A stretch of 64,000 nt of DNA from Anaerolineales bacterium (GTDB lineage Bacteria > Chloroflexota > Anaerolineae > Anaerolineales > UBA11579): the NCBI GenBank assembly GCA_019454165.1, contig CP075367.1, forward strand, positions 643,971-707,970. The letters run 5' to 3'. The position numbers and the translations under genes were made by a program. Below are positions 1 through 64,000 of this stretch, piece after piece (within the stretch, counting starts at the first letter, position 1; each line of letters opens with the position of its first letter). A model generated the notes under the pieces. It did no database searches. It saw only the letters and a list, made by a program, of their open reading frames with translations, and was not told the DNA's origin.

Positions 1-2
1 AG

Positions 3-182
3 CTTTTGGCGCCGGAGGCGCCAAAGGGCAGCCAGCAGCTGGCCGGGCTGGACGCGATCCTCAAGCCATTGGTCGAGCCAGGTGATTTTCTGTGGGATGC
101 TGACCAGCAAACCCTCTACCCCAAGCCTGAATACTGGTTTCTATGGGTGACGCCCAGGGTGCCTGAGGAAGAAGAGAATTAG
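3..182 (+). CDS. C-terminal fragment of an unidentified protein
   Basis: The window opens inside a reading frame that stays open from base 3 to the TAG at 180-182 and encodes about 59 residues, ending in an acidic tail (PEEEEN). The 5' part is outside the window. It is followed at once by a strong intrinsic terminator, which supports it being the real end of a transcribed gene. The segment contains an aromatic patch (EYWFLWV) but no motif I recognise, so no function is assigned. Confidence 0.6.
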   Translation, partial: LLAPEAPKGSQQLAGLDAILKPLVEPGDFLWDADQQTLYPKPEYWFLWVTPRVPEEEEN

Positions 183-189
183 CTAAATA

Positions 190-217
190 AAAAGCCTGCG
201 CTTCCGCAGGCTTTTTT
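190..217 (+). terminator. Rho-independent terminator
   Basis: An 8-bp GC-rich stem (AGCCTGCG / CGCAGGCT) with a short loop is followed by seven T and preceded by an A tract. It ends the partial gene on the plus strand and, read the other way, can also end the ABC exporter operon whose last stop is at 225. Confidence 0.85.
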
Positions 218-224
218 GTTTGTT

Positions 225-1454
225 TTACTCGTATCGAAATCGCCAGACGCCCAGTGCCAGGAACACGATGCCGAAGAGCACCAACACGCCCACGGCGGGC
301 AGCACCTCGGCCAGCCCGAAGCCGCTGATAATGATGTCCTGAAAGCCGCGCATCGCCCAGCCAGTGGGCAGGTAGGTGGCGATCTTCTGCATGAAGTCAG
401 GCACGATCTCGATCGGCCACATGGCGCCGCCCAGGCCGGCCAGCGGCAGGATCAGCATCATGCTCATGGCGTCGATCTGGGCGTAGGTGCGCACCAGCGC
501 AGCCAGCAGCATGCCCATGCTGGTGATGCAGAAGGCGAAGGCCACGATCATGGCGGCCAGCGCCGCCGGCGACTGGCCCCACGGCACGTTGAAGGCGAGT
601 TGACCCACGATCACCAACAGGCTGATCTGCGCCACGCCGGCGACGAACACGCCCAGCAGCTTGCCGCCCAGGATGGCGAGCTTGCTCACCGGCATGGTGA
701 GCAAGCGACGCAGGGTGCCCTGCTCGCGCTCCAGCAGGATGCTGCTGGCCCCGTAGACGATGAAGAACATCGAGAAGATCACCATGTTGCCGGGCGAGGC
801 CTGCGAAAAGCCGATCGGCACCTCGTCTTGCTCTTCTAAACGGCTCACCGCGCGGGTTTGCAGGCCGATCGGCTGATCCTCCTGCGCCTGGCGGGCGGCG
901 GCCAAGCCTTCTTGCAGATATTCGTCCTGCGTAGGAGCGCCGTCCAGCGCGAACAGGTCGAGGCGCTCGGCTACGTTCAAGCTGGTGTTGGCAATGCCCA
1001 CGCTGGCGCTCAGGTCGTACAGCGCGGCCAGCACGGCCTGCTCCACCACCTGGGCGGCGCGCGGCTCGGAGACGTTGGTCTGGAACAGCAGCTGCGTGTG
1101 CTGCCCGGCCAGCAAATTTTCGCTCAGGGCGGCGGGCAGGCTCAGCGTGGCGGCGATCTCGCCGTCGGCCAACCGCCGGGCGGCCTCATCGGCAGATGCG
1201 CTGTAGGCGCGCAAGCTGGGGTGGGTATCCAGCGCGGCGATCAGCTGGCCGCCCCCCTCGCCGGCGTCCTGGTTGATGACGGCCAGCTCCCAGGTGGGCG
1301 GCTCATCGCTGGAAGCAAAACCTTGCATGCCCACGCCCAGCACGGTCGTGAAGATCAGCGGCAGCGCCAGACCCCAGATCAGGGTGCTGCGGTCTTTGTA
1401 GGTGGTGTACAGGTACAACCACGCGATCTGCAGGAGTTTTTTGATCTGGTTCAT
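225..1454 (-). CDS. ABC-2 type transporter permease (second permease of the operon)
   Basis: This 409-residue protein is a typical ABC-2 exporter permease. It has an N-terminal membrane segment at about residues 22-45, a large extracytoplasmic domain (about 46-215), and a C-terminal block of five to six membrane helices (about 222-405) with the family's conserved stretch around MPVSKLAILGGKLLG. It overlaps the stop of the upstream permease by 4 bp (ATGA), so the two are probably translationally coupled and form a heterodimeric channel with the ATPase at 2712-3659. The substrate cannot be read from sequence; such MarR-linked systems usually export drugs or antibiotics (family knowledge). Confidence 0.9.
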   Translation of the reverse strand: MNQIKKLLQIAWLYLYTTYKDRSTLIWGLALPLIFTTVLGVGMQGFASSDEPPTWELAVINQDAGEGGGQLIAALDTHPSLRAYSASADEAARRLADGEIAATLSLPAALSENLLAGQHTQLLFQTNVSEPRAAQVVEQAVLAALYDLSASVGIANTSLNVAERLDLFALDGAPTQDEYLQEGLAAARQAQEDQPIGLQTRAVSRLEEQDEVPIGFSQASPGNMVIFSMFFIVYGASSILLEREQGTLRRLLTMPVSKLAILGGKLLGVFVAGVAQISLLVIVGQLAFNVPWGQSPAALAAMIVAFAFCITSMGMLLAALVRTYAQIDAMSMMLILPLAGLGGAMWPIEIVPDFMQKIATYLPTGWAMRGFQDIIISGFGLAEVLPAVGVLVLFGIVFLALGVWRFRYE

Positions 1455-2698
1455 TTCACAAACCGTTTCTGGAAGGCCAGGGTGGCCAAAACAAAGGTGA
1501 CGCTGCCGACGACGGCCAGCACCAGGATGGGCGTTTGAATATCGGCCAGCCCGCCGCGGTTCACGGTGAGGGCCAGGAAACCGTCCATGGCCCAGCGGTT
1601 GACGGTGAGCTTGCTGGCGATGTTGATGAGGCCGGTCAGGCCATCGGTGGGGAAGAAGCTGCCGCCCAGGGCGCCGAACACCAACGAAACCGCGCTGCCC
1701 ACCACGCCGGCCTGGTTCTCGTTGCGCGAGAAGGCGGTCAGCATGGCGCCCAGCCCGCTGGCGGCGAACACCGTGAGCACCACCAGGATCGCCAGCCCCA
1801 GAATGGACGTGCCCCAGCTGACGCCGAACAAATAGGTGGAACTAAGCATGAGGATGGTGAACTGCAGCAGCCCGGTGAGGAAGGTGCCGCCCATCTTGCC
1901 CAGAATGATCTCCCAGGTAGGGGTGGGCGTGCTCATCAGGCGCTGCAGGGTCCAGTGGCGTTCTTCTTGCAGGATGGAGCGCGAGCCTTCGAACATGCTG
2001 AACATCAGGAAGAACACCGCCATACCCGGGATGAAGAAGGCGAACGGGTCGAAGCTCTCGCCTGTCTCGCCGGTGCTGACGACTTCGAGGTCCAGCAGCG
2101 ATTCCTGCAGGTTCAGGTTGCCACTCTGCAGCTCGGCGCCGATGGCGGCGCCGAGCTGGCCCATGGCCGGGCCGAGCAGGGGCGCATAGCCGGCCGCCTG
2201 CTGGCCGGCCACCTGGCCCGCCAGCAGCGTGCTGTTAATGGCGGCGGTGATGCGCTCCACAATGCTGCGCACGATCACCGGGCTGATCTCGGCGGTGGGG
2301 TCGGTATACAGCTCCACGTTGGCCTGGCCGCTATTGCCGTGGCTGTCTGGGATGACGGTTTCGCTGAACCCGGCCGGTATCACGATCACGGCGCGCAGTT
2401 CGCCCGCTTCGATGCGCGCTTTGGCCGCCTCCGGATCCTGCATGGTTTCCAGGGCGATCAGGGTAGCCAGGTCAGGGCTGGTAAGCACATCCTCGTAGGC
2501 CTGGCCCAGTTCGCCTGCATCCAGGTTCACAAGGACGACTGGAATATTCTCGATGGGCGCCTCGTCTCCGCCCAGGTCACCAAATGCCAGGCCGATCATT
2601 GCGCTGATGATGAGCGGCGCGGCAAACATGCCAGCCAGCGCCTTCCAATCACGGAAGCGGGTCAGGGTGTCTTTGACGGCGATCTGCAAAGCCTTCAT
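1451..2698 (-). CDS. ABC-2 type transporter permease (first permease of the operon)
   Basis: This 415-residue permease has the same plan as its downstream partner: an N-terminal helix (about 22-42), an extracytoplasmic domain containing 'VIVIPAGFSETV', and a C-terminal six-helix region starting near residue 220 with the ABC-2 signature region 'MSTPTPTWEIILGKMGG'. It begins 13 bases after the ATPase stop and overlaps the next permease by 4 bp. It most likely forms a heterodimer with the product of 225-1454, powered by the DrrA-like ATPase. Confidence 0.9.
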   Translation of the reverse strand: MKALQIAVKDTLTRFRDWKALAGMFAAPLIISAMIGLAFGDLGGDEAPIENIPVVLVNLDAGELGQAYEDVLTSPDLATLIALETMQDPEAAKARIEAGELRAVIVIPAGFSETVIPDSHGNSGQANVELYTDPTAEISPVIVRSIVERITAAINSTLLAGQVAGQQAAGYAPLLGPAMGQLGAAIGAELQSGNLNLQESLLDLEVVSTGETGESFDPFAFFIPGMAVFFLMFSMFEGSRSILQEERHWTLQRLMSTPTPTWEIILGKMGGTFLTGLLQFTILMLSSTYLFGVSWGTSILGLAILVVLTVFAASGLGAMLTAFSRNENQAGVVGSAVSLVFGALGGSFFPTDGLTGLINIASKLTVNRWAMDGFLALTVNRGGLADIQTPILVLAVVGSVTFVLATLAFQKRFVK

Positions 2699-2711
2699 AG
2701 TTTCGTCAGCC

Positions 2712-3659
2712 TTAGTCGCGCAGGGCGCGGCCGGTGAGGTGCAGGAAGACCGCTTCCAGGTTCGGCTCGGCCACCTTGATGCTCTTCACCTGGCCGCTCG
2801 CCGCGCCAATCGCGCTGATGATCTGGCTCAGATGCGCGTTGGCGTTGGTGGCTTGCAGCACCAGCTCATCTTCTTCCAGCGCGGCGTGGTCCACGCCGCT
2901 CAGCTTGGTGAGCGCCGCCAGCAGGGCGTCCGTGTCGTTCACGCCGCTGATGCCGATCCGCACGGTGTCGCTTTCGCCCACCAGCTTGGTCAGGTCGTCT
3001 TGCGTGCCCAGGGCGATCAGTTTGCCGTGATCCACAATGCCGATGCGGCGGCTCAGCTCGGCGGCCTCTTCCATGTAGTGGGTGGTGTACAGCACGGTCA
3101 GGCCGCGCTGGTTGAGCTCCAGCACCGTGTCCAGGATGCGGCGGCGGCTTTGCGGGTCAATGCCGACCGTGGGCTCGTCCATGAACAGCACTTTGGGCTC
3201 GTGCAGCAAGCCGACGGCGATGTTGATGCGGCGCTTCATGCCGCCGGAGTAGGTTTCCACTTTCTCGTTGGCGCGGTCGCTCAGCCCGGCGATTTCCAGC
3301 GTTTCGGCCACGCGTTGTTTCAAATGCGCACCGCTGAGGCTGTACATCTTGCCCCAGAACATCAGGTTCTCGCGAGCGGTCAGGTCAGGATACAGGGCGA
3401 TCTCTTGCGGAACCACGCCGATGACCCTTTTGACCGCATCAGCCTGTGTGCGCACCGAGTGGCCGTCGATGACGGCGTCACCCTCAGTTGCACTTAGCAA
3501 ACAGCTCAGCATGGATATGGTCGTGGTTTTACCGGCCCCGTTGGGGCCGAGCAGGCTGAAGATCTCGCCTTGCTGGATGTCAAAACTGATGCCTTGCACC
3601 GCATGCACTTTTTCGTAGCGCTTATGCAAGTTCTGGGCTTGCAGGATCGGGTTACTCAT
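2712..3659 (-). CDS. ABC exporter ATP-binding protein (DrrA/NatA type)
   Basis: This 315-residue nucleotide-binding subunit shows Walker [10 protein letters not shown] (about residue 40), the signature YSGGMKRR, Walker [13 protein letters not shown] and a switch His (TTHYMEEA). The roughly 100 residues after the ATPase core match the C-terminal extension seen in DrrA/CcmA-like exporters. Its ATG overlaps the marR stop by 4 bp, so regulator, ATPase and two permeases are one operon. Confidence 0.93.
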
Positions 3660-4120
3660 TTATCTGCCTCTCGTTCTTCTTTCAATGTACGCATGCGGCC
3701 CTCGATCAGTTGCAGGGTCTGCAGGACGGACTGGAGTTGCTTTGGCGTCAACCCTTCCAGGGTTTGCTCGGCCAGCGCCAGCGCGGTGGGGACGGCGTTC
3801 TGCAGCACGCGCCCGCCCGCGGCAGTGACCGCCAGCTTGTAGCTGCGCCGGTCACTGCCTGGGTGACGCGATAGCCAGCCGCGCTTCACCAGGTTCTGGC
3901 TCAGCACCGAAACCGTGGCGCGCTCGATGAGCAGATAGTCTGCCAGGTGCGAAGGCGATGCGCCTTCGGCGCCGCCCTCGCTCCAGGCGGCCAGCAGCAG
4001 GCGGAACTGCGCCTGGGTAAGCCCTGCTTGGGCAAAATGCTGGTCAAAGCCGGTGGCCATGCGCGTGCCGATGCGCATCAGCGCCATGCATACTTCACTG
4101 TACAGGGTGGCTGCTTGCAT
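3656..4120 (-). CDS. MarR-family transcriptional regulator
   Basis: The protein (about 154 residues) is a winged-helix MarR-type repressor: the region LTQAQFRLLLAAWSEG leads into a helix-turn-helix and the wing segment DRRSYKLAVTAAGG carries the family's D-R-R signature. A longer reading from TTG at 4129 is possible but would begin inside the -10 box, so ATG 4120 is preferred; no Shine-Dalgarno precedes it and the message is probably leaderless. The gene leads the exporter operon and very likely represses it in the absence of a ligand (inference from family and from the operator at 4121-4141). Confidence 0.88.
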   Translation of the reverse strand: MQAATLYSEVCMALMRIGTRMATGFDQHFAQAGLTQAQFRLLLAAWSEGGAEGASPSHLADYLLIERATVSVLSQNLVKRGWLSRHPGSDRRSYKLAVTAAGGRVLQNAVPTALALAEQTLEGLTPKQLQSVLQTLQLIEGRMRTLKEEREADK

Positions 4121-4156
4121 AGTTAGCAATCTAACTGTTAGCTTTCAAATTGTCAA
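4118..4156 (-). promoter_or_regulatory. Leaderless promoter and operator of the marR-exporter operon
   Basis: On the minus strand TTGACA (4151-4156) and TAGATT (4128-4133) are separated by exactly 17 nt, and only 7 nt lie between the -10 box and the ATG at 4120, placing the expected start of transcription at or next to the AUG. A perfect inverted repeat AGTTAG-CAAT-CTAACT (4121-4136) covers the -10 box and start point, and a third half-site, GTTAG, follows at 4137-4141. This is a good candidate for MarR autorepression. Confidence 0.75.
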
Positions 4157-4226
4157 GCTGCATAACCCGTTGGCGTAGATTAAAATCCTCTCGATACGTT
4201 GTATTGCTTATAAGGAGTACTGACCC

Positions 4227-5630
4227 ATGCTCAAATTCAAGCCCAGCCAGTTCCTGGCTATTCTCTTCTCCCTGCTCCTGGCGGCCTGCATGCCAGGCAA
4301 CGTCAGCACCGCTGACCAGGTGGCCACCAGCGTGGCCGCCACCCTGGAGGCTGGCGGCCAACCGGTGCCCACCGCCGGGCCAACCCTGGGTGAAGTAGCC
4401 ACTCAGGCGCCCACCGAACCAGCCTGTGCCAACGCCGGGCTGATCAACGTAGCGTATGTGAAGGACGGCGATGTGTGGCTGTGGGTCGAAGGTGGTATGC
4501 GCACCCAGCTCACCGCATTTGGCGATGTGCTTGACCTGGCGATCTCAGAAGACGGCTGCCGCATTGCATACACCCGCAGCCTGCCTAATCCAATGCATGA
4601 TCCCGCCGTTGAATTTGTGGCGCCCGAGACCTTGAGTGAGCTGTGGGTCGTCAGCAGCGACGGCGCTACGAGCCATGCCTTGGTGGATACGGCTTATCTT
4701 GCCGCCCAGCCTGTGCCGGCCGGAGACAATATCGTCTCCGTGTCTCGTTTTGAGTTCCAGCCGCGCTCGCACACCCTTGCGTTCAATACCCAGATGCTCC
4801 ACCCTGGGGTGGGCCTGACCCTGCGCAATGACATCAATCTGATCAATGTCGATTCAGGCGAACTGGTGACTTTGCTTGGGGTGGAGCAGGCAGGCGGCAA
4901 CTTCGCTTTTTCTCCGGATGGCTCGCAGGTCGCCTTCTCCACGCCTACCAGTATAGGCGTCATCAATACGGATGGCAGCTTCCTGCGCCGTGACCTGATC
5001 ACCTACCCGATGGTGATCACTTACAGCGAATATCTGTATAGCCCTCCGCTTGCCTGGTCGGCGGATGGCAACTCGCTCATGGTCGCCATTCCGCCGGCGG
5101 ATGGCCTGGCGGAAGGTGCACCTGAAACGGCGCTGTGGTGGATCCCGCTGGATGGCACGCCGGCCTTCGAAGCCGGCAGCGTGCAGGCTGCCTTCTTTGT
5201 GATGGGCGAGGTGGCCTTCTCGCCGGATGCAGGCCGCATCGCCTACCTGCGCCCGATCGGCGACCCTGGCAGCGGCATGAACGAGCTGGTGGTGGCGCTC
5301 AGCGATGGCAGCAACGAATCGCCAGTGATCAGCGACCCGCAGGCCTACTTCCTGGCCTGGTCGCCTGACAACAGCCGCTACCTGTACGCCTATATGGATA
5401 GCGGGCTGCGCCTGGCGCTGGCCACCGCCGCCGACAGCACCACCACCCTGCTGGCCTCGCTGGCCGGCTCGAGCCCCTTTGCCTTGCGGGCCGAGTGGGT
5501 GGATGCCAGCCGCTTCCTGCTGCTGGAGCAAGGGGAGGCGACCCGGCTCAGCCTGATGGATGCCACCGGCCTGGCCGAGGTCATCGACACCTTCGCGACG
5601 CCCTTTGTGTCCTTTGCGGCTGCGCCATAG
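4227..5630 (+). CDS. Lipoprotein with TolB/PD40-like beta-propeller
   Basis: The 467-residue product starts with a lipoprotein signal peptide ending in the lipobox LAAC (Cys at about 21), followed by a Thr/Pro/Ala-rich spacer. The rest contains repeated beta-propeller blades of the PD40 type, visible as FSPDGSQVAFST, WSADGNSLMVAI, FSPDAGRIAYLR and WSPDNSRYLYAY. An AAGGAG at 4212-4217 lies 9 nt before ATG. It is divergent from the marR operon. Such propellers usually bind proteins or ligands at the cell surface; the actual partner is unknown. Confidence 0.85.
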   Translation: MLKFKPSQFLAILFSLLLAACMPGNVSTADQVATSVAATLEAGGQPVPTAGPTLGEVATQAPTEPACANAGLINVAYVKDGDVWLWVEGGMRTQLTAFGDVLDLAISEDGCRIAYTRSLPNPMHDPAVEFVAPETLSELWVVSSDGATSHALVDTAYLAAQPVPAGDNIVSVSRFEFQPRSHTLAFNTQMLHPGVGLTLRNDINLINVDSGELVTLLGVEQAGGNFAFSPDGSQVAFSTPTSIGVINTDGSFLRRDLITYPMVITYSEYLYSPPLAWSADGNSLMVAIPPADGLAEGAPETALWWIPLDGTPAFEAGSVQAAFFVMGEVAFSPDAGRIAYLRPIGDPGSGMNELVVALSDGSNESPVISDPQAYFLAWSPDNSRYLYAYMDSGLRLALATAADSTTTLLASLAGSSPFALRAEWVDASRFLLLEQGEATRLSLMDATGLAEVIDTFATPFVSFAAAP

Positions 5631-5698
5631 TACTGGGCATTAAGTAACGGGCAAGAATCGCCAACTACTGGCTATACTAGCGGTAGGAGTTTTAAGTT

Positions 5699-7081
5699 AT
5701 GCGCACAGGCGATCGTTCTATCTCATCCGGGCATAGACCCAGCGAACGCGGCCAGGCCATTGTGTTGTTGGTGCTGGTCTTCGTTGGCCTCTTGGGCATC
5801 ACTGGCCTCGCCATTGATGGCGGCCGTTTGTATACCGAGCGTCGCTCTGTGCAGAACGCGGCTGACAATGCGGCCCTGGCGGCTGCCTTCGCCCTGTGCA
5901 ACTCCGGCAATGCCGTCAGCGCCGGTGTTGCCTCCGCGGGGCAGAACGGCTTCACCGCCTCGCCGCCCAACGTGACGGTCAGCGTGCAGGCTCCACCTAC
6001 CAGCGGCACCTACTCGGGCAACAGCGAGTATGTGATGGTCACCATCACCAGCCGCCTGACGCTGGGCTTGGGCCGCATTGTGTACTCCGGCACGCCTGAG
6101 GTTAATGCCCGCGCGGTTGCCCGCTGTGTTCCCGGAGCAGGTGAGGTTGGTTGGGGTAACGGCTTGATCGCGCTGGACCCTGACGACAATAAAGCCATCG
6201 ACATGACCGAAGGCAGTAGCTGCATTCATGTTACTGGCGGCGGCGTTCTTGTGAATTCGTCCCATAGCAGCCAGGCGTTGTTCGTGAGCGGTGGCGGCAC
6301 CTGTGGAAATCGCCCCGGCCCTCGCATTCAGGCCGACTGGATCAATGTTGTGGGGGGCTCTTCAAAACCTGCCTGGGTTAATGTGACCCCATGGCCTAAC
6401 AACAATGGAGTGCCGGCGGTTTCCGACCCCTTGGCTACCTTGCTGAGCCGGCCCACGATGCCCGCGCTTGCGGTGCACCCGTGGACTTGCTCTGGCTTGA
6501 CCTCTGCGCAGACCCAATATGCGGGGGCAGCCACCAACGTTTACAACGCGGGACACCTGACGCTAGGCAACCATTGGTACACCAGTGGCAACCCAATGCG
6601 TGTCTGCCCGGGAAGATACAACTCCTTTACGCTGAGCTCAGACGCTAACGTCATAATGGAGCCAGGTATTTACTACATTGAGGGCGGGAATTTCAGGATC
6701 TCTGACAATGCTCGTGTGGTTGGCAATGGCGTAATGATCTTCGTTTCAGGCGGCACTACCACGATTGGAAATGGGGTGCGTGTGACCCTGTCTGCCCCCA
6801 CAAGCGGACCTTACTCCGGCTTGGTTTTCTATATTGACCGTGGGAATACCTCAACTGTGACAATTGATGGAGGAGCTATCACGCAGCTTACGGGCACCCT
6901 GTATGCGCCTGCCTCGACGCTGCAACTCAACGGCTCTGGGAATAGCACCACCCTGAATTCACAGGTGATTGCCGCCCGCATCAACATGGCCGGCAACAAT
7001 ACCGCCCTGATCATTAACTATGACGAGTCTGTCACCTTTACGGGTGGCGGGGGTGCATCGTCCATAGAGCTTACTGAATAG
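5699..7081 (+). CDS. TadE/TadG-like secreted protein with beta-helix-like C-terminal domain
   Basis: The 460-residue protein begins with the putative Flp pilus-assembly TadE/G N-terminal region: ERGQAIVLL, a membrane segment, then DGGRLYTERRSVQNAADNAALAAA (residues about 18-62). The C-terminal half is Gly/Asn/Thr-rich with short repeated strands (for example GNGVMIFVSGG, GNGVRVTL, IDGGAITQLTGTLYAPAS) suggestive of a beta-helix or adhesin-like fold. TAGGAG at 5684-5689 supports the start. None of the other tad genes (ATPase, secretin, prepilin) are nearby, so it acts either with a distant Tad system or as a stand-alone surface protein. Confidence 0.75.
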   Translation: MRTGDRSISSGHRPSERGQAIVLLVLVFVGLLGITGLAIDGGRLYTERRSVQNAADNAALAAAFALCNSGNAVSAGVASAGQNGFTASPPNVTVSVQAPPTSGTYSGNSEYVMVTITSRLTLGLGRIVYSGTPEVNARAVARCVPGAGEVGWGNGLIALDPDDNKAIDMTEGSSCIHVTGGGVLVNSSHSSQALFVSGGGTCGNRPGPRIQADWINVVGGSSKPAWVNVTPWPNNNGVPAVSDPLATLLSRPTMPALAVHPWTCSGLTSAQTQYAGAATNVYNAGHLTLGNHWYTSGNPMRVCPGRYNSFTLSSDANVIMEPGIYYIEGGNFRISDNARVVGNGVMIFVSGGTTTIGNGVRVTLSAPTSGPYSGLVFYIDRGNTSTVTIDGGAITQLTGTLYAPASTLQLNGSGNSTTLNSQVIAARINMAGNNTALIINYDESVTFTGGGGASSIELTE

Positions 7082-7160
7082 CCCCGAGATTAGTTTTTGG
7101 TTAGGGCGGCTAGAGGCCCGTTTCGCCCTTAACAGCCCTGCAAGCTGCCAACTTTCCCTG

Positions 7161-7244
7161 CTTGCATTTCTGCAAGTGCATGTTATGATTTGGCAGAGTA
7201 AAAGTCGAAAAGTGATTGACTCGCAGTTGAATTGCTTGCAATCT
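7161..7244 (+). promoter_or_regulatory. Promoter region of the response regulator operon
   Basis: TTGCAT (7162-7167) and TATGAT (7184-7189) are spaced by 16 nt. The -35 box lies in an inverted repeat CTTGCA-TTTC-TGCAAG (7161-7176), and a second repeat with arms ATTGC/GCAAT occurs at 7231-7242 in the leader. The repeats may be binding sites of the regulator itself or of another protein; this is inference. Confidence 0.45.
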
Positions 7245-7293
7245 AAAGTCGATTTCTTCTCATTTATTCGCTAAATCTTAGAAGTGGGTAGTT

Positions 7294-8058
7294 GTGCTGT
7301 TGGCTGAAGAAAAAGACGTTATTCAAACTACCAACACCGGGTTGGATTTGGACGCCGTGCAAGAGCTCGGCTCTCAACGCGTCGTGATGGTGGTTGAAGA
7401 CGACCCTGACACCCTGAATTTGCTCAAGCTCACCTTGCGCCGCGCAGGCATGAATGTGATCGGCGCCTCGGACGGCAAGCAGGCGCTGCGCAAGTGGATG
7501 GACGCCAACCCCAGCGTGGTGCTGCTCGACTTGATGATGCCTGAAATGGACGGCTGGGAAACCCTTAGCCAGCTGCGCGCCATCAGCGATGCGCCCATCA
7601 TCATCCTCTCGGCCCTCAGCCAGAAAGACAACGTCGTACGCGGCCTCAAAGAAGGCGCCGATGATTATGTATCCAAGCCCTTTGTGGGCGATGAAGTCGT
7701 GGCCCGCATTGAGGCCGCGCTGCGCCGCTCTGGCCCAAGCAAGCCCGTATCCGTCCTGGTGTTCCCGGATCATGGCCTGTCGGTAGACCTGCAAGCCCAC
7801 CAGGTGACCCTGCGCGAGCAGCTGATCGACCTGACCCCGCGTGAATTCGCAGTGCTTGAAATTCTGGCTCGCCAGCACCCCAAGCCGGTCTCGTATGAGA
7901 CCCTGGCCCGCGAGGTGTGGGGCGAGGACAACGAAAAGATCCGTGAGCGCATCAAGTGGATCGTTTATCTGCTGCGCAAAAAAATCGAGAAAGACCCCAG
8001 CCGTCCCGAGCTTATCTTGAACAAGACCCGCTTTGGCTACCAGCTGGCAAGTGAGTGA
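7294..8058 (+). CDS. OmpR/PhoB-family response regulator (orphan)
   Basis: The protein has an N-terminal extension, a receiver domain (about residues 29-145) with the acidic pair EDD at 35-37, phospho-acceptor Asp at 79 in [11 protein letters not shown], Ser 106 and Lys 128 in VSKPF, and a C-terminal winged helix (about 160-254). The GTG at 7294 is used as start because the receiver core would be tight if translation began at the next ATG (7386); the Shine-Dalgarno is weak. No histidine kinase is adjacent. Its stop is 2 bases before the ATG of the surface protein, so it is cotranscribed with that gene and probably helps control the envelope region. Confidence 0.85.
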
Positions 8059-8060
8059 GT

Positions 8061-10097
8061 ATGAGCACACTGCGTAAGATCTTATTTGCGGTTGTCATCG
8101 TAGGCTTGTTGGCTACAGGAACTACGACTGTCGCCCAGGCTTGGGAATGCAGTCAATACAATTTTCGCGTTACTGAAACTGGCGAAGTGCAGGTTGAAAA
8201 TCGGTCCAGCAACTACGAACCCGCTCAGCAAGCAGATGTTTATGTTAATGGCTCACATGTTGGCCGCTATAACGTTCCTGCAAAGAATAGCGGGACCGGT
8301 TGGACCACTTTTGCTAATGTTTCTCCTCCAGGTTCCAACTGGACTTGGCGGGTAAAAGGAACTGTAGACTGTGAAGATCAGGGTTCTCACTCTGTCCACA
8401 ATCCAAGCTGTGCTGATATAGGCGTTGGCCCGGAGACGTATAAAATTGACCCTCCTTCCAGCGGCACCTTTAATCTGGGCAACGGACACACAGTCAATAT
8501 CAGTATTTCCGGCACCACTTTCAATTGGAGCGCGACCCTTGGAATAAAAGCAATAATAGTTAAGGGCGGCCCTAATTCGAGTGTTTACAACTACAATCCG
8601 GCCGCGACTTCAGGTTCGGGGCTGCATGCGCCGTCAAACCCATCTTCAGGTGGTTACTACGGGCTTAGCCACATCACCTTATGTTTTGGCTATCCCGCTC
8701 CCACGCCCACGCCCACAGCTACGCGAACTCCTACTGCCACGGCCTCGTTCACACCGTCAAACACGCCCACCCATACGGCTACACTGACGCCGTCTAACAC
8801 GCCTACCAACACGGCCACATTTACGCCATCAAACACGCCGACGGCTACCGCTACACTAACTCCATCCAATACGCCGACAAATACAGCTACCCTGACACCG
8901 TCCAACACGCCGACTTTCACGGCAACTTTCACGCCGTCCAACACGCCTACCTACACGGCCACTTTTACGCCGTCGAATACACCAACAAACACCGCTACAC
9001 TGACACCGTCTAGCACGCCAACCTTCACGGCAACGTTCACGCCGTCCAATACCCCTACCTACACAGCGACGGCTACACCGACTAACACGGCAACCGCCAC
9101 CGCTACTTACACCGCCACGGCGACCCCGACCGATACGCCTACCGCCACGGCCACCTACACTTCAACCGCCACGGCGACCTTTACTGCCACCCCCACGGCC
9201 ACCGATACGGCTACTCCCACGCCGACCGATACGCCCACCATTACGCTGACGCCCAGCATCACGCCCACCGGCACGCTGACGCCCAGCGCAACCTTCACGA
9301 ACACCTTCACGCCGACCAACACGGCTACCTTCACCTCTACCTTCACGCCGACGGATACGCCTACCTTCACCTCCACGGCGACCTTTACTTCAACTTTCAC
9401 GCCGACCGACACCAGCACGCTGACGCCTACCTTCACGCCTTCGCTGACGGTGACAGGCACGCAGCCGGCTACGCTCACGCCCACCAACACCGAGCCGCCG
9501 ACCGAAACGCCGACCAACACCGCCACCTTCACGGCCACGCCCACCGTGTTCGTGCCCATCACCGGTGACGGCCTCACCTTTGTCGGCCTGTGTGTCGACC
9601 AGGAAGGCCAGATCGTCAATCCCAACGAGGCTTCGGCCGGGGATCTGCGCTGGGAGGTCAGCAATGCCAATGCCAGCGCCATCAACTTCGTGTGGTGGGT
9701 GGTCGGCGGCAGCGCCTCCGGCGGCCCCATCACGGTGCCGGCCAACAGCACCATCGCCTTCGGTACGCCGGTGGATGGTGCCCTGCCCAACACGGTCTCG
9801 ATCATGTGGATGGACCCGAACGACGGCCAGTCGAAGACGCTGACCAATAACAACAGCGGCACCCTGTGCAACGGCGAGCTGCCCACGCCCACGGTGACCC
9901 CCAGCCCCACGCCCGGCGTGCTCATCCCCATCACGGGTATCGAGCTGCCGGCCATCTTCCGGGACAACATGTTCCTGAACCTGGGCATCGGCGTGTTCGG
10001 CTTCGCCCTGATCCTGCTGGGCATCGGCATGAAGCTCGACCGTGACCGCCAGAACCGTGCGGCTGAGGAAGACTACGAAGACGAGGACGAAGACTAG
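8061..10097 (+). CDS. Large Thr/Pro-repeat surface protein, candidate sortase substrate
   Basis: The 678-residue product has a signal peptide (cleavage probably after VAQA, about residue 27), a domain with several Cys (about 28-215), a long Thr/Pro-rich stalk (about 215-495) and a second globular domain (about 503-600). The C terminus has the short motif IPITG (622-626), a hydrophobic segment (about 637-657), basic residues (KLDRDRQNR) and an acidic tail. VPITG also occurs at 498-502. The C-terminal layout resembles a non-canonical sortase sorting signal, and the next gene encodes a sortase, so surface anchoring is plausible. A GTG at 8055 overlapping the upstream stop is an alternative start. 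Confidence 0.75.
8748..9071 (+). repeat. Nine tandem 36-bp coding repeats
   Basis: Nine consecutive units encode a 12-residue motif of the form [F/L]TPSNTPTxTAT, the variable position being H, N, A, F or Y; one unit has SST instead of SNT. The DNA of the units differs at many third positions while the protein stays constant. The stalk continues to about 9540 as less regular Thr/Pro sequence. This is a coding repeat, not a CRISPR array. Confidence 0.9.
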
Positions 10098-10110
10098 CCC
10101 GCACTCGCTC

Positions 10111-10155
10111 ACAATAAAAGCGGGGCCACTGCAAAGCGGCCCCGCTTTTTTATTG
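10111..10155 (+). terminator. Intrinsic terminator after the surface protein gene
   Basis: A long stem joins 10111-10127 and 10137-10155, with core GCGGGGCC / GGCCCCGC flanked by A and T tracts. It separates the surface protein gene from the sortase gene, so the latter needs its own promoter or readthrough. Confidence 0.88.
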
Positions 10156-10248
10156 TGGTCACCCTATCGTTGCGAGGATATGAAGAGGCGCAGCCGCTTC
10201 ATGACGTGGCATTCGATTTGATACACACGATAAAATCAAGCTACATCT

Positions 10249-10995
10249 ATGGACGCATACACTCCTGAACCGCAAAAGAAAGAATCCAATGCCCTCTTCA
10301 TCGGCATTGTAGTGCTTGGCATGTTGGTCATCGTCTTTGCCCTGGGCAAAGGCGTGTTTGATGTTGCCACCATGCCGCCCATTGACCTTGCCGCTGATGA
10401 TGCCCAGCAAGCTGGCTTCCTGCCGGTCTACTCCGCTGCCGGCGCTGCAAATCCCAGCCTGGTATCCGTAGACGCCGCGCCGGACGGCTTCCCGACGCCG
10501 CTGCCGCACGAGGCCGAAGAGGTCATCGTGGGCAAGGTGCCTGACCGCATCGTGATCCCGGCTATCTCGCTGGACGCTACCGTCATCCCGATTGGCTCGA
10601 TCGACCTGTCATATGAGGATGAGGTCTTCCAGCAGTGGCTGGCGCCGGACTATCGCGCGGTCGGCTGGCATGAAACCTCCGCCGGGCTTGGCGCGCCGGG
10701 CAATACCGTACTGAATGGCCATCACAACATCCACGGCGAAGTCTTCCGTGATCTGTATCGCCTGCAAAAAGGCGACACCATCCAGGTGTATTCACAGGGC
10801 GAGCAGTTCGAGTATGTGGTCGTGTATACGGCCGTGCTACCCGAGCGCAATCAGCCCATGGATGTGCGTACCGCCAACGCCGAGTGGATCCAGCCTACAG
10901 AAGATGAGCGCCTGACCGTCATTACCTGCTGGCCCTATGAGAGCAATACCCACCGCGTACTAATCGTGGCCGTGCCCTTTACAGCCAGCCCGTAG
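10249..10995 (+). CDS. Sortase (class D/E-like transpeptidase)
   Basis: The 248-residue protein has an N-terminal membrane anchor (about 15-34) and a C-terminal sortase domain (about 95-246). Catalytic residues are visible: His 158 in LNGHHNIHGEVF, Cys 227 in LTVITCWP and Arg 236 in THRVLIVA. Sortases cleave a sorting motif on secreted proteins and join them to the cell wall or to other proteins (family knowledge). The neighbouring surface protein with an IPITG motif is the obvious candidate substrate. No clear Shine-Dalgarno precedes the ATG. Confidence 0.9.
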   Translation: MDAYTPEPQKKESNALFIGIVVLGMLVIVFALGKGVFDVATMPPIDLAADDAQQAGFLPVYSAAGAANPSLVSVDAAPDGFPTPLPHEAEEVIVGKVPDRIVIPAISLDATVIPIGSIDLSYEDEVFQQWLAPDYRAVGWHETSAGLGAPGNTVLNGHHNIHGEVFRDLYRLQKGDTIQVYSQGEQFEYVVVYTAVLPERNQPMDVRTANAEWIQPTEDERLTVITCWPYESNTHRVLIVAVPFTASP

Positions 10996-11027
10996 CCGAC
11001 CGTCATGACGAGGGCCGAAGCCCACCC

Positions 11028-11090
11028 GTCATTGCGAGGGCTGTAAAATGCCAGCTCGAACATTCGTCTATCAGCCCGAAGCAATCCCCA
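11028..11090. repeat. REP-like dispersed repeat (GTCATTGCGAGG ... GAAGCAATC)
   Basis: The stretch starts with GTCATTGCGAGG and ends with CGAAGCAATCCCC, the same ends as the copy at 44841-44891. A degenerate neighbour (CGTCATGACGAGGGC) lies at 11001-11015, and another degenerate copy with CGTTGCGAGG at about 10168-10206. These intergenic elements carry no gene. Confidence 0.6.
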
Positions 11091-11103
11091 ATCGACATAA
11101 AGC

Positions 11104-11142
11104 AAAAAAAGATCCCCGCCTCCTCAAGCGGGGATCTTTTTT
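11104..11142. terminator. Bidirectional intrinsic terminator
   Basis: The inverted repeat AGATCCCCGC / GCGGGGATCT is flanked by an A tract on the left and a T tract on the right. It lies between the ends of two convergent genes (sortase, 10995; sortase-like protein, 11183) and can serve both. Confidence 0.9.
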
Positions 11143-11182
11143 GGGGGAACACAGTTCCGCTTCCTCGGTTAGAGAAGCTCGC

Positions 11183-12043
11183 TCAGCTTAGCGGAACTGC
11201 GGTGATGAACAAACGGCCCCAGGTGCTGATGCCATCCTGCTCGATGCAGGTCTGCAGCACCAGGGAGTTCTTGTTGTTGTACACCTTGTGGAACAGGGTG
11301 GAAGCAGTGATCTGCTCGCCGCTGTTCAGATCCACAAAGTTGGATTGGGTCGAGTCGGGGGAGAGCGCCTGGAAGCTCTGCGTGCCAGTAACCTGGAAGT
11401 CACGCGTGCTGCCGTCGCCGTAGACCAGGGTGATGGTCTGGCCGATGCCAATGTTGGCAAAGGCGCCGCCGGCCAGGTAGTTGTGGGCCAGGAAGCCCTG
11501 GCTGCCGTACTGGGAGGCCAGGCCAAACTGGGTGACCACGTTGGGCTGCTCGCTGACGAAGGCGGCGTTGCCGCCCTGGCCAACCACGCCGTAGGCCATC
11601 ACGCCGTCAACGTAGATGCCGGTAACCTGAGCGCCGTTGCCGTTGCTTACCGAATTCACGAAGCTGCTGAAAGCAGCAACGGCCGGGGCGGCTTCAGCCT
11701 GGGCGGCCGGAGCGGCTTCCTTGGCGGCGGTTTCAGGGGCGGCCAGCTCAGCTTCGATCACCGGGCTGCTGGTATCCTTCTGCAGGTTGACGGTGAAGGT
11801 CTGGGCCAGGGCTGCGCCGGGTTCTACGGCTGCGGCTTCGGCGGCCGGGGCGGCAGATTCGATGACAGGGGCAGCAACTTCCTGGCTGCCGGTGACCGGA
11901 GCCACCACGGCAGCCTGCTCTTGGCTGGCCGCGGCTACCGCTGGGGCGCTGTCTTGGGCGCGAGCCGGCGTGATAGCAAAAAAGGCTCCGAGAATGATTG
12001 CGGAGAGAGTGCCGAGGAGAACGAGGATGCTGAGCGATTTCAT
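11183..12043 (-). CDS. Secreted divergent sortase-like protein
   Basis: The 286-residue product has a signal peptide (about 1-29, ITPARA), an Ala/Pro/Glu-rich linker (about 30-122) and a C-terminal domain (about 125-286). In that domain the three sortase catalytic positions appear in order: His 187 in FLAHNYLAG, Cys 266 in LVLQTC and Arg 277 in WGRLF. Overall identity to the adjacent sortase is low, and instead of a cytoplasmic-side anchor it has a cleavable or N-terminal signal with a long linker. It may be an active transpeptidase, a protease-like relative or a substrate-handling protein. An AAAGGG site precedes the ATG. The call rests on motif spacing only. Confidence 0.65.
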   Translation of the reverse strand: MKSLSILVLLGTLSAIILGAFFAITPARAQDSAPAVAAASQEQAAVVAPVTGSQEVAAPVIESAAPAAEAAAVEPGAALAQTFTVNLQKDTSSPVIEAELAAPETAAKEAAPAAQAEAAPAVAAFSSFVNSVSNGNGAQVTGIYVDGVMAYGVVGQGGNAAFVSEQPNVVTQFGLASQYGSQGFLAHNYLAGGAFANIGIGQTITLVYGDGSTRDFQVTGTQSFQALSPDSTQSNFVDLNSGEQITASTLFHKVYNNKNSLVLQTCIEQDGISTWGRLFITAVPLS

Positions 12044-12178
12044 TTTTCTAACCCTTTCATCGAGTTTGAGGAGAACTCGAATATTGGTTAGATTTTAGTT
12101 AGGTAACAGTAATAATTGAATAGGATACGGGTACTCTTTGCAAAGCTGTTAGGTTTGCGGGTTTTTCTTTAGGGGAAT

Positions 12179-12209
12179 CAAAAAACGAGCCGTTCAGGCT
12201 CGTTTTTTG
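12179..12209 (-). terminator. Intrinsic terminator of the PfkB-family gene
   Basis: The hairpin AACGAGCC / GGCTCGTT with flanking A and T tracts lies about 20 nt past the stop of the minus-strand gene ending at 12232 and in front of the leader of the gene starting at 12043. Confidence 0.85.
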
Positions 12210-12231
12210 TCTTTATGCCATGGCAGGCTGC

Positions 12232-13248
12232 TTAGATAGTTTGTACCGCTGAGGCTAGCGAATTTAGCCGGGATTCGGCCAGACCAGGCAGTGTTTCCCC
12301 TACATAGAAGGCCCCGCTGCCTTCCATGGCTAGTGACTGCAGCGAATTGCCGTACAGCGTGGCCCGTAGAAAGTCCTGCGTGCGCAGCAGCCCGGCAATA
12401 AAGCCGCCGCAGAAGCTGCTGCCGGCATTGGTGATATCGGCCACCCGCCCTGGATAAGGCGGGATCTGGTAGCGCTTGCGGGCTTCCACATCCAGCAGCC
12501 ACTGGCCGCGGTGGACACTGTGCACCACCACGGCCTTGCAGTTGAAGCTGCCCAGCGTTTCGATCATCTTCCAGGTGTCATCGCTGCGATTGGCGAAAAG
12601 GGTCACCAGGCGCTCCTCGGTGGTCAGGAACACGGTCAGGCCGTTGACCAGCTCGGGCACTTCGTACAGAAAATCAGGCTGCATGTACCCGCGCCCGGCG
12701 TCCAGCGTGATGAGCTGCGTGCCATCCGCTCGCAGGGCGGCCGGCAGCAGCTTATGGCTGTGATAGTCCAGGGGGCACAGGTGCGCCGCGCTGGCGCCGC
12801 GGTACGCCGCCGGCACATCATCCGGCCGCAGCGAGAGCGCATTGCGCTCTCGCTTGGAGTCGAGCCGCTCCACGATCGCCTGGTAGCCCAACAGGCTCTT
12901 GGGGAACGGCAGGTTGTGGCGGGCAAAATACTTGATGGGGTTATCCCGGTGGGCGGTGGCCACATCGCTGTAGGCCACAAAACGCCGCTGGTCTTGCGGC
13001 TCTGCCAGGCGCACAACTCCGCGTGTATCCAACTGGGCTGCGCCCAGTTCGCTTTCCCAGTCCATCGGGAAGTCGCTGCCGATCCGGCTCACCAGGCCGG
13101 GCACATCGCCCCAAACCTGGTAGGCCGCCGCGGCATACAGCAGATTGCCGCCGGGCTGGTCGATCAGCGCCTGGCCGGCGACGTTGATGATGGTGTCGCG
13201 TTGTAGGCGACCCAAGATAAGACAGCTGGGAGTGGGGGCATCAGACAT
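12232..13248 (-). CDS. PfkB-family carbohydrate kinase-like protein with altered catalytic motif
   Basis: The 338-residue product has the PfkB/ribokinase fold signature: an N-terminal substrate motif (QPGGNLLYAAAAYQVWG, about residues 30-45) and a C-terminal ATP-site motif VADITNAGSSFCGGFIAG (about 275-292). In active members this reads (D)TTGAGDxFxGG, where the Asp after GAG is the catalytic base; here that position is Ser. Activity is therefore uncertain. ATG 13248 is chosen because a TATAAT box lies 7 nt upstream; a longer GTG form (13275) would start in the flanking palindrome. It stands alone between a terminator and the iron-transport operon. Confidence 0.8.
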   Translation of the reverse strand: MSDAPTPSCLILGRLQRDTIINVAGQALIDQPGGNLLYAAAAYQVWGDVPGLVSRIGSDFPMDWESELGAAQLDTRGVVRLAEPQDQRRFVAYSDVATAHRDNPIKYFARHNLPFPKSLLGYQAIVERLDSKRERNALSLRPDDVPAAYRGASAAHLCPLDYHSHKLLPAALRADGTQLITLDAGRGYMQPDFLYEVPELVNGLTVFLTTEERLVTLFANRSDDTWKMIETLGSFNCKAVVVHSVHRGQWLLDVEARKRYQIPPYPGRVADITNAGSSFCGGFIAGLLRTQDFLRATLYGNSLQSLAMEGSGAFYVGETLPGLAESRLNSLASAVQTI

Positions 13249-13261
13249 ACAGCGAATTATA
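13246..13261 (-). promoter_or_regulatory. Leaderless promoter of the PfkB-family gene
   Basis: A perfect TATAAT (13256-13261, minus strand) is 7 nt from the ATG at 13248, with no Shine-Dalgarno between. The -35 region is weak (TGTTCA at 17-nt spacing) and lies in the palindrome 13270-13311. Confidence 0.7.
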
Positions 13262-13269
13262 GGGACTTG

Positions 13270-13311
13270 ATCCACAGATGAACACGGATTTATCCGTGTT
13301 CATCTGTGGAT
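13270..13311. repeat. 42-bp palindrome with 20-bp perfect arms
   Basis: The left arm ATCCACAGATGAACACGGAT (13270-13289) is an exact reverse complement of 13292-13311, with two T in the centre. It overlaps the last codons of the iron-transporter ATPase and the -35 region of the PfkB-family gene. A degenerate relative with ATCTGTGTTCATCTGTGGA occurs at about 43550-43577. Confidence 0.9.
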
Positions 13312-14348
13312 ACGAACCAGGCCAGCGGATGCTGGCTCTCGATCCATATCCGCACCGGCGTGCCGGGTGGGTAGCGCAGCTCGTGCGGGGCGTAGGCGTG
13401 CAGCAGCCGCCCAGAGGGCAGGCGCAAGCGGTACATGTTCATGGCGCCGCGGAAGTGGCGCGCCAGCACGATGGAGCGGCTGCCGGCCTGCGGCTCAAAG
13501 CGCACATCATCTGCGCGCAGGACCAGTTGCACATCGGCGCCGGCGGGCGCGTCCACGGCTTGGGCGATCAGGCCCAGCTCGGTTTCTACGCCGTGCGGCG
13601 TGCGCCGCCCAGGCAGGAAGTCGCTATTGCCCATGAACTCGGCTACGAAGCGCGTGGCCGGCTGGTGGAAGATATCCTCCGGCTTGCCGACTTGCTCGAC
13701 GCGACCCTGGTTCATCACCGCCAGCCGGTCGCCCAGGTACAGGGCTTCTTCCTGGTCATGGGTTACGAAGATGGCGGTCAGCTTGCCGACCTTGAGGAGC
13801 ACGCGCAGATCCTCGCGCATCTTCATGCGCAGGTCTGCGTCCAGGCTGCTTAGCGGCTCGTCGAGCAGCAGCAGGCGCGGCTCGGGCACCAGGGCCCGCG
13901 CCAGCGCCACGCGCTGGCGCTCGCCGCCGGAGAGCTGGTGCGGATAATCCGCGGCGCGGCCCTCCAGCCCCACCAGGCGCAGGATGAAGCCCAGCTTCTC
14001 CTGGCGCTGCTTGCGGCTGAGCCCCTTCAGCCCGAAGGTGACGTTGTCGCCAATGGTTAGGTGGGGGAACAACGCATAGTCCTGGAACACCATGCCCACG
14101 CCGCGCCCTTCGGGCGGCGTAAAGCTCAGGCCGCCGGCGGCCAGTTGGCCGCCGATGCGCACCTCGCCGCTGTCGGCGCGTTCAAACCCGGCGATCAGGC
14201 GCAGGATGGTGGTCTTGCCGCAGCCGCTGGGGCCGAGCAAAGCCAGCACCTCGCCTTCAGGCAGGCTGAGGTCTACGTTCTGCACGGCTGGATGACTGCC
14301 AAAGGTTTTGCTGAGCTGGCGGAGTTCTAGGGCGGGAGGTTTGGTCAT
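13290..14348 (-). CDS. fbpC: Iron(III)-type ABC transporter ATP-binding protein (FbpC-like)
   Basis: The protein (about 352 residues) shows Walker A GPSGCGKTT, signature LSGGERQRVALARAL, Walker B LLLLDEPLSSLD and switch His TH in FVTHDQEEAL. A C-terminal TOBE-like domain follows after about residue 235. Start ATG 14348 overlaps the permease stop by 4 bp; the upstream extension of the frame is inside the permease gene and is ignored. It energises the permease 14345-15973 with binding protein 15978-17066. Putrescine or thiamine transport is less likely given the binding protein. Confidence 0.9.
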   Translation of the reverse strand: MTKPPALELRQLSKTFGSHPAVQNVDLSLPEGEVLALLGPSGCGKTTILRLIAGFERADSGEVRIGGQLAAGGLSFTPPEGRGVGMVFQDYALFPHLTIGDNVTFGLKGLSRKQRQEKLGFILRLVGLEGRAADYPHQLSGGERQRVALARALVPEPRLLLLDEPLSSLDADLRMKMREDLRVLLKVGKLTAIFVTHDQEEALYLGDRLAVMNQGRVEQVGKPEDIFHQPATRFVAEFMGNSDFLPGRRTPHGVETELGLIAQAVDAPAGADVQLVLRADDVRFEPQAGSRSIVLARHFRGAMNMYRLRLPSGRLLHAYAPHELRYPPGTPVRIWIESQHPLAWFVSTDEHG

Positions 14349-15973
14349 TCGTTTTCTTCGCGCAGCACGAGCAGCGCCATAGGAAGTGAAGAGGTGAGGA
14401 TCAGGAGCAGCGCCGGCGCGGCGGCACGGGCAAAGAACGCCTCTGAGACGAATGACCACACACTGGTAGCCAGGGTCTTGAAACCGATCGGGGCCAGCAG
14501 CAGGGTGGTGGGCAGCTCTTTCATGGCGGTCAGGAAGACGAGTGCGGCCGCCGCGCTGAGGCCAGGGCGCAGCAACGGCAGGGTTACCCGCCGCACCACG
14601 GCCAGCGGCCCGCTGCCCAGGCTGCGGGCCGCCTCTTCAAATTGGGCGGGCACGCGCTGGAAGGATGTGCGGATGGCGGCCACCGCCTGCGGCAGGAACA
14701 GGATCATGTATGCGAACACCAGCATGGGCATGGTCTGGTATAGCGGCAAGGCGTAGTTGGCCCCGAAGAACACCAATGCCAGGGCAATCACAATGCCGGG
14801 CAGGGCGAAGGCCAGGTTGGTGATGCTGCCGATCAGGCTGCTGGCCTGGCTGGGGCGGCGCGCCAGCAAATAGGCCACCGGCAGCGCCATCAGCACCACG
14901 ACCAACGCCCCCAGGCCGGATGCGCTGACCGAATTCCATACCAGGCCTAAGACATTGTCTACGGCTTCGCCGGCCAGCCAGCCGCGCACCAGCCAATATA
15001 GCAATATCCCGGCGGGCAGCAACAGCGCCAAGCTCACCACCGTGGCGCAGAAGGCGGCCGCAGGCCAGCGCCAGGCGCCCAGGCGCACGCGCTCCGGCTT
15101 GCGGTTGCTGGCGGCGCTGCTGAGCTGGTTCACGCGCCCGCGTGCCTTGCTCTCCAGGAACAAGATCACCACGGAGAATACGATCAGCATCAGCGCCAGC
15201 ACGGCGGCGGCAGAGCGATCCAGCGCGCTTTGGTATTGGATATAGATGGCGCGGGTGAAGGTGGTGTAGCGCATCACCGCCACTGCGCCAAAATCACGCA
15301 GCACATACAGCACCACCAGCAGCGAACCGGAGACCATCGCCGGACGCAGTTGGGCAAAGGTTACGCGCCAGAAAGTTGACCACGGCCCGTGCCCCAGGCT
15401 GCGGGCGGCCTCCTCCTGCGCGGGGTCCATGCGCAGCAGGGCGGCGCGCACCACCAGCAGCACGTACGGATAGTTGAGCAGGCTGAGCACCAGCAGTGCG
15501 CCCGGGAAGCCGTAGATATCGGGCAGGCGTGTGATGCCAAATGGCTCTTCCAGCAAACCTTGCAATAGGCCGCGCGGCCCCAGCGCCGAAGCGTAAAGGA
15601 AGGCGCCGACATAACTGGGGATCACCAGCGGCAGCGGCGTTAGCACCGCCCACAGCCGCCGCAGCGGCAGGTCGGTGCGCACGGTCAGCCAGGCAATGGG
15701 CACCGCCAGCAGCAGGCACACCACGGTGACCGAAAGGCCCAGCCAGGCGGTGCGCAGCAGCGTGTCGAGCGTGTTGGGCCGCTGCAGGGTTACCCAGGCG
15801 GCATCGCCGCCGTTGGCGGCGCGCACCAGCAGGTAGGCCACCGGCAGCAGCACGGAGGCGGCTGCCAGCACGGCTGGCAGCCATAACAGCAAAAAGGCAC
15901 GGGGGCTGGGCATTGCTGCCCAGACCCGCCGTACCTTTTGATCACTAACGATGGAGCGGGGGAACTCTAGCAC
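14345..15973 (-). CDS. fbpB: Iron(III)-type ABC transporter permease, two fused domains (FbpB-like)
   Basis: The 542-residue permease carries two six-helix BPD-type domains in tandem, each with an EAA loop: QEEAARSLGHGPWSTFWRVT near residue 185 and FEEAARSLGSGPLAVVRRVTLP near 450. This fused arrangement is typical of FbpB/SfuB iron permeases. The GTG start at 15973 follows the binding-protein stop by 4 nt; ATG 15913 (MPSPRAF) is a possible shorter start. Confidence 0.9.
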   Translation of the reverse strand: MLEFPRSIVSDQKVRRVWAAMPSPRAFLLLWLPAVLAAASVLLPVAYLLVRAANGGDAAWVTLQRPNTLDTLLRTAWLGLSVTVVCLLLAVPIAWLTVRTDLPLRRLWAVLTPLPLVIPSYVGAFLYASALGPRGLLQGLLEEPFGITRLPDIYGFPGALLVLSLLNYPYVLLVVRAALLRMDPAQEEAARSLGHGPWSTFWRVTFAQLRPAMVSGSLLVVLYVLRDFGAVAVMRYTTFTRAIYIQYQSALDRSAAAVLALMLIVFSVVILFLESKARGRVNQLSSAASNRKPERVRLGAWRWPAAAFCATVVSLALLLPAGILLYWLVRGWLAGEAVDNVLGLVWNSVSASGLGALVVVLMALPVAYLLARRPSQASSLIGSITNLAFALPGIVIALALVFFGANYALPLYQTMPMLVFAYMILFLPQAVAAIRTSFQRVPAQFEEAARSLGSGPLAVVRRVTLPLLRPGLSAAAALVFLTAMKELPTTLLLAPIGFKTLATSVWSFVSEAFFARAAAPALLLILTSSLPMALLVLREENE

Positions 15974-15977
15974 TCGG

Positions 15978-17066
15978 CTAGGGTACCATGCCCGCTTCTT
16001 CGATCATGGCTGCGCTACCGCTCATGTCGGACAGGCCACCCAGGGTGATGTCCGGCGTGGTCAGCTCGCTCAGCGGTACCAGCAGGGTGGAGGTGGATAC
16101 ACCTTCAACCAGCGGATACTCATAGGTGCTGCTGGCGAAGTACTGCTGGGCTACCTGCGACAGCATGAATTGCAGGAAACGCTGGGCGTTGTCCTGATTC
16201 TTGCCGGTCGCCAGAATGCCGGCGCCAGACACCATCACGAGCGAGTCCGGGCCGCCATTGTTGAGGTAGTGGTTGCGGGCGGCGTAGCCTTCACCCTGCT
16301 CCGCCAGGAAGCGGTACAGGTAGTAGTGGTTCACGAAACCCACTTCCACTTCGCCTGCGGCAACCGCTTCCACCACGCCGGTGTTGTTGGAGTAGTACAC
16401 GGGGTTGTTGGCAGCGATACCCTTGAGCCAGGCGCGGGTCTCATCTTCGCCCCATAGCTGGCGCATGGCGGTCACCATGGTGACGAAGGACGCGTTGGTT
16501 GGGGGCACGCCGATGCGGCCGTTCCATTCCGGCGCGGTGAAGCCGCGCAAGTCAGTGGGCAGATCGGCCGGGGTCAGGCTATCGGTGTTGTAGACCACAA
16601 TGCGGGCGCGGGCGGTGATGCCGACCCAGGCGCCGTTGGGGGAAGCGTAGCCGGGGGCCACGCGCTCCAGGATGCTGGCGGGCAGGGTGGTCAGGAGGCC
16701 GGCATCTTCAATGGCGCCGATGCCGCCCGGGTCCTGAGCGTAGAAGACATCCGCGGGGGAGTTGGCGCCCTCTTCGAGGATGGCGGCGGCCATCTCAGCG
16801 GTGCTGCCGTAGCGCACTTCGACCTCGATGCCAGTGGCATCGGCGAACTGCTGGATGATAGGAGCAACCAGGCTCTCACTGCGGCCTGAGTAGATAACCA
16901 GTTTGCCAGGGTCGGCAGGAGCGGCTTCTTGCTCAACAGGGGCAGCAGGCTCGGTCGGCTCGGCGGTCGCAGCGACCACCGCAGTCGGCTGGGGTGCTGG
17001 CGCGCAGGCGCCGAGAAGCAAACCAACCATGAGAATGAAACTAAGAACTGCAAACTTACGGGACAT
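15978..17066 (-). CDS. fbpA: Iron(III)-type ABC transporter substrate-binding lipoprotein (FbpA/FutA-like)
   Basis: The 362-residue protein has a lipoprotein signal (lipobox LGAC, Cys at about 21), a Pro/Thr/Glu-rich spacer and a ferric-binding fold beginning LVIYSGRSESLV. The motif VGFVNHYYLYR supplies the adjacent Tyr pair that coordinates iron in FbpA-like proteins. GGAGAA lies just upstream of ATG. It leads the operon fbpA-fbpB-fbpC, and a 20-bp palindrome in its promoter suggests metal- or ligand-dependent repression. Confidence 0.9.
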   Translation of the reverse strand: MSRKFAVLSFILMVGLLLGACAPAPQPTAVVAATAEPTEPAAPVEQEAAPADPGKLVIYSGRSESLVAPIIQQFADATGIEVEVRYGSTAEMAAAILEEGANSPADVFYAQDPGGIGAIEDAGLLTTLPASILERVAPGYASPNGAWVGITARARIVVYNTDSLTPADLPTDLRGFTAPEWNGRIGVPPTNASFVTMVTAMRQLWGEDETRAWLKGIAANNPVYYSNNTGVVEAVAAGEVEVGFVNHYYLYRFLAEQGEGYAARNHYLNNGGPDSLVMVSGAGILATGKNQDNAQRFLQFMLSQVAQQYFASSTYEYPLVEGVSTSTLLVPLSELTTPDITLGGLSDMSGSAAMIEEAGMVP

Positions 17067-17093
17067 GTTCTCCTTCTTCGGAACTGTTTTTTT

Positions 17094-17127
17094 GTGAATA
17101 GGGCCCTATTCACTTGGCGAGAGTATA
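17094..17127 (-). promoter_or_regulatory. Promoter and 20-bp palindromic operator of the iron ABC operon
   Basis: On the minus strand TATACT (17122-17127) is followed by the perfect palindrome GTGAATAGGGCCCTATTCAC (17094-17113), which would begin near +2. The position fits a repressor site just downstream of the start of transcription. A metal-responsive regulator (Fur or DtxR type) is a reasonable guess from the operon content, but the sequence does not match a consensus I can name with confidence. Confidence 0.6.
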
Positions 17128-17249
17128 GGGGGCGGACGCCGAATTTCATATAGACCAAGGAGAATATGGTGTTCAACGAGGTTAAACCCCTAGTGCGAAG
17201 CGGTAGAGCAATTTTGCGTGTCGAAGCCGCGCAATCCTCACAACGCGAA

Positions 17250-17410
17250 CGGGTAGCTCCCGCGCTGTATAGAAGATGTGCCAGCAAGGATCCTTCGCTG
17301 GTCTGGACTCGGCGGTCGGGTGTGGATGTAGATACCCGCTCAGGATGACACGGGTGTGAGGGCGGTCGGATATTGATGTAGCTACCTACTCAGGATGACA
17401 TGGCGCGAGA
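17250..17410. repeat. MITE-like intergenic element with 50-bp tandem duplication
   Basis: The stretch from the GCGCTGTATAGAAGATGTGCC region through GGATCCTTCGCTGG to CTCAGGATGACA is related, in inverted orientation, to 27287-27400. Its right part is tandemly duplicated with a 50-bp period: GGCGGTCGGG...CAGGATGACA at 17311-17360 and GGCGGTCGGA...CAGGATGACA at 17361-17410. It has no ORF and fills most of the gap between the iron operon promoter and the AlkD-like gene. Confidence 0.7.
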
Positions 17411-17424
17411 GGAGCAAGGCGTAG

Positions 17425-17445
17425 GGGCGGGTCTCAGACCCGCCC
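17425..17445. repeat. Intergenic hairpin GGGCGGGTCT-C-AGACCCGCCC
   Basis: The perfect 10-bp arms with a 1-nt centre lie 8 bp from the stop of the AlkD-like gene (17454). The same core recurs at 27255-27277 next to another gene end. It could work as a 3' hairpin but has no T tract. Confidence 0.75.
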
Positions 17446-17453
17446 ACGCAGAA

Positions 17454-18176
17454 CTATTTGCCGGCGGCTAGGTAGCGCTTGCGCTCGGCGGGTGTGAGAT
17501 GCTCGATGGCGTAGCGCAGCATGGTGCGCGGCATGCTGGCGGCGTACTTGCCGAGGAAGGCGTGCATGCGGTCCGGATCCTGGTCGCCGGCGAAGCGCAG
17601 CCAGCCGCCCGCCGCTTTGTGGATGAGGTCTTCTTTATCTTTGAGCAGCATCTCGGCGATGGCGAAGGTGTCGTCCACTTCGCCGTGGCGTAGGAAGTAG
17701 CCAGTGGCTACGATGGCGGTGCGTCGCTCCCACATATTCTTGGAGCGCGCCAGGGTGTAGAGTGGCTTGCGCGGCTTGTCGTGCAGGTAGCCGCCGACCA
17801 CATGAACCGCGGCCAGGTCCACCAGATCCCAGTTGTTGATGCGGTCATGGCGGCGCAAGTAGAGCTTGTACAGCTCGGCGCGGTGCTCTGGCGTGGTCTT
17901 CTTGCTGCGGGCGTCTTTGTCCATGATGCTCATGGCGCCGGCGCGCACCTCGTGCAGCTTGTGCTCCATCAGCTTTTCGAGCTCGGCGGCCGGCATGCCC
18001 ATGAACTGCTTGGCGAGGGCGAACACATCGCCCATGCGCACGCCCAGGAATTTGTCGCCGGCGCCGTAGTCGCCCTCGCCTGATTTGAAATAGCGCTGGA
18101 TCTTGTGCAGTTCTGTATCTGACTGTTTGGTCTTGAGCTGCTTGATGAAGTTGGCGGCGGTCAAGGTTGGCGTCAT
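17454..18176 (-). CDS. AlkD-like DNA alkylation repair protein
   Basis: The 240-residue protein is built of helical HEAT-like repeats. It contains the AlkD-family core INNWDLVDLAA (about 112-122; the Trp and Asp match AlkD catalytic positions) and WERRTAIVATGYFL (about 146-159; Arg of the active site). AlkD glycosylases excise N3- and N7-alkylated purines. It is the last gene of the arsR-VOC-SRPBCC operon, overlapping the SRPBCC stop by 4 bp. Confidence 0.88.
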   Translation of the reverse strand: MTPTLTAANFIKQLKTKQSDTELHKIQRYFKSGEGDYGAGDKFLGVRMGDVFALAKQFMGMPAAELEKLMEHKLHEVRAGAMSIMDKDARSKKTTPEHRAELYKLYLRRHDRINNWDLVDLAAVHVVGGYLHDKPRKPLYTLARSKNMWERRTAIVATGYFLRHGEVDDTFAIAEMLLKDKEDLIHKAAGGWLRFAGDQDPDRMHAFLGKYAASMPRTMLRYAIEHLTPAERKRYLAAGK

Positions 18177-18667
18177 GGGTTCTCGGCTGCTTCGGTGATC
18201 TTATCGGCCATTTCGTGCAAGCCGAGCGCCGCATAGACGCGGAAGGGGCTGACCGGCAGGCCGTATTCGGTGATGGTGAGCTCGGTGAAGCTGCCCAGGG
18301 CGCGGAAGGTGACCAGGGTGCGCTGGTCTTGCGGAAAGTCGGCCGGCATGCCGATCGACTCGGGCGCAATGCGCGCCCCGCTGGCATCCGCCAGGTTGTG
18401 GATGTACTCGATGCGCTCATTGGGGATGATGCGCGTGTATTCGATAAGCGAGTAGTGCTCTGCGCCGTCGGGAGCGCGCATGCTGACCAGCGTGCGGCCG
18501 CCTTCGCGGAAGTCCATCTCGCATACCGGGCAGGTGTAGTGCTGCGGCCCCCACCAGCGGCGCATCTGCTCTGGCGTGCTCCAGGCGCGCCAGGCAACCT
18601 CAAGCGGCGCATTCACAATGCGCCGCACCACCAGGTCTTCGGTGGCGGGCGGGTTACTTTCCGTCAT
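18173..18667 (-). CDS. SRPBCC/AHSA1-family protein
   Basis: The 164-residue protein has the START-like AHSA1 signature: VRRIVNAPLEVAWRAWSTPEQMRRWWGP at the N terminus and a C-terminal helix. Members bind hydrophobic ligands or act as Hsp90 activators' relatives; in bacteria they commonly sit beside an ArsR regulator and a VOC protein, as here. Start overlaps the VOC stop by 14 bp. Confidence 0.85.
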   Translation of the reverse strand: MTESNPPATEDLVVRRIVNAPLEVAWRAWSTPEQMRRWWGPQHYTCPVCEMDFREGGRTLVSMRAPDGAEHYSLIEYTRIIPNERIEYIHNLADASGARIAPESIGMPADFPQDQRTLVTFRALGSFTELTITEYGLPVSPFRVYAALGLHEMADKITEAAENP

Positions 18668-19118
18668 AGGCGTCTTGCAGACCCTGCATGTCGAGCTTGC
18701 GCATCTTCAGCATAGCTTGCACCACGCGGCCAGCTTTTTCCGGGTCCGAATCTCCCATCAGCTTGCCCAGCAGGGTGGGCACCACCTGCCACCACACGCC
18801 AAAGCGATCTTTGACCCAGCCGCACATGGAGTGCTCGCCGCCATCCTCGGCCAGGCGCTCCCAGAAATGATCCACCTCGTCTTGAGTCTCGCAGTTGATG
18901 AAGAGCGAGATGCCCTCGGTGAAGCGGAAGTTATCGCCCGGCGCGTCGATGGCGTAAAACTGCTGCCCGTGCAGTTCAAACTGGCCCATGGCCAGCTGGC
19001 CATCGGGCATCTGAGTCTTGGTGTTGATCTTGGCGTCTTTGAAGACCGAGGCGTAAAAATCCAGCGCTTCGCTGCCGCGGCCGTTGTTGAAAACGAGGAA
19101 AGTCACAACTTTTTGCAT
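18654..19118 (-). CDS. VOC-superfamily protein (PhnB/YjdN-like)
   Basis: The 154-residue protein starts MQKVVTFLVFNNG and contains the PhnB-like elements EALDFYASVFKDAKI, GQLAMGQFELHGQQFYAIDAPG and CGWVKDRFGVWWQVVP. The fold is a paired beta-alpha-beta-beta-beta metal-binding module, but the function of this subgroup is not established. An AGGAGCTCG sequence is just upstream. Second gene of the arsR operon. Confidence 0.85.
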   Translation of the reverse strand: MQKVVTFLVFNNGRGSEALDFYASVFKDAKINTKTQMPDGQLAMGQFELHGQQFYAIDAPGDNFRFTEGISLFINCETQDEVDHFWERLAEDGGEHSMCGWVKDRFGVWWQVVPTLLGKLMGDSDPEKAGRVVQAMLKMRKLDMQGLQDAYDGK

Positions 19119-19127
19119 ATCGAGCTC

Positions 19128-19481
19128 CTAGTGTTTGTTGCCCGGCCGCGTCAAGCGGCGGCGTTTGGGCTGGGTTTGGACTTCGAAGAGGTGCTGCTCC
19201 AGCGCGTCGAGGCGGCCTTCCCACAGGCGGGCGAAGCTATCCAGCCAACTTTCGAGCTGGCGGAAGCGGGCAGCTTGCAGCGCATAGATTCGCCGCTGCG
19301 CCACGGCCTGGGCCTGCACCAGGCCGGCCGCGCTGAGTACCTGCAGGTGCTTGGAGACCTGCGGCTGGCGCAGGCGCAGCGCCTGGGCGATCTCGCCCAC
19401 CGAGCGCGGACCGCCGCGCAGATATTCCACCATGCGCAGGCGGTTGGGCTCGGCCAGGGCTGTGAAGACTTCGCTGTTCAT
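19128..19481 (-). CDS. ArsR-family transcriptional regulator
   Basis: The protein (about 117 residues) has the winged-helix ArsR pattern: FTALAEPNRLRMVEYL, GEIAQALRLRQPQVSKHLQVLSAAGLV and a basic tail. No cysteine metal-binding motif is present in the recognition helix, so it is unlikely to be a classic arsenic or cadmium sensor. ATG 19481 is favoured over GTG 19487 because the promoter -10 box would touch the latter. It leads the operon with VOC, SRPBCC and AlkD-like genes. Confidence 0.88.
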   Translation of the reverse strand: MNSEVFTALAEPNRLRMVEYLRGGPRSVGEIAQALRLRQPQVSKHLQVLSAAGLVQAQAVAQRRIYALQAARFRQLESWLDSFARLWEGRLDALEQHLFEVQTQPKRRRLTRPGNKH

Positions 19482-19526
19482 GCTCACTTATATACCCTAA
19501 ATAGAATATTCCTGTCAAGGAATATT
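19479..19526 (-). promoter_or_regulatory. Leaderless promoter with operator of the arsR operon
   Basis: TTGACA (19513-19518) and TATATA (19489-19494) are spaced by 18 nt; 7 nt separate the -10 box from ATG 19481. The -35 box is the exact centre of an inverted repeat AATATTCC-TGTCAA-GGAATATT (19505-19526, plus-strand reading), a likely ArsR operator. Confidence 0.78.
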
Positions 19527-19540
19527 TGCGAGGAAAAAAA

Positions 19541-19735
19541 CTATTCATCTCCTAACGTTGCGATCTGGCGCAGCAAGCCGATGGCCAGCAGGCCGATGCT
19601 CAGACCCTCGCTGCCGCTGATGGCGACCTGGCTGCCGCGCTGCTCAGCCCGGCGCAGCAACAATACGCCCGCGGCCAGACCCATGAAAGCTCCCAAGATG
19701 GCGCTGACGGCCAGCAAACTGTTGTTGTTCTTCAT
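19541..19735 (-). CDS. Small glycine-rich membrane protein
   Basis: The 64-residue product has one clear hydrophobic segment (LLAVSAILGAFMGLAAGVLLL, about 6-26) followed by RRAEQRG and a second weakly hydrophobic stretch. The G-rich segment followed by basic residues resembles YtxH-type small stress membrane proteins, but the match is weak. Its start overlaps the stop of the upstream gene by 4 bp. Confidence 0.7.
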   Translation of the reverse strand: MKNNNSLLAVSAILGAFMGLAAGVLLLRRAEQRGSQVAISGSEGLSIGLLAIGLLRQIATLGDE

Positions 19736-20178
19736 CGTAGGCGCTTACTCCGGTCAAAGATGCGGCTGAACGCATTGGCCCAGCTTTGGGCGGCCAGCAT
19801 GGGCTTGGCGGCGTAGTCTGCGCCGCGCAGGATGGCCGTGTTGGCTTGCTGCAGCCAACGATGTACATAGATGGTGTGTTCTGGGATCCAGCGCATGCTG
19901 CGCCCCAGTAGGTAAATGGCGGCCACCAGGGCCAGCAGGATGACCAGGCCCATGACCAGCAGCGGGATGGCCAGCACTACGGTGGCCAGCTGCGAAGCGC
20001 GCGTGGCCGTGCCGGCCTGCGACGTCAGCAGGGCGTACAGCCCAAAGCCACCCAGCGCCGTACCCAGGATCAGGGGCAGGGCGATCTGCAGCCAGACCTG
20101 GCGCACATGGCGGCGGCGGGCGGCTGGGTGCCGGGAGGCGGTATATAGCTCTTCGGTATGCGGGTACTGGCTACGCAT
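19732..20178 (-). CDS. Predicted two-helix membrane protein, unknown function
   Basis: The 148-residue protein has a basic N terminus and two strong membrane segments (about 29-51 and 67-92), followed by an amphipathic cytoplasmic C-terminal region ending FDRSKRLR. I do not recognise a family. It is cotranscribed with the small membrane protein downstream, from a leaderless promoter. Confidence 0.75.
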   Translation of the reverse strand: MRSQYPHTEELYTASRHPAARRRHVRQVWLQIALPLILGTALGGFGLYALLTSQAGTATRASQLATVVLAIPLLVMGLVILLALVAAIYLLGRSMRWIPEHTIYVHRWLQQANTAILRGADYAAKPMLAAQSWANAFSRIFDRSKRLR

Positions 20179-20191
20179 GGGTACAAGTATA
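20176..20191 (-). promoter_or_regulatory. Leaderless promoter of the two-gene membrane-protein operon
   Basis: TATACT (20186-20191, minus strand) lies 7 nt before ATG 20178 with no Shine-Dalgarno in between. No convincing -35 box is seen; upstream is the 22-bp terminator stem of hsp20. Confidence 0.65.
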
Positions 20192-20202
20192 GCGGATGTG
20201 TA

Positions 20203-20249
20203 CGCAAAGCAAGAAAGCCCGACGAACCGTCGGGCTTTCTTGCTTTGCG
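20203..20249 (-). terminator. Long hairpin terminator of hsp20
   Basis: Arms of 22 bp (20203-20224 and 20228-20249) pair perfectly around a 3-nt loop; the core is GCCCGACG / CGTCGGGC followed by CTTTCTTGCTTT. It ends the minus-strand hsp20 transcript. Between it and the stop, a 17-bp unit with TTTACTTGGCCGCCAA is tandemly duplicated (20254-20286). Confidence 0.8.
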
Positions 20250-20289
20250 CGGGTTTACTTGGCCGCCAAATTTACTTGGCCGCCAAGTT

Positions 20290-20676
20290 TTATTTAGCGA
20301 GTACGGCGATCTTCTTGCTCTTGGCGTGCTCAGCCTTGGCGACGTGCAGGGTCAGCACCCCGTCGTGCATCTCGGCCTGGGCGCGCTCGGCGTCAAGGTC
20401 GCTGGGCAGGCGCAGGGTGCGCTCGAAGCGGCCGCTGGGCAGCTCGCTCAGCAAGACCTGCTCATTCTCGTCCAGGATCTGGTTGGCGAACTCACCCTGG
20501 ATGGTGATGGTGTTCTCCAGCACTTCGATCTGGACGTCTTCGGCCTTCAGGCCGGGCAGGTAGGCCCGCAATACGTACTCCTCGCCATTGGCGCTGACAT
20601 CCACGGGCACGTGCACGTTGGCGCTGCGCACCTGGCTGAAGCGGCGAGTGCGGGGGTTGAGGTAAAGGGTCATCAT
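20290..20676 (-). CDS. Small heat shock protein, Hsp20/alpha-crystallin family
   Basis: The 128-residue chaperone has an alpha-crystallin domain (about 18-110) with the hallmark EYVLRAYLPGLKAEDVQIEVLENTITIQGE region and the C-terminal GVLTLHVAKAE segment. It lacks a typical I-x-I/V tail motif but ends KKIAVLAK, which is close. The start is ATG 20676, 7 nt after AAGGAG; the longer frame upstream is discarded. Small heat shock proteins hold unfolding proteins without ATP. Confidence 0.92.
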   Translation of the reverse strand: MMTLYLNPRTRRFSQVRSANVHVPVDVSANGEEYVLRAYLPGLKAEDVQIEVLENTITIQGEFANQILDENEQVLLSELPSGRFERTLRLPSDLDAERAQAEMHDGVLTLHVAKAEHAKSKKIAVLAK

Positions 20677-20740
20677 GGTAACTCTCCTTAAACAGTAAGA
20701 TTTGACCGGCATGGTAGCCCGCCTGTATAAGAAATCGATC

Positions 20741-20757
20741 ATCGCTGTATCAGCGAT
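20741..20757. promoter_or_regulatory. Inverted repeat upstream of hsp20
   Basis: ATCGCTG-TAT-CAGCGAT, with perfect 7-bp arms, lies about 65 bp upstream of the hsp20 ATG, at the expected -35 region of a minus-strand promoter with TATACA-like -10. It is not the CIRCE sequence. It may be a heat-shock operator. Confidence 0.4.
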
Positions 20758-20839
20758 CTGTTAATCCAGTTCCTGGAGCTACTGCCCACCTTGAGGAGCC
20801 TGCTTCCAGCATGCGCTCATTGGTATACTGGGCGTGCTG

Positions 20840-20913
20840 CGGGGTGTAGCGCAGCCTGGCAGCGCACCGCGTTTGGGACGCGGTGGTCGGCGGTTCGAAT
20901 CCGCCCACCCCGA
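20840..20913 (+). tRNA. tRNA-Pro (anticodon TGG)
   Basis: A 74-nt cloverleaf: acceptor CGGGGTG/CACCCCG, D stem GCGC/GCGC, anticodon stem CCGCG/CGCGG with loop TTTGGGA, T arm GGCGG-TTCGAAT-CCGCC and discriminator A. The 3' CCA is not encoded (next bases CTATG). A TATACT box lies at 20824-20829. The downstream ORF starts 2 nt after the discriminator base. Confidence 0.97.
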
Positions 20914-20915
20914 CT

Positions 20916-21257
20916 ATGTTCAAAACCAAGAACTTCGTTCGTAACAATCGCAAAGCCCACGGCGTGATCGAAGCCGTGCATCTGGACGCCAACGGCCAGT
21001 TGGACTGGGTGCGCGCCTACGAGCGCCGCGGGCCCACCTGGTCTGACACCGTCTTGCTGGACCGGGACGCCCTGATCCAACGTCTGCAGGCCGGCAAGCG
21101 CTTCTATATTGGCGACCGCCGCGAGCAGTGGGCCTCCGAATTCGAGCTGGGGGAGCGCCTGCGCCTGAAGAAGACCCATCAGGGCAGCTTCCTGGTGCTG
21201 GGCAATGGCCGCGGCGATCTGCCGCAAGACTGGCTGGAGGGCGCACCGCTGGTGTAG
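20916..21257 (+). CDS. Small protein of unknown function, fused in transcript to tRNA-Pro
   Basis: The 113-residue product (MFKTKNFVRNNRKAHGV...) is rich in charged residues and has no signal or membrane segment. I do not recognise a family. The ATG lies only 2 nt behind the tRNA-Pro discriminator base, leaving no room for a promoter or Shine-Dalgarno, so the mRNA should arise from the tRNA transcript; RNase Z-type processing would produce a 5' end CUAUG. An intrinsic terminator follows. Confidence 0.75.
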   Translation: MFKTKNFVRNNRKAHGVIEAVHLDANGQLDWVRAYERRGPTWSDTVLLDRDALIQRLQAGKRFYIGDRREQWASEFELGERLRLKKTHQGSFLVLGNGRGDLPQDWLEGAPLV

Positions 21258-21277
21258 CCTGCACTCAACGGATACGA

Positions 21278-21304
21278 ACGCACGCGCTTGCCGCGTGCGT
21301 TTTG
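21278..21304 (+). terminator. Intrinsic terminator of the tRNA-Pro/ORF unit
   Basis: ACGCACGCG / CGCGTGCGT stem with short loop followed by TTTTGCTT, 20 nt after the ORF stop. Confidence 0.75.
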
Positions 21305-21332
21305 CTTATCTCTCGCTTCGCACAGGAGATCT

Positions 21333-22610
21333 ATGCGCACTTTCCTTGCAATTTGGGCCGGCCAGGTCGTCTCGCTCGTCAGCTCCGGCATGACCGGCTT
21401 CGCCCTCGGCCTGTGGGTGTACGAGCAGACCGGCCAGGCCACGCCGTTCGTGCTGATCGCGCTGTTCAACGCCATCCCGCCGTTCATCGTCAGCCCGTTC
21501 GCCGGAGTGCTGGTGGACCGCCTGAACCGCAAGACGGTCATGCTGCTGGCCGACACGGCCACCGCGGTGAGCACCCTCGTGTTGATGGTGCTGTTCAACC
21601 TGGGCCAGCTGGAGTTGTGGCAGCTGTATCTTTCAGCGTTGGTCACCTCTGCGGCCGGCATCTTTCAGATGCTGGCCTACCAGACCATCGTCACCAGCCT
21701 GGTGCCGCGCGAGCAACTCAGCCGCGCCAACGCCATGGTGCAGACCGCCCAGTCGCTGGCGGCGATCCTGTCGCCGGTGGCGGCCGCGGCGGCCTACGGC
21801 ACACTGGGCTTGACTTTTATTTTTGGGCTGGATCTGGCGGGCTTCGCCGTGGCCGCGCTCATGCTGCTGCTGGCGCGCATTCCGCAGCCGGCGGCGCAAG
21901 GTGCCAAGGTGAGCCTGCTGGCCGATCTGCGCATAGGCTTTGATTTTCTGCGCACGCGGCCCGGCCTGGTTGGCCTGGCCTTGCTGATCTCGCTATTGAA
22001 CTTGATGTTGAGCGCCAGCACGGTGCTCTCCACCCCCATGATCCTGGGCTTCACCACCGCCCAGGTGCTGAGCGTGATGCAGAGCGTATCCAGTGTGGGC
22101 CTGCTGCTGGGCGGCGTGTGGGCTAGCGCCGGTCACCAGCCGCGGCGCAAAGTGTTCACGATCGTGTTGTGCGCCATCGTGAGCGGGCTGGGGCTGGCGG
22201 CCAGCGGCCTGCAGCCGAGCCCGGTGCTGATCGCGGTGGGCTTCTTCCTGTTCATGTTCCCAATCACTACCATCAATGCGTCCATCCGCGCCGTGGTGCA
22301 GGTCAAGGTGCCCGAGAATTTGCAGGGGCGCGTGTTCTCACTGATCGTAATGATCTCGCGGGCGGGTGTGCTGGTCTCGATGCTGTTCGCTGCGCCACTG
22401 GCCGACCGTTTCTTTGAGCCGGCCATGGCGGTTGGCGGTGCGCTGGGCAGCGGGCCGCTGGGCGCCGTCTTGGGCGCCGGGCCTGGCCGCGGCATCGGCC
22501 TGATGTTGCTGGTCTCCGGCGTGGGGATGGTGCTGGCGGCGCTGGCGATGTACGCCTACCCGCGCATGCGCCATGTGGAGCGCGAGCTGCCCGACGTCAA
22601 GGCGGGCTAA
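21333..22610 (+). CDS. MFS transporter (EntS/macrolide-exporter-like)
   Basis: The 425-residue protein has 12 predicted membrane segments. It shows the MFS loop 2-3 motif (GVLVDRLNRKTVML) and the N-terminal pattern FLAIWAGQVVSLVSSGMTGFALGLWVYEQTG of the enterobactin/macrolide exporter subgroup. AGGAG precedes ATG 21333. Its stop overlaps the stop of the convergent YdeI-like gene. Substrate unknown. Confidence 0.87.
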   Translation: MRTFLAIWAGQVVSLVSSGMTGFALGLWVYEQTGQATPFVLIALFNAIPPFIVSPFAGVLVDRLNRKTVMLLADTATAVSTLVLMVLFNLGQLELWQLYLSALVTSAAGIFQMLAYQTIVTSLVPREQLSRANAMVQTAQSLAAILSPVAAAAAYGTLGLTFIFGLDLAGFAVAALMLLLARIPQPAAQGAKVSLLADLRIGFDFLRTRPGLVGLALLISLLNLMLSASTVLSTPMILGFTTAQVLSVMQSVSSVGLLLGGVWASAGHQPRRKVFTIVLCAIVSGLGLAASGLQPSPVLIAVGFFLFMFPITTINASIRAVVQVKVPENLQGRVFSLIVMISRAGVLVSMLFAAPLADRFFEPAMAVGGALGSGPLGAVLGAGPGRGIGLMLLVSGVGMVLAALAMYAYPRMRHVERELPDVKAG

Positions 22611-23206
22611 GGCTTGGCGCCCGACTGGCTTTTGCCGAACGGGGACATGAGGTCCATGCGTTGACCCGCGGCCGAGAGCTCGATCAGGCGTGATAGCCGT
22701 TTGTGCTGGGTGTCTTCGCGCTTGGCGCTGATGACCCACCAGGTGATGGTCTTGCGATAGCCGGCCGGTTGGGCGTTGAAATATGCCCAGGCCTTCTTGT
22801 TCTTCTTGAACTGGCTCTCGAGCGCGGGCGGCCAGGCGATCTGGCGCTGTTCATTGGAATAGCGCTGGCTCTTGGCCGGGTCGCGTTCCTCGTATGCTTT
22901 CAGTCCGGCCGGCTTCATGAGGCCGAGGGCTTTCAGCTCCTCGACCCGTTTCAGGTTGATTGCGCTCCAGTGGCTGCCCTTGCGGCGCGGCGTGATGCGG
23001 TTGGTGTAGCTGTCGGCGTCGATCCCTTTGCGGATGCCGTCGATCCAGCCAAAGCACAAGACCTCGTCCACCACCTGCGGCCAGGTGATGGATGGCTTGC
23101 CGGTGTGCTTCTAGTACATGCCGACCCATAGCTCGTCGGCGGTCTTGTGGTTCTTGATGAGCCACTTGCGCAATGCAGCTTGGGATTCGAAGAACACTGG
23201 CTTCAT
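22607..23206 (-). pseudogene. YdeI/OmpD-associated family protein, interrupted by an in-frame amber codon
   Basis: The frame begins at ATG 23206 (TAATG overlap with the stop of DUF1697), encodes MKPVFFESQAALRKWLI...DELWVGMY, meets TAG at 23111-23113 (codon 32), and then continues in the same frame as HTGKPSITWPQVVDEVLCFGWIDGI to the TAG at 22607. In relatives this region reads WVGxYKKxxGKPSITW, so the TAG most simply replaces a Lys codon (AAG). The remaining C-terminal part is intact. It may be a nonsense mutation, a read error, or a product restarted at GTG 23074. The family has been linked to bacteriocin protection by name only. Confidence 0.8.
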
Positions 23207-23745
23207 TACGCCCCGTTCAGCAGCTCGTTGATCTTTTGCACCGTATTCCAGGTGCGCGTGGTGGCATCCTCGCCAAACTCCTTGCCGAGAAAATCCATCA
23301 GGTCGATCGAGCTGGTCTTGGGGTAGACCACGCAGGCCAGGTGGCCGGGCGTGGCGGCGTGGACGCTGTAGGCGCCGTCCGGGTTGGTGTAAGGCAGCTT
23401 GGTTTTGCCTTTGACTCCATCGTTGAGGAAGGTGATGTGCATGCGCACGCCTTCCTCCGGTTTTACTTTCTTGAACGGCGCGGCCTTCACCAGCGCGGCG
23501 ATCTCGGCCGCGTTGCGCAGCACGATCTGCGAGCTGAAGCCGAACGCCTCGGCGAACTGCGCCTCGATGGCGCGGCGCAGCTTCTTGGCGTCCTTGCTGT
23601 CGGTGAAGAAGACTACGTTGCCAGAGGCCAGCAGGGTGCGCACGTCCTCATAGCCCATATCCTCGAATAGTTTGCGCAGCGCGTCCATCTTGACGCTGCG
23701 TTTGCCCAGGTTGATGCCCCGCAACAGGGCCACATAGCCAGTCAT
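23206..23745 (-). CDS. DUF1697 family protein
   Basis: The 179-residue protein matches the DUF1697 pattern: MTGYVALLRGINLGKRSVKMDALRKLFEDMGYEDVRTLLASGNVVF and the middle segment with ARRAIEAQF-like helix. Function is unknown. The message looks leaderless. Its stop overlaps the start of the YdeI-family pseudogene by one base (TAATG), so the two were an operon. Confidence 0.88.
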   Translation of the reverse strand: MTGYVALLRGINLGKRSVKMDALRKLFEDMGYEDVRTLLASGNVVFFTDSKDAKKLRRAIEAQFAEAFGFSSQIVLRNAAEIAALVKAAPFKKVKPEEGVRMHITFLNDGVKGKTKLPYTNPDGAYSVHAATPGHLACVVYPKTSSIDLMDFLGKEFGEDATTRTWNTVQKINELLNGA

Positions 23746-23758
23746 GGCCTTAAGTATA
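23743..23758 (-). promoter_or_regulatory. Leaderless promoter of the DUF1697 gene
   Basis: TATACT (23753-23758, minus strand) is 7 nt from ATG 23745. There is no Shine-Dalgarno; the -35 region is weak. Confidence 0.65.
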
Positions 23759-23834
23759 AGGTCAAGGGGAGAGTGAGTAGGAGGAGTAATCAGTGATCAG
23801 GGAGCATCGGCTATGCCTGCGCCCGGTTCACTCC

Positions 23835-24569
23835 TCATGGCTCACTCGGTTTTCGCTGGCGCAGCACTTCGAAGGCGATCGCCGCGCTGGAGGAGGTCAC
23901 GTCCAGCTCGGCCTTGAAATCGCGGCCGTAGGGGATGCTGACGAGTTCATCGCACTGCGCCAGGGCCGCCGCGTTCAGGCCGCGGCGCTCCCCGCCGATC
24001 AGCAGGAACAGCGGCCCGCGAAGGTCGGCGGCGTACAGCGGCGTGCTGCCAGCGGCCTTGGCGGCCGCCAGGCAGCGGTAACCGCGGCCCTTGAAGAAGG
24101 CCAGCGCATCCTGCACGTCGGCGCGGGCGGTAGGCATGTGTTCGCTGGCCCCGGCGCTGGCGCGTGCCACCACATTGAGGGCCGTGTCCCAGTTGCGCAG
24201 CGGGGCTACCAGGCCGCTGGCGCCGGCCGCATACAGGGCGCGAATGGCCTGGCCATAGTTGTAGGGGTCTTCGACGCCATCCAGCATCACCACCCAGCCG
24301 GGCGCGGCGGCCAGCGCTTCCAGCGGCTCGAAGCGGCGCTCGCCGGCCAGGGCCAGCACGCCGCCGTGGCTGCTGCCCTGAGCCAGAGCGTCGATCTCGG
24401 CGGCGGGCACCGTGCGCAGGGGGATGCTGGCTTCGGCGGCCAGACGCTCCATGTGGCCCAGGTTGCGCACATCCTTGCCCTGCTGCACATACACCGCATC
24501 AATGCTGCGGCGCTGCGCCTGCAACGCCGCCAGCACGGATACCCAGCCTTCGAGGACGAGTTGAGTCAT
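23835..24569 (-). CDS. TrmH/SpoU-family RNA 2'-O-methyltransferase
   Basis: The 244-residue enzyme has an N-terminal substrate-binding region (VLEGWVSVLAAL...) and a C-terminal SPOUT domain with motif 1 EDPYNYGQAIRALYAAGA, motif 2 LLIGGERRGL and motif 3 VSIPYGRDFKAELDVTSSSAAIAFE. Such enzymes methylate ribose in rRNA or tRNA using S-adenosylmethionine. Usual motif 1 has Asn-x-x-Asn; here the first position is Asp-Pro-Tyr-Asn, a mild variant. Confidence 0.88.
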   Translation of the reverse strand: MTQLVLEGWVSVLAALQAQRRSIDAVYVQQGKDVRNLGHMERLAAEASIPLRTVPAAEIDALAQGSSHGGVLALAGERRFEPLEALAAAPGWVVMLDGVEDPYNYGQAIRALYAAGASGLVAPLRNWDTALNVVARASAGASEHMPTARADVQDALAFFKGRGYRCLAAAKAAGSTPLYAADLRGPLFLLIGGERRGLNAAALAQCDELVSIPYGRDFKAELDVTSSSAAIAFEVLRQRKPSEP

Positions 24570-24582
24570 AGCGGGGAGTATA
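24567..24582 (-). promoter_or_regulatory. Leaderless promoter of the TrmH-type gene
   Basis: TATACT (24577-24582, minus strand) lies 7 nt before ATG 24569; no Shine-Dalgarno is present. Confidence 0.65.
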
Positions 24583-24619
24583 AGTGAACAGAGAACAGTG
24601 AGCAGTGAACAGAGAACAA
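24583..24619. repeat. Short 21-bp tandem repeat
   Basis: AGTGAACAGAGAACA occurs twice with a 21-bp period in the gap between the divergent TrmH-type and RNase D genes; related GATCACTG/TCACTGCTCA words occur at 23770-23830 and 24650-24680. Confidence 0.6.
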
Positions 24620-24688
24620 GTGTACATTTCCCTTTGATGTTCTCCCGATCACGGATAACTAATCACTGCTCACCAGTCACTTCTTACA

Positions 24689-24706
24689 TATAATTGCCGC
24701 CACATG
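24689..24706 (+). promoter_or_regulatory. Near-leaderless promoter of the RNase D gene
   Basis: TATAAT (24689-24694) is 9 nt before ATG 24704 and no Shine-Dalgarno intervenes, so the leader would be at most a few bases. Confidence 0.6.
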
Positions 24707-25837
24707 TCCAGTAGCACGCCCGCTCTCATTACATCCACCGACGCACTCACCGCGCTGGCCGCCCGCTTGCAAAGTCACCCTCTCATCGCTGTAGACACCG
24801 AATCCAACAGCCTGCACGCCTACCGAGAGCGCCTGTGCCTCTTGCAGTTCTCCACCCCGCAGGAAGACGCGCTGATCGATCCCTTCCCGCTGCCAGATCT
24901 CGAGCCGCTGGCCGAGCTTTTTGCCAGCCCGGTCCATGAAAAGATATTCCACGCCGCCGAATACGACATTCTGGTGATGCAGCGCCAGTACCAACTGGAG
25001 TTCGCCAATCTATTCGACACTATGATCGCCGCCCGCATCCTGGGGCGCAAGCGGGTGGGCCTGGGCGGCTTGTTGGAGGAGGATTTTGGCGTCAAGCTGG
25101 AGAAGCGCTTCCAGCGCGCCGATTGGGGCGCCCGCCCGCTGCTGCCCGCCCTGCTGGACTATGCCCGCCTGGATACGCACTACTTGATCGAATTGCGCAA
25201 CAAGCTCAAAGCTGATCTGGAAGTTGCCGGCCGCTGGGAGCTGGCCCAGGAGGATTTTGCGCGCTTGCCGCAGGTCACCCGCGCCAACCTGGAGGTGGAA
25301 GACGTGCCGGAGGTGTGGCGCGTCAAGGGCGCCCGTGATCTCAACCCGCGCCAGGCGGCCATCTTGCATGAGCTGGCCGAATACCGCGCCAACCGCGCCG
25401 CCCAGGCCGACGTGCCACTTTTCAAGATCATGGGTGACAGCACCCTGACCGAGATCGCCAAGCTGGCGCCCACGACGGCCGAGGAGCTGGCCGGCGTGGC
25501 CGGCATGAGCGAAGGCCAGATCCGCCGGCACGGCAAGGCCATCCTGGCGGCGGTGCGCAGCGGCCAGCAGGCCGCTCCCGTGCGCCGCCCGCCGCGCCGC
25601 CCGTACGACGAAAGCTACATCGAGCGCCTGGAGCTGCTGCGCCTGTGGCGCAAGGCGGCCGCCAAGGAGTTGGATGTGGAGTCAGACGTGGTCTTGCCGC
25701 GCGATATTATGGAGAGTACGGCCCGCGCCAACCCGCGCACGCTGGCAGAGCTGCAGCCGCTGTTCGCCAGCGTACCCTGGCGCTACAAAACCTGGGGTGA
25801 AGACGTGCTCAGGGCTTTGCACCCCAACCAAGGATAG
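24704..25837 (+). CDS. rnd: Ribonuclease D
   Basis: The 377-residue protein has a DEDD-type 3'-5' exonuclease domain: motif I AVDTESNSL, motif II FHAAEYDILV, motif III YARLDTHYLIELR (Tyr and Asp). An HRDC-like helical region follows (about 215-300: LNPRQAAILHELAEYRANRAAQ). RNase D trims 3' ends of tRNA and other stable RNAs. The beta-CASP nuclease gene starts 7 nt after its stop, suggesting a joint RNA-processing operon. Confidence 0.93.
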   Translation: MSSSTPALITSTDALTALAARLQSHPLIAVDTESNSLHAYRERLCLLQFSTPQEDALIDPFPLPDLEPLAELFASPVHEKIFHAAEYDILVMQRQYQLEFANLFDTMIAARILGRKRVGLGGLLEEDFGVKLEKRFQRADWGARPLLPALLDYARLDTHYLIELRNKLKADLEVAGRWELAQEDFARLPQVTRANLEVEDVPEVWRVKGARDLNPRQAAILHELAEYRANRAAQADVPLFKIMGDSTLTEIAKLAPTTAEELAGVAGMSEGQIRRHGKAILAAVRSGQQAAPVRRPPRRPYDESYIERLELLRLWRKAAAKELDVESDVVLPRDIMESTARANPRTLAELQPLFASVPWRYKTWGEDVLRALHPNQG

Positions 25838-25844
25838 AACCCAT

Positions 25845-27242
25845 ATGCAAATTCATTTCCACGGCGCGGCCCAAACCGTTACCGGCTCCCAGCATCTACT
25901 GGAGATCAATGGCCGCAAGCTGCTGCTGGACTGCGGGCTCTACCAGGGGCCGCGCAAAGAAGCCATCTTGCGCAACACCAATTTCAGGTATGACGTCACC
26001 GAGCTGGACGCGGTCATCCTCTCCCACGCTCATATTGACCACAGCGGCAACCTGCCGAATCTGGTGAAGAACGGCTACGCCGGGCCGATCCATGCCCAGC
26101 GCGCCACGGCCGACCTGTGCAAGGTCATGCTGGAAGATTCGGCCCGCATCCAGGAGAGCGACGCGGCCCACCTGAATCGCCGGCTGAAAGCCGGCGAGCC
26201 GCCGGTGGTGCCGCTCTACACCGTGGCGGACGCCAACCAGGCCGATGACCAGTTCGTTGACCACAAGTACGCCACGCCCTTTGAGGTGTTCCCGGGTGTG
26301 CAGGCTACCTTCATTGAAGCGGGCCACATCCTCGGCTCGGCGGCCATCGCGCTGGATATTGACGACAACGGCAAACAGCGCCGCTTCTGGTTCTCGGGTG
26401 ATATTGGCCGCCCGGGCTTAACCCTCATCAAAGACCCGGTGATGCCCAGCGGCGCAGACACCCTGCTGATGGAAAGCACCTATGGCGACCGCAATCACCA
26501 GCCGCCCGGCCAGGCGGCCGAGCAGCTGCGCGGCATCATTGGCGATACGCTGAAGCGCGGCGGCAAAGTGATCGTGCCGGCTTTCGCCGTGGGCCGCACG
26601 CAGGAGATCGTGTATCACTTGCACCAGCTCATGGCGGCTGGCGAAGTGCCCAAGGTGCCCGTTTTCGTCGACAGCCCGCTGGCGGTCAACGTTTCGGATA
26701 TCTTCCGTCGCCATCCGGAGTGCCTGGATGATGAGACGCGTGAATTCTTGCAGAATGGCAATCATTCTGAAGCGTTGGGCTTCGATATGCTCACCTACAT
26801 TCGCACAGTGGATGAATCCAAGGCGCTCAACGACCGCAAGGACCCGATGATCATCATCTCCGCTTCGGGGATGATGGAAGTCGGCCGCGTGCTGCACCAC
26901 CTCGAACACAATGTGCATGATGAGAACAGCCTGGTGCTGATCGTCTCCTGGATGGCGCCGCACACCCTCGGCCGCCGCCTGGTGGAAGGCGCCGAGCGCA
27001 TCCGCATCTTCGGCACGGAGTACGACCGCAAGATTCGCGTCGCCAATGTCAACGGCTTCTCAGCCCATGCCGGGCAGGACGGCCTGCGTGAGTATGCGGC
27101 AGCGGTCAAGGACACCGTGCGCAATATCTACCTGGTGCACGGCGAAGCCGGCCCGGCGGCCGCGCTGACCGAGAAGCTGAACGGGGATGGCTTTGCGAAT
27201 GTGCATTTCCCCGCCATGGGGGATGTGGCTGAGCTCTGGTAG
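25845..27242 (+). CDS. Metallo-beta-lactamase/beta-CASP family ribonuclease
   Basis: The 465-residue protein has the metallo-beta-lactamase motif SHAHIDHSGNLP, further ligands in GHILGSAA and DIGRP, the beta-CASP segment (ESTYGDRNHQ... through VFVDSPLAVNVSDIFRRHPE, ISASGMMEVGRVLHHL) and the C-terminal VNGFSAHAGQ with the RNA-specificity region. Relatives are RNA endo- and exonucleases such as archaeal and bacterial CPSF-like proteins. It is coupled to RNase D; AAGGA lies before ATG 25845. Confidence 0.92.
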   Translation: MQIHFHGAAQTVTGSQHLLEINGRKLLLDCGLYQGPRKEAILRNTNFRYDVTELDAVILSHAHIDHSGNLPNLVKNGYAGPIHAQRATADLCKVMLEDSARIQESDAAHLNRRLKAGEPPVVPLYTVADANQADDQFVDHKYATPFEVFPGVQATFIEAGHILGSAAIALDIDDNGKQRRFWFSGDIGRPGLTLIKDPVMPSGADTLLMESTYGDRNHQPPGQAAEQLRGIIGDTLKRGGKVIVPAFAVGRTQEIVYHLHQLMAAGEVPKVPVFVDSPLAVNVSDIFRRHPECLDDETREFLQNGNHSEALGFDMLTYIRTVDESKALNDRKDPMIIISASGMMEVGRVLHHLEHNVHDENSLVLIVSWMAPHTLGRRLVEGAERIRIFGTEYDRKIRVANVNGFSAHAGQDGLREYAAAVKDTVRNIYLVHGEAGPAAALTEKLNGDGFANVHFPAMGDVAELW

Positions 27243-27254
27243 CGGAGAATCAAA

Positions 27255-27277
27255 AGGGCGGGTCTAAGACCCGCCCT
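27255..27277. repeat. Intergenic hairpin AGGGCGGGTCT-A-AGACCCGCCCT
   Basis: Perfect 11-bp arms begin 13 nt after the beta-CASP stop. Same core as 17425-17445. It might act as a 3' end hairpin. Confidence 0.8.
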
Positions 27278-27286
27278 ACTGCAAAC

Positions 27287-27475
27287 TGTCATCCTGAGCG
27301 GGTATATACGGGTACACCAGACCGCCGATGCCACGCCAGCGAAGGATCCATGCTGGCATATCTTCCAAAGAGCGCGTGATTCAGGCATGCGCTGCTTGGA
27401 AAAAGTGTGAATAAGGATTCCTCCCTGACGTGGGTTCGGCGGTCTGGTGTAGGTCTATAAACCCGGTCGGAATGA
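27287..27475. repeat. MITE-like element with long terminal inverted repeats
   Basis: The left end (TGTCATCCTGAGCGGGTATA...CAGACCGCCGATGCC, 27287-27335) is an imperfect inverted copy of the right end (TTCGGCGGTCTGGTGTAGG...GTCGGAATGACA, about 27434-27475). The interior carries GCGAAGGATCCATGCTGGCATATCTTCC, which is related in inverted orientation to 17262-17300. No transposase or real ORF is present, so it would be non-autonomous. Confidence 0.7.
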
Positions 27476-27487
27476 CAAAGGGTTGGG

Positions 27488-27507
27488 GGGCGCAGCATGC
27501 TGCGCCC
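27488..27507. repeat. 20-bp perfect palindrome GGGCGCAGCATGCTGCGCCC
   Basis: Lies 7 bp from the stop of the alpha/beta hydrolase gene. A longer 28-bp version occurs at 44950-44977. Confidence 0.9.
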
Positions 27508-27513
27508 TAACTG

Positions 27514-28362
27514 TCACTTGCCCAACAACCGCGCAACCTCACTCACGATCAACTCCGGCTGGTGGAACATCACATAGTGCCCGGCCTTCTCAGCCGGCAC
27601 GAAACGCGCGTTCGCCAGCATCTCAGCCGTCTTGCGGTGGGCGGCGTTGATCGACTTACGCTGCTTCTTGTCCAACAATCCCGGCTTCATGCCGCTGATC
27701 ACGCTGACCTCAACGCCCTCCAGGCGGTTCGGGTTATCACGCAGCCATTCCATATCAGGGATAAACTGGGTGATCTCGGCCGCAAAGTTCTCGGCGGCTC
27801 GCACGGTGAAATCGTATTCGTAGTGGTCTTCGCGTACATCGGCGGGCTGGTTCTTGCCTGCCCCCTGGCCCATTAGCTTGTAGAGGCCCAGCTTGGCCAT
27901 CGGGATCAGCATCTTGGGTGTGGCCTCGAACTGCTTGCGCGCCGCCGGGGTAAAGAAGTCCGGCGCGTGCTCGTCGCTCTGGTCCACCAGCACCAGCCCG
28001 CGCACCGCTACCTGGCCGCGGGCGGCCAGCTGGCGGATGATCGGCCCGCCCCAACTGGCCCCTACCAGAATGAACGGCGCAAGTTGCGGCAAGCCGCCCA
28101 GCAGCGCGGCCAGGTCGCCGACCAGCATATCCAGGGTATGTGGGCCGGGGCGGTCATCGCTGCGCCCGGTGCCGATACGGTCGTAGACCAGCGTAGTGGC
28201 CAGCTTAGCCACCTCAGGCTGCACCTGGCCCCACATGGAGCCGGAGAAGCCCATGCCGGCCTCGAACACCACCGTCGGCCCGCCTTCCCCTTTGAGCCAG
28301 TAGTGCAGCTTGCGCCCATCCGGCAGGGCGAAAGTGTTGGATTCTCCGTAGGTATGCGTCAT
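27514..28362 (-). CDS. Alpha/beta-hydrolase fold protein
   Basis: The 282-residue enzyme has the fold's features: oxyanion-hole region (GGPTVVFEAGMGFSGSMW), nucleophile elbow LVGASWGG (Ser in the G-x-S-x-G variant GASWG), and His in AEKAGHYVMFHQP near the C terminus. GAGG lies 6 nt before ATG 28362. It starts 8 nt after the stop of the siderophore-interacting protein gene, so it could be an esterase acting on a siderophore or ester substrate, but this is only context. Confidence 0.87.
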   Translation of the reverse strand: MTHTYGESNTFALPDGRKLHYWLKGEGGPTVVFEAGMGFSGSMWGQVQPEVAKLATTLVYDRIGTGRSDDRPGPHTLDMLVGDLAALLGGLPQLAPFILVGASWGGPIIRQLAARGQVAVRGLVLVDQSDEHAPDFFTPAARKQFEATPKMLIPMAKLGLYKLMGQGAGKNQPADVREDHYEYDFTVRAAENFAAEITQFIPDMEWLRDNPNRLEGVEVSVISGMKPGLLDKKQRKSINAAHRKTAEMLANARFVPAEKAGHYVMFHQPELIVSEVARLLGK

Positions 28363-28370
28363 CGTTATCC

Positions 28371-29105
28371 TCAATGCTTCCCAGTTTCAGACCAGTACGA
28401 CTGCACATGCATGTTTTCTTTACCGAAGCCGTGCTCGGCTTTGAGCGCTTTGTGAAGCAACTTCATCGTACCCGCTTCGCCGGCGGCCCACACGAACCAG
28501 CCTGTACGCAGGCGGCGTTGGATGGCGCCCGGCAACGACTCTGGCCCGCGGCGCGCCACACGCTGCAAGTTTAACTGCGGGTGGGCCGCGAGGGGAATGG
28601 CCTCGTCCCGCGCGCCGTTGCTCTCCACATAGACTTCCAGTGGGGTGGTGGGCTGGGCCGCGGCGATGATGTTGTTGATCGCCGGGGTCGAACACGCATC
28701 CCCGATGAGCAAATAGCCAGCCGGCTCGGGCTGCGGCATGCGGAAGCGCGAGCCCAGGAAGGTGCCGGTGAGCGTGTCGCCCGCCTGGGCCTTCTCGAAC
28801 CATAGCGTGGCCGGGCCGGGCGGCTGGTGCATCAGCACATCGACTTCAAATTCGCCCTGCTGCGGGTAGGCCGCCACCAGGGTATAGGCGCGCTGCCATT
28901 CGCGCGGGCCGCCTGCTGGGTCCGGAAACCAAAAGCGCAGCCAGGTGGCCGGATGCCACTCGATCTCTTGCAGTAAGTGCGGGCTGGCGAAGCGGAAGCG
29001 CACAAAGTGCGGCGTGATCTCCTGTTTGCCAACCAGGGTCAGCTCGTAATCGCGCGCTCCGTAGCCTTTCAGCACCAGGCCGGTCAATCCTCTGCTCACA
29101 TGCAT
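28371..29105 (-). CDS. Siderophore-interacting protein (NAD(P)H-dependent ferric reductase, SIP family)
   Basis: The 244-residue protein has an N-terminal FAD-binding barrel (about 18-118; ITPHFVRFRF, REWQRAYTLVAAY as the R-x-Y-T flavin motif) and a C-terminal NAD(P)H-binding SIP domain (GYLLIGDACSTPAINNII... FVWAAGEAGTMKLLHK). The family reduces iron bound to siderophores in the cytoplasm. GAGGAG abuts the ATG at 29105; GTG 29099 would have better spacing (6 nt), so the first two codons may not be used. Confidence 0.9.
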   Translation of the reverse strand: MHVSRGLTGLVLKGYGARDYELTLVGKQEITPHFVRFRFASPHLLQEIEWHPATWLRFWFPDPAGGPREWQRAYTLVAAYPQQGEFEVDVLMHQPPGPATLWFEKAQAGDTLTGTFLGSRFRMPQPEPAGYLLIGDACSTPAINNIIAAAQPTTPLEVYVESNGARDEAIPLAAHPQLNLQRVARRGPESLPGAIQRRLRTGWFVWAAGEAGTMKLLHKALKAEHGFGKENMHVQSYWSETGKH

Positions 29106-29230
29106 CTCCTCAATGAAAGTGCGCCAATCTTAGGTGGGCGCAGAGTGCGGGTCAATGCAGATTGGTGAACAGGGTTCTCAATCCGGGTGAGTTTGGGCCG
29201 TGCCTGCATCCCTCCGTTATAATCGCCAGT

Positions 29231-29321
<91 letters not shown>

Positions 29322-29335
29322 GAAGAAAAAGACAA

Positions 29336-29403
29336 ACCACAAAGACACAAAGGGCACAAAGTGATCTTCCAAAGATTTTGTGTTCTTTGTGTCTTTGTGG
29401 TTA
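29336..29403. repeat. Inverted-repeat element with AACCACAAAGACACAAAG ends
   Basis: The left arm AACCACAAAGACACAAAG plus GGCACAAA pairs with TTGTGTTCTTTGTGTCTTTGTGGTT at the right (arms of about 25 bp with two mismatches) around a loop of about 17 nt. It lies directly behind tRNA-Ser and in front of the AlkZ-like gene. Confidence 0.85.
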
Positions 29404-29416
29404 TGCACTGACTGTA

Positions 29417-30502
29417 ATGAAGACTGCTGACATCATTCGCCGCCGGTTGGCCAACCAGCATCTGGCTAGCAACCCGCTCACTACCCCGCTTGAGGTCGTA
29501 GCCGCCCAGGGCGCCGTGCAATCGCAGGATCTTTACGGCGCCCTGTGGGGCTTGGCGGCCCGCTTGCCGGCGGGCTGGACCGAGAGCGAAGTCGAGGCCT
29601 GGTTCGCGGACGGCCGCATCCTGCGCACACATATCCTGCGGCCCACCTGGCACTTCGTCACGCCGGCGGATGTGCGCTGGATGCTGATGCTCAGCGCGCC
29701 GCGCGTGCATGCGCTCAACGGGTACATGTACCGCCAGCAGGGCGTGGACGCTGCCACCCAGAAGCGCGCCACGAAGATATTGCAGCGCAGCCTGGAGGGC
29801 GGCCGCCAGCTAACCCGCAGCGAGCTGGCCGCCGCGCTTGAAGCCGGCGGCGTGGCCGAGCCCAAAGGCCAACGCCTGGCCTATATCGTGATGTTCGCCG
29901 AGCTTGAGGGTCTGCTCATCAGCGGCCCGCGGCGCGGCAAGCAGTTCACCTACATGCTGCTCGACGAGCGCGCCCCGGCGACTGGCCGCCTGCCGACCCG
30001 CCAGGACGCATTGGCTGAACTGGCCCGGCGCTACTTCGGCGCCCGCGGCCCGGCGACTGCGCAGGACTTCGCCTGGTGGTCTGGCCTCACCCAGGCCGAC
30101 TGCCGCGCCGGCGCCCAGGCCGCCGGGCTACACAGCGCTGAGCTGGAGGGCAAAACCTATTGGTGGTCTGAGGAGCATAGGCCTGCAAAAAGCGCTCGCG
30201 GCGCCTGGCTGCTGCCGAACTTTGACGAATACGGCCTCGGCTTTGCCGACCGCAGCCACACGGAGCCGCAGGATTACAAATCATTCTGGGCCGGCGGCGC
30301 ACTGCTGCTGCCGCACTTCTATATCATCAACGGGCGCACCGCCGGCATGTGGAAGCGTGAGCTGGACAAGCAGCAGGTGCATATCACCCTGCAATCACCT
30401 TTCGGCGGAGATGTGGCTGCGGATGCCAAGGCGCTGAAGGCCAGCATCAAACACTATGGGGAATTTCTGGGGCTGAAACCCGTCGTGAGTACGCTGGGCT
30501 AA
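29417..30502 (+). CDS. Winged-helix AlkZ/YcaQ-like DNA glycosylase family protein
   Basis: The 361-residue protein is a member of the winged-helix DNA-binding family that includes AlkZ and YcaQ. Residues 30-40 read AQGAVQSQDLY: the Q-S-Q motif (35-37) matches the catalytic Q-x-Q of AlkZ-type glycosylases, which remove bulky or crosslinked alkyl lesions. Winged-helix modules follow (KRATKILQRSLEGGRQLTRSELAAALEAGG). ATG 29417 is used; there is no Shine-Dalgarno, and the longer open frame runs back through tRNA-Ser and is rejected. The convergent glycosyltransferase stop overlaps its stop. Confidence 0.85.
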   Translation: MKTADIIRRRLANQHLASNPLTTPLEVVAAQGAVQSQDLYGALWGLAARLPAGWTESEVEAWFADGRILRTHILRPTWHFVTPADVRWMLMLSAPRVHALNGYMYRQQGVDAATQKRATKILQRSLEGGRQLTRSELAAALEAGGVAEPKGQRLAYIVMFAELEGLLISGPRRGKQFTYMLLDERAPATGRLPTRQDALAELARRYFGARGPATAQDFAWWSGLTQADCRAGAQAAGLHSAELEGKTYWWSEEHRPAKSARGAWLLPNFDEYGLGFADRSHTEPQDYKSFWAGGALLLPHFYIINGRTAGMWKRELDKQQVHITLQSPFGGDVAADAKALKASIKHYGEFLGLKPVVSTLG

Positions 30503-31581
30503 GCGCGGTTGAGCCAGTGCCGCCCGTTGCGCTGCAGCAGGCTGCGGTACAGCTGGCGATATTCCTCAGCCTGGCGTTTGAGGTCAAACTCCTGCTCGAT
30601 GCGCTGGCGGCCGGCGGCCCCCAGCTGCGCTCGCAGGCCAGCATCATCCACCAGCCGCGCCAGCGCCGCGGTCAGTTGCTCCACATTGTTGCTCTCGAAC
30701 AGCAATCCGTTCTTGCCGTCCTGCACGAGCTCGGGGATATCGTCCACTGCGCTGGCTACTACGGGCTTGCCGGCGGCCATCGCCTCGATCAGCGAATTGG
30801 GGATGCCTTCATTATTGGGCAGCGAGACGCAGGTGGCAATGTCGTAACCTTTGGTGACCGGGGCCGGGTCCGCCAGCTCCCCGGTGAAGATGACCGCCTC
30901 GCCCAGCGGGGCCGCCTCGGCGCGCAACTGCTCCAGCATCGGCGTTGCGCCGGGCTGAGTGGTGTCGCCGCCGCAGATCACCAGGTGCACGTGATCATAT
31001 TGCGCTTGCTGGCGCAGCTGCTTCACCGCCGCGATCAGCAGCGAGATGTTCTTGCCCCCGCTCAGACGTGAGGTCCGCCCGATAATGATGTTGTCTGGCC
31101 CGAGGCCAAAGCGTTCGGCCGGCGCGGCGTCGAACGCGGCCAGGTCCACCCCGTTGTAGATCGTGTGGATCTTGTCGGCCGGCAGCATGCGCTCAAGATA
31201 CGCGGCCATGCCGCGGGTCGAAGCCACCACCGCATCGAGCCCGTCTTTGCTGCCCAGGGCCGCGCCGCCGCGCATGCCGTCGACGCGCTCGATCACACTG
31301 GGCACGCCCGCCAGGCGGGCTGCGTCGGCGTACAGGCGCAGGTTGGCGATCTGGGCCAGATCGATGCGCTGGCGCAGCAGATACCAGGCCAGCGGCAGCT
31401 TGCGGAACGGCAGCACCGCCACCTGGGCCACCTGGCGGTACTCCGGCAATACATAATCAGAGTGGGTGGCGATGAAGTGAAAGTTGAACTCGTCGCTCAG
31501 CTCGCCCGCCAGGCGATATAGCCACTTGGGCATGCCGCCCACGCCAAACATTTGCAACAGAAAGGCGATGCGCGCTTTCAT
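30499..31581 (-). CDS. GT4-family glycosyltransferase
   Basis: The 360-residue protein has a GT-B fold: N-terminal MKARIAFLLQMFGVGGMPKWLYRLA, a hinge with TIYNGVDLAAFD, nucleotide-binding GRTSRLSGGKNISLLIAAV and the acidic motif NNEGIPNSLIEAMAAGKPVVAS. It probably transfers a sugar from a nucleotide donor to a surface glycan. It is the third gene of an operon with two methyltransferases (4-bp overlaps). Confidence 0.9.
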   Translation of the reverse strand: MKARIAFLLQMFGVGGMPKWLYRLAGELSDEFNFHFIATHSDYVLPEYRQVAQVAVLPFRKLPLAWYLLRQRIDLAQIANLRLYADAARLAGVPSVIERVDGMRGGAALGSKDGLDAVVASTRGMAAYLERMLPADKIHTIYNGVDLAAFDAAPAERFGLGPDNIIIGRTSRLSGGKNISLLIAAVKQLRQQAQYDHVHLVICGGDTTQPGATPMLEQLRAEAAPLGEAVIFTGELADPAPVTKGYDIATCVSLPNNEGIPNSLIEAMAAGKPVVASAVDDIPELVQDGKNGLLFESNNVEQLTAALARLVDDAGLRAQLGAAGRQRIEQEFDLKRQAEEYRQLYRSLLQRNGRHWLNRA

Positions 31582-32288
31582 GCGGGTTTGTGGGCCAGGA
31601 TGCCGAAGCCGCTGGTGTAGCTGCCCCAGGCCGGGTGCTGGGCGTGCTGGCGGTCAAAGCGCACGGCGCGCCGGCGGGTGGAGGCCATCAGGCGCGGCAG
31701 CAGCCAGCGCTGCACGCGTGGCAGGCCGCCCGTGCCTTCGATGATGCGCTGCTGCCACCAATGGCGCAGCATATCTGCCAGCACGCTGCCGAACAAGCCT
31801 TGCTTTTCGATGGCAATATCCACAAAGCCGAGGCGCTGCAGGTTTTCCTGCCAATACCATTCGGTGTAGCGCCCATAGTCGGCCGGGTCAGCATGCTGGC
31901 GGAACAGAAAGGGCACGGTGACCAGCAGCGTGCCGCCGGGCTGCAGCACGCGCTGGATCTGCTGCAAGACCGCCAGTGGGTCGGGCACATGCTCCAGCAC
32001 TTCGGAGCACAAGACGGCCGGGTAGCTGCCCGCTGCCAGCGGCAGCCGGCCGGCGTCTGCCAGCACGTCGAGGCCTTTGTCAGGCACCAGGTTGAGCACG
32101 GTGACCTGCAGCCGTTCGCCGGGGCGCACTCCGCGGCCACGCGTGCTGTGCTTCACGCCGCCCAGGTCCAGCAGGCGGCTGCCTGGCGGCAGGCTGCCCA
32201 GTTGGCGCTCGAGGAAGTCATCTACATGCTGGCGCCGCAGGGAATACGACAGTTCGTGATCCAGCTGCACGGCGAGCGGCTCGGTCAT
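31578..32288 (-). CDS. Class I SAM-dependent methyltransferase
   Basis: The 236-residue protein has motif I LLDLGGVKHS (a variant of DxGxG), and motif LCSEVLEHVPDPLAVLQQIQRVLQPGG typical of glycan-cluster methyltransferases. It overlaps its neighbours by 4 bp on both sides. Context suggests methylation of a sugar or lipid-linked glycan. Confidence 0.85.
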   Translation of the reverse strand: MTEPLAVQLDHELSYSLRRQHVDDFLERQLGSLPPGSRLLDLGGVKHSTRGRGVRPGERLQVTVLNLVPDKGLDVLADAGRLPLAAGSYPAVLCSEVLEHVPDPLAVLQQIQRVLQPGGTLLVTVPFLFRQHADPADYGRYTEWYWQENLQRLGFVDIAIEKQGLFGSVLADMLRHWWQQRIIEGTGGLPRVQRWLLPRLMASTRRRAVRFDRQHAQHPAWGSYTSGFGILAHKPA

Positions 32289-33100
32289 TCGGCCCCTAGC
32301 TTGCGCAGAAAGATGTACTGGTCCCGGCCGATGCCGAAAGTTTTGGTGAACCAGTAAGTAAGTTTATTGGCCTGCCGCACGGGAGCCCACATCTTCAGCC
32401 AGTTGAGTTCAATGCGCATCGTCAGCACATTGCGCGCAAAGAAAAGCCGATTCAGCTGCGGGGCGGTGACAAAGTTCACGGTGCGCAGGAAGGCGGGCGA
32501 ACGCCCGTTTAGCAACAGTTGCAGCGCGGTCAGCCAGCGCGGGCTGAAGGGCAACCGGGTGATCTTGTAGTGCCCTTCGTACGGGAAGCGGTATTCCGGC
32601 GTTTGGATGTAAACCAGGCCGCCCGTCTTGCATACGCGTAGCATTTCGTCGATCGTTTTCTCTACATCCTGTACATGCTCCAGCACCGTGTAGCAATACA
32701 CAAAATCGAAGCTCTCGTCAGGGTGGGGGATCTGTTCTGCGACTGCCTGCTGAAAGCATTGGGGCGGGATGTTGTGGAGCTCGGCCTTGAGGGCCAGGAT
32801 CTGTATCGCCTTGTCGTACGGCTCGATGCCGTGCACCTCGGCGCCGCGCTGGTGCAACACCACGCTCTCGGCGCCCGTGCCGGCGCCGACAACCAGCACG
32901 CGCTGGCCGGCAAAGTTGACCCCCATCCATTCCTCTACTTTGCGGATGTTCGGCTCGGCGAAGGTGCGTTCTTCGTCCATCCGGTTCTCGATGCGCTCAC
33001 GCCAATCTACCAGGCTCAGGTCCTTGCGGTAGTAGTCCTCATAGTATTGGCGCATTAGGCCATCAAGCTGGGTACGCAGGGTGGAGGATGGGTCGCTCAT
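32285..33100 (-). CDS. Class I SAM-dependent methyltransferase
   Basis: The 271-residue protein shows motif I RVLVVGAGTGAESV, acidic motif II GIEPYDKAI, and FDFVYCYTVLEHVQDVEKTIDEMLRVCKTGG. Its C-terminal half (about 170-271) is an extension. ATG 33100 is taken as start; ATG 33136 gives a 12-residue longer form. It heads the operon with the second methyltransferase and the glycosyltransferase. Confidence 0.85.
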   Translation of the reverse strand: MSDPSSTLRTQLDGLMRQYYEDYYRKDLSLVDWRERIENRMDEERTFAEPNIRKVEEWMGVNFAGQRVLVVGAGTGAESVVLHQRGAEVHGIEPYDKAIQILALKAELHNIPPQCFQQAVAEQIPHPDESFDFVYCYTVLEHVQDVEKTIDEMLRVCKTGGLVYIQTPEYRFPYEGHYKITRLPFSPRWLTALQLLLNGRSPAFLRTVNFVTAPQLNRLFFARNVLTMRIELNWLKMWAPVRQANKLTYWFTKTFGIGRDQYIFLRKLGAE

Positions 33101-33255
33101 TGAGTGTTTTTCTTTCACAGGTAACCAGGCCGTCATTCTAACCCTGACATGCTAATACGAATCCAATATGCCGTTAACGCCCCTCTTGCGTGGCCGCACT
33201 ATTCTTTAGAACGTATGTGACCAAGCCATACAAAACTTATCAATAGGAGCATGAA

Positions 33256-35151
33256 ATGTCCAAGATCATAGGTATTGACCTGGGTACCACCAATAGCGTG
33301 GTCGCCACCATCGAAGGCGGCGAACCGGTCGTCATCTCGACGGCCGAGGGCGGCCGCCTGCTGCCCTCCGTGGTCGCTTTCAGCAAGAACGGAGAGCGCC
33401 TGGTGGGCCAAACCGCCAAGCGCCAGGCCGTCATCAACCCGGAGAACACCGTCTCCTCCATCAAGCGTTTCATCGGCCGCCGCTTTGCGGATGTGGCCGA
33501 CGAGCGCGGCATGGTGCCTTACGACGTAGTCGAAGGCGCCGGCGGCGATGCCCGCGTCAAGCTGCCCGCCACCGGCAAGGAATACAGCCCGCAGGAGATC
33601 TCGGCCATGGTGCTGGGTAAGCTCAAGGCGGATGCGGAAGCTTACCTGGGTGAGAAGGTCAGCCAGGCGGTCATCACCGTGCCGGCGTACTTTAACGACA
33701 GCCAGCGCCAGGCCACCAAGGATGCCGGCAAGATCGCCGGACTGGAAGTCCTGCGCATCATCAACGAGCCCACCGCGGCCGCCCTGGCCTACGGGCTGGA
33801 CAAGAAATCCAATGAGACCATCCTGGTGTTTGACCTGGGTGGCGGAACCTTCGACGTCAGCCTGCTGGAAGTGGGCGACGGCGTGATCGAAGTCAAGAGC
33901 ACCAACGGTGACACCCACCTGGGTGGTGATGACTGGGATGAAGCCATCGTCAACTGGCTCGCCGACGAATACAAGAAGGATCATGGCATTGACCTGCGGG
34001 CTGACCGCCAGGCGCTGCAACGCCTGCGTGAAGCCGCCGAGAAGGCCAAGATCGAACTCTCCACGCTGACCGAGACCGAGATCAACCTGCCGTACGTCAC
34101 TGCGGATGCCTCTGGCCCCAAGCACTTGCAGTACAAGCTGAGCCGCGCCAAGTTTGAGCAGCTCACGGAGAGCTTGCTGGCCCGCCTGCGCGGCCCGTTC
34201 GGGGCTGCCATGAAGGACGCCGGTTTGGAGGCCAGCGCCATTGATGAGGTCGTGCTGGTGGGTGGTTCCACCCGCATGCCGATGGTGCAGGAGCTGGTGC
34301 GCAGCCTGAGCGGCAAAGAGCCGCACAAGGGTGTGAATCCGGATGAGGTTGTTGCCGTAGGCGCCGCCATTCAGGCTGGCGTGCTGGGCGGCGAGGTCAA
34401 GGATGTGTTGCTGCTGGATGTGACTCCGCTTTCCCTGGGCGTCGAAACCCTGGGCGGCGTGATGACCAAGATGATCGAGCGCAACACCACCATCCCGGTC
34501 AAGAAGACCGAGGTGTACTCGACCGCCGAGGACAACCAGACCGCGGTCGACATCCACATCCTGCAGGGCGAGCGCACCCAGGCCGCCGATAACATGAGCC
34601 TGGGCCACTTCCGCCTGGATGGCATTCCGGCCGCCCCGCGCGGCCTGCCCAAGGTTGAGGTGACCTTTGATATCGATGCCAACGGCATCCTGAGCGTCAC
34701 CGCCAAGGATCAAGCCAGCGGCAAGGAGCAGCGCATCACCGTGACCGCCTCCACCAACCTCAGCAAGAATGAGGTGGAGCGCATGGTCGAGCAGGCCAAG
34801 GCGCACGAGGGCGAAGACCGCCAGCGCCGCGAGCTGGTGGAAGCCCGCAACGCGGCCGACAGCCTGGCGTACCAGACCGAGAAGACCCTGAAGGAACTGG
34901 GCGACAAGGTGCCGGCAGCTGAGCGCAGCAACATCGAAGCCAAGGTGAAGGAGCTGCGTACAGCGATGGAAGGCGAAGACCGCCCGCGCATCCAGCAGCT
35001 CAGCGAGGAATTGCAGAACGCGTTCCACGCCATCAGCCAGCAGTTGTACGCGCAGGAGCAAGCCGCCGGCGCGGCCCCGAATGGCAGCAGCGCCAACGGC
35101 CATACGCCTGAAGATGAAGGCGTCGTTGAAGGCGAATTCCGCGAGGCGTGA
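33256..35151 (+). CDS. dnaK: Chaperone protein DnaK (Hsp70)
   Basis: The 631-residue chaperone has all landmarks: [14 protein letters not shown] at the N terminus, [71 protein letters not shown], the linker [13 protein letters not shown] and the substrate domain with NTTIP. The C terminus ends [17 protein letters not shown] lies before ATG. grpE and dnaJ are not adjacent and no CIRCE element is visible upstream. Confidence 0.97.
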
Positions 35152-35174
35152 TCCGCCCGTTTAGACACGCTAAC

Positions 35175-35208
35175 AAAAATGCGAGCCATTGGCTCGCATT
35201 TTTGTTTG
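35175..35208 (+). terminator. Intrinsic terminator of dnaK
   Basis: AAAAATGCGAGCC / GGCTCGCATTTTT stem with a 3-nt loop and continued T-rich tail, 24 nt after the dnaK stop. Confidence 0.92.
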
Positions 35209-35225
35209 TTGCGCCGCGCTTTCTT

Positions 35226-35398
35226 ACATGCATGCAAATAGTTAATAGCTTTGTTCATAGGCAAAAGTCTGTTTTCTTGCATGCGTGCAAAGAGTCTTAA
35301 GACGAACCCGATTCTATTAATCCGCGCATTTGTAACGCGCGTTGAGATGCGTGCGTTCGTCAGGATAGCAGCGCGCAGTCAATGCTGTACAAGGAGGA
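35226..35398 (+). promoter_or_regulatory. AT-rich leader of the CxLGxLC protein gene
   Basis: This stretch has lower GC than its surroundings. Two related words, ACATGCATGCAAATAG (35227-35242) and GCATGCGTGCAAAGAG (35279-35294), form an imperfect direct repeat, and GACGAAC / GTTCGTC (about 35300 and 35354) could pair. A TATTAAT word is near 35316. These are candidate regulatory signals; no promoter can be fixed. AAGGAGGA precedes the ATG. Confidence 0.35.
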
Positions 35399-35406
35399 AC
35401 TTAGCA

Positions 35407-36126
35407 ATGGAAAATCAAAATCGTCGTAAGTGGCTGCTGGCTACAGTGCTTGCCTTACTAGGGGCTGCAACCCTGTGTGTTTGGGGTGCCGCCGCTGCAG
35501 GTTTTCGCTTCAGCTCGCCGCCGCTGGAAGCCGCCATTCAGGCTTTCAATGAAAGCCGTGCCCAACAGCCGCCCAGCACCAGCGGGGGCGGAGATGTGAA
35601 CATCTCCATCCCGGGTGGTGGTAACGGCAACGGCAATGGTGGTGACAACGGGGGTGGGGATGGTGACGGCAACGGGAATGGCAACGGCAACGGCGGCGGT
35701 AATGGGGGCGGCGGCGGCTCGGGTGACTCCGGCTGTTTGCTGGGCTTCCTGTGTCTGGATGCCAGCGTCAACACCGGTGGCTCGGCGGCCAGCCCGGCTG
35801 GCGGCCTGAACATTGATGTGGATGCTGACACCAACCGCAATGGCATCAATGTGGATGCGGATGTGAACACCGGCGAGACCGAGCGTTGTTTCCTGGGCTT
35901 GCTGTGCATCAACTCCAACACAGATGCCAGCCTGACCCCCCGTGTCCAGGTGGATAGCGCCTCTGCTATCCAGGTCAACACCCAATCCATCAACGGGCTG
36001 GATGTCGATGCTCAGGTGGATGCCAATGTGGATCGGGCCGTCAATGTGGACGCCAACGTCAACACCAAGGCGAACAGCAATAACTGGCTCGACAATCTGC
36101 TGAATTTGTTCGTCAACGTAAACTAA
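35407..36126 (+). CDS. Secreted or anchored protein with twin CxLGxLC motifs, unknown function
   Basis: The 239-residue product has an N-terminal hydrophobic segment (about 10-31), a Gly/Asn-rich spacer (70-109) and a C-terminal part rich in Val, Asp, Asn and Ala. Two short cysteine motifs of the same shape occur: CLLGFLC (110-116) and CFLGLLC (161-167), each followed by a VDADxN-like stretch; VDANV-type words repeat to the end. The Cys pairs could form disulfides or bind a ligand outside the cell. I do not recognise a family. A strong AAGGAGG site supports ATG 35407. Confidence 0.75.
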   Translation: MENQNRRKWLLATVLALLGAATLCVWGAAAAGFRFSSPPLEAAIQAFNESRAQQPPSTSGGGDVNISIPGGGNGNGNGGDNGGGDGDGNGNGNGNGGGNGGGGGSGDSGCLLGFLCLDASVNTGGSAASPAGGLNIDVDADTNRNGINVDADVNTGETERCFLGLLCINSNTDASLTPRVQVDSASAIQVNTQSINGLDVDAQVDANVDRAVNVDANVNTKANSNNWLDNLLNLFVNVN

Positions 36127-36152
36127 CTGCGCTGCGCCTGCTGTAAGGTTCA

Positions 36153-36187
36153 AACAAGCCCCTGCCATTCGGCAGGGGCTTGTTTTT
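36153..36187. terminator. Bidirectional intrinsic terminator
   Basis: AACAAGCCCCTGCC / GGCAGGGGCTTGTT stem, 4-nt loop and T tract. It ends the secreted-protein gene and, on the minus strand, sits just after the stop of the DEAD-box helicase (36190). Confidence 0.92.
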
Positions 36188-36189
36188 GC

Positions 36190-37671
36190 TTATCGTCTGC
36201 GCCCGGGGCGGTTGCCGCTGTCGCGGCGCCCGCCGTCCCGGCGACCCCCATCCCGGCGGCCGCCGCCCTGGCCCCCGCCGTCTTGCGGCGGCCGTGGGCT
36301 GGCGGCTTTGGCCGCCGCGGCGATCACCTGCTGCGGGTGGGCGGCGGCATGGTAGCTGTCGTCCAGCAGCATGGCCAGCAGGGCCTGGCCTTCATCCGTC
36401 TCGGCCAGTTGCCGCGCCAGCTGGCGGAAGCGTTGGCTGCGCTCGACGCGCAGTTTGTCGCGGCCGCGTAGCTCGGCTTCGAGTTGGGCGGTCAGGCGCT
36501 GCGATACGATGCTAGCCACGTCTTCCTCAGTGGGGGCGGGGCGCTCGGTGAATTCGATCTTGTAGATCGAAGCGATCTTCTTGAGCTCGCGCTCCTCGAT
36601 CCCGGTAATGATCAGGCTGATCGCCACGCCACCCGCACCGGCCCGGCCGGTGCGCCCGGCCCGGTGGATGTACAGCTCGGCCTCTTCGGGCGGCTCGTAC
36701 AGGATCACCAGCTCGAGTTCGGGAATGTCAATGCCGCGGGCGGCCACATCCGTGGCCACCAGAAAGTTCAGCGAGCCATCTTTCAGTTGCGCCAGCACCT
36801 TCTCGCGGGCCGCCTGCGAGAGCTCGGAGCTAAGCTCGGCTGCGTTGAAGCCAAAGCGCTGCAGCACCGTGGTGACGTAGTTCACGCGCACCTTGGTATT
36901 GCAGAAAATGATGGCCTGGTGCGGATTCTCGATCTCCAGCAGGCGCACCAGCGTGCGGTCTTTGTCCATGCGCGGCACGGTCATGACTACGTGCTCCACG
37001 TTGGTGACGTGCACATGGTCGCGGCTAAGGCTCAGGAAGTCCGGTGCATTGAGGAAGCGCTGCGCCAAACTTTGCACCGTCTGCGGGAAGGTGGCCGAGA
37101 ACATGCTGGCCTGCACGCCTTGCTTGGGCAGGTAGCGCTGCACCTCCAGCATGTCAGGGTAAAAGCCCATCGAGAGCATGCGGTCGGCTTCATCCAGCAC
37201 CAGCATGCGCAGCGCGCTCAGGCTCAGATTGCGCTTCAACAAATGGTCCAGCACGCGGCCGGGCGTGCCCACGATCACCTGGGCGCCGCGTTCGAAGCCT
37301 TCCAGTTGCGGGCCGTAGCCTACGCCGCCGTACACCGGCACGACCTCGAGCCCGCTGCCGGGGAACAGCACCTGGGCGTCCTTGGTGACCTGACTGGCCA
37401 GCTCACGCGTCGGCACCAGCACCAGCGCCTGAGCTTCCTTGCGGCTGGCGTCCAGCCGTTCCAGCATCGGCAGCAGGAACGCGCCGGTCTTTCCGCTGCC
37501 GGTGCGGGCTTGCACCATCAGGTCTTTGCCTTCCAGCATATAGGGGATGGATTTGGCCTGCACGGGCGTAAGCTGCGTCCAGCCGGCGCGCTGGGCGGCT
37601 TCCTGGATGCGGCTGCTGAGTTGTGCGAGTGTGGTCTCGGGTAGGGGGTTCGTAGGCTCAGTAGGTTCCAT
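36190..37671 (-). CDS. DEAD-box ATP-dependent RNA helicase
   Basis: The 493-residue helicase has the Q motif (WTQLTPVQAKSIPYML), motif I ARTGSGKTGAF, Ia PTRELASQV, motif II VLDEADRML, motif III FSATFP, and motif VI HRAGRTGRAG. An auxiliary region (about 365-450) and an Arg/Gly-rich tail (GGRRDGGRRDGGRRDS) follow, as in cold-shock helicases of the CsdA/CshA/RhlE group. Such proteins remodel mRNA and ribosome assembly intermediates. The start ATG 37671 has a weak GAAAG site. Confidence 0.94.
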   Translation of the reverse strand: MEPTEPTNPLPETTLAQLSSRIQEAAQRAGWTQLTPVQAKSIPYMLEGKDLMVQARTGSGKTGAFLLPMLERLDASRKEAQALVLVPTRELASQVTKDAQVLFPGSGLEVVPVYGGVGYGPQLEGFERGAQVIVGTPGRVLDHLLKRNLSLSALRMLVLDEADRMLSMGFYPDMLEVQRYLPKQGVQASMFSATFPQTVQSLAQRFLNAPDFLSLSRDHVHVTNVEHVVMTVPRMDKDRTLVRLLEIENPHQAIIFCNTKVRVNYVTTVLQRFGFNAAELSSELSQAAREKVLAQLKDGSLNFLVATDVAARGIDIPELELVILYEPPEEAELYIHRAGRTGRAGAGGVAISLIITGIEERELKKIASIYKIEFTERPAPTEEDVASIVSQRLTAQLEAELRGRDKLRVERSQRFRQLARQLAETDEGQALLAMLLDDSYHAAAHPQQVIAAAAKAASPRPPQDGGGQGGGRRDGGRRDGGRRDSGNRPGRRR

Positions 37672-37748
37672 GTATACTTTCGTTGGGGGCTTGAAGTTGT
37701 AGCTTCATTATAGTGGCTGCAACACGCGTTGTTCCCATGGAGGCACAG

Positions 37749-38576
37749 ATGAAAACCTGGCAGGATTCCACCGCGTTCATCACCGGAGCAGGCTCGGGCA
37801 TTGGCCGCGCCCTGGCGCAGGCCATCGCCGCCCGTGGCGGCTATGTGTACCTGGCGGATGTGGATGGCGCCGCGGCCCAGGCCGCAGCCGCCAACATCGG
37901 GGCGCGGGCCACAGCCGTGCAGCTGGATGTGCGCGATGCGGATGCCTTCCGCGCCCGTGTGCACGAGGCTGCCCAGCAGCGCGGCAAGCTTGATTTCTTG
38001 TTCAACAACGCTGGCATCGGCATCGCCGGCGAGGCTTACGAGATCCCAGCCGAAGCCTGGCAGCGCATCATCGACATCAATGTCGGCGGCACGCTCAACG
38101 GCATCGCGGCCGCCTACCCCCTCATGGTGCAGCAGCGCAGCGGGCACATCATCAACACCGCCTCGCTGGCCGGCCTTGGCCCGGCGCCCTTGCTGGCCCC
38201 GTACTCCATGACCAAGCATGCCATCGTCGGCCTGAGCCACAGCTTGCGCATTGAGGCCGCCGCCTACGGGGTGCGCGTCAGCGTGCTGTGCCCGGCCTCG
38301 GTGGAGACGCCTATGCTGGATGCGCCGCCCCCGGCCGATATCAAGGATATGCCCTGGACGCCGGATGTGCGCCGTTTTCTCACCAAACTGGCCGGGCTGC
38401 CGTACCCAGCCGACAAGTTCGCCGCCGAAGCCTTGCGCGGCGTGGAGAAGAACGCCGCCACCATCGTGGCGCCGGCGCGGGCGCGCATGGTCTGGTATCT
38501 GGGGCGCCTGGCGCCTGGCCTGGTCGAGAAAGCCAGCCTGGGCGCGGTTGCCTCAGAGCGCGCCAGCCGCGCCTGA
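37749..38576 (+). CDS. Short-chain dehydrogenase/reductase
   Basis: The 275-residue SDR has the cofactor motif TGAGSGIG (about 11-18), acidic residue after strand 2 (LADVDG, suggesting NAD preference), LDVRD, FNNAGIG, and the catalytic set N, S (NTASLAG) and YSMTKHA. ATG 37749 has GGAGG 5 nt upstream; earlier ATGs lack one. Substrate unknown. Confidence 0.88.
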   Translation: MKTWQDSTAFITGAGSGIGRALAQAIAARGGYVYLADVDGAAAQAAAANIGARATAVQLDVRDADAFRARVHEAAQQRGKLDFLFNNAGIGIAGEAYEIPAEAWQRIIDINVGGTLNGIAAAYPLMVQQRSGHIINTASLAGLGPAPLLAPYSMTKHAIVGLSHSLRIEAAAYGVRVSVLCPASVETPMLDAPPPADIKDMPWTPDVRRFLTKLAGLPYPADKFAAEALRGVEKNAATIVAPARARMVWYLGRLAPGLVEKASLGAVASERASRA

Positions 38577-38654
38577 CCGCGCTGCGTTGCTTTAGTCCGC
38601 CTTAATGTGCGGATGATAGAATCGCTCTGCGCTGTAGTTTGCGCAGACGAATCC

Positions 38655-39983
38655 ATGCAAGAGCCCTATCTCAGCCCCAGCAACAGACGCCGCCGCCCGC
38701 CGACACCCGGTTGGCTGCGCATCCTTGCCATCGTGGTGGGCGTGGTGCTGCTGGCCGTGCTGGTGTACAACCTGCCGCCGGTCAAAGAGCGCCTGGCCTG
38801 GCGCATAGACGCGCTGCGCACCAGCATCGTCTATTTTTTCAACCCGCCGGAAGAAGCGGTGTTCCAGCCGCAGATCACCACCATCAGCCAGCCCACCCAG
38901 CAGCCGACGCGCACACTGGAGCCCACCGCCGAGGCGACCACCGTGCCGCTGCCTCCCCGCGTGCAGTTGGACGGCTTCACCTATGTTGACCAGCACAACC
39001 GCTGGAACTATTGCGGCCCGGCCAACATGACCATGGCGCTCAACTTCTGGGGCTGGCAGGGGGATCGGGATGATGTGGCTCGCTACGTCAAACCCGGCAT
39101 CGGCAACAACCCAAACCAGCCCGAAGACAAGAATGTCATGCCGTATGAGATGCAGGACTTCGTCAATACGCAAGTCCCCGGTATGCAGGCTCTCATTCGC
39201 ATGGGCGGCGAGCTCGAGACGCTCAAGCGTCTGCTGGCCGCCGGCTACCCCGCTATCGTCGAGAAGGGTTACTACACCACGGACGCCAGCGGCAAATACT
39301 CCTGGCTGGGGCACTACCAGTTCGTCACCGGCTATGACGATGCCGAAGGCGTCTTCATCGTGCAAGACACCTACGAGCGCGGCGGCGAGAACAACACCGG
39401 CAAGAACATGCGCTGGCCCTACGATGATTTCCATTCGGCCTGGCGCCAGTTCAACTTTCTATTCATCGTGGTCTACCCGGAAGGACAGCAGGCCGCCGTG
39501 CTGGAGGCGCTCGGCCCGTGGGCTGACGAAGACTGGGCCTTCGCCAATGCCATGCAGATCGCCCGTGCCGACACCGAGACGCTGACCGGGCTCGACGCGT
39601 ACTACGCCTGGTTCAATGTAGGTACCAGCCATGTGCGCCTCTTCGAGTACGCTGACGCAGCCCACGCCTACGACTATGCCTTCCAGCTCTACCAGGGCCT
39701 TGACCCTGACTCGCGTCCCTACCGTATGCTCTGGTATCAGAGCTGGCCGTACTGGGCTTATTACTACAGCGCCCGCTACCAGGACACGATCAACCTGGCC
39801 AACACGACCCTGGCGACCATCGCCGAGCCCACGCTGGAAGAGAGCATCTATTGGCGCGGCCTGGCCCGCGAAGCCATCGGGGAGATCGACAACGCCATCG
39901 CCGACTACCGCGAGGCGGTGCGCCTCAACCCCAACTTCAGCGCCGGCATCGCCCAACTGCAACGCCTGGGAGTAGCCCCCTAA
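38655..39983 (+). CDS. Membrane-anchored C39-family peptidase with TPR-like region
   Basis: The 442-residue protein has an N-terminal membrane segment (about 22-42), a Thr/Pro/Gln linker (about 75-103), and a papain-like C39 domain: nucleophile Cys in RWNYCGPANMTMAL, His in WLGHYQFVTGYDD and Asp in FIVQDTY. The last about 150 residues contain TPR-like helices (LARE-AIGEIDNAIADYREAVRLNPNF). C39 peptidases cleave double-glycine leaders, but stand-alone forms like this often process other surface proteins. First gene of an operon reaching 43400. Confidence 0.85.
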   Translation: MQEPYLSPSNRRRRPPTPGWLRILAIVVGVVLLAVLVYNLPPVKERLAWRIDALRTSIVYFFNPPEEAVFQPQITTISQPTQQPTRTLEPTAEATTVPLPPRVQLDGFTYVDQHNRWNYCGPANMTMALNFWGWQGDRDDVARYVKPGIGNNPNQPEDKNVMPYEMQDFVNTQVPGMQALIRMGGELETLKRLLAAGYPAIVEKGYYTTDASGKYSWLGHYQFVTGYDDAEGVFIVQDTYERGGENNTGKNMRWPYDDFHSAWRQFNFLFIVVYPEGQQAAVLEALGPWADEDWAFANAMQIARADTETLTGLDAYYAWFNVGTSHVRLFEYADAAHAYDYAFQLYQGLDPDSRPYRMLWYQSWPYWAYYYSARYQDTINLANTTLATIAEPTLEESIYWRGLAREAIGEIDNAIADYREAVRLNPNFSAGIAQLQRLGVAP

Positions 39984-39994
39984 GGTCACACAAC

Positions 39995-41236
39995 ATGAAG
40001 ATCCTGCACTTCGCTGACGCCCACATCGACATGGCCAACACCGGCCGCCAGGACCCTGACACCGGCCTGCCCATCCGCGTGATGGATTATCTGCGCTCGC
40101 TGGACGAGATCGTTGACACCGCCATCCGCGAGAAGGTGGACTTGGTGCTCTTCGCCGGCGATGCCTACAAAGACCGCAACCCGGCGCCCACCTTCATGCG
40201 CGAGTGGGGCCGCCGCATGATCAAGCTCTCCAAAGCACGCATCCCCACAATCCTGCTGGTCGGCAACCATGACCTCTCGCCCAGCCTGGGCCGCGCCCAC
40301 GCGCTGGAGGAGTACGCCACGCTGGAAGTGCCGTACATCAAAGTGCTCGACCAGCCGCAGTTCCTCGGCCCGGCTGATCTGTGGGATCTGCCGCTGCAGA
40401 TCATTGCGCTGCCGTGGATCACGCGCTCCGGCATGCTGGCTTTCCTCGCCAGCCAGGGCGAAGCCGTCGGCGACATCTACGAGCAGATGGCGGAGCGCCT
40501 TAGCGCCCTGGTGACCGGCTACCTGGAAGACGACGCCGATCACAGTTTGCCGATCGTGATGGCCGCGCATGCCTCGGTGCAAGGCGCGGTGTACGGCGGC
40601 GAGCACACGGTGATGCTGGGCAATGACCTGGTGCTCTCCGGCAGCCTGGTGAAGGACAAGCGCCTCGACTATGTGGCCCTGGGCCACATCCATAAGAAGC
40701 AGAACCTCAACGAAGGCGGCCAGCCTCCGGTGGTGTACCCGGGCTCCATCGAGCGCATTGATTTTGGTGAGGCACGCGACGACAAGTTCTTCGTTATCGC
40801 CGATGTGAACAAAGGCAACACCCAACTCGATTGGCGCCAGCTGCGCAACATCCGCAAGTTCTGGACCGGCTCGGTCACCCCCGAGAATGAGCTCAACGTG
40901 ACTGCCGAGATCATCGCCGAGCTGCCCCCCGCGGCGGAGATGCAGGATGCGATCGTGCGCCTGGTGGTGTATTACCCGCGTGAATGGGAACCTTTCATTG
41001 ACGAGGCCCGCATCCGCGGGGCGGCCGCCAACGCCTTCGAGTTCCATCTCATCAAGCGCCCGCAGGTCGGCCTGCGCAGCCGCATCGCCGAAGGCCGCGT
41101 GGCGAGCGAGATGACTCCGTATGACCTACTCGACATTTACTGGGACACCATCCAGCTCAGCGATGAGGCCTCGCGTAGCACGCTGACCCAGCTGGCGCGT
41201 GACATCATCGAAACCCCGCTGCAGGACGAGTCGTGA
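39995..41236 (+). CDS. SbcD/Mre11-like DNA repair exonuclease
   Basis: The 413-residue metallophosphoesterase has the phosphodiesterase motifs HFADAHID, FAGDAYKDR, VGNHDL, AAHAS and ALGHIHKKQ, and a C-terminal capping region. SbcD works with the SMC-like SbcC to cut hairpins and blocked ends; sbcC is not in this window. It follows the C39 peptidase gene by 11 nt and overlaps the next gene by 4 bp. Confidence 0.88.
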   Translation: MKILHFADAHIDMANTGRQDPDTGLPIRVMDYLRSLDEIVDTAIREKVDLVLFAGDAYKDRNPAPTFMREWGRRMIKLSKARIPTILLVGNHDLSPSLGRAHALEEYATLEVPYIKVLDQPQFLGPADLWDLPLQIIALPWITRSGMLAFLASQGEAVGDIYEQMAERLSALVTGYLEDDADHSLPIVMAAHASVQGAVYGGEHTVMLGNDLVLSGSLVKDKRLDYVALGHIHKKQNLNEGGQPPVVYPGSIERIDFGEARDDKFFVIADVNKGNTQLDWRQLRNIRKFWTGSVTPENELNVTAEIIAELPPAAEMQDAIVRLVVYYPREWEPFIDEARIRGAAANAFEFHLIKRPQVGLRSRIAEGRVASEMTPYDLLDIYWDTIQLSDEASRSTLTQLARDIIETPLQDES

Positions 41237-42309
41237 GGCCGGCCAGCCCGCGCCTGCCCATAGGGGTCAGCCTGCTGGCCGCCGCCGGCCTGCTGCTGGC
41301 CGCCTGCACGCCGCCCAACACACGCTTGCCGACCCTGACCCCCACGGCGGGGCGCACGCCCACGGTTTCGCCCACGGCGCAGGCGGTGGCCACTGTGCAG
41401 CCGGAGACTGCCCTGGAGCTGCACGAGCTGGGCTGGCTCACCTTCACCGCCAGTATCGGCGGGCGGCGGGATGTGTGGCTGATGCGCCCCGACGGCAGCC
41501 AGGAGATCAACCTCACCGGCGATTTCCCCAACGGTTTCGCCGAAGCGCCGGTCTGGTCGCCGGATGGCAGCGGCATCGCCTATGACGCCATCCCCAACTC
41601 TGACGTTTCGCGCGATATCTATTACATGACCCTGGCCGACCGCGAGCAGGTGGCGCTCACCTCGCTGCCCGGCTTCGACTGCTATCCCAGCTTCTCGCCT
41701 GACGGCAGCATGATCGTCTACATGTCGGAGCGCGACGGCAACCGCGACCTGTTCATCATGGATCGTGAGGGCAACGAGCTGCTACAGCTGACCGACCATG
41801 TGGCTTACGACTACGAACCGGCCTGGTCGCCGGATGGGACCCAGATCGCCTTTACCTCACGCCGCACCGGCAACTCTGAGATCTTCATCATCAATGCCGA
41901 TGGCACTGACCTGCGCCAACTGACCGATCAGTGGGGTCTGGACTGGCGTCCCTCGTGGTCGCCGGATGGCGAATGGATCGCCTTCGAGACCTGGCGCAAC
42001 GGCAACGCCGATATCTACATGATGCGCCCGGACGGCAGCGACCTGACCCAGCTCACCAAGAACCCGTCCGAGGACGGCCATCCCACTTTTTCGCCGGATG
42101 GACGCTATGTTGTCTTCCACTCCTCGCGAGCGGGCAACTTCCAGCTGTTTATTCTTGAGGTGGCCGATCCCGAAAATCAATGGCACCTGCCCACCACCAG
42201 CCCGTATGCGCTGCTGCCGGCCTGGTCGCCTGTGGCCGAGCTCCCGGCCGCGGCGTTGGCCGGCCTGACCCAGCTTGAGCAAGACGCCACTCCGGAAGGC
42301 GAGGACTAA
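41233..42309 (+). CDS. TolB-like beta-propeller lipoprotein
   Basis: The 358-residue protein has a signal peptide with lipobox LLAAC (Cys about 21), a Thr/Pro spacer and at least five PD40 blades: WSPDGSGIAYDA, FSPDGSMIVYMS, WSPDGTQIAFTS, WSPDGEWIAFET, FSPDGRYVVFHS, each followed by NxDxxxM/I-type strands. GTG start overlaps the SbcD-like stop by 4 bp. The blades are very regular, unlike the more divergent lipoprotein at 4227. Partner unknown. Confidence 0.88.
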   Translation: MRPASPRLPIGVSLLAAAGLLLAACTPPNTRLPTLTPTAGRTPTVSPTAQAVATVQPETALELHELGWLTFTASIGGRRDVWLMRPDGSQEINLTGDFPNGFAEAPVWSPDGSGIAYDAIPNSDVSRDIYYMTLADREQVALTSLPGFDCYPSFSPDGSMIVYMSERDGNRDLFIMDREGNELLQLTDHVAYDYEPAWSPDGTQIAFTSRRTGNSEIFIINADGTDLRQLTDQWGLDWRPSWSPDGEWIAFETWRNGNADIYMMRPDGSDLTQLTKNPSEDGHPTFSPDGRYVVFHSSRAGNFQLFILEVADPENQWHLPTTSPYALLPAWSPVAELPAAALAGLTQLEQDATPEGED

Positions 42310-42314
42310 ACCGG

Positions 42315-43400
42315 ATGCCGCTGTCTTCGGTCTTTTCTACTCCGGCTCAGCGCACAGAAAAAGAAACCCTGCCTATTTTGCGTGCGCTGATCGAGCGCTA
42401 TCAAGACGAGCAGCCCTTTGAAGGGCTGCTCGTTGCGTTTTCGCACATCCTGGTGCGCAATTCGCTGGCGGTGGCCGAGGCGCTGGCGGCCGGCGGCGCC
42501 GAGCTGGTGCTGTGTGATGCCTACCGCAGCCCGGCCTCGGCCGCGGTGGAGGCTGAGCTGGCGGCGGCAGGCGTGGCGGTGCTGCCCGTGGCCGATGCCG
42601 CCCAGGCCGCCGATATCTTCGTGGATGTGAATGCGGCCCTGGGCCGCAAGCGCACCCCGCGGGCCGCGGCCGAGGTGACCCGCACCGGCGTGGTGCACTA
42701 CACCAACATCGCCTGCCCGGTGGTGAGCGCGGATGATTGCAAGGCCAAGCGCATCGAAGGCTTCTTCGGCACGGGCGATGGTTTCCTGCGCGCCTGGCAG
42801 TTGCTGCGTCCGGCTGACCCGCTGCCCGGCAAGCGCGCCGTGCTGTTCGGCTACGGCAAGATCGGCCGCGGCGTAGCCCGCCGCGTGCGCGCTGCCGGCG
42901 TGCACCTCACCGTGATCGACGCCAGCCCGGCCGCCCGCCGCCTGGCCGAGGCCGAAGGCTACGACACGCTCGACTCGGCCCCGCTGCCCGCCCTGCAAGC
43001 CATCCTGGCCGCCACCGACATCGTGATCTCGGTCACCGGCCAGCCCGGTTTGCACAGCCGCCTGCTGCCGGCTGCCTGGCTGCGCACTAACCTGCCGGTA
43101 CTCGTCAGCCTGGGCGCAGAAGATGAATACGGCCCGGCCTTCTCAGAACACGAGGTGCTGGGCGGTACGCAGGTGCCGTTCAACTTCCACCTGGCCCAGC
43201 CCACGCTCAACCGCTACGTCGACCCGGCCCTGGCCGCCCACGTGATGGCGCTGGAGGCCTGGGCCACCCAGCCCAACGCCTACGCCCCCGGCATCCACGC
43301 CCTGCCGCCCGAGATGGACCGCTGGATCATCGCCCAGTGGCGCCGCGCCTGGCCGGAGGAGAACCTGGAAGGGATCGCGGAGGAGCTGGGGCTTGAGTAG
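42315..43400 (+). CDS. S-adenosylhomocysteine hydrolase-like NAD-binding protein
   Basis: The 361-residue protein resembles adenosylhomocysteinase in overall order: ADDCKAKRIEGFFGTGDGFL corresponds to the DSVTKSKFDNxYGxGxS segment and AVLFGYGKIGRGVARRVRAAG to the NAD-binding GYGxVGKG motif. It is about 60-100 residues shorter than true SAHH and lacks recognisable substrate-binding motifs at the N terminus, so another oxidative hydrolase-like function is possible. Last gene of the C39-SbcD-propeller operon. Confidence 0.7.
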   Translation: MPLSSVFSTPAQRTEKETLPILRALIERYQDEQPFEGLLVAFSHILVRNSLAVAEALAAGGAELVLCDAYRSPASAAVEAELAAAGVAVLPVADAAQAADIFVDVNAALGRKRTPRAAAEVTRTGVVHYTNIACPVVSADDCKAKRIEGFFGTGDGFLRAWQLLRPADPLPGKRAVLFGYGKIGRGVARRVRAAGVHLTVIDASPAARRLAEAEGYDTLDSAPLPALQAILAATDIVISVTGQPGLHSRLLPAAWLRTNLPVLVSLGAEDEYGPAFSEHEVLGGTQVPFNFHLAQPTLNRYVDPALAAHVMALEAWATQPNAYAPGIHALPPEMDRWIIAQWRRAWPEENLEGIAEELGLE

Positions 43401-43590
43401 GGGAAGCTAATTTTCGATTGTAGATTTTGATTGAAGATTTACTTGGCGCGCTGACTGCTCAATGAGCGAACGCTTTAGATCGTGCATCCCCGAGCGTAGC
43501 GAGGGATCCTTGCAGACAAGACTAATCGCACAGCTTATCTAGCGAAGTCACATCCGTGTCTATCTGTGTTCATCTGTGGACTAATCCCCA
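43401..43590. other. Intergenic gap with degenerate repeats
   Basis: Between convergent genes. It holds a short imperfect repeat (GATTGTAGATTTTGATTGAAGATTT, at about 43418-43442), a fragment CCCGAGCGTAGCGAGGGATCC also typical of dispersed elements, and a degenerate copy of the ATCTGTGTTCATCTGTGGA repeat at 43550-43577. No ORF or terminator is evident. Confidence 0.5.
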
Positions 43591-44826
43591 CTACTTACCA
43601 TTCCCCAGCTTCTTCTCCAACCGCGCCGCCCGCTGCTGCAGCTGCGGCTCCCAGTGCACGCGCTCAAAGTGGGTGGGCCGCTTGCGGCGCACCACTTTGA
43701 GCGCCGTCACCGTGTGCTCCAGCGCCAGCGTGTACTCACGCGTCTTGTGCTCGTAGTACTTGGCGATCTCCACATGGGCGTAGACCTGCCCATCGGCGGC
43801 GGCCTGCAGCCAAAGCTGCAGCGCCGCCTCGTAATTGCCGCGCCGCCGGAACAGCGCCGCCAGCCGCTCCAGCAGCTGGCCGCGCTTCTCGTCCGGCAGC
43901 TCCATCGAGAGCGTGCCCTGAAAGACTTCGATGGCTTCTTCGGCGAAGCCGGTGTCCGCCAGCAGCCGCCCGATGGCGGCCATCTCGCTGCCATGCTGCA
44001 CCAGATCCATCGGCGTCTCCAGCTTGCGGGCAATATGCTCCAACAGCGAGGCCATGCTGATGACGTCCATACGGTTGTGATAGAAGGCGCCGGCCAGAGG
44101 ACGGGCATCACCGGTGTGCATGTAATCCATGAACAATTGCGGCAGCAGCCAGCCCGGCAGATCTTCACCCGTGCGGGTGATACCTAGCAGCTGTGCCTCC
44201 AGGTCACCCAGAGCGCGGCTGGGCAGCAGATCCTTCCACAGGCGGCGGGCAATGTGCAACAGGTCGATGTGCGGCAAGCTTCGCAACGGCGAGCGCAGGC
44301 CGTTGGCCAGGTAGCGGTTGGCGAGCAGCGGCAGGTCGAAGCTCTTGCCGTTGAAGGTCACCAGCGTATCGTCAGGCGTGATGGCATGGTCGAGCAGGTG
44401 CTGCATGGCGCGCTCCTCGGCTGGCTCACGCAGGAACAACTGCACGCATCGGAAGCCGCCCGCCTCGAAGCGTCCCATCCCGATCAGGAAGGCCATCGTG
44501 CCGCTGCCCCACAGGCCAGTCGCCTCGGTGTCGAGGAACAGGAAGCGCTCGGCCGGGATCAGCGCCAGGCGCGTGTCACCCGCCCAGGCTGCCATGCGTT
44601 GCATGGCCGCCGGGAAGCGCAGCAGGTGCTGGCCGTGCGGCTCGTCGGCCGGGATGAAATGCTCGACCACGTACGCCTCACCGAAATCGGTGGGCTGCAC
44701 GCGGCCGGGCACGACCTGCTCGATGCTGAAAGCAACCTGCTGCAAAGCAGCGGGTTGCTTGGGTGCCAGTTCGCCGGCGCCTAGCTTGACGCCGAGCGCT
44801 TTCAGCCGGTCAGAGAGAGAAGCCAT
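43591..44826 (-). CDS. mrfB: MrfB/YprB-like exonuclease with TPR-like tail
   Basis: The 411-residue protein has an RNase H-like DEDD exonuclease domain: FLDTEATGL (about 97-105), TFNGKSFDLPLL and YHNRMDVISM as the catalytic acidic motifs. The C-terminal third (about 285-385) is helical and TPR-like. In Bacillus subtilis YprB (MrfB) works with the helicase YprA (MrfA) to repair mitomycin-type adducts; here the MrfA homologue is the next gene upstream on the same strand. Confidence 0.87.
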   Translation of the reverse strand: MASLSDRLKALGVKLGAGELAPKQPAALQQVAFSIEQVVPGRVQPTDFGEAYVVEHFIPADEPHGQHLLRFPAAMQRMAAWAGDTRLALIPAERFLFLDTEATGLWGSGTMAFLIGMGRFEAGGFRCVQLFLREPAEERAMQHLLDHAITPDDTLVTFNGKSFDLPLLANRYLANGLRSPLRSLPHIDLLHIARRLWKDLLPSRALGDLEAQLLGITRTGEDLPGWLLPQLFMDYMHTGDARPLAGAFYHNRMDVISMASLLEHIARKLETPMDLVQHGSEMAAIGRLLADTGFAEEAIEVFQGTLSMELPDEKRGQLLERLAALFRRRGNYEAALQLWLQAAADGQVYAHVEIAKYYEHKTREYTLALEHTVTALKVVRRKRPTHFERVHWEPQLQQRAARLEKKLGNGK

Positions 44827-44840
44827 GGTTGCTAGTACCT

Positions 44841-44891
44841 GTCATTGCGAGGACGTGAAGCGGCGTAGCTGCTGAGCGACGAAGCAATGAC
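44841..44891. repeat. REP-like element GTCATTGC ... GCAATGAC
   Basis: The 51-bp element has complementary ends (GTCATTGC / GCAATGAC) with the interior GAGGACGTGAAGCGGCG...GAGCGACGAA. It lies between mrfA and mrfB, 15 bp from the mrfB start. Related copies are near 11028-11090 and 10168-10206. Confidence 0.8.
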
Positions 44892-44949
44892 GGTGATCGT
44901 GGGCTCAGCATCTTGTCCATTATCCGTCCATAAAGCCAATCGTGCTGGC

Positions 44950-44977
44950 GTAGGGGCGCAGCATGCTGCGCCCCTAC
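44950..44977. repeat. 28-bp perfect palindrome around GCAGCATGCTGC
   Basis: The 14-bp arms GTAGGGGCGCAGCA / TGCTGCGCCCCTAC are exact reverse complements. It is 15 bp after the mrfA stop; the same core is at 27488-27507. Confidence 0.93.
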
Positions 44978-44991
44978 AGCGCGGGTTTGGA

Positions 44992-47538
44992 CTATGAGCT
45001 TGCTGGTACATGTTCAACCTTTTGTGCCAGCTCGCGCAGCAGGGCCAGCGTCTCGCGTTTGCTGCCCTGGCCTTGCTCGCCGCCTGGGCCAACGCACGAT
45101 GGACAGCCGTCCTTGCAGCCACAGTTGGCCACCAGCTCCAGCGCGGCCGCCATCAGCTCGCCGTGCAGCTCGAACAGGCGCTCGCTGAAGCCCAGCGCAT
45201 TGCCGACATTGTCGTACATGACCACCACCGGCCCGCCTTCGGCCAGGTCTGAGCGCGGGTCGGAGTGCACGCCCAGATCGCTCGGGTCGCACATTAGGTA
45301 CAGCGGCGCCAGGTGGCGTAGCACGAATGACAGCCCGGCCAGCCCGCTGCGCATCGCCACCACCGCCTCAGCGCGGCGATGACAGGTGGGGCACAGGCTG
45401 ATCAGGTTCTCGAGCTTGTTGCCCTCCTCGTGTGAGCGGAAGCTGCGCAGCGGCTGCTTGTGGTGCACATCCAGCGGCTCGCCGGCGCCGCACACCTGGC
45501 AGCGATGCCCGTCGCGCTCCAGCGCCGCCTTGCGCACCGCCGCCCAGGCCGGGCCGTAGTCGTTGGCGTCGTTGGTCCATAAACCCTGCTCGCGCAGGCG
45601 CACAATCGCGTCCTCGCCGATACCGAACCAGTATCCGTACGTGTTGAGCTCGATCGGCGGCAGGCTTAGCTGCCCGCCGCCCGGATTCTCCGGGTCGGCC
45701 AGGCCGCTGCCGCTCCACTGGATCTTGTCGTAGCCGGTGATCTCGACCGTGATGTTGAGCTCGCCATAATGCTTGCCGCCGCCGGGCGCCGGCTGCTGCT
45801 TGTGTTCCTCGACTAGCGAGACGGTGCTGCGGCTCTTGGGCACGGTGTAATAGTCCGCCTCGATGGGGCGCAGGTAGGCGACCTTCTCGTCGAGATCGAG
45901 CTTGTCGACAAAGTAGGTGCGCCCATCGTGAATATAGATCGCATCCGGATGCACCAGCCACAGCGCCGCGTTGGGCTCCACCTCGCCGACCAGCTGCCAT
46001 GCGTCCTTGTCGTCGCGCGCCTGGATGACTACTGAGTCAGTGCTGGCCCCGCGCAGGCTCACCCCGCGCGAGGGTTGCTGCTCCTGCATCCAATAGTATT
46101 TGCCGCCCGAGGCGCGCAGCTCGCCGCCCTCGGCCAGCAGGCGTAGAAATTCTTCCACCTCGGCGGCCGGCACGGTGCCGAAGTCCTCGCCTGGCTGGAA
46201 GTGCAGCTCGAAGGTCGCGCAGCGCAGGTGCGAGAGCAGGATGAGCAGATTGTCCGGGTTGATGAGGGCGCGCTCCGGCGTGCGGCCCAGCAGATACTCC
46301 GGGTGGCGCGCCAGGTACTGGTCGAGCGGGTTGGCCGAGGCCACCAGCACGCCGAGGGCCGGCTGCTCGCCGCGGCCCGAGCGCCCGGCCTGCTGCCAGG
46401 TGGCCGCCACGCTGCCCGGGTAGCCGGCCAGCACGGCTGCGCCCATGCCGCCAATGTCCACGCCCAGCTCCAGCGCGTTGGTGGCCACCACGGCGCGCAG
46501 TTCGCCGCTGCGCAGGCCGCTCTCTATCTCGCGCCGCTCGGCGGCCAGGTAGCCGCCGCGGTAGCCGCGGATGCTGGCTTCGCCGGCCGCGGTGCGGTCA
46601 CGCAGGTTCTTGAGCATCACTTCCACCATGCGGCGCGTGCGGCCGAACAGAATGGTCTGCACATCATAGGCCAGCAGGTCGCTCACCAGGCGCACACTCT
46701 CCTGGTACAGGCTGGCGCGCAGGCCCAGCTGCTCGTCCACCACCGGCGGGTTATAGACCAGGAAGTTGCGCGGGCCGCGCGGCGCGCCGTCTTCTTCGAT
46801 CAGCGTGACCTCGCGCTCGATCAGGCGCTCGGCCAGCTCGCGCGGGTTGGCGATGGTGGCCGAGGCCAGCACGAACTGCGGCCGCGCTCCATAGAAGCGC
46901 GTGACCCGCGCCAGCCGCCGCAGCACATTGGCCACGTGCGAACCGAACACGCCGCGGTAATAGTGCATCTCGTCGATGACGATGTAGCGCAAGTTGCCGA
47001 AGAATTCGGCCCACTGGGTGTGCGAGGGCAGGATGCTGTAGTGCAGCATGTCCGGATTGCTGATCAGCAGGTGCGCTTTGCGCCGGATGTTGGCGCGGTG
47101 GTGCGTCGGCGTATCACCATCGTAGGCCGCGGCCGGCACGCTGCCGGTCGCGCTGGCTGCTTGTAGCCAAGTGTCCAGCTCGTCGCGCTGGTCGTGCGCC
47201 AGCGCCTTGGTCGGGAACAGGTACAGCGCCCGGGCGCTGTCATCGCGCAACAGGGTGTCGAGGACCGGCAAGTTGTAGCACAGGGTCTTTCCGCTGGCTG
47301 TGCCGGTGACCACCGCCACGTCTTCGCCCGCCCGCAGCCCGCGCCAGGCGGCGGCCTGGTGGCTGTACAGCTGGCCGTAGCCGAGGCGGGCGAAAGCAGC
47401 TGCCAGCGCCGGATGGAGCTCGTTGGGCAGTGGCTCATAGCGACCCGGGCGGGCCGGGTCACGATGCCAGCGGGTGACGTTGCCGCCCACGCCGGGCTCA
47501 GCCCGCCAATGGGCCAGCAGGGCTTCCAAATTCGCCAT
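44992..47538 (-). CDS. mrfA: MrfA/YprA-like DEAD/DEAH helicase with embedded HNH motif
   Basis: The 848-residue protein is an Hrq1/MrfA-type superfamily 2 helicase: motif I VTGTASGKTLCYN, DEMHYYRG (DExH), SAT (LASATIAN), motif V/VI VATNALELGVDIGG and QQAGRSGR. The C-terminal DUF1998 region has APLYLMCDPSDLG and four Cys in CGCKDGCPSC (about 805-815), needed for zinc binding in MrfA. Between GYWFGIGEDAI and the APLYLMCDP block sits a complete HNH pattern (about 672-722): RCQVC, DVHHKQP, NKLENLISLCPTCH. The protein is about 100 residues longer than B. subtilis MrfA. The promoter looks leaderless (TAGAAT 6 nt before ATG). Confidence 0.88.
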   Translation of the reverse strand: MANLEALLAHWRAEPGVGGNVTRWHRDPARPGRYEPLPNELHPALAAAFARLGYGQLYSHQAAAWRGLRAGEDVAVVTGTASGKTLCYNLPVLDTLLRDDSARALYLFPTKALAHDQRDELDTWLQAASATGSVPAAAYDGDTPTHHRANIRRKAHLLISNPDMLHYSILPSHTQWAEFFGNLRYIVIDEMHYYRGVFGSHVANVLRRLARVTRFYGARPQFVLASATIANPRELAERLIEREVTLIEEDGAPRGPRNFLVYNPPVVDEQLGLRASLYQESVRLVSDLLAYDVQTILFGRTRRMVEVMLKNLRDRTAAGEASIRGYRGGYLAAERREIESGLRSGELRAVVATNALELGVDIGGMGAAVLAGYPGSVAATWQQAGRSGRGEQPALGVLVASANPLDQYLARHPEYLLGRTPERALINPDNLLILLSHLRCATFELHFQPGEDFGTVPAAEVEEFLRLLAEGGELRASGGKYYWMQEQQPSRGVSLRGASTDSVVIQARDDKDAWQLVGEVEPNAALWLVHPDAIYIHDGRTYFVDKLDLDEKVAYLRPIEADYYTVPKSRSTVSLVEEHKQQPAPGGGKHYGELNITVEITGYDKIQWSGSGLADPENPGGGQLSLPPIELNTYGYWFGIGEDAIVRLREQGLWTNDANDYGPAWAAVRKAALERDGHRCQVCGAGEPLDVHHKQPLRSFRSHEEGNKLENLISLCPTCHRRAEAVVAMRSGLAGLSFVLRHLAPLYLMCDPSDLGVHSDPRSDLAEGGPVVVMYDNVGNALGFSERLFELHGELMAAALELVANCGCKDGCPSCVGPGGEQGQGSKRETLALLRELAQKVEHVPASS
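45373..45525 (-). other. HNH endonuclease motif inside mrfA
   Basis: Encoded residues about 672-722 give Cys-x2-Cys, His-His, Asn and Cys-x2-Cys-His in the spacing of an HNH zinc-finger nuclease. The segment is in frame, matches surrounding GC and codon use, and has no splice or intein signs. Confidence 0.8.
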
Positions 47539-47550
47539 GCGGGAATTCTA
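47536..47550 (-). promoter_or_regulatory. Probable leaderless promoter of mrfA
   Basis: TAGAAT (47545-47550, minus strand) ends 6 nt before ATG 47538 and there is no Shine-Dalgarno. The -35 region is not convincing. Confidence 0.5.
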
Positions 47551-47603
47551 GCAGAATTGGAACGGATATTCTATATGCAGAGGAATTGACCGCAAGCAGA
47601 ATT

Positions 47604-47638
47604 AAAAAGAGCGCTGCAACTGCAGCGCTCTTTTTTTA
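47604..47638 (-). terminator. Intrinsic terminator of the 47636 gene
   Basis: AAAAAGAGCGCTGCA / TGCAGCGCTCTTTTT, 2-nt loop, flanked by A and T tracts. It overlaps the stop codon of the minus-strand gene by a few bases. Confidence 0.9.
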
Positions 47639-48307
47639 CTCCAACGTGCCTTCAAACATCCAAGGGCCGGTGACGATCTCGATAAAGGCTTCGTAGATCA
47701 TCCTGTGAGCATCTTCTTCGGAGAGCGTGTCCGGTTTGCTGACCAATTCCGGCCCATAGAAGCCGGCCCCTTCGATGCACCGGATGACGATACCCGTGCC
47801 TGCCGCATCGAGTTTCTGCTGAGCAGATGGGCAGTCCAGGCTATCAGGGAAGGAGGTTTCCAGGCGCGGCACCACAATGCGGAAATCGGTGATCTCGGTC
47901 TCACCTACGGGGAAGCGCATATAGTCACAACGTTGCGCGGAGTCAATATCAGTTGAAGGATCCAGTAAGCCAATTTCAAAGACTTGGATCGTCTCCTCTC
48001 CGATCTCCAACGAAGTCTTGCCGGAGAGCAACCAATCGGCGCGGCTGGGGCGTTCAAAGCAAACATCAGCCATGAAGTAGCCCTGCTCCATGCGGAAGTT
48101 GCTGGCTTGCACTGCAGGCGTTGTGTTTTCCTGCGCCGCAGGAGCGACTGCCTGATCGTGCTCACTTAGATTAGCTGCCACCACGGGTTGGCTGGCAGCC
48201 TCTGCAGAGCGGATCGGAAAGCTTTTAGAGATAACCAGCCATGTTGCGGCTCCGAGCAGTACAAAAAGTACAACGAAGCCATACAGTCTTAGTTTATGCA
48301 TGTTCAT
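47636..48307 (-). CDS. Membrane-anchored exported protein, unknown function
   Basis: The 223-residue product has an N-terminal hydrophobic segment (about 8-26), then an extracytoplasmic domain with five Cys. No family is recognised. AGGAG lies 7 nt before ATG 48307. Flanked by a terminator and a long leader. Confidence 0.72.
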   Translation of the reverse strand: MNMHKLRLYGFVVLFVLLGAATWLVISKSFPIRSAEAASQPVVAANLSEHDQAVAPAAQENTTPAVQASNFRMEQGYFMADVCFERPSRADWLLSGKTSLEIGEETIQVFEIGLLDPSTDIDSAQRCDYMRFPVGETEITDFRIVVPRLETSFPDSLDCPSAQQKLDAAGTGIVIRCIEGAGFYGPELVSKPDTLSEEDAHRMIYEAFIEIVTGPWMFEGTLE

Positions 48308-48574
48308 GCTTGTTCTCCTAGTAGAAAGTTGCACCAAACGTAGGAGGCAGCAACGCTATTGGTATCGCAAGTTTACGAAAACTCTGTATAAATTCTATCC
48401 TCCAGGCTGGAAGTAGCAATGACAACAATATTCGCCAAAACCGCGATCATCAATAGACATTAGTACTTCCTCACTTATGACTAAACTTTGCCTTCAAGCC
48501 AGCAGTTTTGTAAGCCAAGCTTCCCTTCACCTATCCCCCAAATCTGCAATCAACAATCAGAAATCAAAAAATCT
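48308..48574. other. Intergenic stretch upstream of the exported protein gene
   Basis: Relatively AT-rich DNA. It contains AATCTGCAATCAACAATCAG-like short repeats at about 48542-48570, directly after the stop of the RlmI-like gene, and the promoter region of the minus-strand gene starting at 48307. No ORF or strong hairpin is evident. Confidence 0.5.
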
Positions 48575-49591
48575 CTACACCCCCAACGCCAGCACCTTCA
48601 GCGGCGGCTTGTTATCCGGGCTGGGGAAATCGGCTTCGGGCATGATCCACTCATGGCTGCGGATCGGGCGGCCGGCTTTGGCGGCGCTGCGTTGCAGCTG
48701 CGCCAGCCAGCCGTCCCGCTCCACCGCCGCCACGTTGTTGCAGCAGTACAGCGTGCCGCCTTCGGCCGTGCACAGCAGAGCGGGTTTGAAGACCGCTGGG
48801 TAATCGTTCACCAGGTCCACCACGCCGAACGGGCTCTTGGCGTAGCGCGGCGGATCGAGAAACACCATGTCGAATTGCTGCGCGGCCAGCTTGGGGAAGG
48901 CCGGCATGCGCTTGCCGCGCACGAACTGCGCCTGGCCAATGCCCGCCAGCTGGCGTACCGCCGGGAAGACGTCGCTCTTGATGAACTGGGGCTGGATACT
49001 GAGCGAGTTCAGCTCGGCGTTTTGCTGGCCGACGGCCAGCGTGCCAGCGGCAAAGTCGATGTTGACCACCTGGCTGGCGCCAGCCACCGCCGCCGCCGTG
49101 CCGACACTGCAGGTGTAGGCGAAGAGATTGAGCAGCGACTTGCCCGCCGCTCCCTGCATGATGTGGCGGCGGCCGGCGCGCATATCCAGGAAGAGCCACG
49201 CGTCTTGCCCATCATGGCGGGCCTGCACGCGATAGCGCACGCCCAGCTCGCGCACGGTGTGCGCCTGGGCAGCAACCTGCTGCCGTTCGGCGGGCAGCGG
49301 GTTGCGGATGCGTGAGTTCTTCTGGCTGCGGTCGTTATAGACCGGCGTGAGGGCGGGGAACTCGCGGGCGTAGAACGCTTCGATGGTTGTCAGCTCGTCC
49401 GGCGTCAGCGCCTGGTGAAAGGTCTGCACCAGCAGCAGGTCGCCATAGCGGTCGATGGTGAGGCCGGGCTGGCCTTCCGCCGTGCCGTGGAATAGGCGGT
49501 AGCAGTCCGTGTCCTCGGCGTGCAGGCGGGCCAGCAAGTCAGTACGGTTCTCGAGAGCGGCGGCCAGCCGGCCAGCCAGCGCGGTGGGCAC
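48575..49591 (-). CDS. RlmI/RlmK-like 23S rRNA (cytosine-C5)-type methyltransferase
   Basis: The 338-residue protein has an N-terminal PUA-like region (RLFHGTAEGQPGLTIDRYGDLLLVQTF) and a Rossmann methyltransferase domain with LLNLFAYTCSVGTAAAVAGA (motif I) and motif IV MVFLDPPRYAKS, as in RlmI. GTG start follows the cupin stop by 3 nt. Last gene of the operon starting at 54931. Confidence 0.85.
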   Translation of the reverse strand: MPTALAGRLAAALENRTDLLARLHAEDTDCYRLFHGTAEGQPGLTIDRYGDLLLVQTFHQALTPDELTTIEAFYAREFPALTPVYNDRSQKNSRIRNPLPAERQQVAAQAHTVRELGVRYRVQARHDGQDAWLFLDMRAGRRHIMQGAAGKSLLNLFAYTCSVGTAAAVAGASQVVNIDFAAGTLAVGQQNAELNSLSIQPQFIKSDVFPAVRQLAGIGQAQFVRGKRMPAFPKLAAQQFDMVFLDPPRYAKSPFGVVDLVNDYPAVFKPALLCTAEGGTLYCCNNVAAVERDGWLAQLQRSAAKAGRPIRSHEWIMPEADFPSPDNKPPLKVLALGV

Positions 49592-49594
49592 GGC

Positions 49595-49912
49595 TCAGCC
49601 TTCGGCCGGGGCGAAGAAGACCAGCAGCTGCAACTCTTCTTCGATGTGGATGAATTTGTGGGCGGCGTGCGCCGGCACGAACAGCAGGCCGCCGGGCAGG
49701 GCCGGCTGCTCCTCCTGCTCAACCTGCAGCACCGCCTTGCCGCGCACGACGTAATACACCTCGTCCTGGTTGTGCGGGCCTTGTAGATCCCCGCCGCCAG
49801 CTGGCAGGGTGTAGACGCCCATGCTCATGCTCGGCACGCGCAGGAATTCAAGATAGCGCTCGTCGTGGCCGGCGGCCTGGCGGATGAGATGTTGCAGATC
49901 GAATGAACGCAT
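49595..49912 (-). CDS. Cupin-domain protein
   Basis: The 105-residue single-domain cupin has motif 1 GGDLQGPHNQDEVYYVVRGKAVLQV (His and Glu metal ligands) and motif 2 LPGGLLFVPAHAAHKFIH. Substrate unknown. Its start overlaps the stop of the binding-protein gene (TGATG). Confidence 0.88.
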   Translation of the reverse strand: MRSFDLQHLIRQAAGHDERYLEFLRVPSMSMGVYTLPAGGGDLQGPHNQDEVYYVVRGKAVLQVEQEEQPALPGGLLFVPAHAAHKFIHIEEELQLLVFFAPAEG

Positions 49913-50619
49913 CAGGGTGCGTAGCTCTCGGCCAATATGGCCTGGCCCGTCGGGCCTTGCAGGCAGCCCAGCAGGCGGCGGGCGGCGCCTTGCGGCGGCT
50001 CGCTGCCCAGCGCCAGCACCGGCAGGCTCACGTTGTAATCGAAGCTGCGCACGCGCTCGTCCGCCCAGGCAGCGGGCAGGATGCCGGCCGCCCCGCTGTT
50101 GGCGGCCACGTTCTGCAGCAGCACCGAAGGGTCGGTGGCGATGATGGCCACGCCGCTGAACGCGCCGCGCACCACATTGCTGCGCATGGCCTGCAGCGCC
50201 TCGTCGCTCTCCGGCGGGATGAACAGCAGCACGCTTTCATTCCGCCCGCCGAGCTGAGCCCAGTTTTGCACCCGGCCGCTGAGCAGGTCGGCTGCTTGCA
50301 GGCTGCTGAAGTTGCTCAACCCCTGGGCCGGGTTGACCGCCAGCACGATCCGCTCGGTGGCGATCAGTGCAGCAAACTCGGCCTGTGTGTCGCGGCCCAG
50401 ATGGATATACAGGTCGTACTCGCTGTAGTCGATCTCCGAAGGGTGGATCGAATCAATGACCGCCGCCACGCTGTCATCCGTAGGCAGGCACGCCATCACC
50501 GCCTCGGCGGCCGGGTGGGCAGCCGGGCTGATGGCCAGGCGCACCGTCTCCTGCGGGGCAGCCTGCGGGCTGCAGCCCATCAAGACAAAGGCGGCGAGGA
50601 ATAACAGGACGGGCTTCAT
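49912..50619 (-). CDS. Phosphate-binding-protein-like lipoprotein
   Basis: The 235-residue protein has a lipobox LMGC (Cys about 16), then a PstS/PBP-like fold: LSGRVQNWAQLGG is the family's typical segment, along with EALQAMRSNV. No ABC genes are next to it; it overlaps uppP by 4 bp (ATGA). It may sense or deliver an anion. Confidence 0.78.
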   Translation of the reverse strand: MKPVLLFLAAFVLMGCSPQAAPQETVRLAISPAAHPAAEAVMACLPTDDSVAAVIDSIHPSEIDYSEYDLYIHLGRDTQAEFAALIATERIVLAVNPAQGLSNFSSLQAADLLSGRVQNWAQLGGRNESVLLFIPPESDEALQAMRSNVVRGAFSGVAIIATDPSVLLQNVAANSGAAGILPAAWADERVRSFDYNVSLPVLALGSEPPQGAARRLLGCLQGPTGQAILAESYAP

Positions 50620-51419
50620 TGCAATAGCAGAATGCCGAGGCCCAGCAGGGTGCAATAAATGGCGAAAGGGTAAAACGAATGCGTAGCCAGATAGCGCAGC
50701 AGCAGGTCGATGGCGATGTAGCCCACAATGGCAGCGGCGGTGAAGCCCACCGCCAACGGCAGCAGCAAGCTGGCCGCCCCGGCCAAACTGCCCAGCTGCA
50801 TCAGCGCCACAATGCCCGCCGCCGGCATGATCGGCACCGACATCAGGAACGCGAAGCGGGCCGCCTGGCGCCGGTCCAGGTTGCGCAGCATGCCGCCGAA
50901 CAGCGTCGAGGCCGAGCGCGAGACGGCCGGCAGCAGCGCAAAGATCTGCGCCACGCCGATCCATACCGCGTCCGTCGCGGTCAGCTCGCTAAGCTGGCGC
51001 TGTTTCTTGCCCAGCCACTCAGCCGCCACCAGCAACAAGGCATTCACGATGAGAAAGATGCCCGTATACGTCAGGCTGGAGAAGGTCTCCATGCTGTCTT
51101 TGATGAACCAGCCCACGATCACAGCCGGCAGCATCGAGAGCAGCACCAGCCAGCCCAGGCGTGCGTTCGGGCTGGTCTTGCGGGTGCGCAGGCTGGCGAG
51201 CACATCCGTGGCGATGGCTAGCAAATCTTTGCGGAAGTAGGCCAGCACCGCCAGCCAGGTGCCCAGTTGGATCAGGACATCGAACACGAACGCGCTGGTG
51301 TCCTCGGCCGGCAAGCCGAGCCAGTTGCGCGCTAAGATCAGATGGCCGGAGCTGGAGATGGGCAAGAATTCGGTGAGACCCTGCACAATGCCGAGCAGCG
51401 CAGCCTGGAATAAGTTCAT
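50616..51419 (-). CDS. uppP: Undecaprenyl-diphosphatase (UppP/BacA)
   Basis: The 267-residue membrane enzyme has the active-site motif GLTEFLPISSSGHLIL at the N terminus and LLPAVSRSASTLFGGM (P-x-S-R-S), with eight or so helices. It dephosphorylates undecaprenyl pyrophosphate to recycle the peptidoglycan and wall glycan carrier. The start is not preceded by a close Shine-Dalgarno. Confidence 0.94.
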   Translation of the reverse strand: MNLFQAALLGIVQGLTEFLPISSSGHLILARNWLGLPAEDTSAFVFDVLIQLGTWLAVLAYFRKDLLAIATDVLASLRTRKTSPNARLGWLVLLSMLPAVIVGWFIKDSMETFSSLTYTGIFLIVNALLLVAAEWLGKKQRQLSELTATDAVWIGVAQIFALLPAVSRSASTLFGGMLRNLDRRQAARFAFLMSVPIMPAAGIVALMQLGSLAGAASLLLPLAVGFTAAAIVGYIAIDLLLRYLATHSFYPFAIYCTLLGLGILLLQ

Positions 51420-51461
51420 GGAAGGCGATACCTCAGTGTTGGGATGGGAAGCATAAGTATC

Positions 51462-52577
51462 TTACCTGAGGCTGGCTTGCTGCGCTTCCAGCGCCGCAAC
51501 CACCTCGGGGAAGCTGCCATCCAGGATCGCAGCGCGCAGGTCTTTGGCGATGTGAATGAGCGTGTATAGGTTGTGGATCGAGAGCAGCGTGCCGGCCAGC
51601 ATCTCTTTGGCGACGATCAGATGGCGCAGGTAGGCGCGTGTGAAGCTGCGGCAGGTATAGCAGCCGCAGCTCTCATCGATGGGCTTGGCATCCTTGGCGA
51701 ACTCGGCGTTCTTGAGGTTGAGGCGCCCGCCCGAGCGCAAGAACACGGCATTGGTGCGCCCCAGGCGGGTGGGCAGCACGCAATCGAAGATGTCTACGCC
51801 GCGTTGGATGCACTGCACCAGATCCTCGGGCGTGCCGACGCCCATCAGATAGCGCGGCTTGTCGGCCGGCAGGATCGGGTCCACCACATCCAGCATGGCG
51901 TGCATGTCTTCCTTGCTCTCGCCGACCGAGAGCCCGCCGATGGCGTTGCCCGGCAGGCCCAGGCTGGCGACGAACTCGGCGGACTTGGCGCGCAGCTCCG
52001 GCCAGACTCCGCCCTGCACTATCCCGAACAGCGCCTGGTCGCCGCGCCGTTTGGCGGCGATGCAGCGCTGCAGCCAGGCATGCGTGCGCGACATCGCCTG
52101 CTCGTTGTAGGCCCGGTCAGTCGGCTCGGCGCACTCATCGAAGGCCATGATGATGTCGGCTCCCAAATTCTCCTGGATCGCCATCACGCGCTCGGGAGTG
52201 AAGCGATGCAGCGAGCCGTCAATGTGGCTGCGGAAATCCACGCCGTCATCATCCACCGAACGGGTCTGCGAAAGCGAGAAGACCTGGAAGCCGCCCGAGT
52301 CGGTCAGCATGGGGTTGGGCCACTGCATAAAGTTGTGCAGGCCGCCCATCTCTGCCACCAGCTTGTCGCCGGGGCGCAGGTAGAGGTGATAGGTGTTGGA
52401 GAGCACCAGGCTGGCGCCCATCTCGTGCAGTTGCGGCGGCGTAACGGCCTTGACGGTGGCCGCCGTCCCCACCGGGGCGAAGACCGGCGTGAGCAGCTCG
52501 CCGTGCGGCGTGGCAAAGCGGCCGGCGCGGGCGCGGCCGCTTTGCCCTTCGAGCGTGAATTTGAAATCGAAGCTCAT
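51462..52577 (-). CDS. tgt: Queuine tRNA-ribosyltransferase
   Basis: The 371-residue enzyme has the Tgt landmarks: TDSGGFQVFSLS (general acid Asp), GVDIFDCVLPTRLGR (nucleophile Asp) and zinc ligands in ESCGCYTCRSFTRAYLRHL. It replaces the wobble guanine in GUN-anticodon tRNAs by a queuosine precursor. It overlaps the SLC13 carrier gene by 4 bp. Confidence 0.96.
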   Translation of the reverse strand: MSFDFKFTLEGQSGRARAGRFATPHGELLTPVFAPVGTAATVKAVTPPQLHEMGASLVLSNTYHLYLRPGDKLVAEMGGLHNFMQWPNPMLTDSGGFQVFSLSQTRSVDDDGVDFRSHIDGSLHRFTPERVMAIQENLGADIIMAFDECAEPTDRAYNEQAMSRTHAWLQRCIAAKRRGDQALFGIVQGGVWPELRAKSAEFVASLGLPGNAIGGLSVGESKEDMHAMLDVVDPILPADKPRYLMGVGTPEDLVQCIQRGVDIFDCVLPTRLGRTNAVFLRSGGRLNLKNAEFAKDAKPIDESCGCYTCRSFTRAYLRHLIVAKEMLAGTLLSIHNLYTLIHIAKDLRAAILDGSFPEVVAALEAQQASLR

Positions 52578-54931
52578 GGCCAGAAATACGGAACCGCTAC
52601 TACGGCGATCGCCAGGGTCAGTAGTGTCAGCGGCAGGCCCAGGCGGAAATAGTCGCCAAAGCGGTAGCCGCCCGCACTCATCACCAATAGATTGGCCGGA
52701 TGCCCGGTGGGGGTGAGGAAGGGCAACGATGCGCCCAGGGCGATCGTGATCAGCATCGCTTGCGGCGAAGCCGCCACACCCTGGCTGTTGAGCGCAATGC
52801 TGGAGATCAGCACCACCACCACGGCGGTTGGGATGAACTGCGCTGCCAGGTTGCTGGCGATGAACAGCACCGCGATCAGCAGCGGCGTCTGCCAGTGCGC
52901 TGCGGAGGCGAGCAGGATGTTGCCCAGGTAGCCGGCCGCGCCGGTGTTCTCAAGGGCAATGCCCAGCGGCAGCATGCCGGCGATGAGGAAGATGGCCGGC
53001 CAATGGATCGAGCGCTGGGCTTCTTCCATGGTCAGGCAGCGCGAGAGCACCATCAGCGCCGCGCCGGCCACCGCCGCCACTTCGATCGGCAATATGCGGA
53101 AGCCTACGCTGGCGATGACGCCGAACATGATGAGCGTCGCCAGCAGGGCTTTCTCTTTGCGCGGCGCCTCTTGCAAGTCAGGCGAGGTGACGAGGAACTC
53201 GCCGCTTTCGGCCAGCAGCTTGATGCGGCTGCGGTCACCGTGAATGAGCAGCGTATCGCCGGCGTGCAGCGGCATCTCGCGCAGGTTGAAGCGGTAGGGG
53301 CGGCCCCGCCGCCAGATGGCGAGTACGTTCAAGCCGTAATGCTCGCGGAAGTGAATATCCTGCAGGGTCTTGTCCTTCAGCTCAGCGTGGGGCGAAATGA
53401 CCATCTCCGCCAGGCCAACATCCTCGGTTTCCAGCTCAGCCGGGCGCGGGATGGTGGCCGCTCCAATGATCTCGAGCTCCTGCAGGCCGTGCAACAGCTC
53501 CACATCCTCGGCGCGGCCTTCGACCACCAGCTGGTCGCCGGCGCGCAGGCGCTCACGCGGGCGCGGCATCAGGCGCGTCTTGCCCTCGCGCACGATGCCC
53601 AGCACCGACAGCCCGAAGGTGTCCGCCAGGTCGCTCTCGGCCAGGCTCAGCCCGTCCAGGCGTGAGCCGGCCGGCACGCTGAGCAGCTGCAGGCGGTCTT
53701 GCAGACGATACTCGGCCAGGTCGCTCTCGCGCACGGCGAAGTCAGAGGATTGGCCCAGGCTGGTCATCTGCTTGCGGCTGGTCTGCAGCAGCAGGCGGTC
53801 GCCCGCCTGCAGGGGAAGGTGTTGGAAGTTGGTGCGGATCACACGCTCGCCGCGGCGGATCGCCAGCACATTGGCGTTGTACTGCTTGCGGAAATCCATG
53901 CGCGAGAGCGATCGCTCCTCCAGCGGAGAATCGGGCGTGATCTCGACTTCAACCAGGGAGACCTGCGGCGAGATCAGGTTACGTACCGCCAGGCTGGGGT
54001 CGCCATCGCCAGCGGTGCCGTTGGGGCTGTGCAGCGTCAGGGTCTGGCCCTCGATGAGCTGCTGCAGCAGCTCAATGCGGCCCAGCACCAGCAGCTCATC
54101 GCCGCCGCGCAGCAGCGTGTCTGGCGTGGGCGAGAAGCGCGGCCGGCCGTCACGCGTGATGCCAATGACGTTCAGCTTGAGGGCCGCGCCCAGGCGGCTG
54201 GCGCTCAGCGGCCGGCCCGCCAGGCTGCCGCTTTGCGGCAGGCGCACGGTGAACAGGCGCTCTCCCAGGTCGAAGAGTTCGCCGGTTTCGTGCAACTGGC
54301 TCATTTGCAGGGCTGAGGTGCGCTGCGGCACCAGGCGGCGGCCGAAGATGGCCAGGAAGGCGATCCCACCCAGCGCCACAGGCAGGCCCACGCGGGCAAA
54401 GTCAAAGAAGCCGAAGGCCGGCAGTCCCAGCTCGATCAGGGCGTTGTTGGCCAGCAGGTTGGATGCGTTGCTGATCAGCGTATTGGTGCCGCCCAGCAGG
54501 GTGCCGAAGGCGATCGGCATGAGCATATGCGAGGTGGCCAGCCCGCGCTTTTTGGCGATCTGGTTGACCACCGGTAGCATCATGACCACGATGCCGGTGC
54601 TGCTGGTAAAGGATGAGAACAGCGCCACCATGAACAGGATGGCGGTCAGCAGGGTCACTTCGCTCTTGCCGCCCACGGCGTTCAGCCGGCGGCCCAGCCA
54701 GTTGGCCACCCCGGTGCGGGCCAGGCCGGCGCTGATGATCAGCATGGCCCAAATGGTGATGATGGCGGGATTGCTGAAGCCGGAGAAGGCCTCGGCGGGG
54801 GTGATGATCTGGCTCAGGGCCAGGCCCAGCAGCACCAGCAAGCCGATCAGGTCGGCCCGGAAGCGCTCGGTGGCCAGCAACAGCACAGCAGCGGACAAAA
54901 TACCCAGGGTCAGGGCAATTTGGGGGGTCAT
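52574..54931 (-). CDS. SLC13/DASS-family carrier with four RCK_C (TrkA-C) domains
   Basis: The 785-residue carrier has an N-terminal set of membrane helices (about 5-205), a long cytosolic insert (about 210-590) and C-terminal helices (about 600-785), with the DASS-type SNASNLLANNALIELG and TGHPANLLV segments. The insert shows four TrkA-C-like modules (for example LKLNVIGITRDGR, YNANVLAIRRGER, FGLSVLGIVREGK, YGLNVLAIWRRGR); members usually have two. Substrate may be sulfate, a dicarboxylate or another anion. Confidence 0.88.
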   Translation of the reverse strand: MTPQIALTLGILSAAVLLLATERFRADLIGLLVLLGLALSQIITPAEAFSGFSNPAIITIWAMLIISAGLARTGVANWLGRRLNAVGGKSEVTLLTAILFMVALFSSFTSSTGIVVMMLPVVNQIAKKRGLATSHMLMPIAFGTLLGGTNTLISNASNLLANNALIELGLPAFGFFDFARVGLPVALGGIAFLAIFGRRLVPQRTSALQMSQLHETGELFDLGERLFTVRLPQSGSLAGRPLSASRLGAALKLNVIGITRDGRPRFSPTPDTLLRGGDELLVLGRIELLQQLIEGQTLTLHSPNGTAGDGDPSLAVRNLISPQVSLVEVEITPDSPLEERSLSRMDFRKQYNANVLAIRRGERVIRTNFQHLPLQAGDRLLLQTSRKQMTSLGQSSDFAVRESDLAEYRLQDRLQLLSVPAGSRLDGLSLAESDLADTFGLSVLGIVREGKTRLMPRPRERLRAGDQLVVEGRAEDVELLHGLQELEIIGAATIPRPAELETEDVGLAEMVISPHAELKDKTLQDIHFREHYGLNVLAIWRRGRPYRFNLREMPLHAGDTLLIHGDRSRIKLLAESGEFLVTSPDLQEAPRKEKALLATLIMFGVIASVGFRILPIEVAAVAGAALMVLSRCLTMEEAQRSIHWPAIFLIAGMLPLGIALENTGAAGYLGNILLASAAHWQTPLLIAVLFIASNLAAQFIPTAVVVVLISSIALNSQGVAASPQAMLITIALGASLPFLTPTGHPANLLVMSAGGYRFGDYFRLGLPLTLLTLAIAVVAVPYFWP

Positions 54932-55000
54932 GTGGGGATGGAGCCGCTGAACGGCGGCCGGGGCGTTGCGCAGAGGGAAAATCGCATGTGCGGAGAGCTA

Positions 55001-55049
55001 ATTATACCGTCGGCGCTTGAACGAAGGCCCAGAGGGCTGCTGATATAAT
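55001..55049. promoter_or_regulatory. Divergent -10 elements between the SLC13 operon and lat
   Basis: On the minus strand TATAAT (55001-55006) would begin the SLC13-tgt-uppP transcript with a leader of about 65 nt. On the plus strand TATAAT (55044-55049) serves the aminotransferase gene. Matching -35 boxes are poor on both strands. Confidence 0.5.
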
Positions 55050-55089
55050 CCCGAGGTTATTACTCGGATTGACCCAACAAAGGAAGCGA

Positions 55090-56430
55090 ATGAAACCGTC
55101 TGACGTACACGCAATTATTGCCAAGCATCTGCCTGCCGGCAGCGAGCCGATCGTCGTGGATATTGAGGGTTCGCACGGCCCGTATTTGCGTGACGCCATC
55201 ACTGGCAAAGAGTACATTGACTTCTTCACCTACTTTGCCAGCGCCCCGGTGAGCCATAACCACCCCAAAATGCACGAATCAGCCTTCATTGAGAAGATGC
55301 TGAGCGTTGCCATCACCAAGCCGTCTTCCTCCGACTTTTTCACCACCTACATGGCCGAGTTCGTCGAGACCTTTGCCAAGTACGTCATGCCCTCCAGCAT
55401 GCAGAAGCTGTTCCTGGTCGGCGGCGGCGCCCTGGCGGTCGAGAATGCCCTCAAAGTGGCCTTCGACTGGAAGGTGCGCCGCAACTTTGCCACCATCAGC
55501 AAGCCGCCCAAGGGCCGCATGCACCGCATTGATGGGCTGGGCAGCAAGGTCATCCATTTCCGTGAGGCCTTCCATGGTCGCTCCGGCTACACCGTCTCGA
55601 TGACCAACACCCACGACGAGCGCAAGTACCTGTATTTCCCCAAGTTCGAGTGGCCGCGGGTACTCAACCCTAAACTGCGCTTCCCGGTGACGGATGAGGT
55701 GCTGGCGGAGGTCAAGAAGGCCGAAGAGATCGCCATCACCCAGATCGAATTCGCGCTGCAGCAGTTCCCCGGCGATATTGCCGCGCTGATCATCGAGCCG
55801 ATCCAGGGCGAGGGCGGCGACAATCACTTCCGCCCCGAATTCTTCAAGGAACTGCGCCGCCTGGCCGATGAGCACGAGTTCCTGCTCATCATGGATGAGG
55901 TGCAGAGCGGCATGGGCATCACCGGCAAGATGTGGGCGGTGGAGCACATGGGCATTGAGCCTGACATCATTGTCTTCGGCAAGAAGTCGCAGGTGTGCGG
56001 TTTCATCGCCGGCGACCGCATTGATGATGTCGAAAAGAACGTTTTTATTGAAGAGAGCCGCATCAACTCCACCTGGGGCGGCGACCTGACCGACATGGTG
56101 CGTTCGCAGCGCTTCATCGAGATCATGCACGAAGAGAAGCTGGTCGAGCACACCGCCAAAATGGGCGAGCGCCTGATCGCCGGCTTGCACAGCGTGGCTA
56201 GCAACTCCAAGGGATTTATGGACAATGTGCGCGGCCGCGGCATGATGGTGGCCTTCGATACGCCCAGCAGCGAGAAGCGCGATACCTTGCTGGAGCGCAT
56301 GAAGGAGAACGGCGTATACGCGCTCAGTTGCGGTCCGCGCTCGGTGCGCTTCCGCGGCATGCTCGACACGCCGGCCGATGTGATCGACAAGGCGCTGGAC
56401 GTTCTGGAAGCCAGCCTGCCCAAAGCCTGA
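55090..56430 (+). CDS. lat: L-lysine 6-aminotransferase (class III PLP enzyme)
   Basis: The 446-residue protein has the class III fold with the lat subgroup pattern: MDEVQSGMGITGKMWAVEHMGIEPDIIVFGKKSQVCGF, where Lys of FGKKSQ carries PLP, plus VGGGALAVENALKVAFDWK. The enzyme transfers the epsilon-amino group of lysine to 2-oxoglutarate, yielding piperideine-6-carboxylate. AAGGA lies 5 nt before ATG 55090. Confidence 0.92.
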   Translation: MKPSDVHAIIAKHLPAGSEPIVVDIEGSHGPYLRDAITGKEYIDFFTYFASAPVSHNHPKMHESAFIEKMLSVAITKPSSSDFFTTYMAEFVETFAKYVMPSSMQKLFLVGGGALAVENALKVAFDWKVRRNFATISKPPKGRMHRIDGLGSKVIHFREAFHGRSGYTVSMTNTHDERKYLYFPKFEWPRVLNPKLRFPVTDEVLAEVKKAEEIAITQIEFALQQFPGDIAALIIEPIQGEGGDNHFRPEFFKELRRLADEHEFLLIMDEVQSGMGITGKMWAVEHMGIEPDIIVFGKKSQVCGFIAGDRIDDVEKNVFIEESRINSTWGGDLTDMVRSQRFIEIMHEEKLVEHTAKMGERLIAGLHSVASNSKGFMDNVRGRGMMVAFDTPSSEKRDTLLERMKENGVYALSCGPRSVRFRGMLDTPADVIDKALDVLEASLPKA

Positions 56431-56502
56431 GCATACGCCGTATGACCGGGCAACCTGAGGCTGGCGCGCCCAGAGCGACCGGCTTCAAGGACGGAATGGT
56501 CT

Positions 56503-58056
56503 ATGTTGCCTGACTTTAGAGTACGCCAGCGCGACTATCTGCTTGAGATCGCGCGGGTCATCACCCAAGAGCTTGATCTGGACGAGGTGTTGGCGCGCAT
56601 CCTGCGCCACGCCGCTGACCTGCTGGCAGGCCAGGCCGGCCTGGTTGCCCTGCGCGGCGAGCCGGGCGGCTGGGCCACCGCCGCCTCGTACGGCATCCCC
56701 AACGAGCTGATCCAGTACCTCAACCCGATCCTGGCGGCGGTCCCCGACCATGAGGATCCGGCCCGCTTCGAGCTGCCCGAGGTCAACCGCCTGTTGCAGC
56801 GCCTGGCGCGCGAGGTCAGCCTGGGCCTGTTCACCGGCGTGGGCCTGCCGCTGATCGCCCAGAACCGCGTGCTGGGCGTGATCTTTGTCTTTCGTAACTA
56901 CCGCGGCCAGTTCTCCGGTGAAGACCGTGTGCTGCTGCAGAGCTTTGCAGTGCAGGCGGCCATCGCCGTGCAGAATGCCCAGCAATATGCCAACACCAAC
57001 CGTGAGCGCCGGCGCACCGAAGCCATCCTGGATGCGGTCGCCGACGGCATCCTGATCCTGGGGGCGGACCACACCATCGAGCGCTGCAACCCGGCCTTTG
57101 CGCGCCTCTCCGGCCGCGCCGCCGAGGATGTGGCCGGCCAGAAGCACAATGATGTGATCCAGTTCGGCAAGCTCGAGCACGGGCCCACGCTAGAGCAGGC
57201 CGAAGCCGGCGGCTGGCCGCTGACGCCCACCGCGACTCTTTATGTAGAGGGCGACCTGCAGCGCCCGGATGGCAGCACGCTGGCCGTAGGCGTGACCTAT
57301 GCCCCGCTGCAGACCCAGGGCGGCCAGTTGCTCAACATCATCGCCTCGGTGCGGGACGTGAGCCGCTTCCGCGAAGCCGAGGAGTTGCAGAGTACGTTTA
57401 TTTCGGTCATCAGCCATGAGCTCAAGACGCCCGTGGCGCTCATCAAGGGCTATGTGGGCACGCTCCGCCGCCCGGATGTGCGCTGGGATGGCAAAGTAGT
57501 CCAAGACAGCCTGGAAGTCATCGAAGAGGAAGCCGACCGTCTGAGCGGCCTGATCGAGAACCTGCTGGACGCCTCGCGCCTCGAGGCCGGCGTGCTGCCG
57601 ATCAACGCCAGCGATATCTCGCTGCCGCTGCTGGCTGAGCGCATGGCCGAGCGCTTCCGCACCCAATCACCCTCGCACAAGTTCGTGCTGGATTTCCCGC
57701 CTGACTATCCGGTCATCCTGGCCGACGAGCAGCGCATCGGCCAGGTGCTGCTCAATCTGCTGTCGAATGCGGTCAAGTATTCCCCGCAGGGCGGTGAGAT
57801 CCGCATCTGGGGCCAGGTGCGGCCTGAGCATGTGGTGGTGTGCGTCAGCGACCAGGGGCCGGGTATTGCGCCGGGCGACATCCCGCACATCTTTGACCGC
57901 TTCTACCGCGCTGACGAAGCCCAGCGCAACACCAAAGGCGCCGGTCTTGGTTTATATTTGACGCGTGCCATCCTGGAAGCGCATGGGGGCAGCATCTGGG
58001 TGGACCCAACCTACAAAGACGGCGCGTGCATCTGCTTTTCACTGCCGCGTCACTAA
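56503..58056 (+). CDS. GAF-PAS sensor histidine kinase
   Basis: The 517-residue protein has a GAF domain (about 15-160), a PAS domain (about 170-285), HisKA with FISVISHELKTPVALIKGYV (phospho His about 306) and HATPase with NLLSNAVKYSP (N box), DQGPGIAP (G1) and GAGLGLYL (G2). No membrane segment is seen, so it is cytosolic. A partner regulator is not adjacent; the orphan regulator at 7294 is a distant candidate. Confidence 0.92.
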   Translation: MLPDFRVRQRDYLLEIARVITQELDLDEVLARILRHAADLLAGQAGLVALRGEPGGWATAASYGIPNELIQYLNPILAAVPDHEDPARFELPEVNRLLQRLAREVSLGLFTGVGLPLIAQNRVLGVIFVFRNYRGQFSGEDRVLLQSFAVQAAIAVQNAQQYANTNRERRRTEAILDAVADGILILGADHTIERCNPAFARLSGRAAEDVAGQKHNDVIQFGKLEHGPTLEQAEAGGWPLTPTATLYVEGDLQRPDGSTLAVGVTYAPLQTQGGQLLNIIASVRDVSRFREAEELQSTFISVISHELKTPVALIKGYVGTLRRPDVRWDGKVVQDSLEVIEEEADRLSGLIENLLDASRLEAGVLPINASDISLPLLAERMAERFRTQSPSHKFVLDFPPDYPVILADEQRIGQVLLNLLSNAVKYSPQGGEIRIWGQVRPEHVVVCVSDQGPGIAPGDIPHIFDRFYRADEAQRNTKGAGLGLYLTRAILEAHGGSIWVDPTYKDGACICFSLPRH

Positions 58057-58077
58057 ATTCACGAAGAACGAGAGAGC

Positions 58078-59427
58078 ATGCCACGTACACAAGTTGCCTG
58101 TCCCCAATGCCGCACACCCGTATCTGCTGAAGTGGAGCAGCTGTTTGATGTTGGGGTAGAACCGCAAGCCAAGCAGAAATTATTGAACGGCACGGTCAAT
58201 GTGATCCAGTGCCCGAATTGCCGCTTCCAGGGCCAGATCCCCGTGCCGATCGTGTATCACGACCCCGGCAAGGAACTGCTGCTGACCTACTTCCCGCCGG
58301 AGCTGAACACACCCGTCATGGAGCAGGAGCGCCAGATCGCCCCGTTCATGAACCGGGTGGTCAACAGCTTGAAGCAGGAAGACCGCAAAGCCTATCTGTT
58401 CAAGCCGCAGCAGATGTTCACCTACCAGAACCTGATCGAAAAGGTCCTTGAAGGGGAGGGCATCACCAAGGAAATGCTGCAGGCGCAGCAAAAACGGGTC
58501 GAGCTGTTGCAGAGCCTGTTGACCGCGCCTGAGGACGGCTTGGTGGACCTGGTGAAACAGAACGCTGCCACCGTGGATGCCGACTTCTTCACCCTGCTGA
58601 GCCGCATGCTGCAAGCCGGGCTAGGCGCCGGCGACGAGGCCGCCGCCGTGCGCCTGGGCAAGATCCAGGAAGCCCTGCTGGAGAACACCGATCTCGGCAT
58701 GCAGATCAAGCAGCAGGCCGATGAGATCGAGGCGGCCCGAGCCGCCCTGGAGGGCGCCGGCGCCGAGCTGACCCGCGAGAAGCTGCTGGAATTGCTACTG
58801 GCCGCGGCTGACAATGAGGCCCGCTTGAGCGCCATGGTCAGCATGGCCCGCCCGGGGCTGGACTATGTGTTCTTTCAGCAACTTAGCGAGCAGGTCGAAA
58901 AAGCCAGCGAGGATGAGAAGGCCAGGCTGAGCGGCTTGCGCGAGAAGCTGCTGGAGATGACCCGCCAGATCGACGAGCAGTTGCAGGCCCGCGTGGGCGC
59001 CGCCCAGCGCAACCTGGAAGCCATGCTGGCCGCCGAGAACCCGATCGAGCTGCTGCAGCAGAACCCAGCCATCCTGGATGAATTGTTCGTGCAGGTCATC
59101 AACCAAAGCATGCAAGAAGCCGCTGAGAAGAAAGACGGCGAGCGCCTGCAGAAGCTGCAGCGGCTGGCCATGCTGATCCAGCAGCTGATCAACCCGGGCT
59201 ACAACCCGGCCCTGCTGGAAGAGCTGATCGAGGCCGCCGATGACGCCGCCCGCGCCAAAGTGGCGCAGGAGAACCTGGAGTCGATCACGCCTGAATTCCT
59301 CGAGAGCCTGTCGGCCATGATGGCCCAGCTGCAGGACAGCCCGGATCAGGAGCTGGCGGAGAAGGTGCGCCAGGCCTACCGGGCGGCGCTGAAGGCTTCG
59401 ATGCAAAAGGGCATGCAAGGGCAGTAG
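58078..59427 (+). CDS. CpXC-domain protein
   Basis: The 449-residue protein has an N-terminal CpXC domain with zinc-ribbon pairs VACPQCRTPV and QCPNCRF, followed by a long helical region (about 130-449) rich in Gln, Glu and Leu likely to form coiled coils. Function is unknown. GAGAG is upstream of ATG. Confidence 0.87.
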   Translation: MPRTQVACPQCRTPVSAEVEQLFDVGVEPQAKQKLLNGTVNVIQCPNCRFQGQIPVPIVYHDPGKELLLTYFPPELNTPVMEQERQIAPFMNRVVNSLKQEDRKAYLFKPQQMFTYQNLIEKVLEGEGITKEMLQAQQKRVELLQSLLTAPEDGLVDLVKQNAATVDADFFTLLSRMLQAGLGAGDEAAAVRLGKIQEALLENTDLGMQIKQQADEIEAARAALEGAGAELTREKLLELLLAAADNEARLSAMVSMARPGLDYVFFQQLSEQVEKASEDEKARLSGLREKLLEMTRQIDEQLQARVGAAQRNLEAMLAAENPIELLQQNPAILDELFVQVINQSMQEAAEKKDGERLQKLQRLAMLIQQLINPGYNPALLEELIEAADDAARAKVAQENLESITPEFLESLSAMMAQLQDSPDQELAEKVRQAYRAALKASMQKGMQGQ

Positions 59428-59478
59428 GCACAAGCTCCGCATAGCCAGAGCTGCGGAGACATGCTGTTCTTGTATGCT

Positions 59479-59502
59479 AGACTAGCTATTCATAGCTAGT
59501 CT
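59479..59502. promoter_or_regulatory. 11-bp inverted repeat upstream of the propeller lipoprotein
   Basis: AGACTAGCTAT-TC-ATAGCTAGTCT lies 20 bp before the ATG at 59522. It may be an operator or a 5' leader hairpin close to the start codon. Confidence 0.6.
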
Positions 59503-59521
59503 TTGCTTTTAGTGAGGGAAA

Positions 59522-61483
59522 ATGAATAAGAATAAACTGTTGATCCTGGTCTTCTTCTGCTTCCTTGTGTTCGCATCCGCTTGCACGGCCCAGCCATCGG
59601 CTGCGACCGTGGATGCGGTAGAGCCAACAGCTTCCGTTATCGTCCCAACGTCTACGGCCACCCAGATCCCTGCACCCACGGCCACGCCAACACCGACGCC
59701 CGTATCGTATTCCTGGCCACAACAGCCTATATCGATCGAAAATGCCGCCGAGGTAACTCTTCTCGAAGAGTGGGGTAAGGGTGCGCTGGTCGCTTTGAAA
59801 GCTGTTGGGAACGGCGAGATCTTTTACGCAGAAACATTGACAAAGCTTCTCTTTTTCGAAGCCGATACGATGGAGCTGCTGTTCGATATCCCCAAGCCGG
59901 TCTATTTTGCATACTCGCCCAGCAATCAGTTCATGGTTGGGGTGGATGCAGGCGGCACAGTAAGCCTTGCATCTTTCGGAGCCGATGGCTCGTCGTTCAC
60001 ACTTGAAGAAGGGCCGGCTACAAGCAACTACAACTTTGTCTTTTCAGCCAATGAAGACATTGTTGCCATCGCGCGCTACCCCACTCCAACCCAGGACTGT
60101 TGGTCATGTGCTAAGAATGTGCGGCCAGAGTTCCATGTCATTCGCATTTACGATACTGCCACTGGCGAGTTAGCAGCCACGCTGGATCATGGGGATTTTT
60201 CTCCCACACCTGAGCGTATCGTCATCTCGCCTGATGGAACTTACCTGCTTGTCCAGGAAGGTGGATACCAAAACAGATTGGGAATTTGGGACATAACCAA
60301 CGAGAGGATGGTCACCCGATTTCTCGATAGGACCCAGTTGCCAGCCAACCCCTTTAACCCAAACAGTGATGTCTTTGCCACATTTTCTGAGAATTACGTG
60401 TTCTTTTGGGACGTCAAGACTGGCAACTCTGCTGGCGAGTATGGGACCGGCCTGGGTTGGACGTATGACCTGCAGTTCTCGGCAAATGGCGAACACGTCA
60501 GCTTGAACCGCGGGGAGCAGATAAGAAAAGTCAGTGATGGCAGCCTGCTTACTCGTGAAGAAGTGCAATCTGTTGAATTCCCTGAAGTGGCTCGGCAAGA
60601 GTCGATCTCGCTGAACCTCTCGAGCCAGAAAGCCTTGCTGGCAGAGGAGGGTTACTTCGGCGGCGAAGGTGTGCTCCGCCCGCTGGGAGAGCAGGGTTTC
60701 GAAGTATGGATGGCGGGCATTGAGACCGTTTGGAATCCCGTCCAGGACACTGTGCTGCCCATGGCAGACTTTGGGTACTCCAATCAAAATATCTACTTCT
60801 CTTCTGATGAATACTTACTCCTGTCTTGTGCGGGCGGTCAAGCCAGTGTGTCAAGTCCCCAGGTGAGCACGCCTGCCAAGTTTGGCACATGCGACTCAAG
60901 GACTCGCCTCGCGGTCTCGCCAAATTCCGGGCTGGTTGCGCTGGCGAATGGGTCGGTCATTGAGTTGTACGACTGGGAAAGCGCCGAGCTGTTCGCTACA
61001 CTCCGGGCCCATCAGGATGATGTGCAGTTTGTGACATTTTCGGATGACGGCACGCTGGTGGCCTCCTATGCCAAGAACGAGCTATTCATCTGGAGCCTGG
61101 AAGGCGAGGTTAGGCGGACTCACACCCTGACCGGCTACAGTCAAGTTGTCGGCCATCTGACGTTCTCTCCAAACAATGAAGTGCTTGTCCTTAATGTGGG
61201 TGGTGGGGCGTTGGGGGTTTGGCGGCTTTCAGATGGACAGAAACTGCGCGACATCAAGAATGATGTCAATATTTACAGAGTCGCGTTCCTTGAGGAGCCG
61301 CTTGTGCTGCTCAGCGGTTCCAGTGGCGATCTGTATCTTTGGGATTACATCGGCACAAGACTGTTAAACACACTCCCGACCGGAATGGGCAGGATCTCGG
61401 ATATCCGCATCGTCCCAGGCAGCCGCGGCATCCTGGCGGCTTCTACGGATGGCATTGTAAAATTATGGGGACTGAATGACTGA
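59522..61483 (+). CDS. WD40-like beta-propeller lipoprotein
   Basis: The 653-residue protein has a lipobox FASAC (Cys about 21), a Thr/Pro spacer to about residue 62 and a long series of WD40/PQQ-like blades: FSDDGTLVASYAKNELFIWSLEGE, FSPNNEVLVLNVGGGALGVWRLSDG, LWDYIG, VKLWGLND. GAGGG lies before ATG. GC is lower than in neighbouring genes, perhaps an acquired or faster-evolving surface gene. Confidence 0.85.
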   Translation: MNKNKLLILVFFCFLVFASACTAQPSAATVDAVEPTASVIVPTSTATQIPAPTATPTPTPVSYSWPQQPISIENAAEVTLLEEWGKGALVALKAVGNGEIFYAETLTKLLFFEADTMELLFDIPKPVYFAYSPSNQFMVGVDAGGTVSLASFGADGSSFTLEEGPATSNYNFVFSANEDIVAIARYPTPTQDCWSCAKNVRPEFHVIRIYDTATGELAATLDHGDFSPTPERIVISPDGTYLLVQEGGYQNRLGIWDITNERMVTRFLDRTQLPANPFNPNSDVFATFSENYVFFWDVKTGNSAGEYGTGLGWTYDLQFSANGEHVSLNRGEQIRKVSDGSLLTREEVQSVEFPEVARQESISLNLSSQKALLAEEGYFGGEGVLRPLGEQGFEVWMAGIETVWNPVQDTVLPMADFGYSNQNIYFSSDEYLLLSCAGGQASVSSPQVSTPAKFGTCDSRTRLAVSPNSGLVALANGSVIELYDWESAELFATLRAHQDDVQFVTFSDDGTLVASYAKNELFIWSLEGEVRRTHTLTGYSQVVGHLTFSPNNEVLVLNVGGGALGVWRLSDGQKLRDIKNDVNIYRVAFLEEPLVLLSGSSGDLYLWDYIGTRLLNTLPTGMGRISDIRIVPGSRGILAASTDGIVKLWGLND

Positions 61484-61486
61484 CAC

Positions 61487-61514
61487 AAAAAGACCCGCTA
61501 TTGCGGGTCTTTTT
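61487..61514. terminator. Bidirectional terminator overlapping the end of the FHA gene
   Basis: AAAAAGACCCGC / GCGGGTCTTTTT with a TATT loop. On the minus strand it encodes the last residues (EKDPQ) of the FHA regulator, whose TAG lies in the loop. Confidence 0.9.
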
Positions 61515-62193
61515 CTTGTTCGTCGTTGAGCACCGGGTTCTCCAGGCGCAGGCCGTGACCGCGCACCGTGATCACGTATTCGTGGTCTGGGTCGGCTTTG
61601 GCCAGGCGGTCGCGCAGGCGGCGGATGAGAGCGTCCAGCGCCTGGTCTGAGATGCTGAGCGCCTCTTCCTCCTGCCACACATGCTTGACCAACTCGTCCC
61701 GCGTCACCACCAGGCCGTCGCGCAGATACAGCATCTCCAGCATCGTGAACTGCGCCACTGAGAGCGGCGGCAGTACTTCCACATCATTGGCCCACACCCG
61801 GCGGGAGCGCTTGTCCATGTGCAGGCGGCGGCGGCCTTCGGGCACCTCGGCCGGGATGTCAAAATCCAGCGGCACGGTGGCGTCCGAGCTGAGGAAAGTG
61901 AACTTCTGCGCCAGGGCGATCTGGATCAGATCGCCATCGCCCAGAAGCACGCGGCCTTTGAGCGGCTTGCCGTTGTGGTGCGTGCCGTTCTTGCTGTCGA
62001 GATCTTCGAGGGTGATGCCGTCGGCGGCGGGGATCAGGCGGGCGTGGTGGCGTGAGATCTTGCGGTCAGGGATGATGACATCGCAATCCTCGCCGCGCCC
62101 GATGGTGAGTTGGTTGCGGATGATCCAGCGCTCTCCATTGAGTGGGCCGCTCTGTCCGATCAGTACGGGGTGACTTTCAGCGCTGGAAGGCAT
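61498..62193 (-). CDS. FHA-domain winged-helix regulator
   Basis: The 231-residue protein has an FHA domain (about 10-105: LTIGRGEDCDVIIPDRKISRHHARL, DLDSKNGTHHNGK) and a C-terminal OmpR/PhoB-type winged helix (about 125-222: RDELVKHVWQEEEALSISDQALDALIRRLRDRL, YVITVRGHGLRL). FHA domains bind phosphothreonine, so the divergently encoded Ser/Thr kinase at 62303 is its likely partner. GGAG precedes ATG by 6 nt. Confidence 0.88.
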   Translation of the reverse strand: MPSSAESHPVLIGQSGPLNGERWIIRNQLTIGRGEDCDVIIPDRKISRHHARLIPAADGITLEDLDSKNGTHHNGKPLKGRVLLGDGDLIQIALAQKFTFLSSDATVPLDFDIPAEVPEGRRRLHMDKRSRRVWANDVEVLPPLSVAQFTMLEMLYLRDGLVVTRDELVKHVWQEEEALSISDQALDALIRRLRDRLAKADPDHEYVITVRGHGLRLENPVLNDEQEKDPQ

Positions 62194-62208
62194 TAAATGC
62201 TCCGCAGG

Positions 62209-62215
62209 TATAATA
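62209..62215. promoter_or_regulatory. Overlapping divergent -10 boxes for the FHA regulator and Ser/Thr kinase
   Basis: TATAAT (62209-62214, plus) and TATTAT (62210-62215 read on the minus strand) share one GGTAT-A-ATACC palindrome. RNA polymerase would have to choose one direction at a time. Kinase leader about 85 nt; FHA leader about 10 nt. Confidence 0.5.
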
Positions 62216-62302
62216 CCAAATTCGGCTCACCGGCCTATACGCCAGCACGCCAGGGCCGGTTTTTAAGCCAGTATCACCAGCCGAAAGTGGAGAAGAGCAC
62301 CA

Positions 62303-63286
62303 ATGCCTTTGGAAACAGGCGAGATCTTACGCGAGCGCTACCAGATCAAAGAGTTCATCAGCCGCGGTGGAATGGGCAGTATCTACCTGGCCGAGGATCT
62401 GCGTCTGGAAGGCCGCCTGTGCGCGGTCAAAGAAGTTCGTCTCGACCCTTCGCTGTCTGAGGAGACTCTAGACCAGACCCGCGCCCAGTTCCTGCGCGAG
62501 GCCACGGTGCTGGCGCGCCTCGACCATCCCAATTTGCCCAAAGTGTCCGACTTCTTCTCCGAAGGTCAGAGCGATTATCTGGTGATGGATTTTGTCCCCG
62601 GCGGCGATCTGCGCTCGCTGATGATGGAAGCCAAACAGCGTGACGAGTTCCTGCCCGAGGTTGAAGTGCTGGCTTGGGCCGGCCAGATCGCCGAAGCGCT
62701 GAGCTACCTGCACAGCCAGGAGCCGCCGATCCTGCACCGTGACGTCAAGCCCAGCAACCTCAAGCTGACGCCCAACGGTGTGGTGAAACTGGTGGACTTT
62801 GGCCTGGTCAAGATCCTCGCCGCCCAGGAAGATACGGTCACCATCGTGCAGGGGCGCGGCACGGCGCTGTACACGCCGCTGGAGCAGTACGGCGGCGATA
62901 CCGGCCACACGGATGTGCGCAGCGATGTGTATGCGCTCGGCGCAACCCTCTACCACCTGCTGAGCAACACCGCCCCGGTAGAAGCCCGCGAGCGCTTCCT
63001 GCACCCGGAGCAGATGCCCAGCCTGCGCAGCCTCAACCCGGAGATCAGCCCGCGTACTGAGCGTGCGGTCATCTGGGCGCTGAACCTGCACCCTGAGGAA
63101 CGCCCGCAGAACATTGCCGAATTCCAGGAAGCCCTCTTCGGCAAGCTGGAGCCCAGTGGGCGCGGCGCGGGCCGCGTGCCGGCCCCCACCTGGGGCGATA
63201 TATTGGCGCGTGGTACGGAGCGTTCGTTGGTATGGTTTGCGGGCTTGCTGCTGCTGCTGGGCTTTATTGCGACGATCGGGCACTAG
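62303..63286 (+). CDS. Membrane-anchored Ser/Thr protein kinase (PknB-type)
   Basis: The 327-residue protein has a Hanks-type kinase domain (about 13-280): ISRGGMGSIYLAED (Gly loop), CAVKEV (catalytic Lys), ILHRDVKPSNLKL (HRD), LVDFGLVKI (DFG) and VRSDVYALGATLY. One C-terminal membrane helix (about 304-324) ends just before the stop, with almost no extracellular part. It likely phosphorylates Thr residues recognised by the FHA regulator. Confidence 0.92.
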   Translation: MPLETGEILRERYQIKEFISRGGMGSIYLAEDLRLEGRLCAVKEVRLDPSLSEETLDQTRAQFLREATVLARLDHPNLPKVSDFFSEGQSDYLVMDFVPGGDLRSLMMEAKQRDEFLPEVEVLAWAGQIAEALSYLHSQEPPILHRDVKPSNLKLTPNGVVKLVDFGLVKILAAQEDTVTIVQGRGTALYTPLEQYGGDTGHTDVRSDVYALGATLYHLLSNTAPVEARERFLHPEQMPSLRSLNPEISPRTERAVIWALNLHPEERPQNIAEFQEALFGKLEPSGRGAGRVPAPTWGDILARGTERSLVWFAGLLLLLGFIATIGH

Positions 63287-64000
63287 GCCGGCGGCGCGTC
63301 CACAACCACCACAGCCAGCCACTCAGCGCGCCGGCCAGCGCGCCGGCCAGCACCGAGATCACCAACCCCCATTTACCGCCAAATTCCAATATCTCGCGGC
63401 TGCCCGGCAGATCCAGCGAGAGGTAGCTGCCCACCAGCAGGCCGCCGATAAAAGTGGTCAGCGCCCAGCGCACACCCCAGCGCACCTGGTGCAGGTTGGC
63501 GCCGCTCTGGTAAGCGAACAACGCCGCCACGGAAGAGATCAGCACCCACAGGAACCAATCCACCAAGTCAGTGCGGCGGATCGTTTCTTCCGTGCTGCCG
63601 GGCTGCTGGGTCACCAGCGGCGTGAGCGCCGCCTGGGTGGCCAGGATGGATTGGGCGGTTTGCGTGGCTTGCAGCGCCAAACCTTCCGGGTTGATGCCGG
63701 CCACGTTGAACTGCTGGCCCAGTGCCAGGGCGGGTGGGTCGCCGCTCGATGCGGTCAGCACCAGCGTGCCCTCATCTTCGATCGAGTAGTTGGCCGTGGC
63801 GATGCCCAAATGGGTCTGGGCAGTGATCTGGCGCTGCAGGGTGGATTGCTCTGTGATCAGGCTGATCGAGAAGCTCACCGAAGTGTTGTCAGGCACAGGA
63901 TGGCCGTTTTGATCGAGGATGGGGCCGGCCTGCAAGGAGAGCAGGTCGCCCGCCTGGAAGGTGGGCGGTTCTGCGGTGGCGGCCGACTCGCTGGTCGCCT
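63264..64000 (-). CDS. C-terminal part of a membrane-anchored extracytoplasmic protein (truncated by window end)
   Basis: The frame is open from the window edge to the stop at 63264 (about 244 residues). It shows an Ig-like extracytoplasmic segment (FQAGDLLSLQAGPILDQNGHPVPDNTSVSFSI), an Ala/Thr/Gln-rich stretch, and three membrane segments near the C terminus. Its start lies outside. Similar C-terminal regions occur on large secreted hydrolases, but the catalytic part is not visible, so no function is assigned. It overlaps the kinase gene end by 23 bp (convergent). Confidence 0.7.
   Translation of the reverse strand, partial: ATSESAATAEPPTFQAGDLLSLQAGPILDQNGHPVPDNTSVSFSISLITEQSTLQRQITAQTHLGIATANYSIEDEGTLVLTASSGDPPALALGQQFNVAGINPEGLALQATQTAQSILATQAALTPLVTQQPGSTEETIRRTDLVDWFLWVLISSVAALFAYQSGANLHQVRWGVRWALTTFIGGLLVGSYLSLDLPGSREILEFGGKWGLVISVLAGALAGALSGWLWWLWTRRRPSARSSQ

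Follow-up and report, generated by a model that had tools for sequence, protein, structure and literature searches.

In the 2.24-Mb, single-contig genome of an uncultured Chloroflexota group, the gene for tRNA-Pro(UGG) and an ORF for a conserved 113-aa protein lie two nucleotides apart and appear to form one transcription unit, so closely packed that maturation of the tRNA 3' end may also create the start of the mRNA. We consider it fairly probable that the chain of events holds as a whole, namely co-transcription of tRNA and ORF, an RNase Z cut just past the discriminator base and translation of the resulting CUAUG RNA as a near-leaderless message.

Layout of the tRNA-Pro(UGG) locus and its proposed transcription unit

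The features of the locus, numbered from the first base of the window (the whole stretch of 64,000 nt that was analysed), are as follows.

20821-20829, plus strand: extended -10 element TGGTATACT of the tRNA-Pro promoter, read from the sequence and presumed to drive both the tRNA and the ORF
20840-20913, plus strand: tRNA-Pro, anticodon UGG, CCA not encoded (ARAGORN; Rfam RF00005, 65.8 bits)
20914-20915, plus strand: two-nucleotide junction CT (C20914, T20915), with the RNase Z cut predicted between 20913 and 20914
20916-21257, plus strand: ORF for an uncharacterised 113-aa protein of an order-specific family, without a Shine-Dalgarno sequence
about 21278-21303, plus strand: intrinsic terminator closing the tRNA-ORF unit, a 9-bp GC-rich hairpin followed by TTT

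The discriminator of tRNA-Pro(UGG) is A20913 in the Rfam match, and the ORF of 113 codons runs from the ATG at 20916-20918 to the stop codon at 21255-21257. The preliminary description of this DNA, which placed the ATG two bases past the discriminator of a CCA-less tRNA-Pro, therefore agrees with ARAGORN, Rfam and the sequence in both coordinates and wording; it was equally right that the ORF ends at a terminator and that neither a ribosome site nor a promoter fits the ORF. No Shine-Dalgarno-like bases were found upstream of the ATG, where the preceding 16 nt are the C-rich acceptor stem, and the two-nucleotide gap between the genes, which share the same strand, contains neither a terminator nor a promoter. 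The terminator hairpin, ACGCACGCG-CTTGC-CGCGTGCGT followed by TTT, was read from the sequence, the terminator scan having given a shorter core, and a terminator-like hairpin also lies 3' of the ORF in five near relatives. Of the genome's 46 tRNA genes, tRNA-Pro(UGG) alone is followed this closely, with the start of the nearest downstream ORF of 70 aa or more no further than 10 nt away. In the predicted tRNA-ORF precursor, the tRNA part folds as a cloverleaf, and the region around the ORF start is weakly structured. An in-frame GTG at 20883, inside the tRNA, was considered as the start codon and rejected, being absent from several relatives with an equally tight junction.

The promoter element TGGTATACT sits 10 nt 5' of the tRNA. 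The hexamer TATACT recurs 15-16 nt upstream of the tRNA in 12 of the 19 family loci, and of 76 loci, 63 have a -10-like hexamer 14-18 nt ahead of the tRNA. The -10 region is kept within the genus, although more distant pairs share only 50-55% of the surrounding 60 nt. No match to a -35 element was found for the tRNA-Pro promoter, and a generic promoter scan of window positions 20000-22000 returned no sigma-70 site. Because the tRNA has a promoter of its own, the gap lacks both a terminator and a promoter, and a terminator follows the ORF, the sequence supports a single transcription unit comprising tRNA-Pro(UGG) and the ORF. The shared transcript of the preliminary description thus stands as one unit by sequence, and from this layout we infer co-transcription itself.

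A promoter-like pair, TTGAC(T)...TATACT/TAGACT, often lies about 10-40 nt past the ORF stop (loci L008-L011, L016, L018, L019 and L021), an arrangement in which the promoter of the next gene would be packed right behind the tRNA-ORF unit.

The protein family and its linkage to tRNA-Pro(UGG)

Judged by its pattern of substitution, the ORF is a real gene under purifying selection. Between genus members, it differs at 15-47% of synonymous and 1.4-6.2% of nonsynonymous sites, and its dN/dS of 0.04-0.11 rules out a spurious or decaying ORF. The tRNA and the CT that follows it are identical between genus members, while the upstream 60 nt diverge. A family profile built from 28 relatives (alignment A1) detected relatives of the ORF in 222 of 400 Anaerolineales genomes; a sample of 251 genomes spanning the phylum gave 17 matches, all of them within Anaerolineales, and none was found outside the order. 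From this distribution and its genomic setting, the ORF belongs to an order-specific protein family without a name, tied to tRNA-Pro(UGG).

Residues invariant in the 28-sequence alignment include R33, R37, D44, R50, G66, R68 and F76. A search of the ORF protein against Pfam and NCBIfam gave no family above cut-off. Two of the 28 family members show a weak match to DUF3892 (PF13031) that covers almost all of the profile (best E=0.0042), but the best score of 18.0 bits falls short of the gathering cut-off of 22.3, which leaves the family outside DUF3892, and the protein encoded in the window has no match to it. A sequence search of the PDB with the ORF protein gave nothing better than E >= 0.59. 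The AlphaFold model, built with seven sequences, is a confident, small alpha/beta structure (pLDDT 82.9), for which Foldseek found no match at E <= 0.001 and VIA-align gave an uninformative best Z of 4.3.

Across relatives, tRNA-Pro(UGG) lies directly upstream of the ORF on the same strand in 77 of 89 loci, a set chosen by best match in the various families and not a random sample from which a fraction could be estimated; two of the 12 loci without it are cut by contig ends. The gap is tight (2-6 nt) in 15 loci: 2 nt, with CTATG or CCATG, in G000, G001, G005, G007, G008, G009, G010, G012, G016 and G017; 3 nt in G002, G003, G013 and G126; and 6 nt in G006. In none of these 15 was a Shine-Dalgarno sequence, a terminator or a promoter found in the gap. 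The loci of G014 (8 nt) and G306 (7 nt) were left out of the tight set because a Shine-Dalgarno sequence precedes an internal ATG. The remaining gaps are mostly 18-413 nt long, and among the 60 loci with gaps above 8 nt, a Shine-Dalgarno sequence accompanies the first ATG in 43 and a terminator-like hairpin lies in the gap in 23. One genome, G101, carries two tRNA-Pro(UGG)-ORF pairs (L067 and L068), in which 91 and 19 nt separate the tRNA from the ORF.

The exact string T-arm-acceptor-GAC(C/T)ATG is present in 10 of 24 family genomes and its reversed control pattern in none, and the exact junction is shared even where the two proteins of a pair have no more than 55-60% identity. Conservation in independent genomes rules out chance or an assembly artefact as the source of the junction. 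On the ORF tree, which is weak, with few columns and many open forks, the tight loci fall into more than one clade, with six or more changes of gap state; tests constraining them to one clade were rejected (AU p=0.002 for all tight rows and 0.007 within family f1). Since G126 belongs to another family, an independent tight case probably arose at least once. These comparisons indicate an old linkage of tRNA-Pro(UGG) and the ORF and a tight junction that is labile and specific to certain lineages. A junction conserved in relatives, as anticipated in the preliminary description, is thus borne out exactly in the ten family genomes, but spacing is longer outside the tight lineages. An ORF lying far from tRNA-Pro in relatives, which that description had named as evidence against its own model, is what is found there, and the processing model can consequently hold only lineage by lineage.

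Predicted processing, translation and alternative explanations

The CCA end is not encoded in 43 of the 46 tRNA genes of the genome, which makes formation of the 3' end at the discriminator the presumable general route in this organism. An RNase Z-like protein is encoded, with a full-length match (E=4e-84, 281.7 bits) just below the curated cut-off of 292.95, as are two CCA-adding-type PF01743 nucleotidyltransferases (G000:C1:158463-158858 on the minus strand and 762575-762913 on the plus strand). Having two such genes, the organism possibly splits the task between a CC-adding and an A-adding enzyme, an arrangement found in some deep-branching bacteria. The CT past the discriminator is an ordinary start of a tRNA trailer in this genome.

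In G012 and G017 (L008 and L018), the junction reads GACCATG, and the A of the ATG doubles as the last base of an apparent CCA; in these genomes, the start codon and the tRNA 3' end may overlap. An encoded CCA inhibits RNase Z in some bacteria, and processing in G012 and G017 may therefore differ, since the apparent CCA could block the enzyme.

Leaderless translation appears to be available in the host. Of 256 starts, sampled by simple ORF calling from 464 kb of the 2.24-Mb genome, 18 have the motif TANNNT exactly at -12 of the ATG, where 2.6 would be expected (P=2.5e-10), and positions -13 to -15 show lesser excesses. Given this peak at -12, the genome by all indications uses leaderless mRNAs. 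In a survey that took a TA-like signal some 10 bp before the start codon as the mark of leaderless genes, about 4.7% of genes were classed as leaderless in 4 of 12 Chloroflexi genomes (PMC3160421). Several genes in the window and in loci L160-L179 carry TATACT or TATAAT at -12 to -15 of the ATG and look leaderless, among them a 244-aa and a 179-aa ORF, both on the minus strand, at window positions 23835-24569 and 23206-23745. In L009, L010, L011 and L018, the codons past the ATG of the tRNA-linked ORF are strikingly rich in C and A (ATGCAAACAAAAACCCAAACC...). CA-rich stretches downstream of the ATG have been reported to boost leaderless translation in E. coli.

In the mechanism that we propose, transcription would start at the tRNA promoter and stop at the terminator behind the ORF, yielding one tRNA-ORF RNA. 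RNase Z would then cut this co-transcript past A20913, a step needed because the tRNA has no encoded CCA, and CCA would be added afterwards. The same cut would free an mRNA starting CUAUG, which would serve ribosomes as a near-leaderless message. The spacer, terminator and Shine-Dalgarno sequence would have been lost from this lineage or never have existed in it, and tRNA processing would supply the mRNA 5' end. Some points speak against this model. Two bases precede the AUG of the predicted mRNA, and in E. coli, shifting the AUG away from the 5' end is reported to lower leaderless translation (Krishnan et al. 2010, cited in PMC4448216). The 5'-monophosphate product may be short-lived, and the RNase Z match just under its curated cut-off and the GACCATG junction of G012 and G017 also count against the model.

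A promoter within the tRNA gene could instead give the ORF a separate, short-leader mRNA, making tRNA and ORF independent units. Promoter-started leaderless transcripts are indeed common in this genome, but TANNNT is absent at -12 to -15 of the ORF ATG, where the bases are fixed by the acceptor stem and T-arm, no sigma-70-like site was found in 20000-22000, and such a promoter would be needed anew in every tight lineage; we regard this explanation as highly improbable. Ribosomes might also initiate internally, independently of a Shine-Dalgarno sequence, at the unstructured AUG of the uncut tRNA-ORF RNA, until a later RNase Z cut ends the mRNA. In favour of this, folding predictions leave the AUG of the precursor unpaired and the coding sequence past it weakly structured. 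That AUG nevertheless lies against an acceptor stem of great stability, the bases at the Shine-Dalgarno position are C-rich, tRNA processing is usually fast, and many host mRNAs begin at AUG, so that a 5'-end mechanism is at hand, all of which makes internal initiation unlikely.

Neutral compaction is a more serious contender, plausible although it falls somewhat short of an even chance. Here, the ORF would ride on tRNA read-through without regulatory meaning, whatever its 5' end, and this is compatible with the processing model. Recurrent compaction is possible because the tight state does not form one clade, and the repeated gap-state changes on the weak ORF tree, the rejected one-clade tests, the ordinary Shine-Dalgarno leaders of most relatives and the ordinary nature of CT as a trailer start all argue for it; against it, ten genomes retain the exact 2-nt gap without a Shine-Dalgarno sequence, even where protein identity has dropped to 55-60%. 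As the protein is under strong selection and the gap persists, expression must work from the tight junction. Compaction is compatible with a processing-made mRNA and conflicts only with a regulatory purpose. The further suggestion of the preliminary description, that expression is tied to tRNA maturation as a form of regulation, is weakened by the fact that most relatives have a longer leader with a Shine-Dalgarno sequence and often a terminator; with the same tRNA-ORF order retained in these leadered relatives, the protein does not need the link to tRNA maturation. Regulatory coupling of the ORF protein to tRNA maturation is thus only a possibility.

Relation to known systems and significance

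In animal mitochondria, tRNA punctuation excises tRNAs from between ORFs and leaves leaderless mRNAs. The likeness lies in a tRNA abutting a leaderless ORF without a ribosome site and in a tRNA 3' cut that would set the mRNA 5' end, a cut that is predicted in our case. The present locus differs in lying on a bacterial chromosome, in involving one gene pair in a genome that uses Shine-Dalgarno sequences elsewhere, and in having its own tRNA promoter and intrinsic terminator. Among bacteria, the E. coli tRNA operon with tufB yields a tRNA-mRNA co-transcript. There, as proposed here, one promoter serves tRNA and protein gene and processing separates them, but the coding gene has a long leader with a Shine-Dalgarno sequence, whereas the present genes are 2 nt apart and the predicted cut would directly yield the mRNA 5' end. 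The leaderless mRNAs of Actinobacteria, Deinococcus-Thermus and Chloroflexi likewise have an AUG a few nucleotides from the 5' end and no Shine-Dalgarno sequence; their 5' ends arise by transcription initiation, whereas here the end is predicted to come from processing of a tRNA precursor. The proposed system would thus join two things known in bacteria, tRNA-mRNA co-transcripts and leaderless mRNAs.

The leaderless mRNAs known to arise by processing are those made by MazF (cited in PMC3848588). In the tRNA-sRNA and tRNA-snoRNA co-transcripts of archaea and plants, an RNase Z cut also frees a functional downstream RNA, which is a C/D box RNA and not an mRNA (PMC4247193). In searches of open-access literature, we found no bacterial mRNA with a leaderless 5' end made by tRNA processing.

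The broader reading is that of a bacterial tRNA punctuation, in which RNase Z, by excising tRNA-Pro(UGG), would make a near-leaderless 5' end that replaces the Shine-Dalgarno leader found in other lineages of Anaerolineales and couples protein synthesis to tRNA 3' maturation; we hold the arguments for and against it to be evenly balanced. If true, a bacterial chromosome would hold a gene whose mRNA start is produced by an enzyme of tRNA processing. The gene family supplies natural variants in which the tRNA-ORF order stays constant but the ORF has a leader in some species and adjoins the tRNA in others; with these, the switch between Shine-Dalgarno-led and processing-made leaderless translation could be traced and tested.
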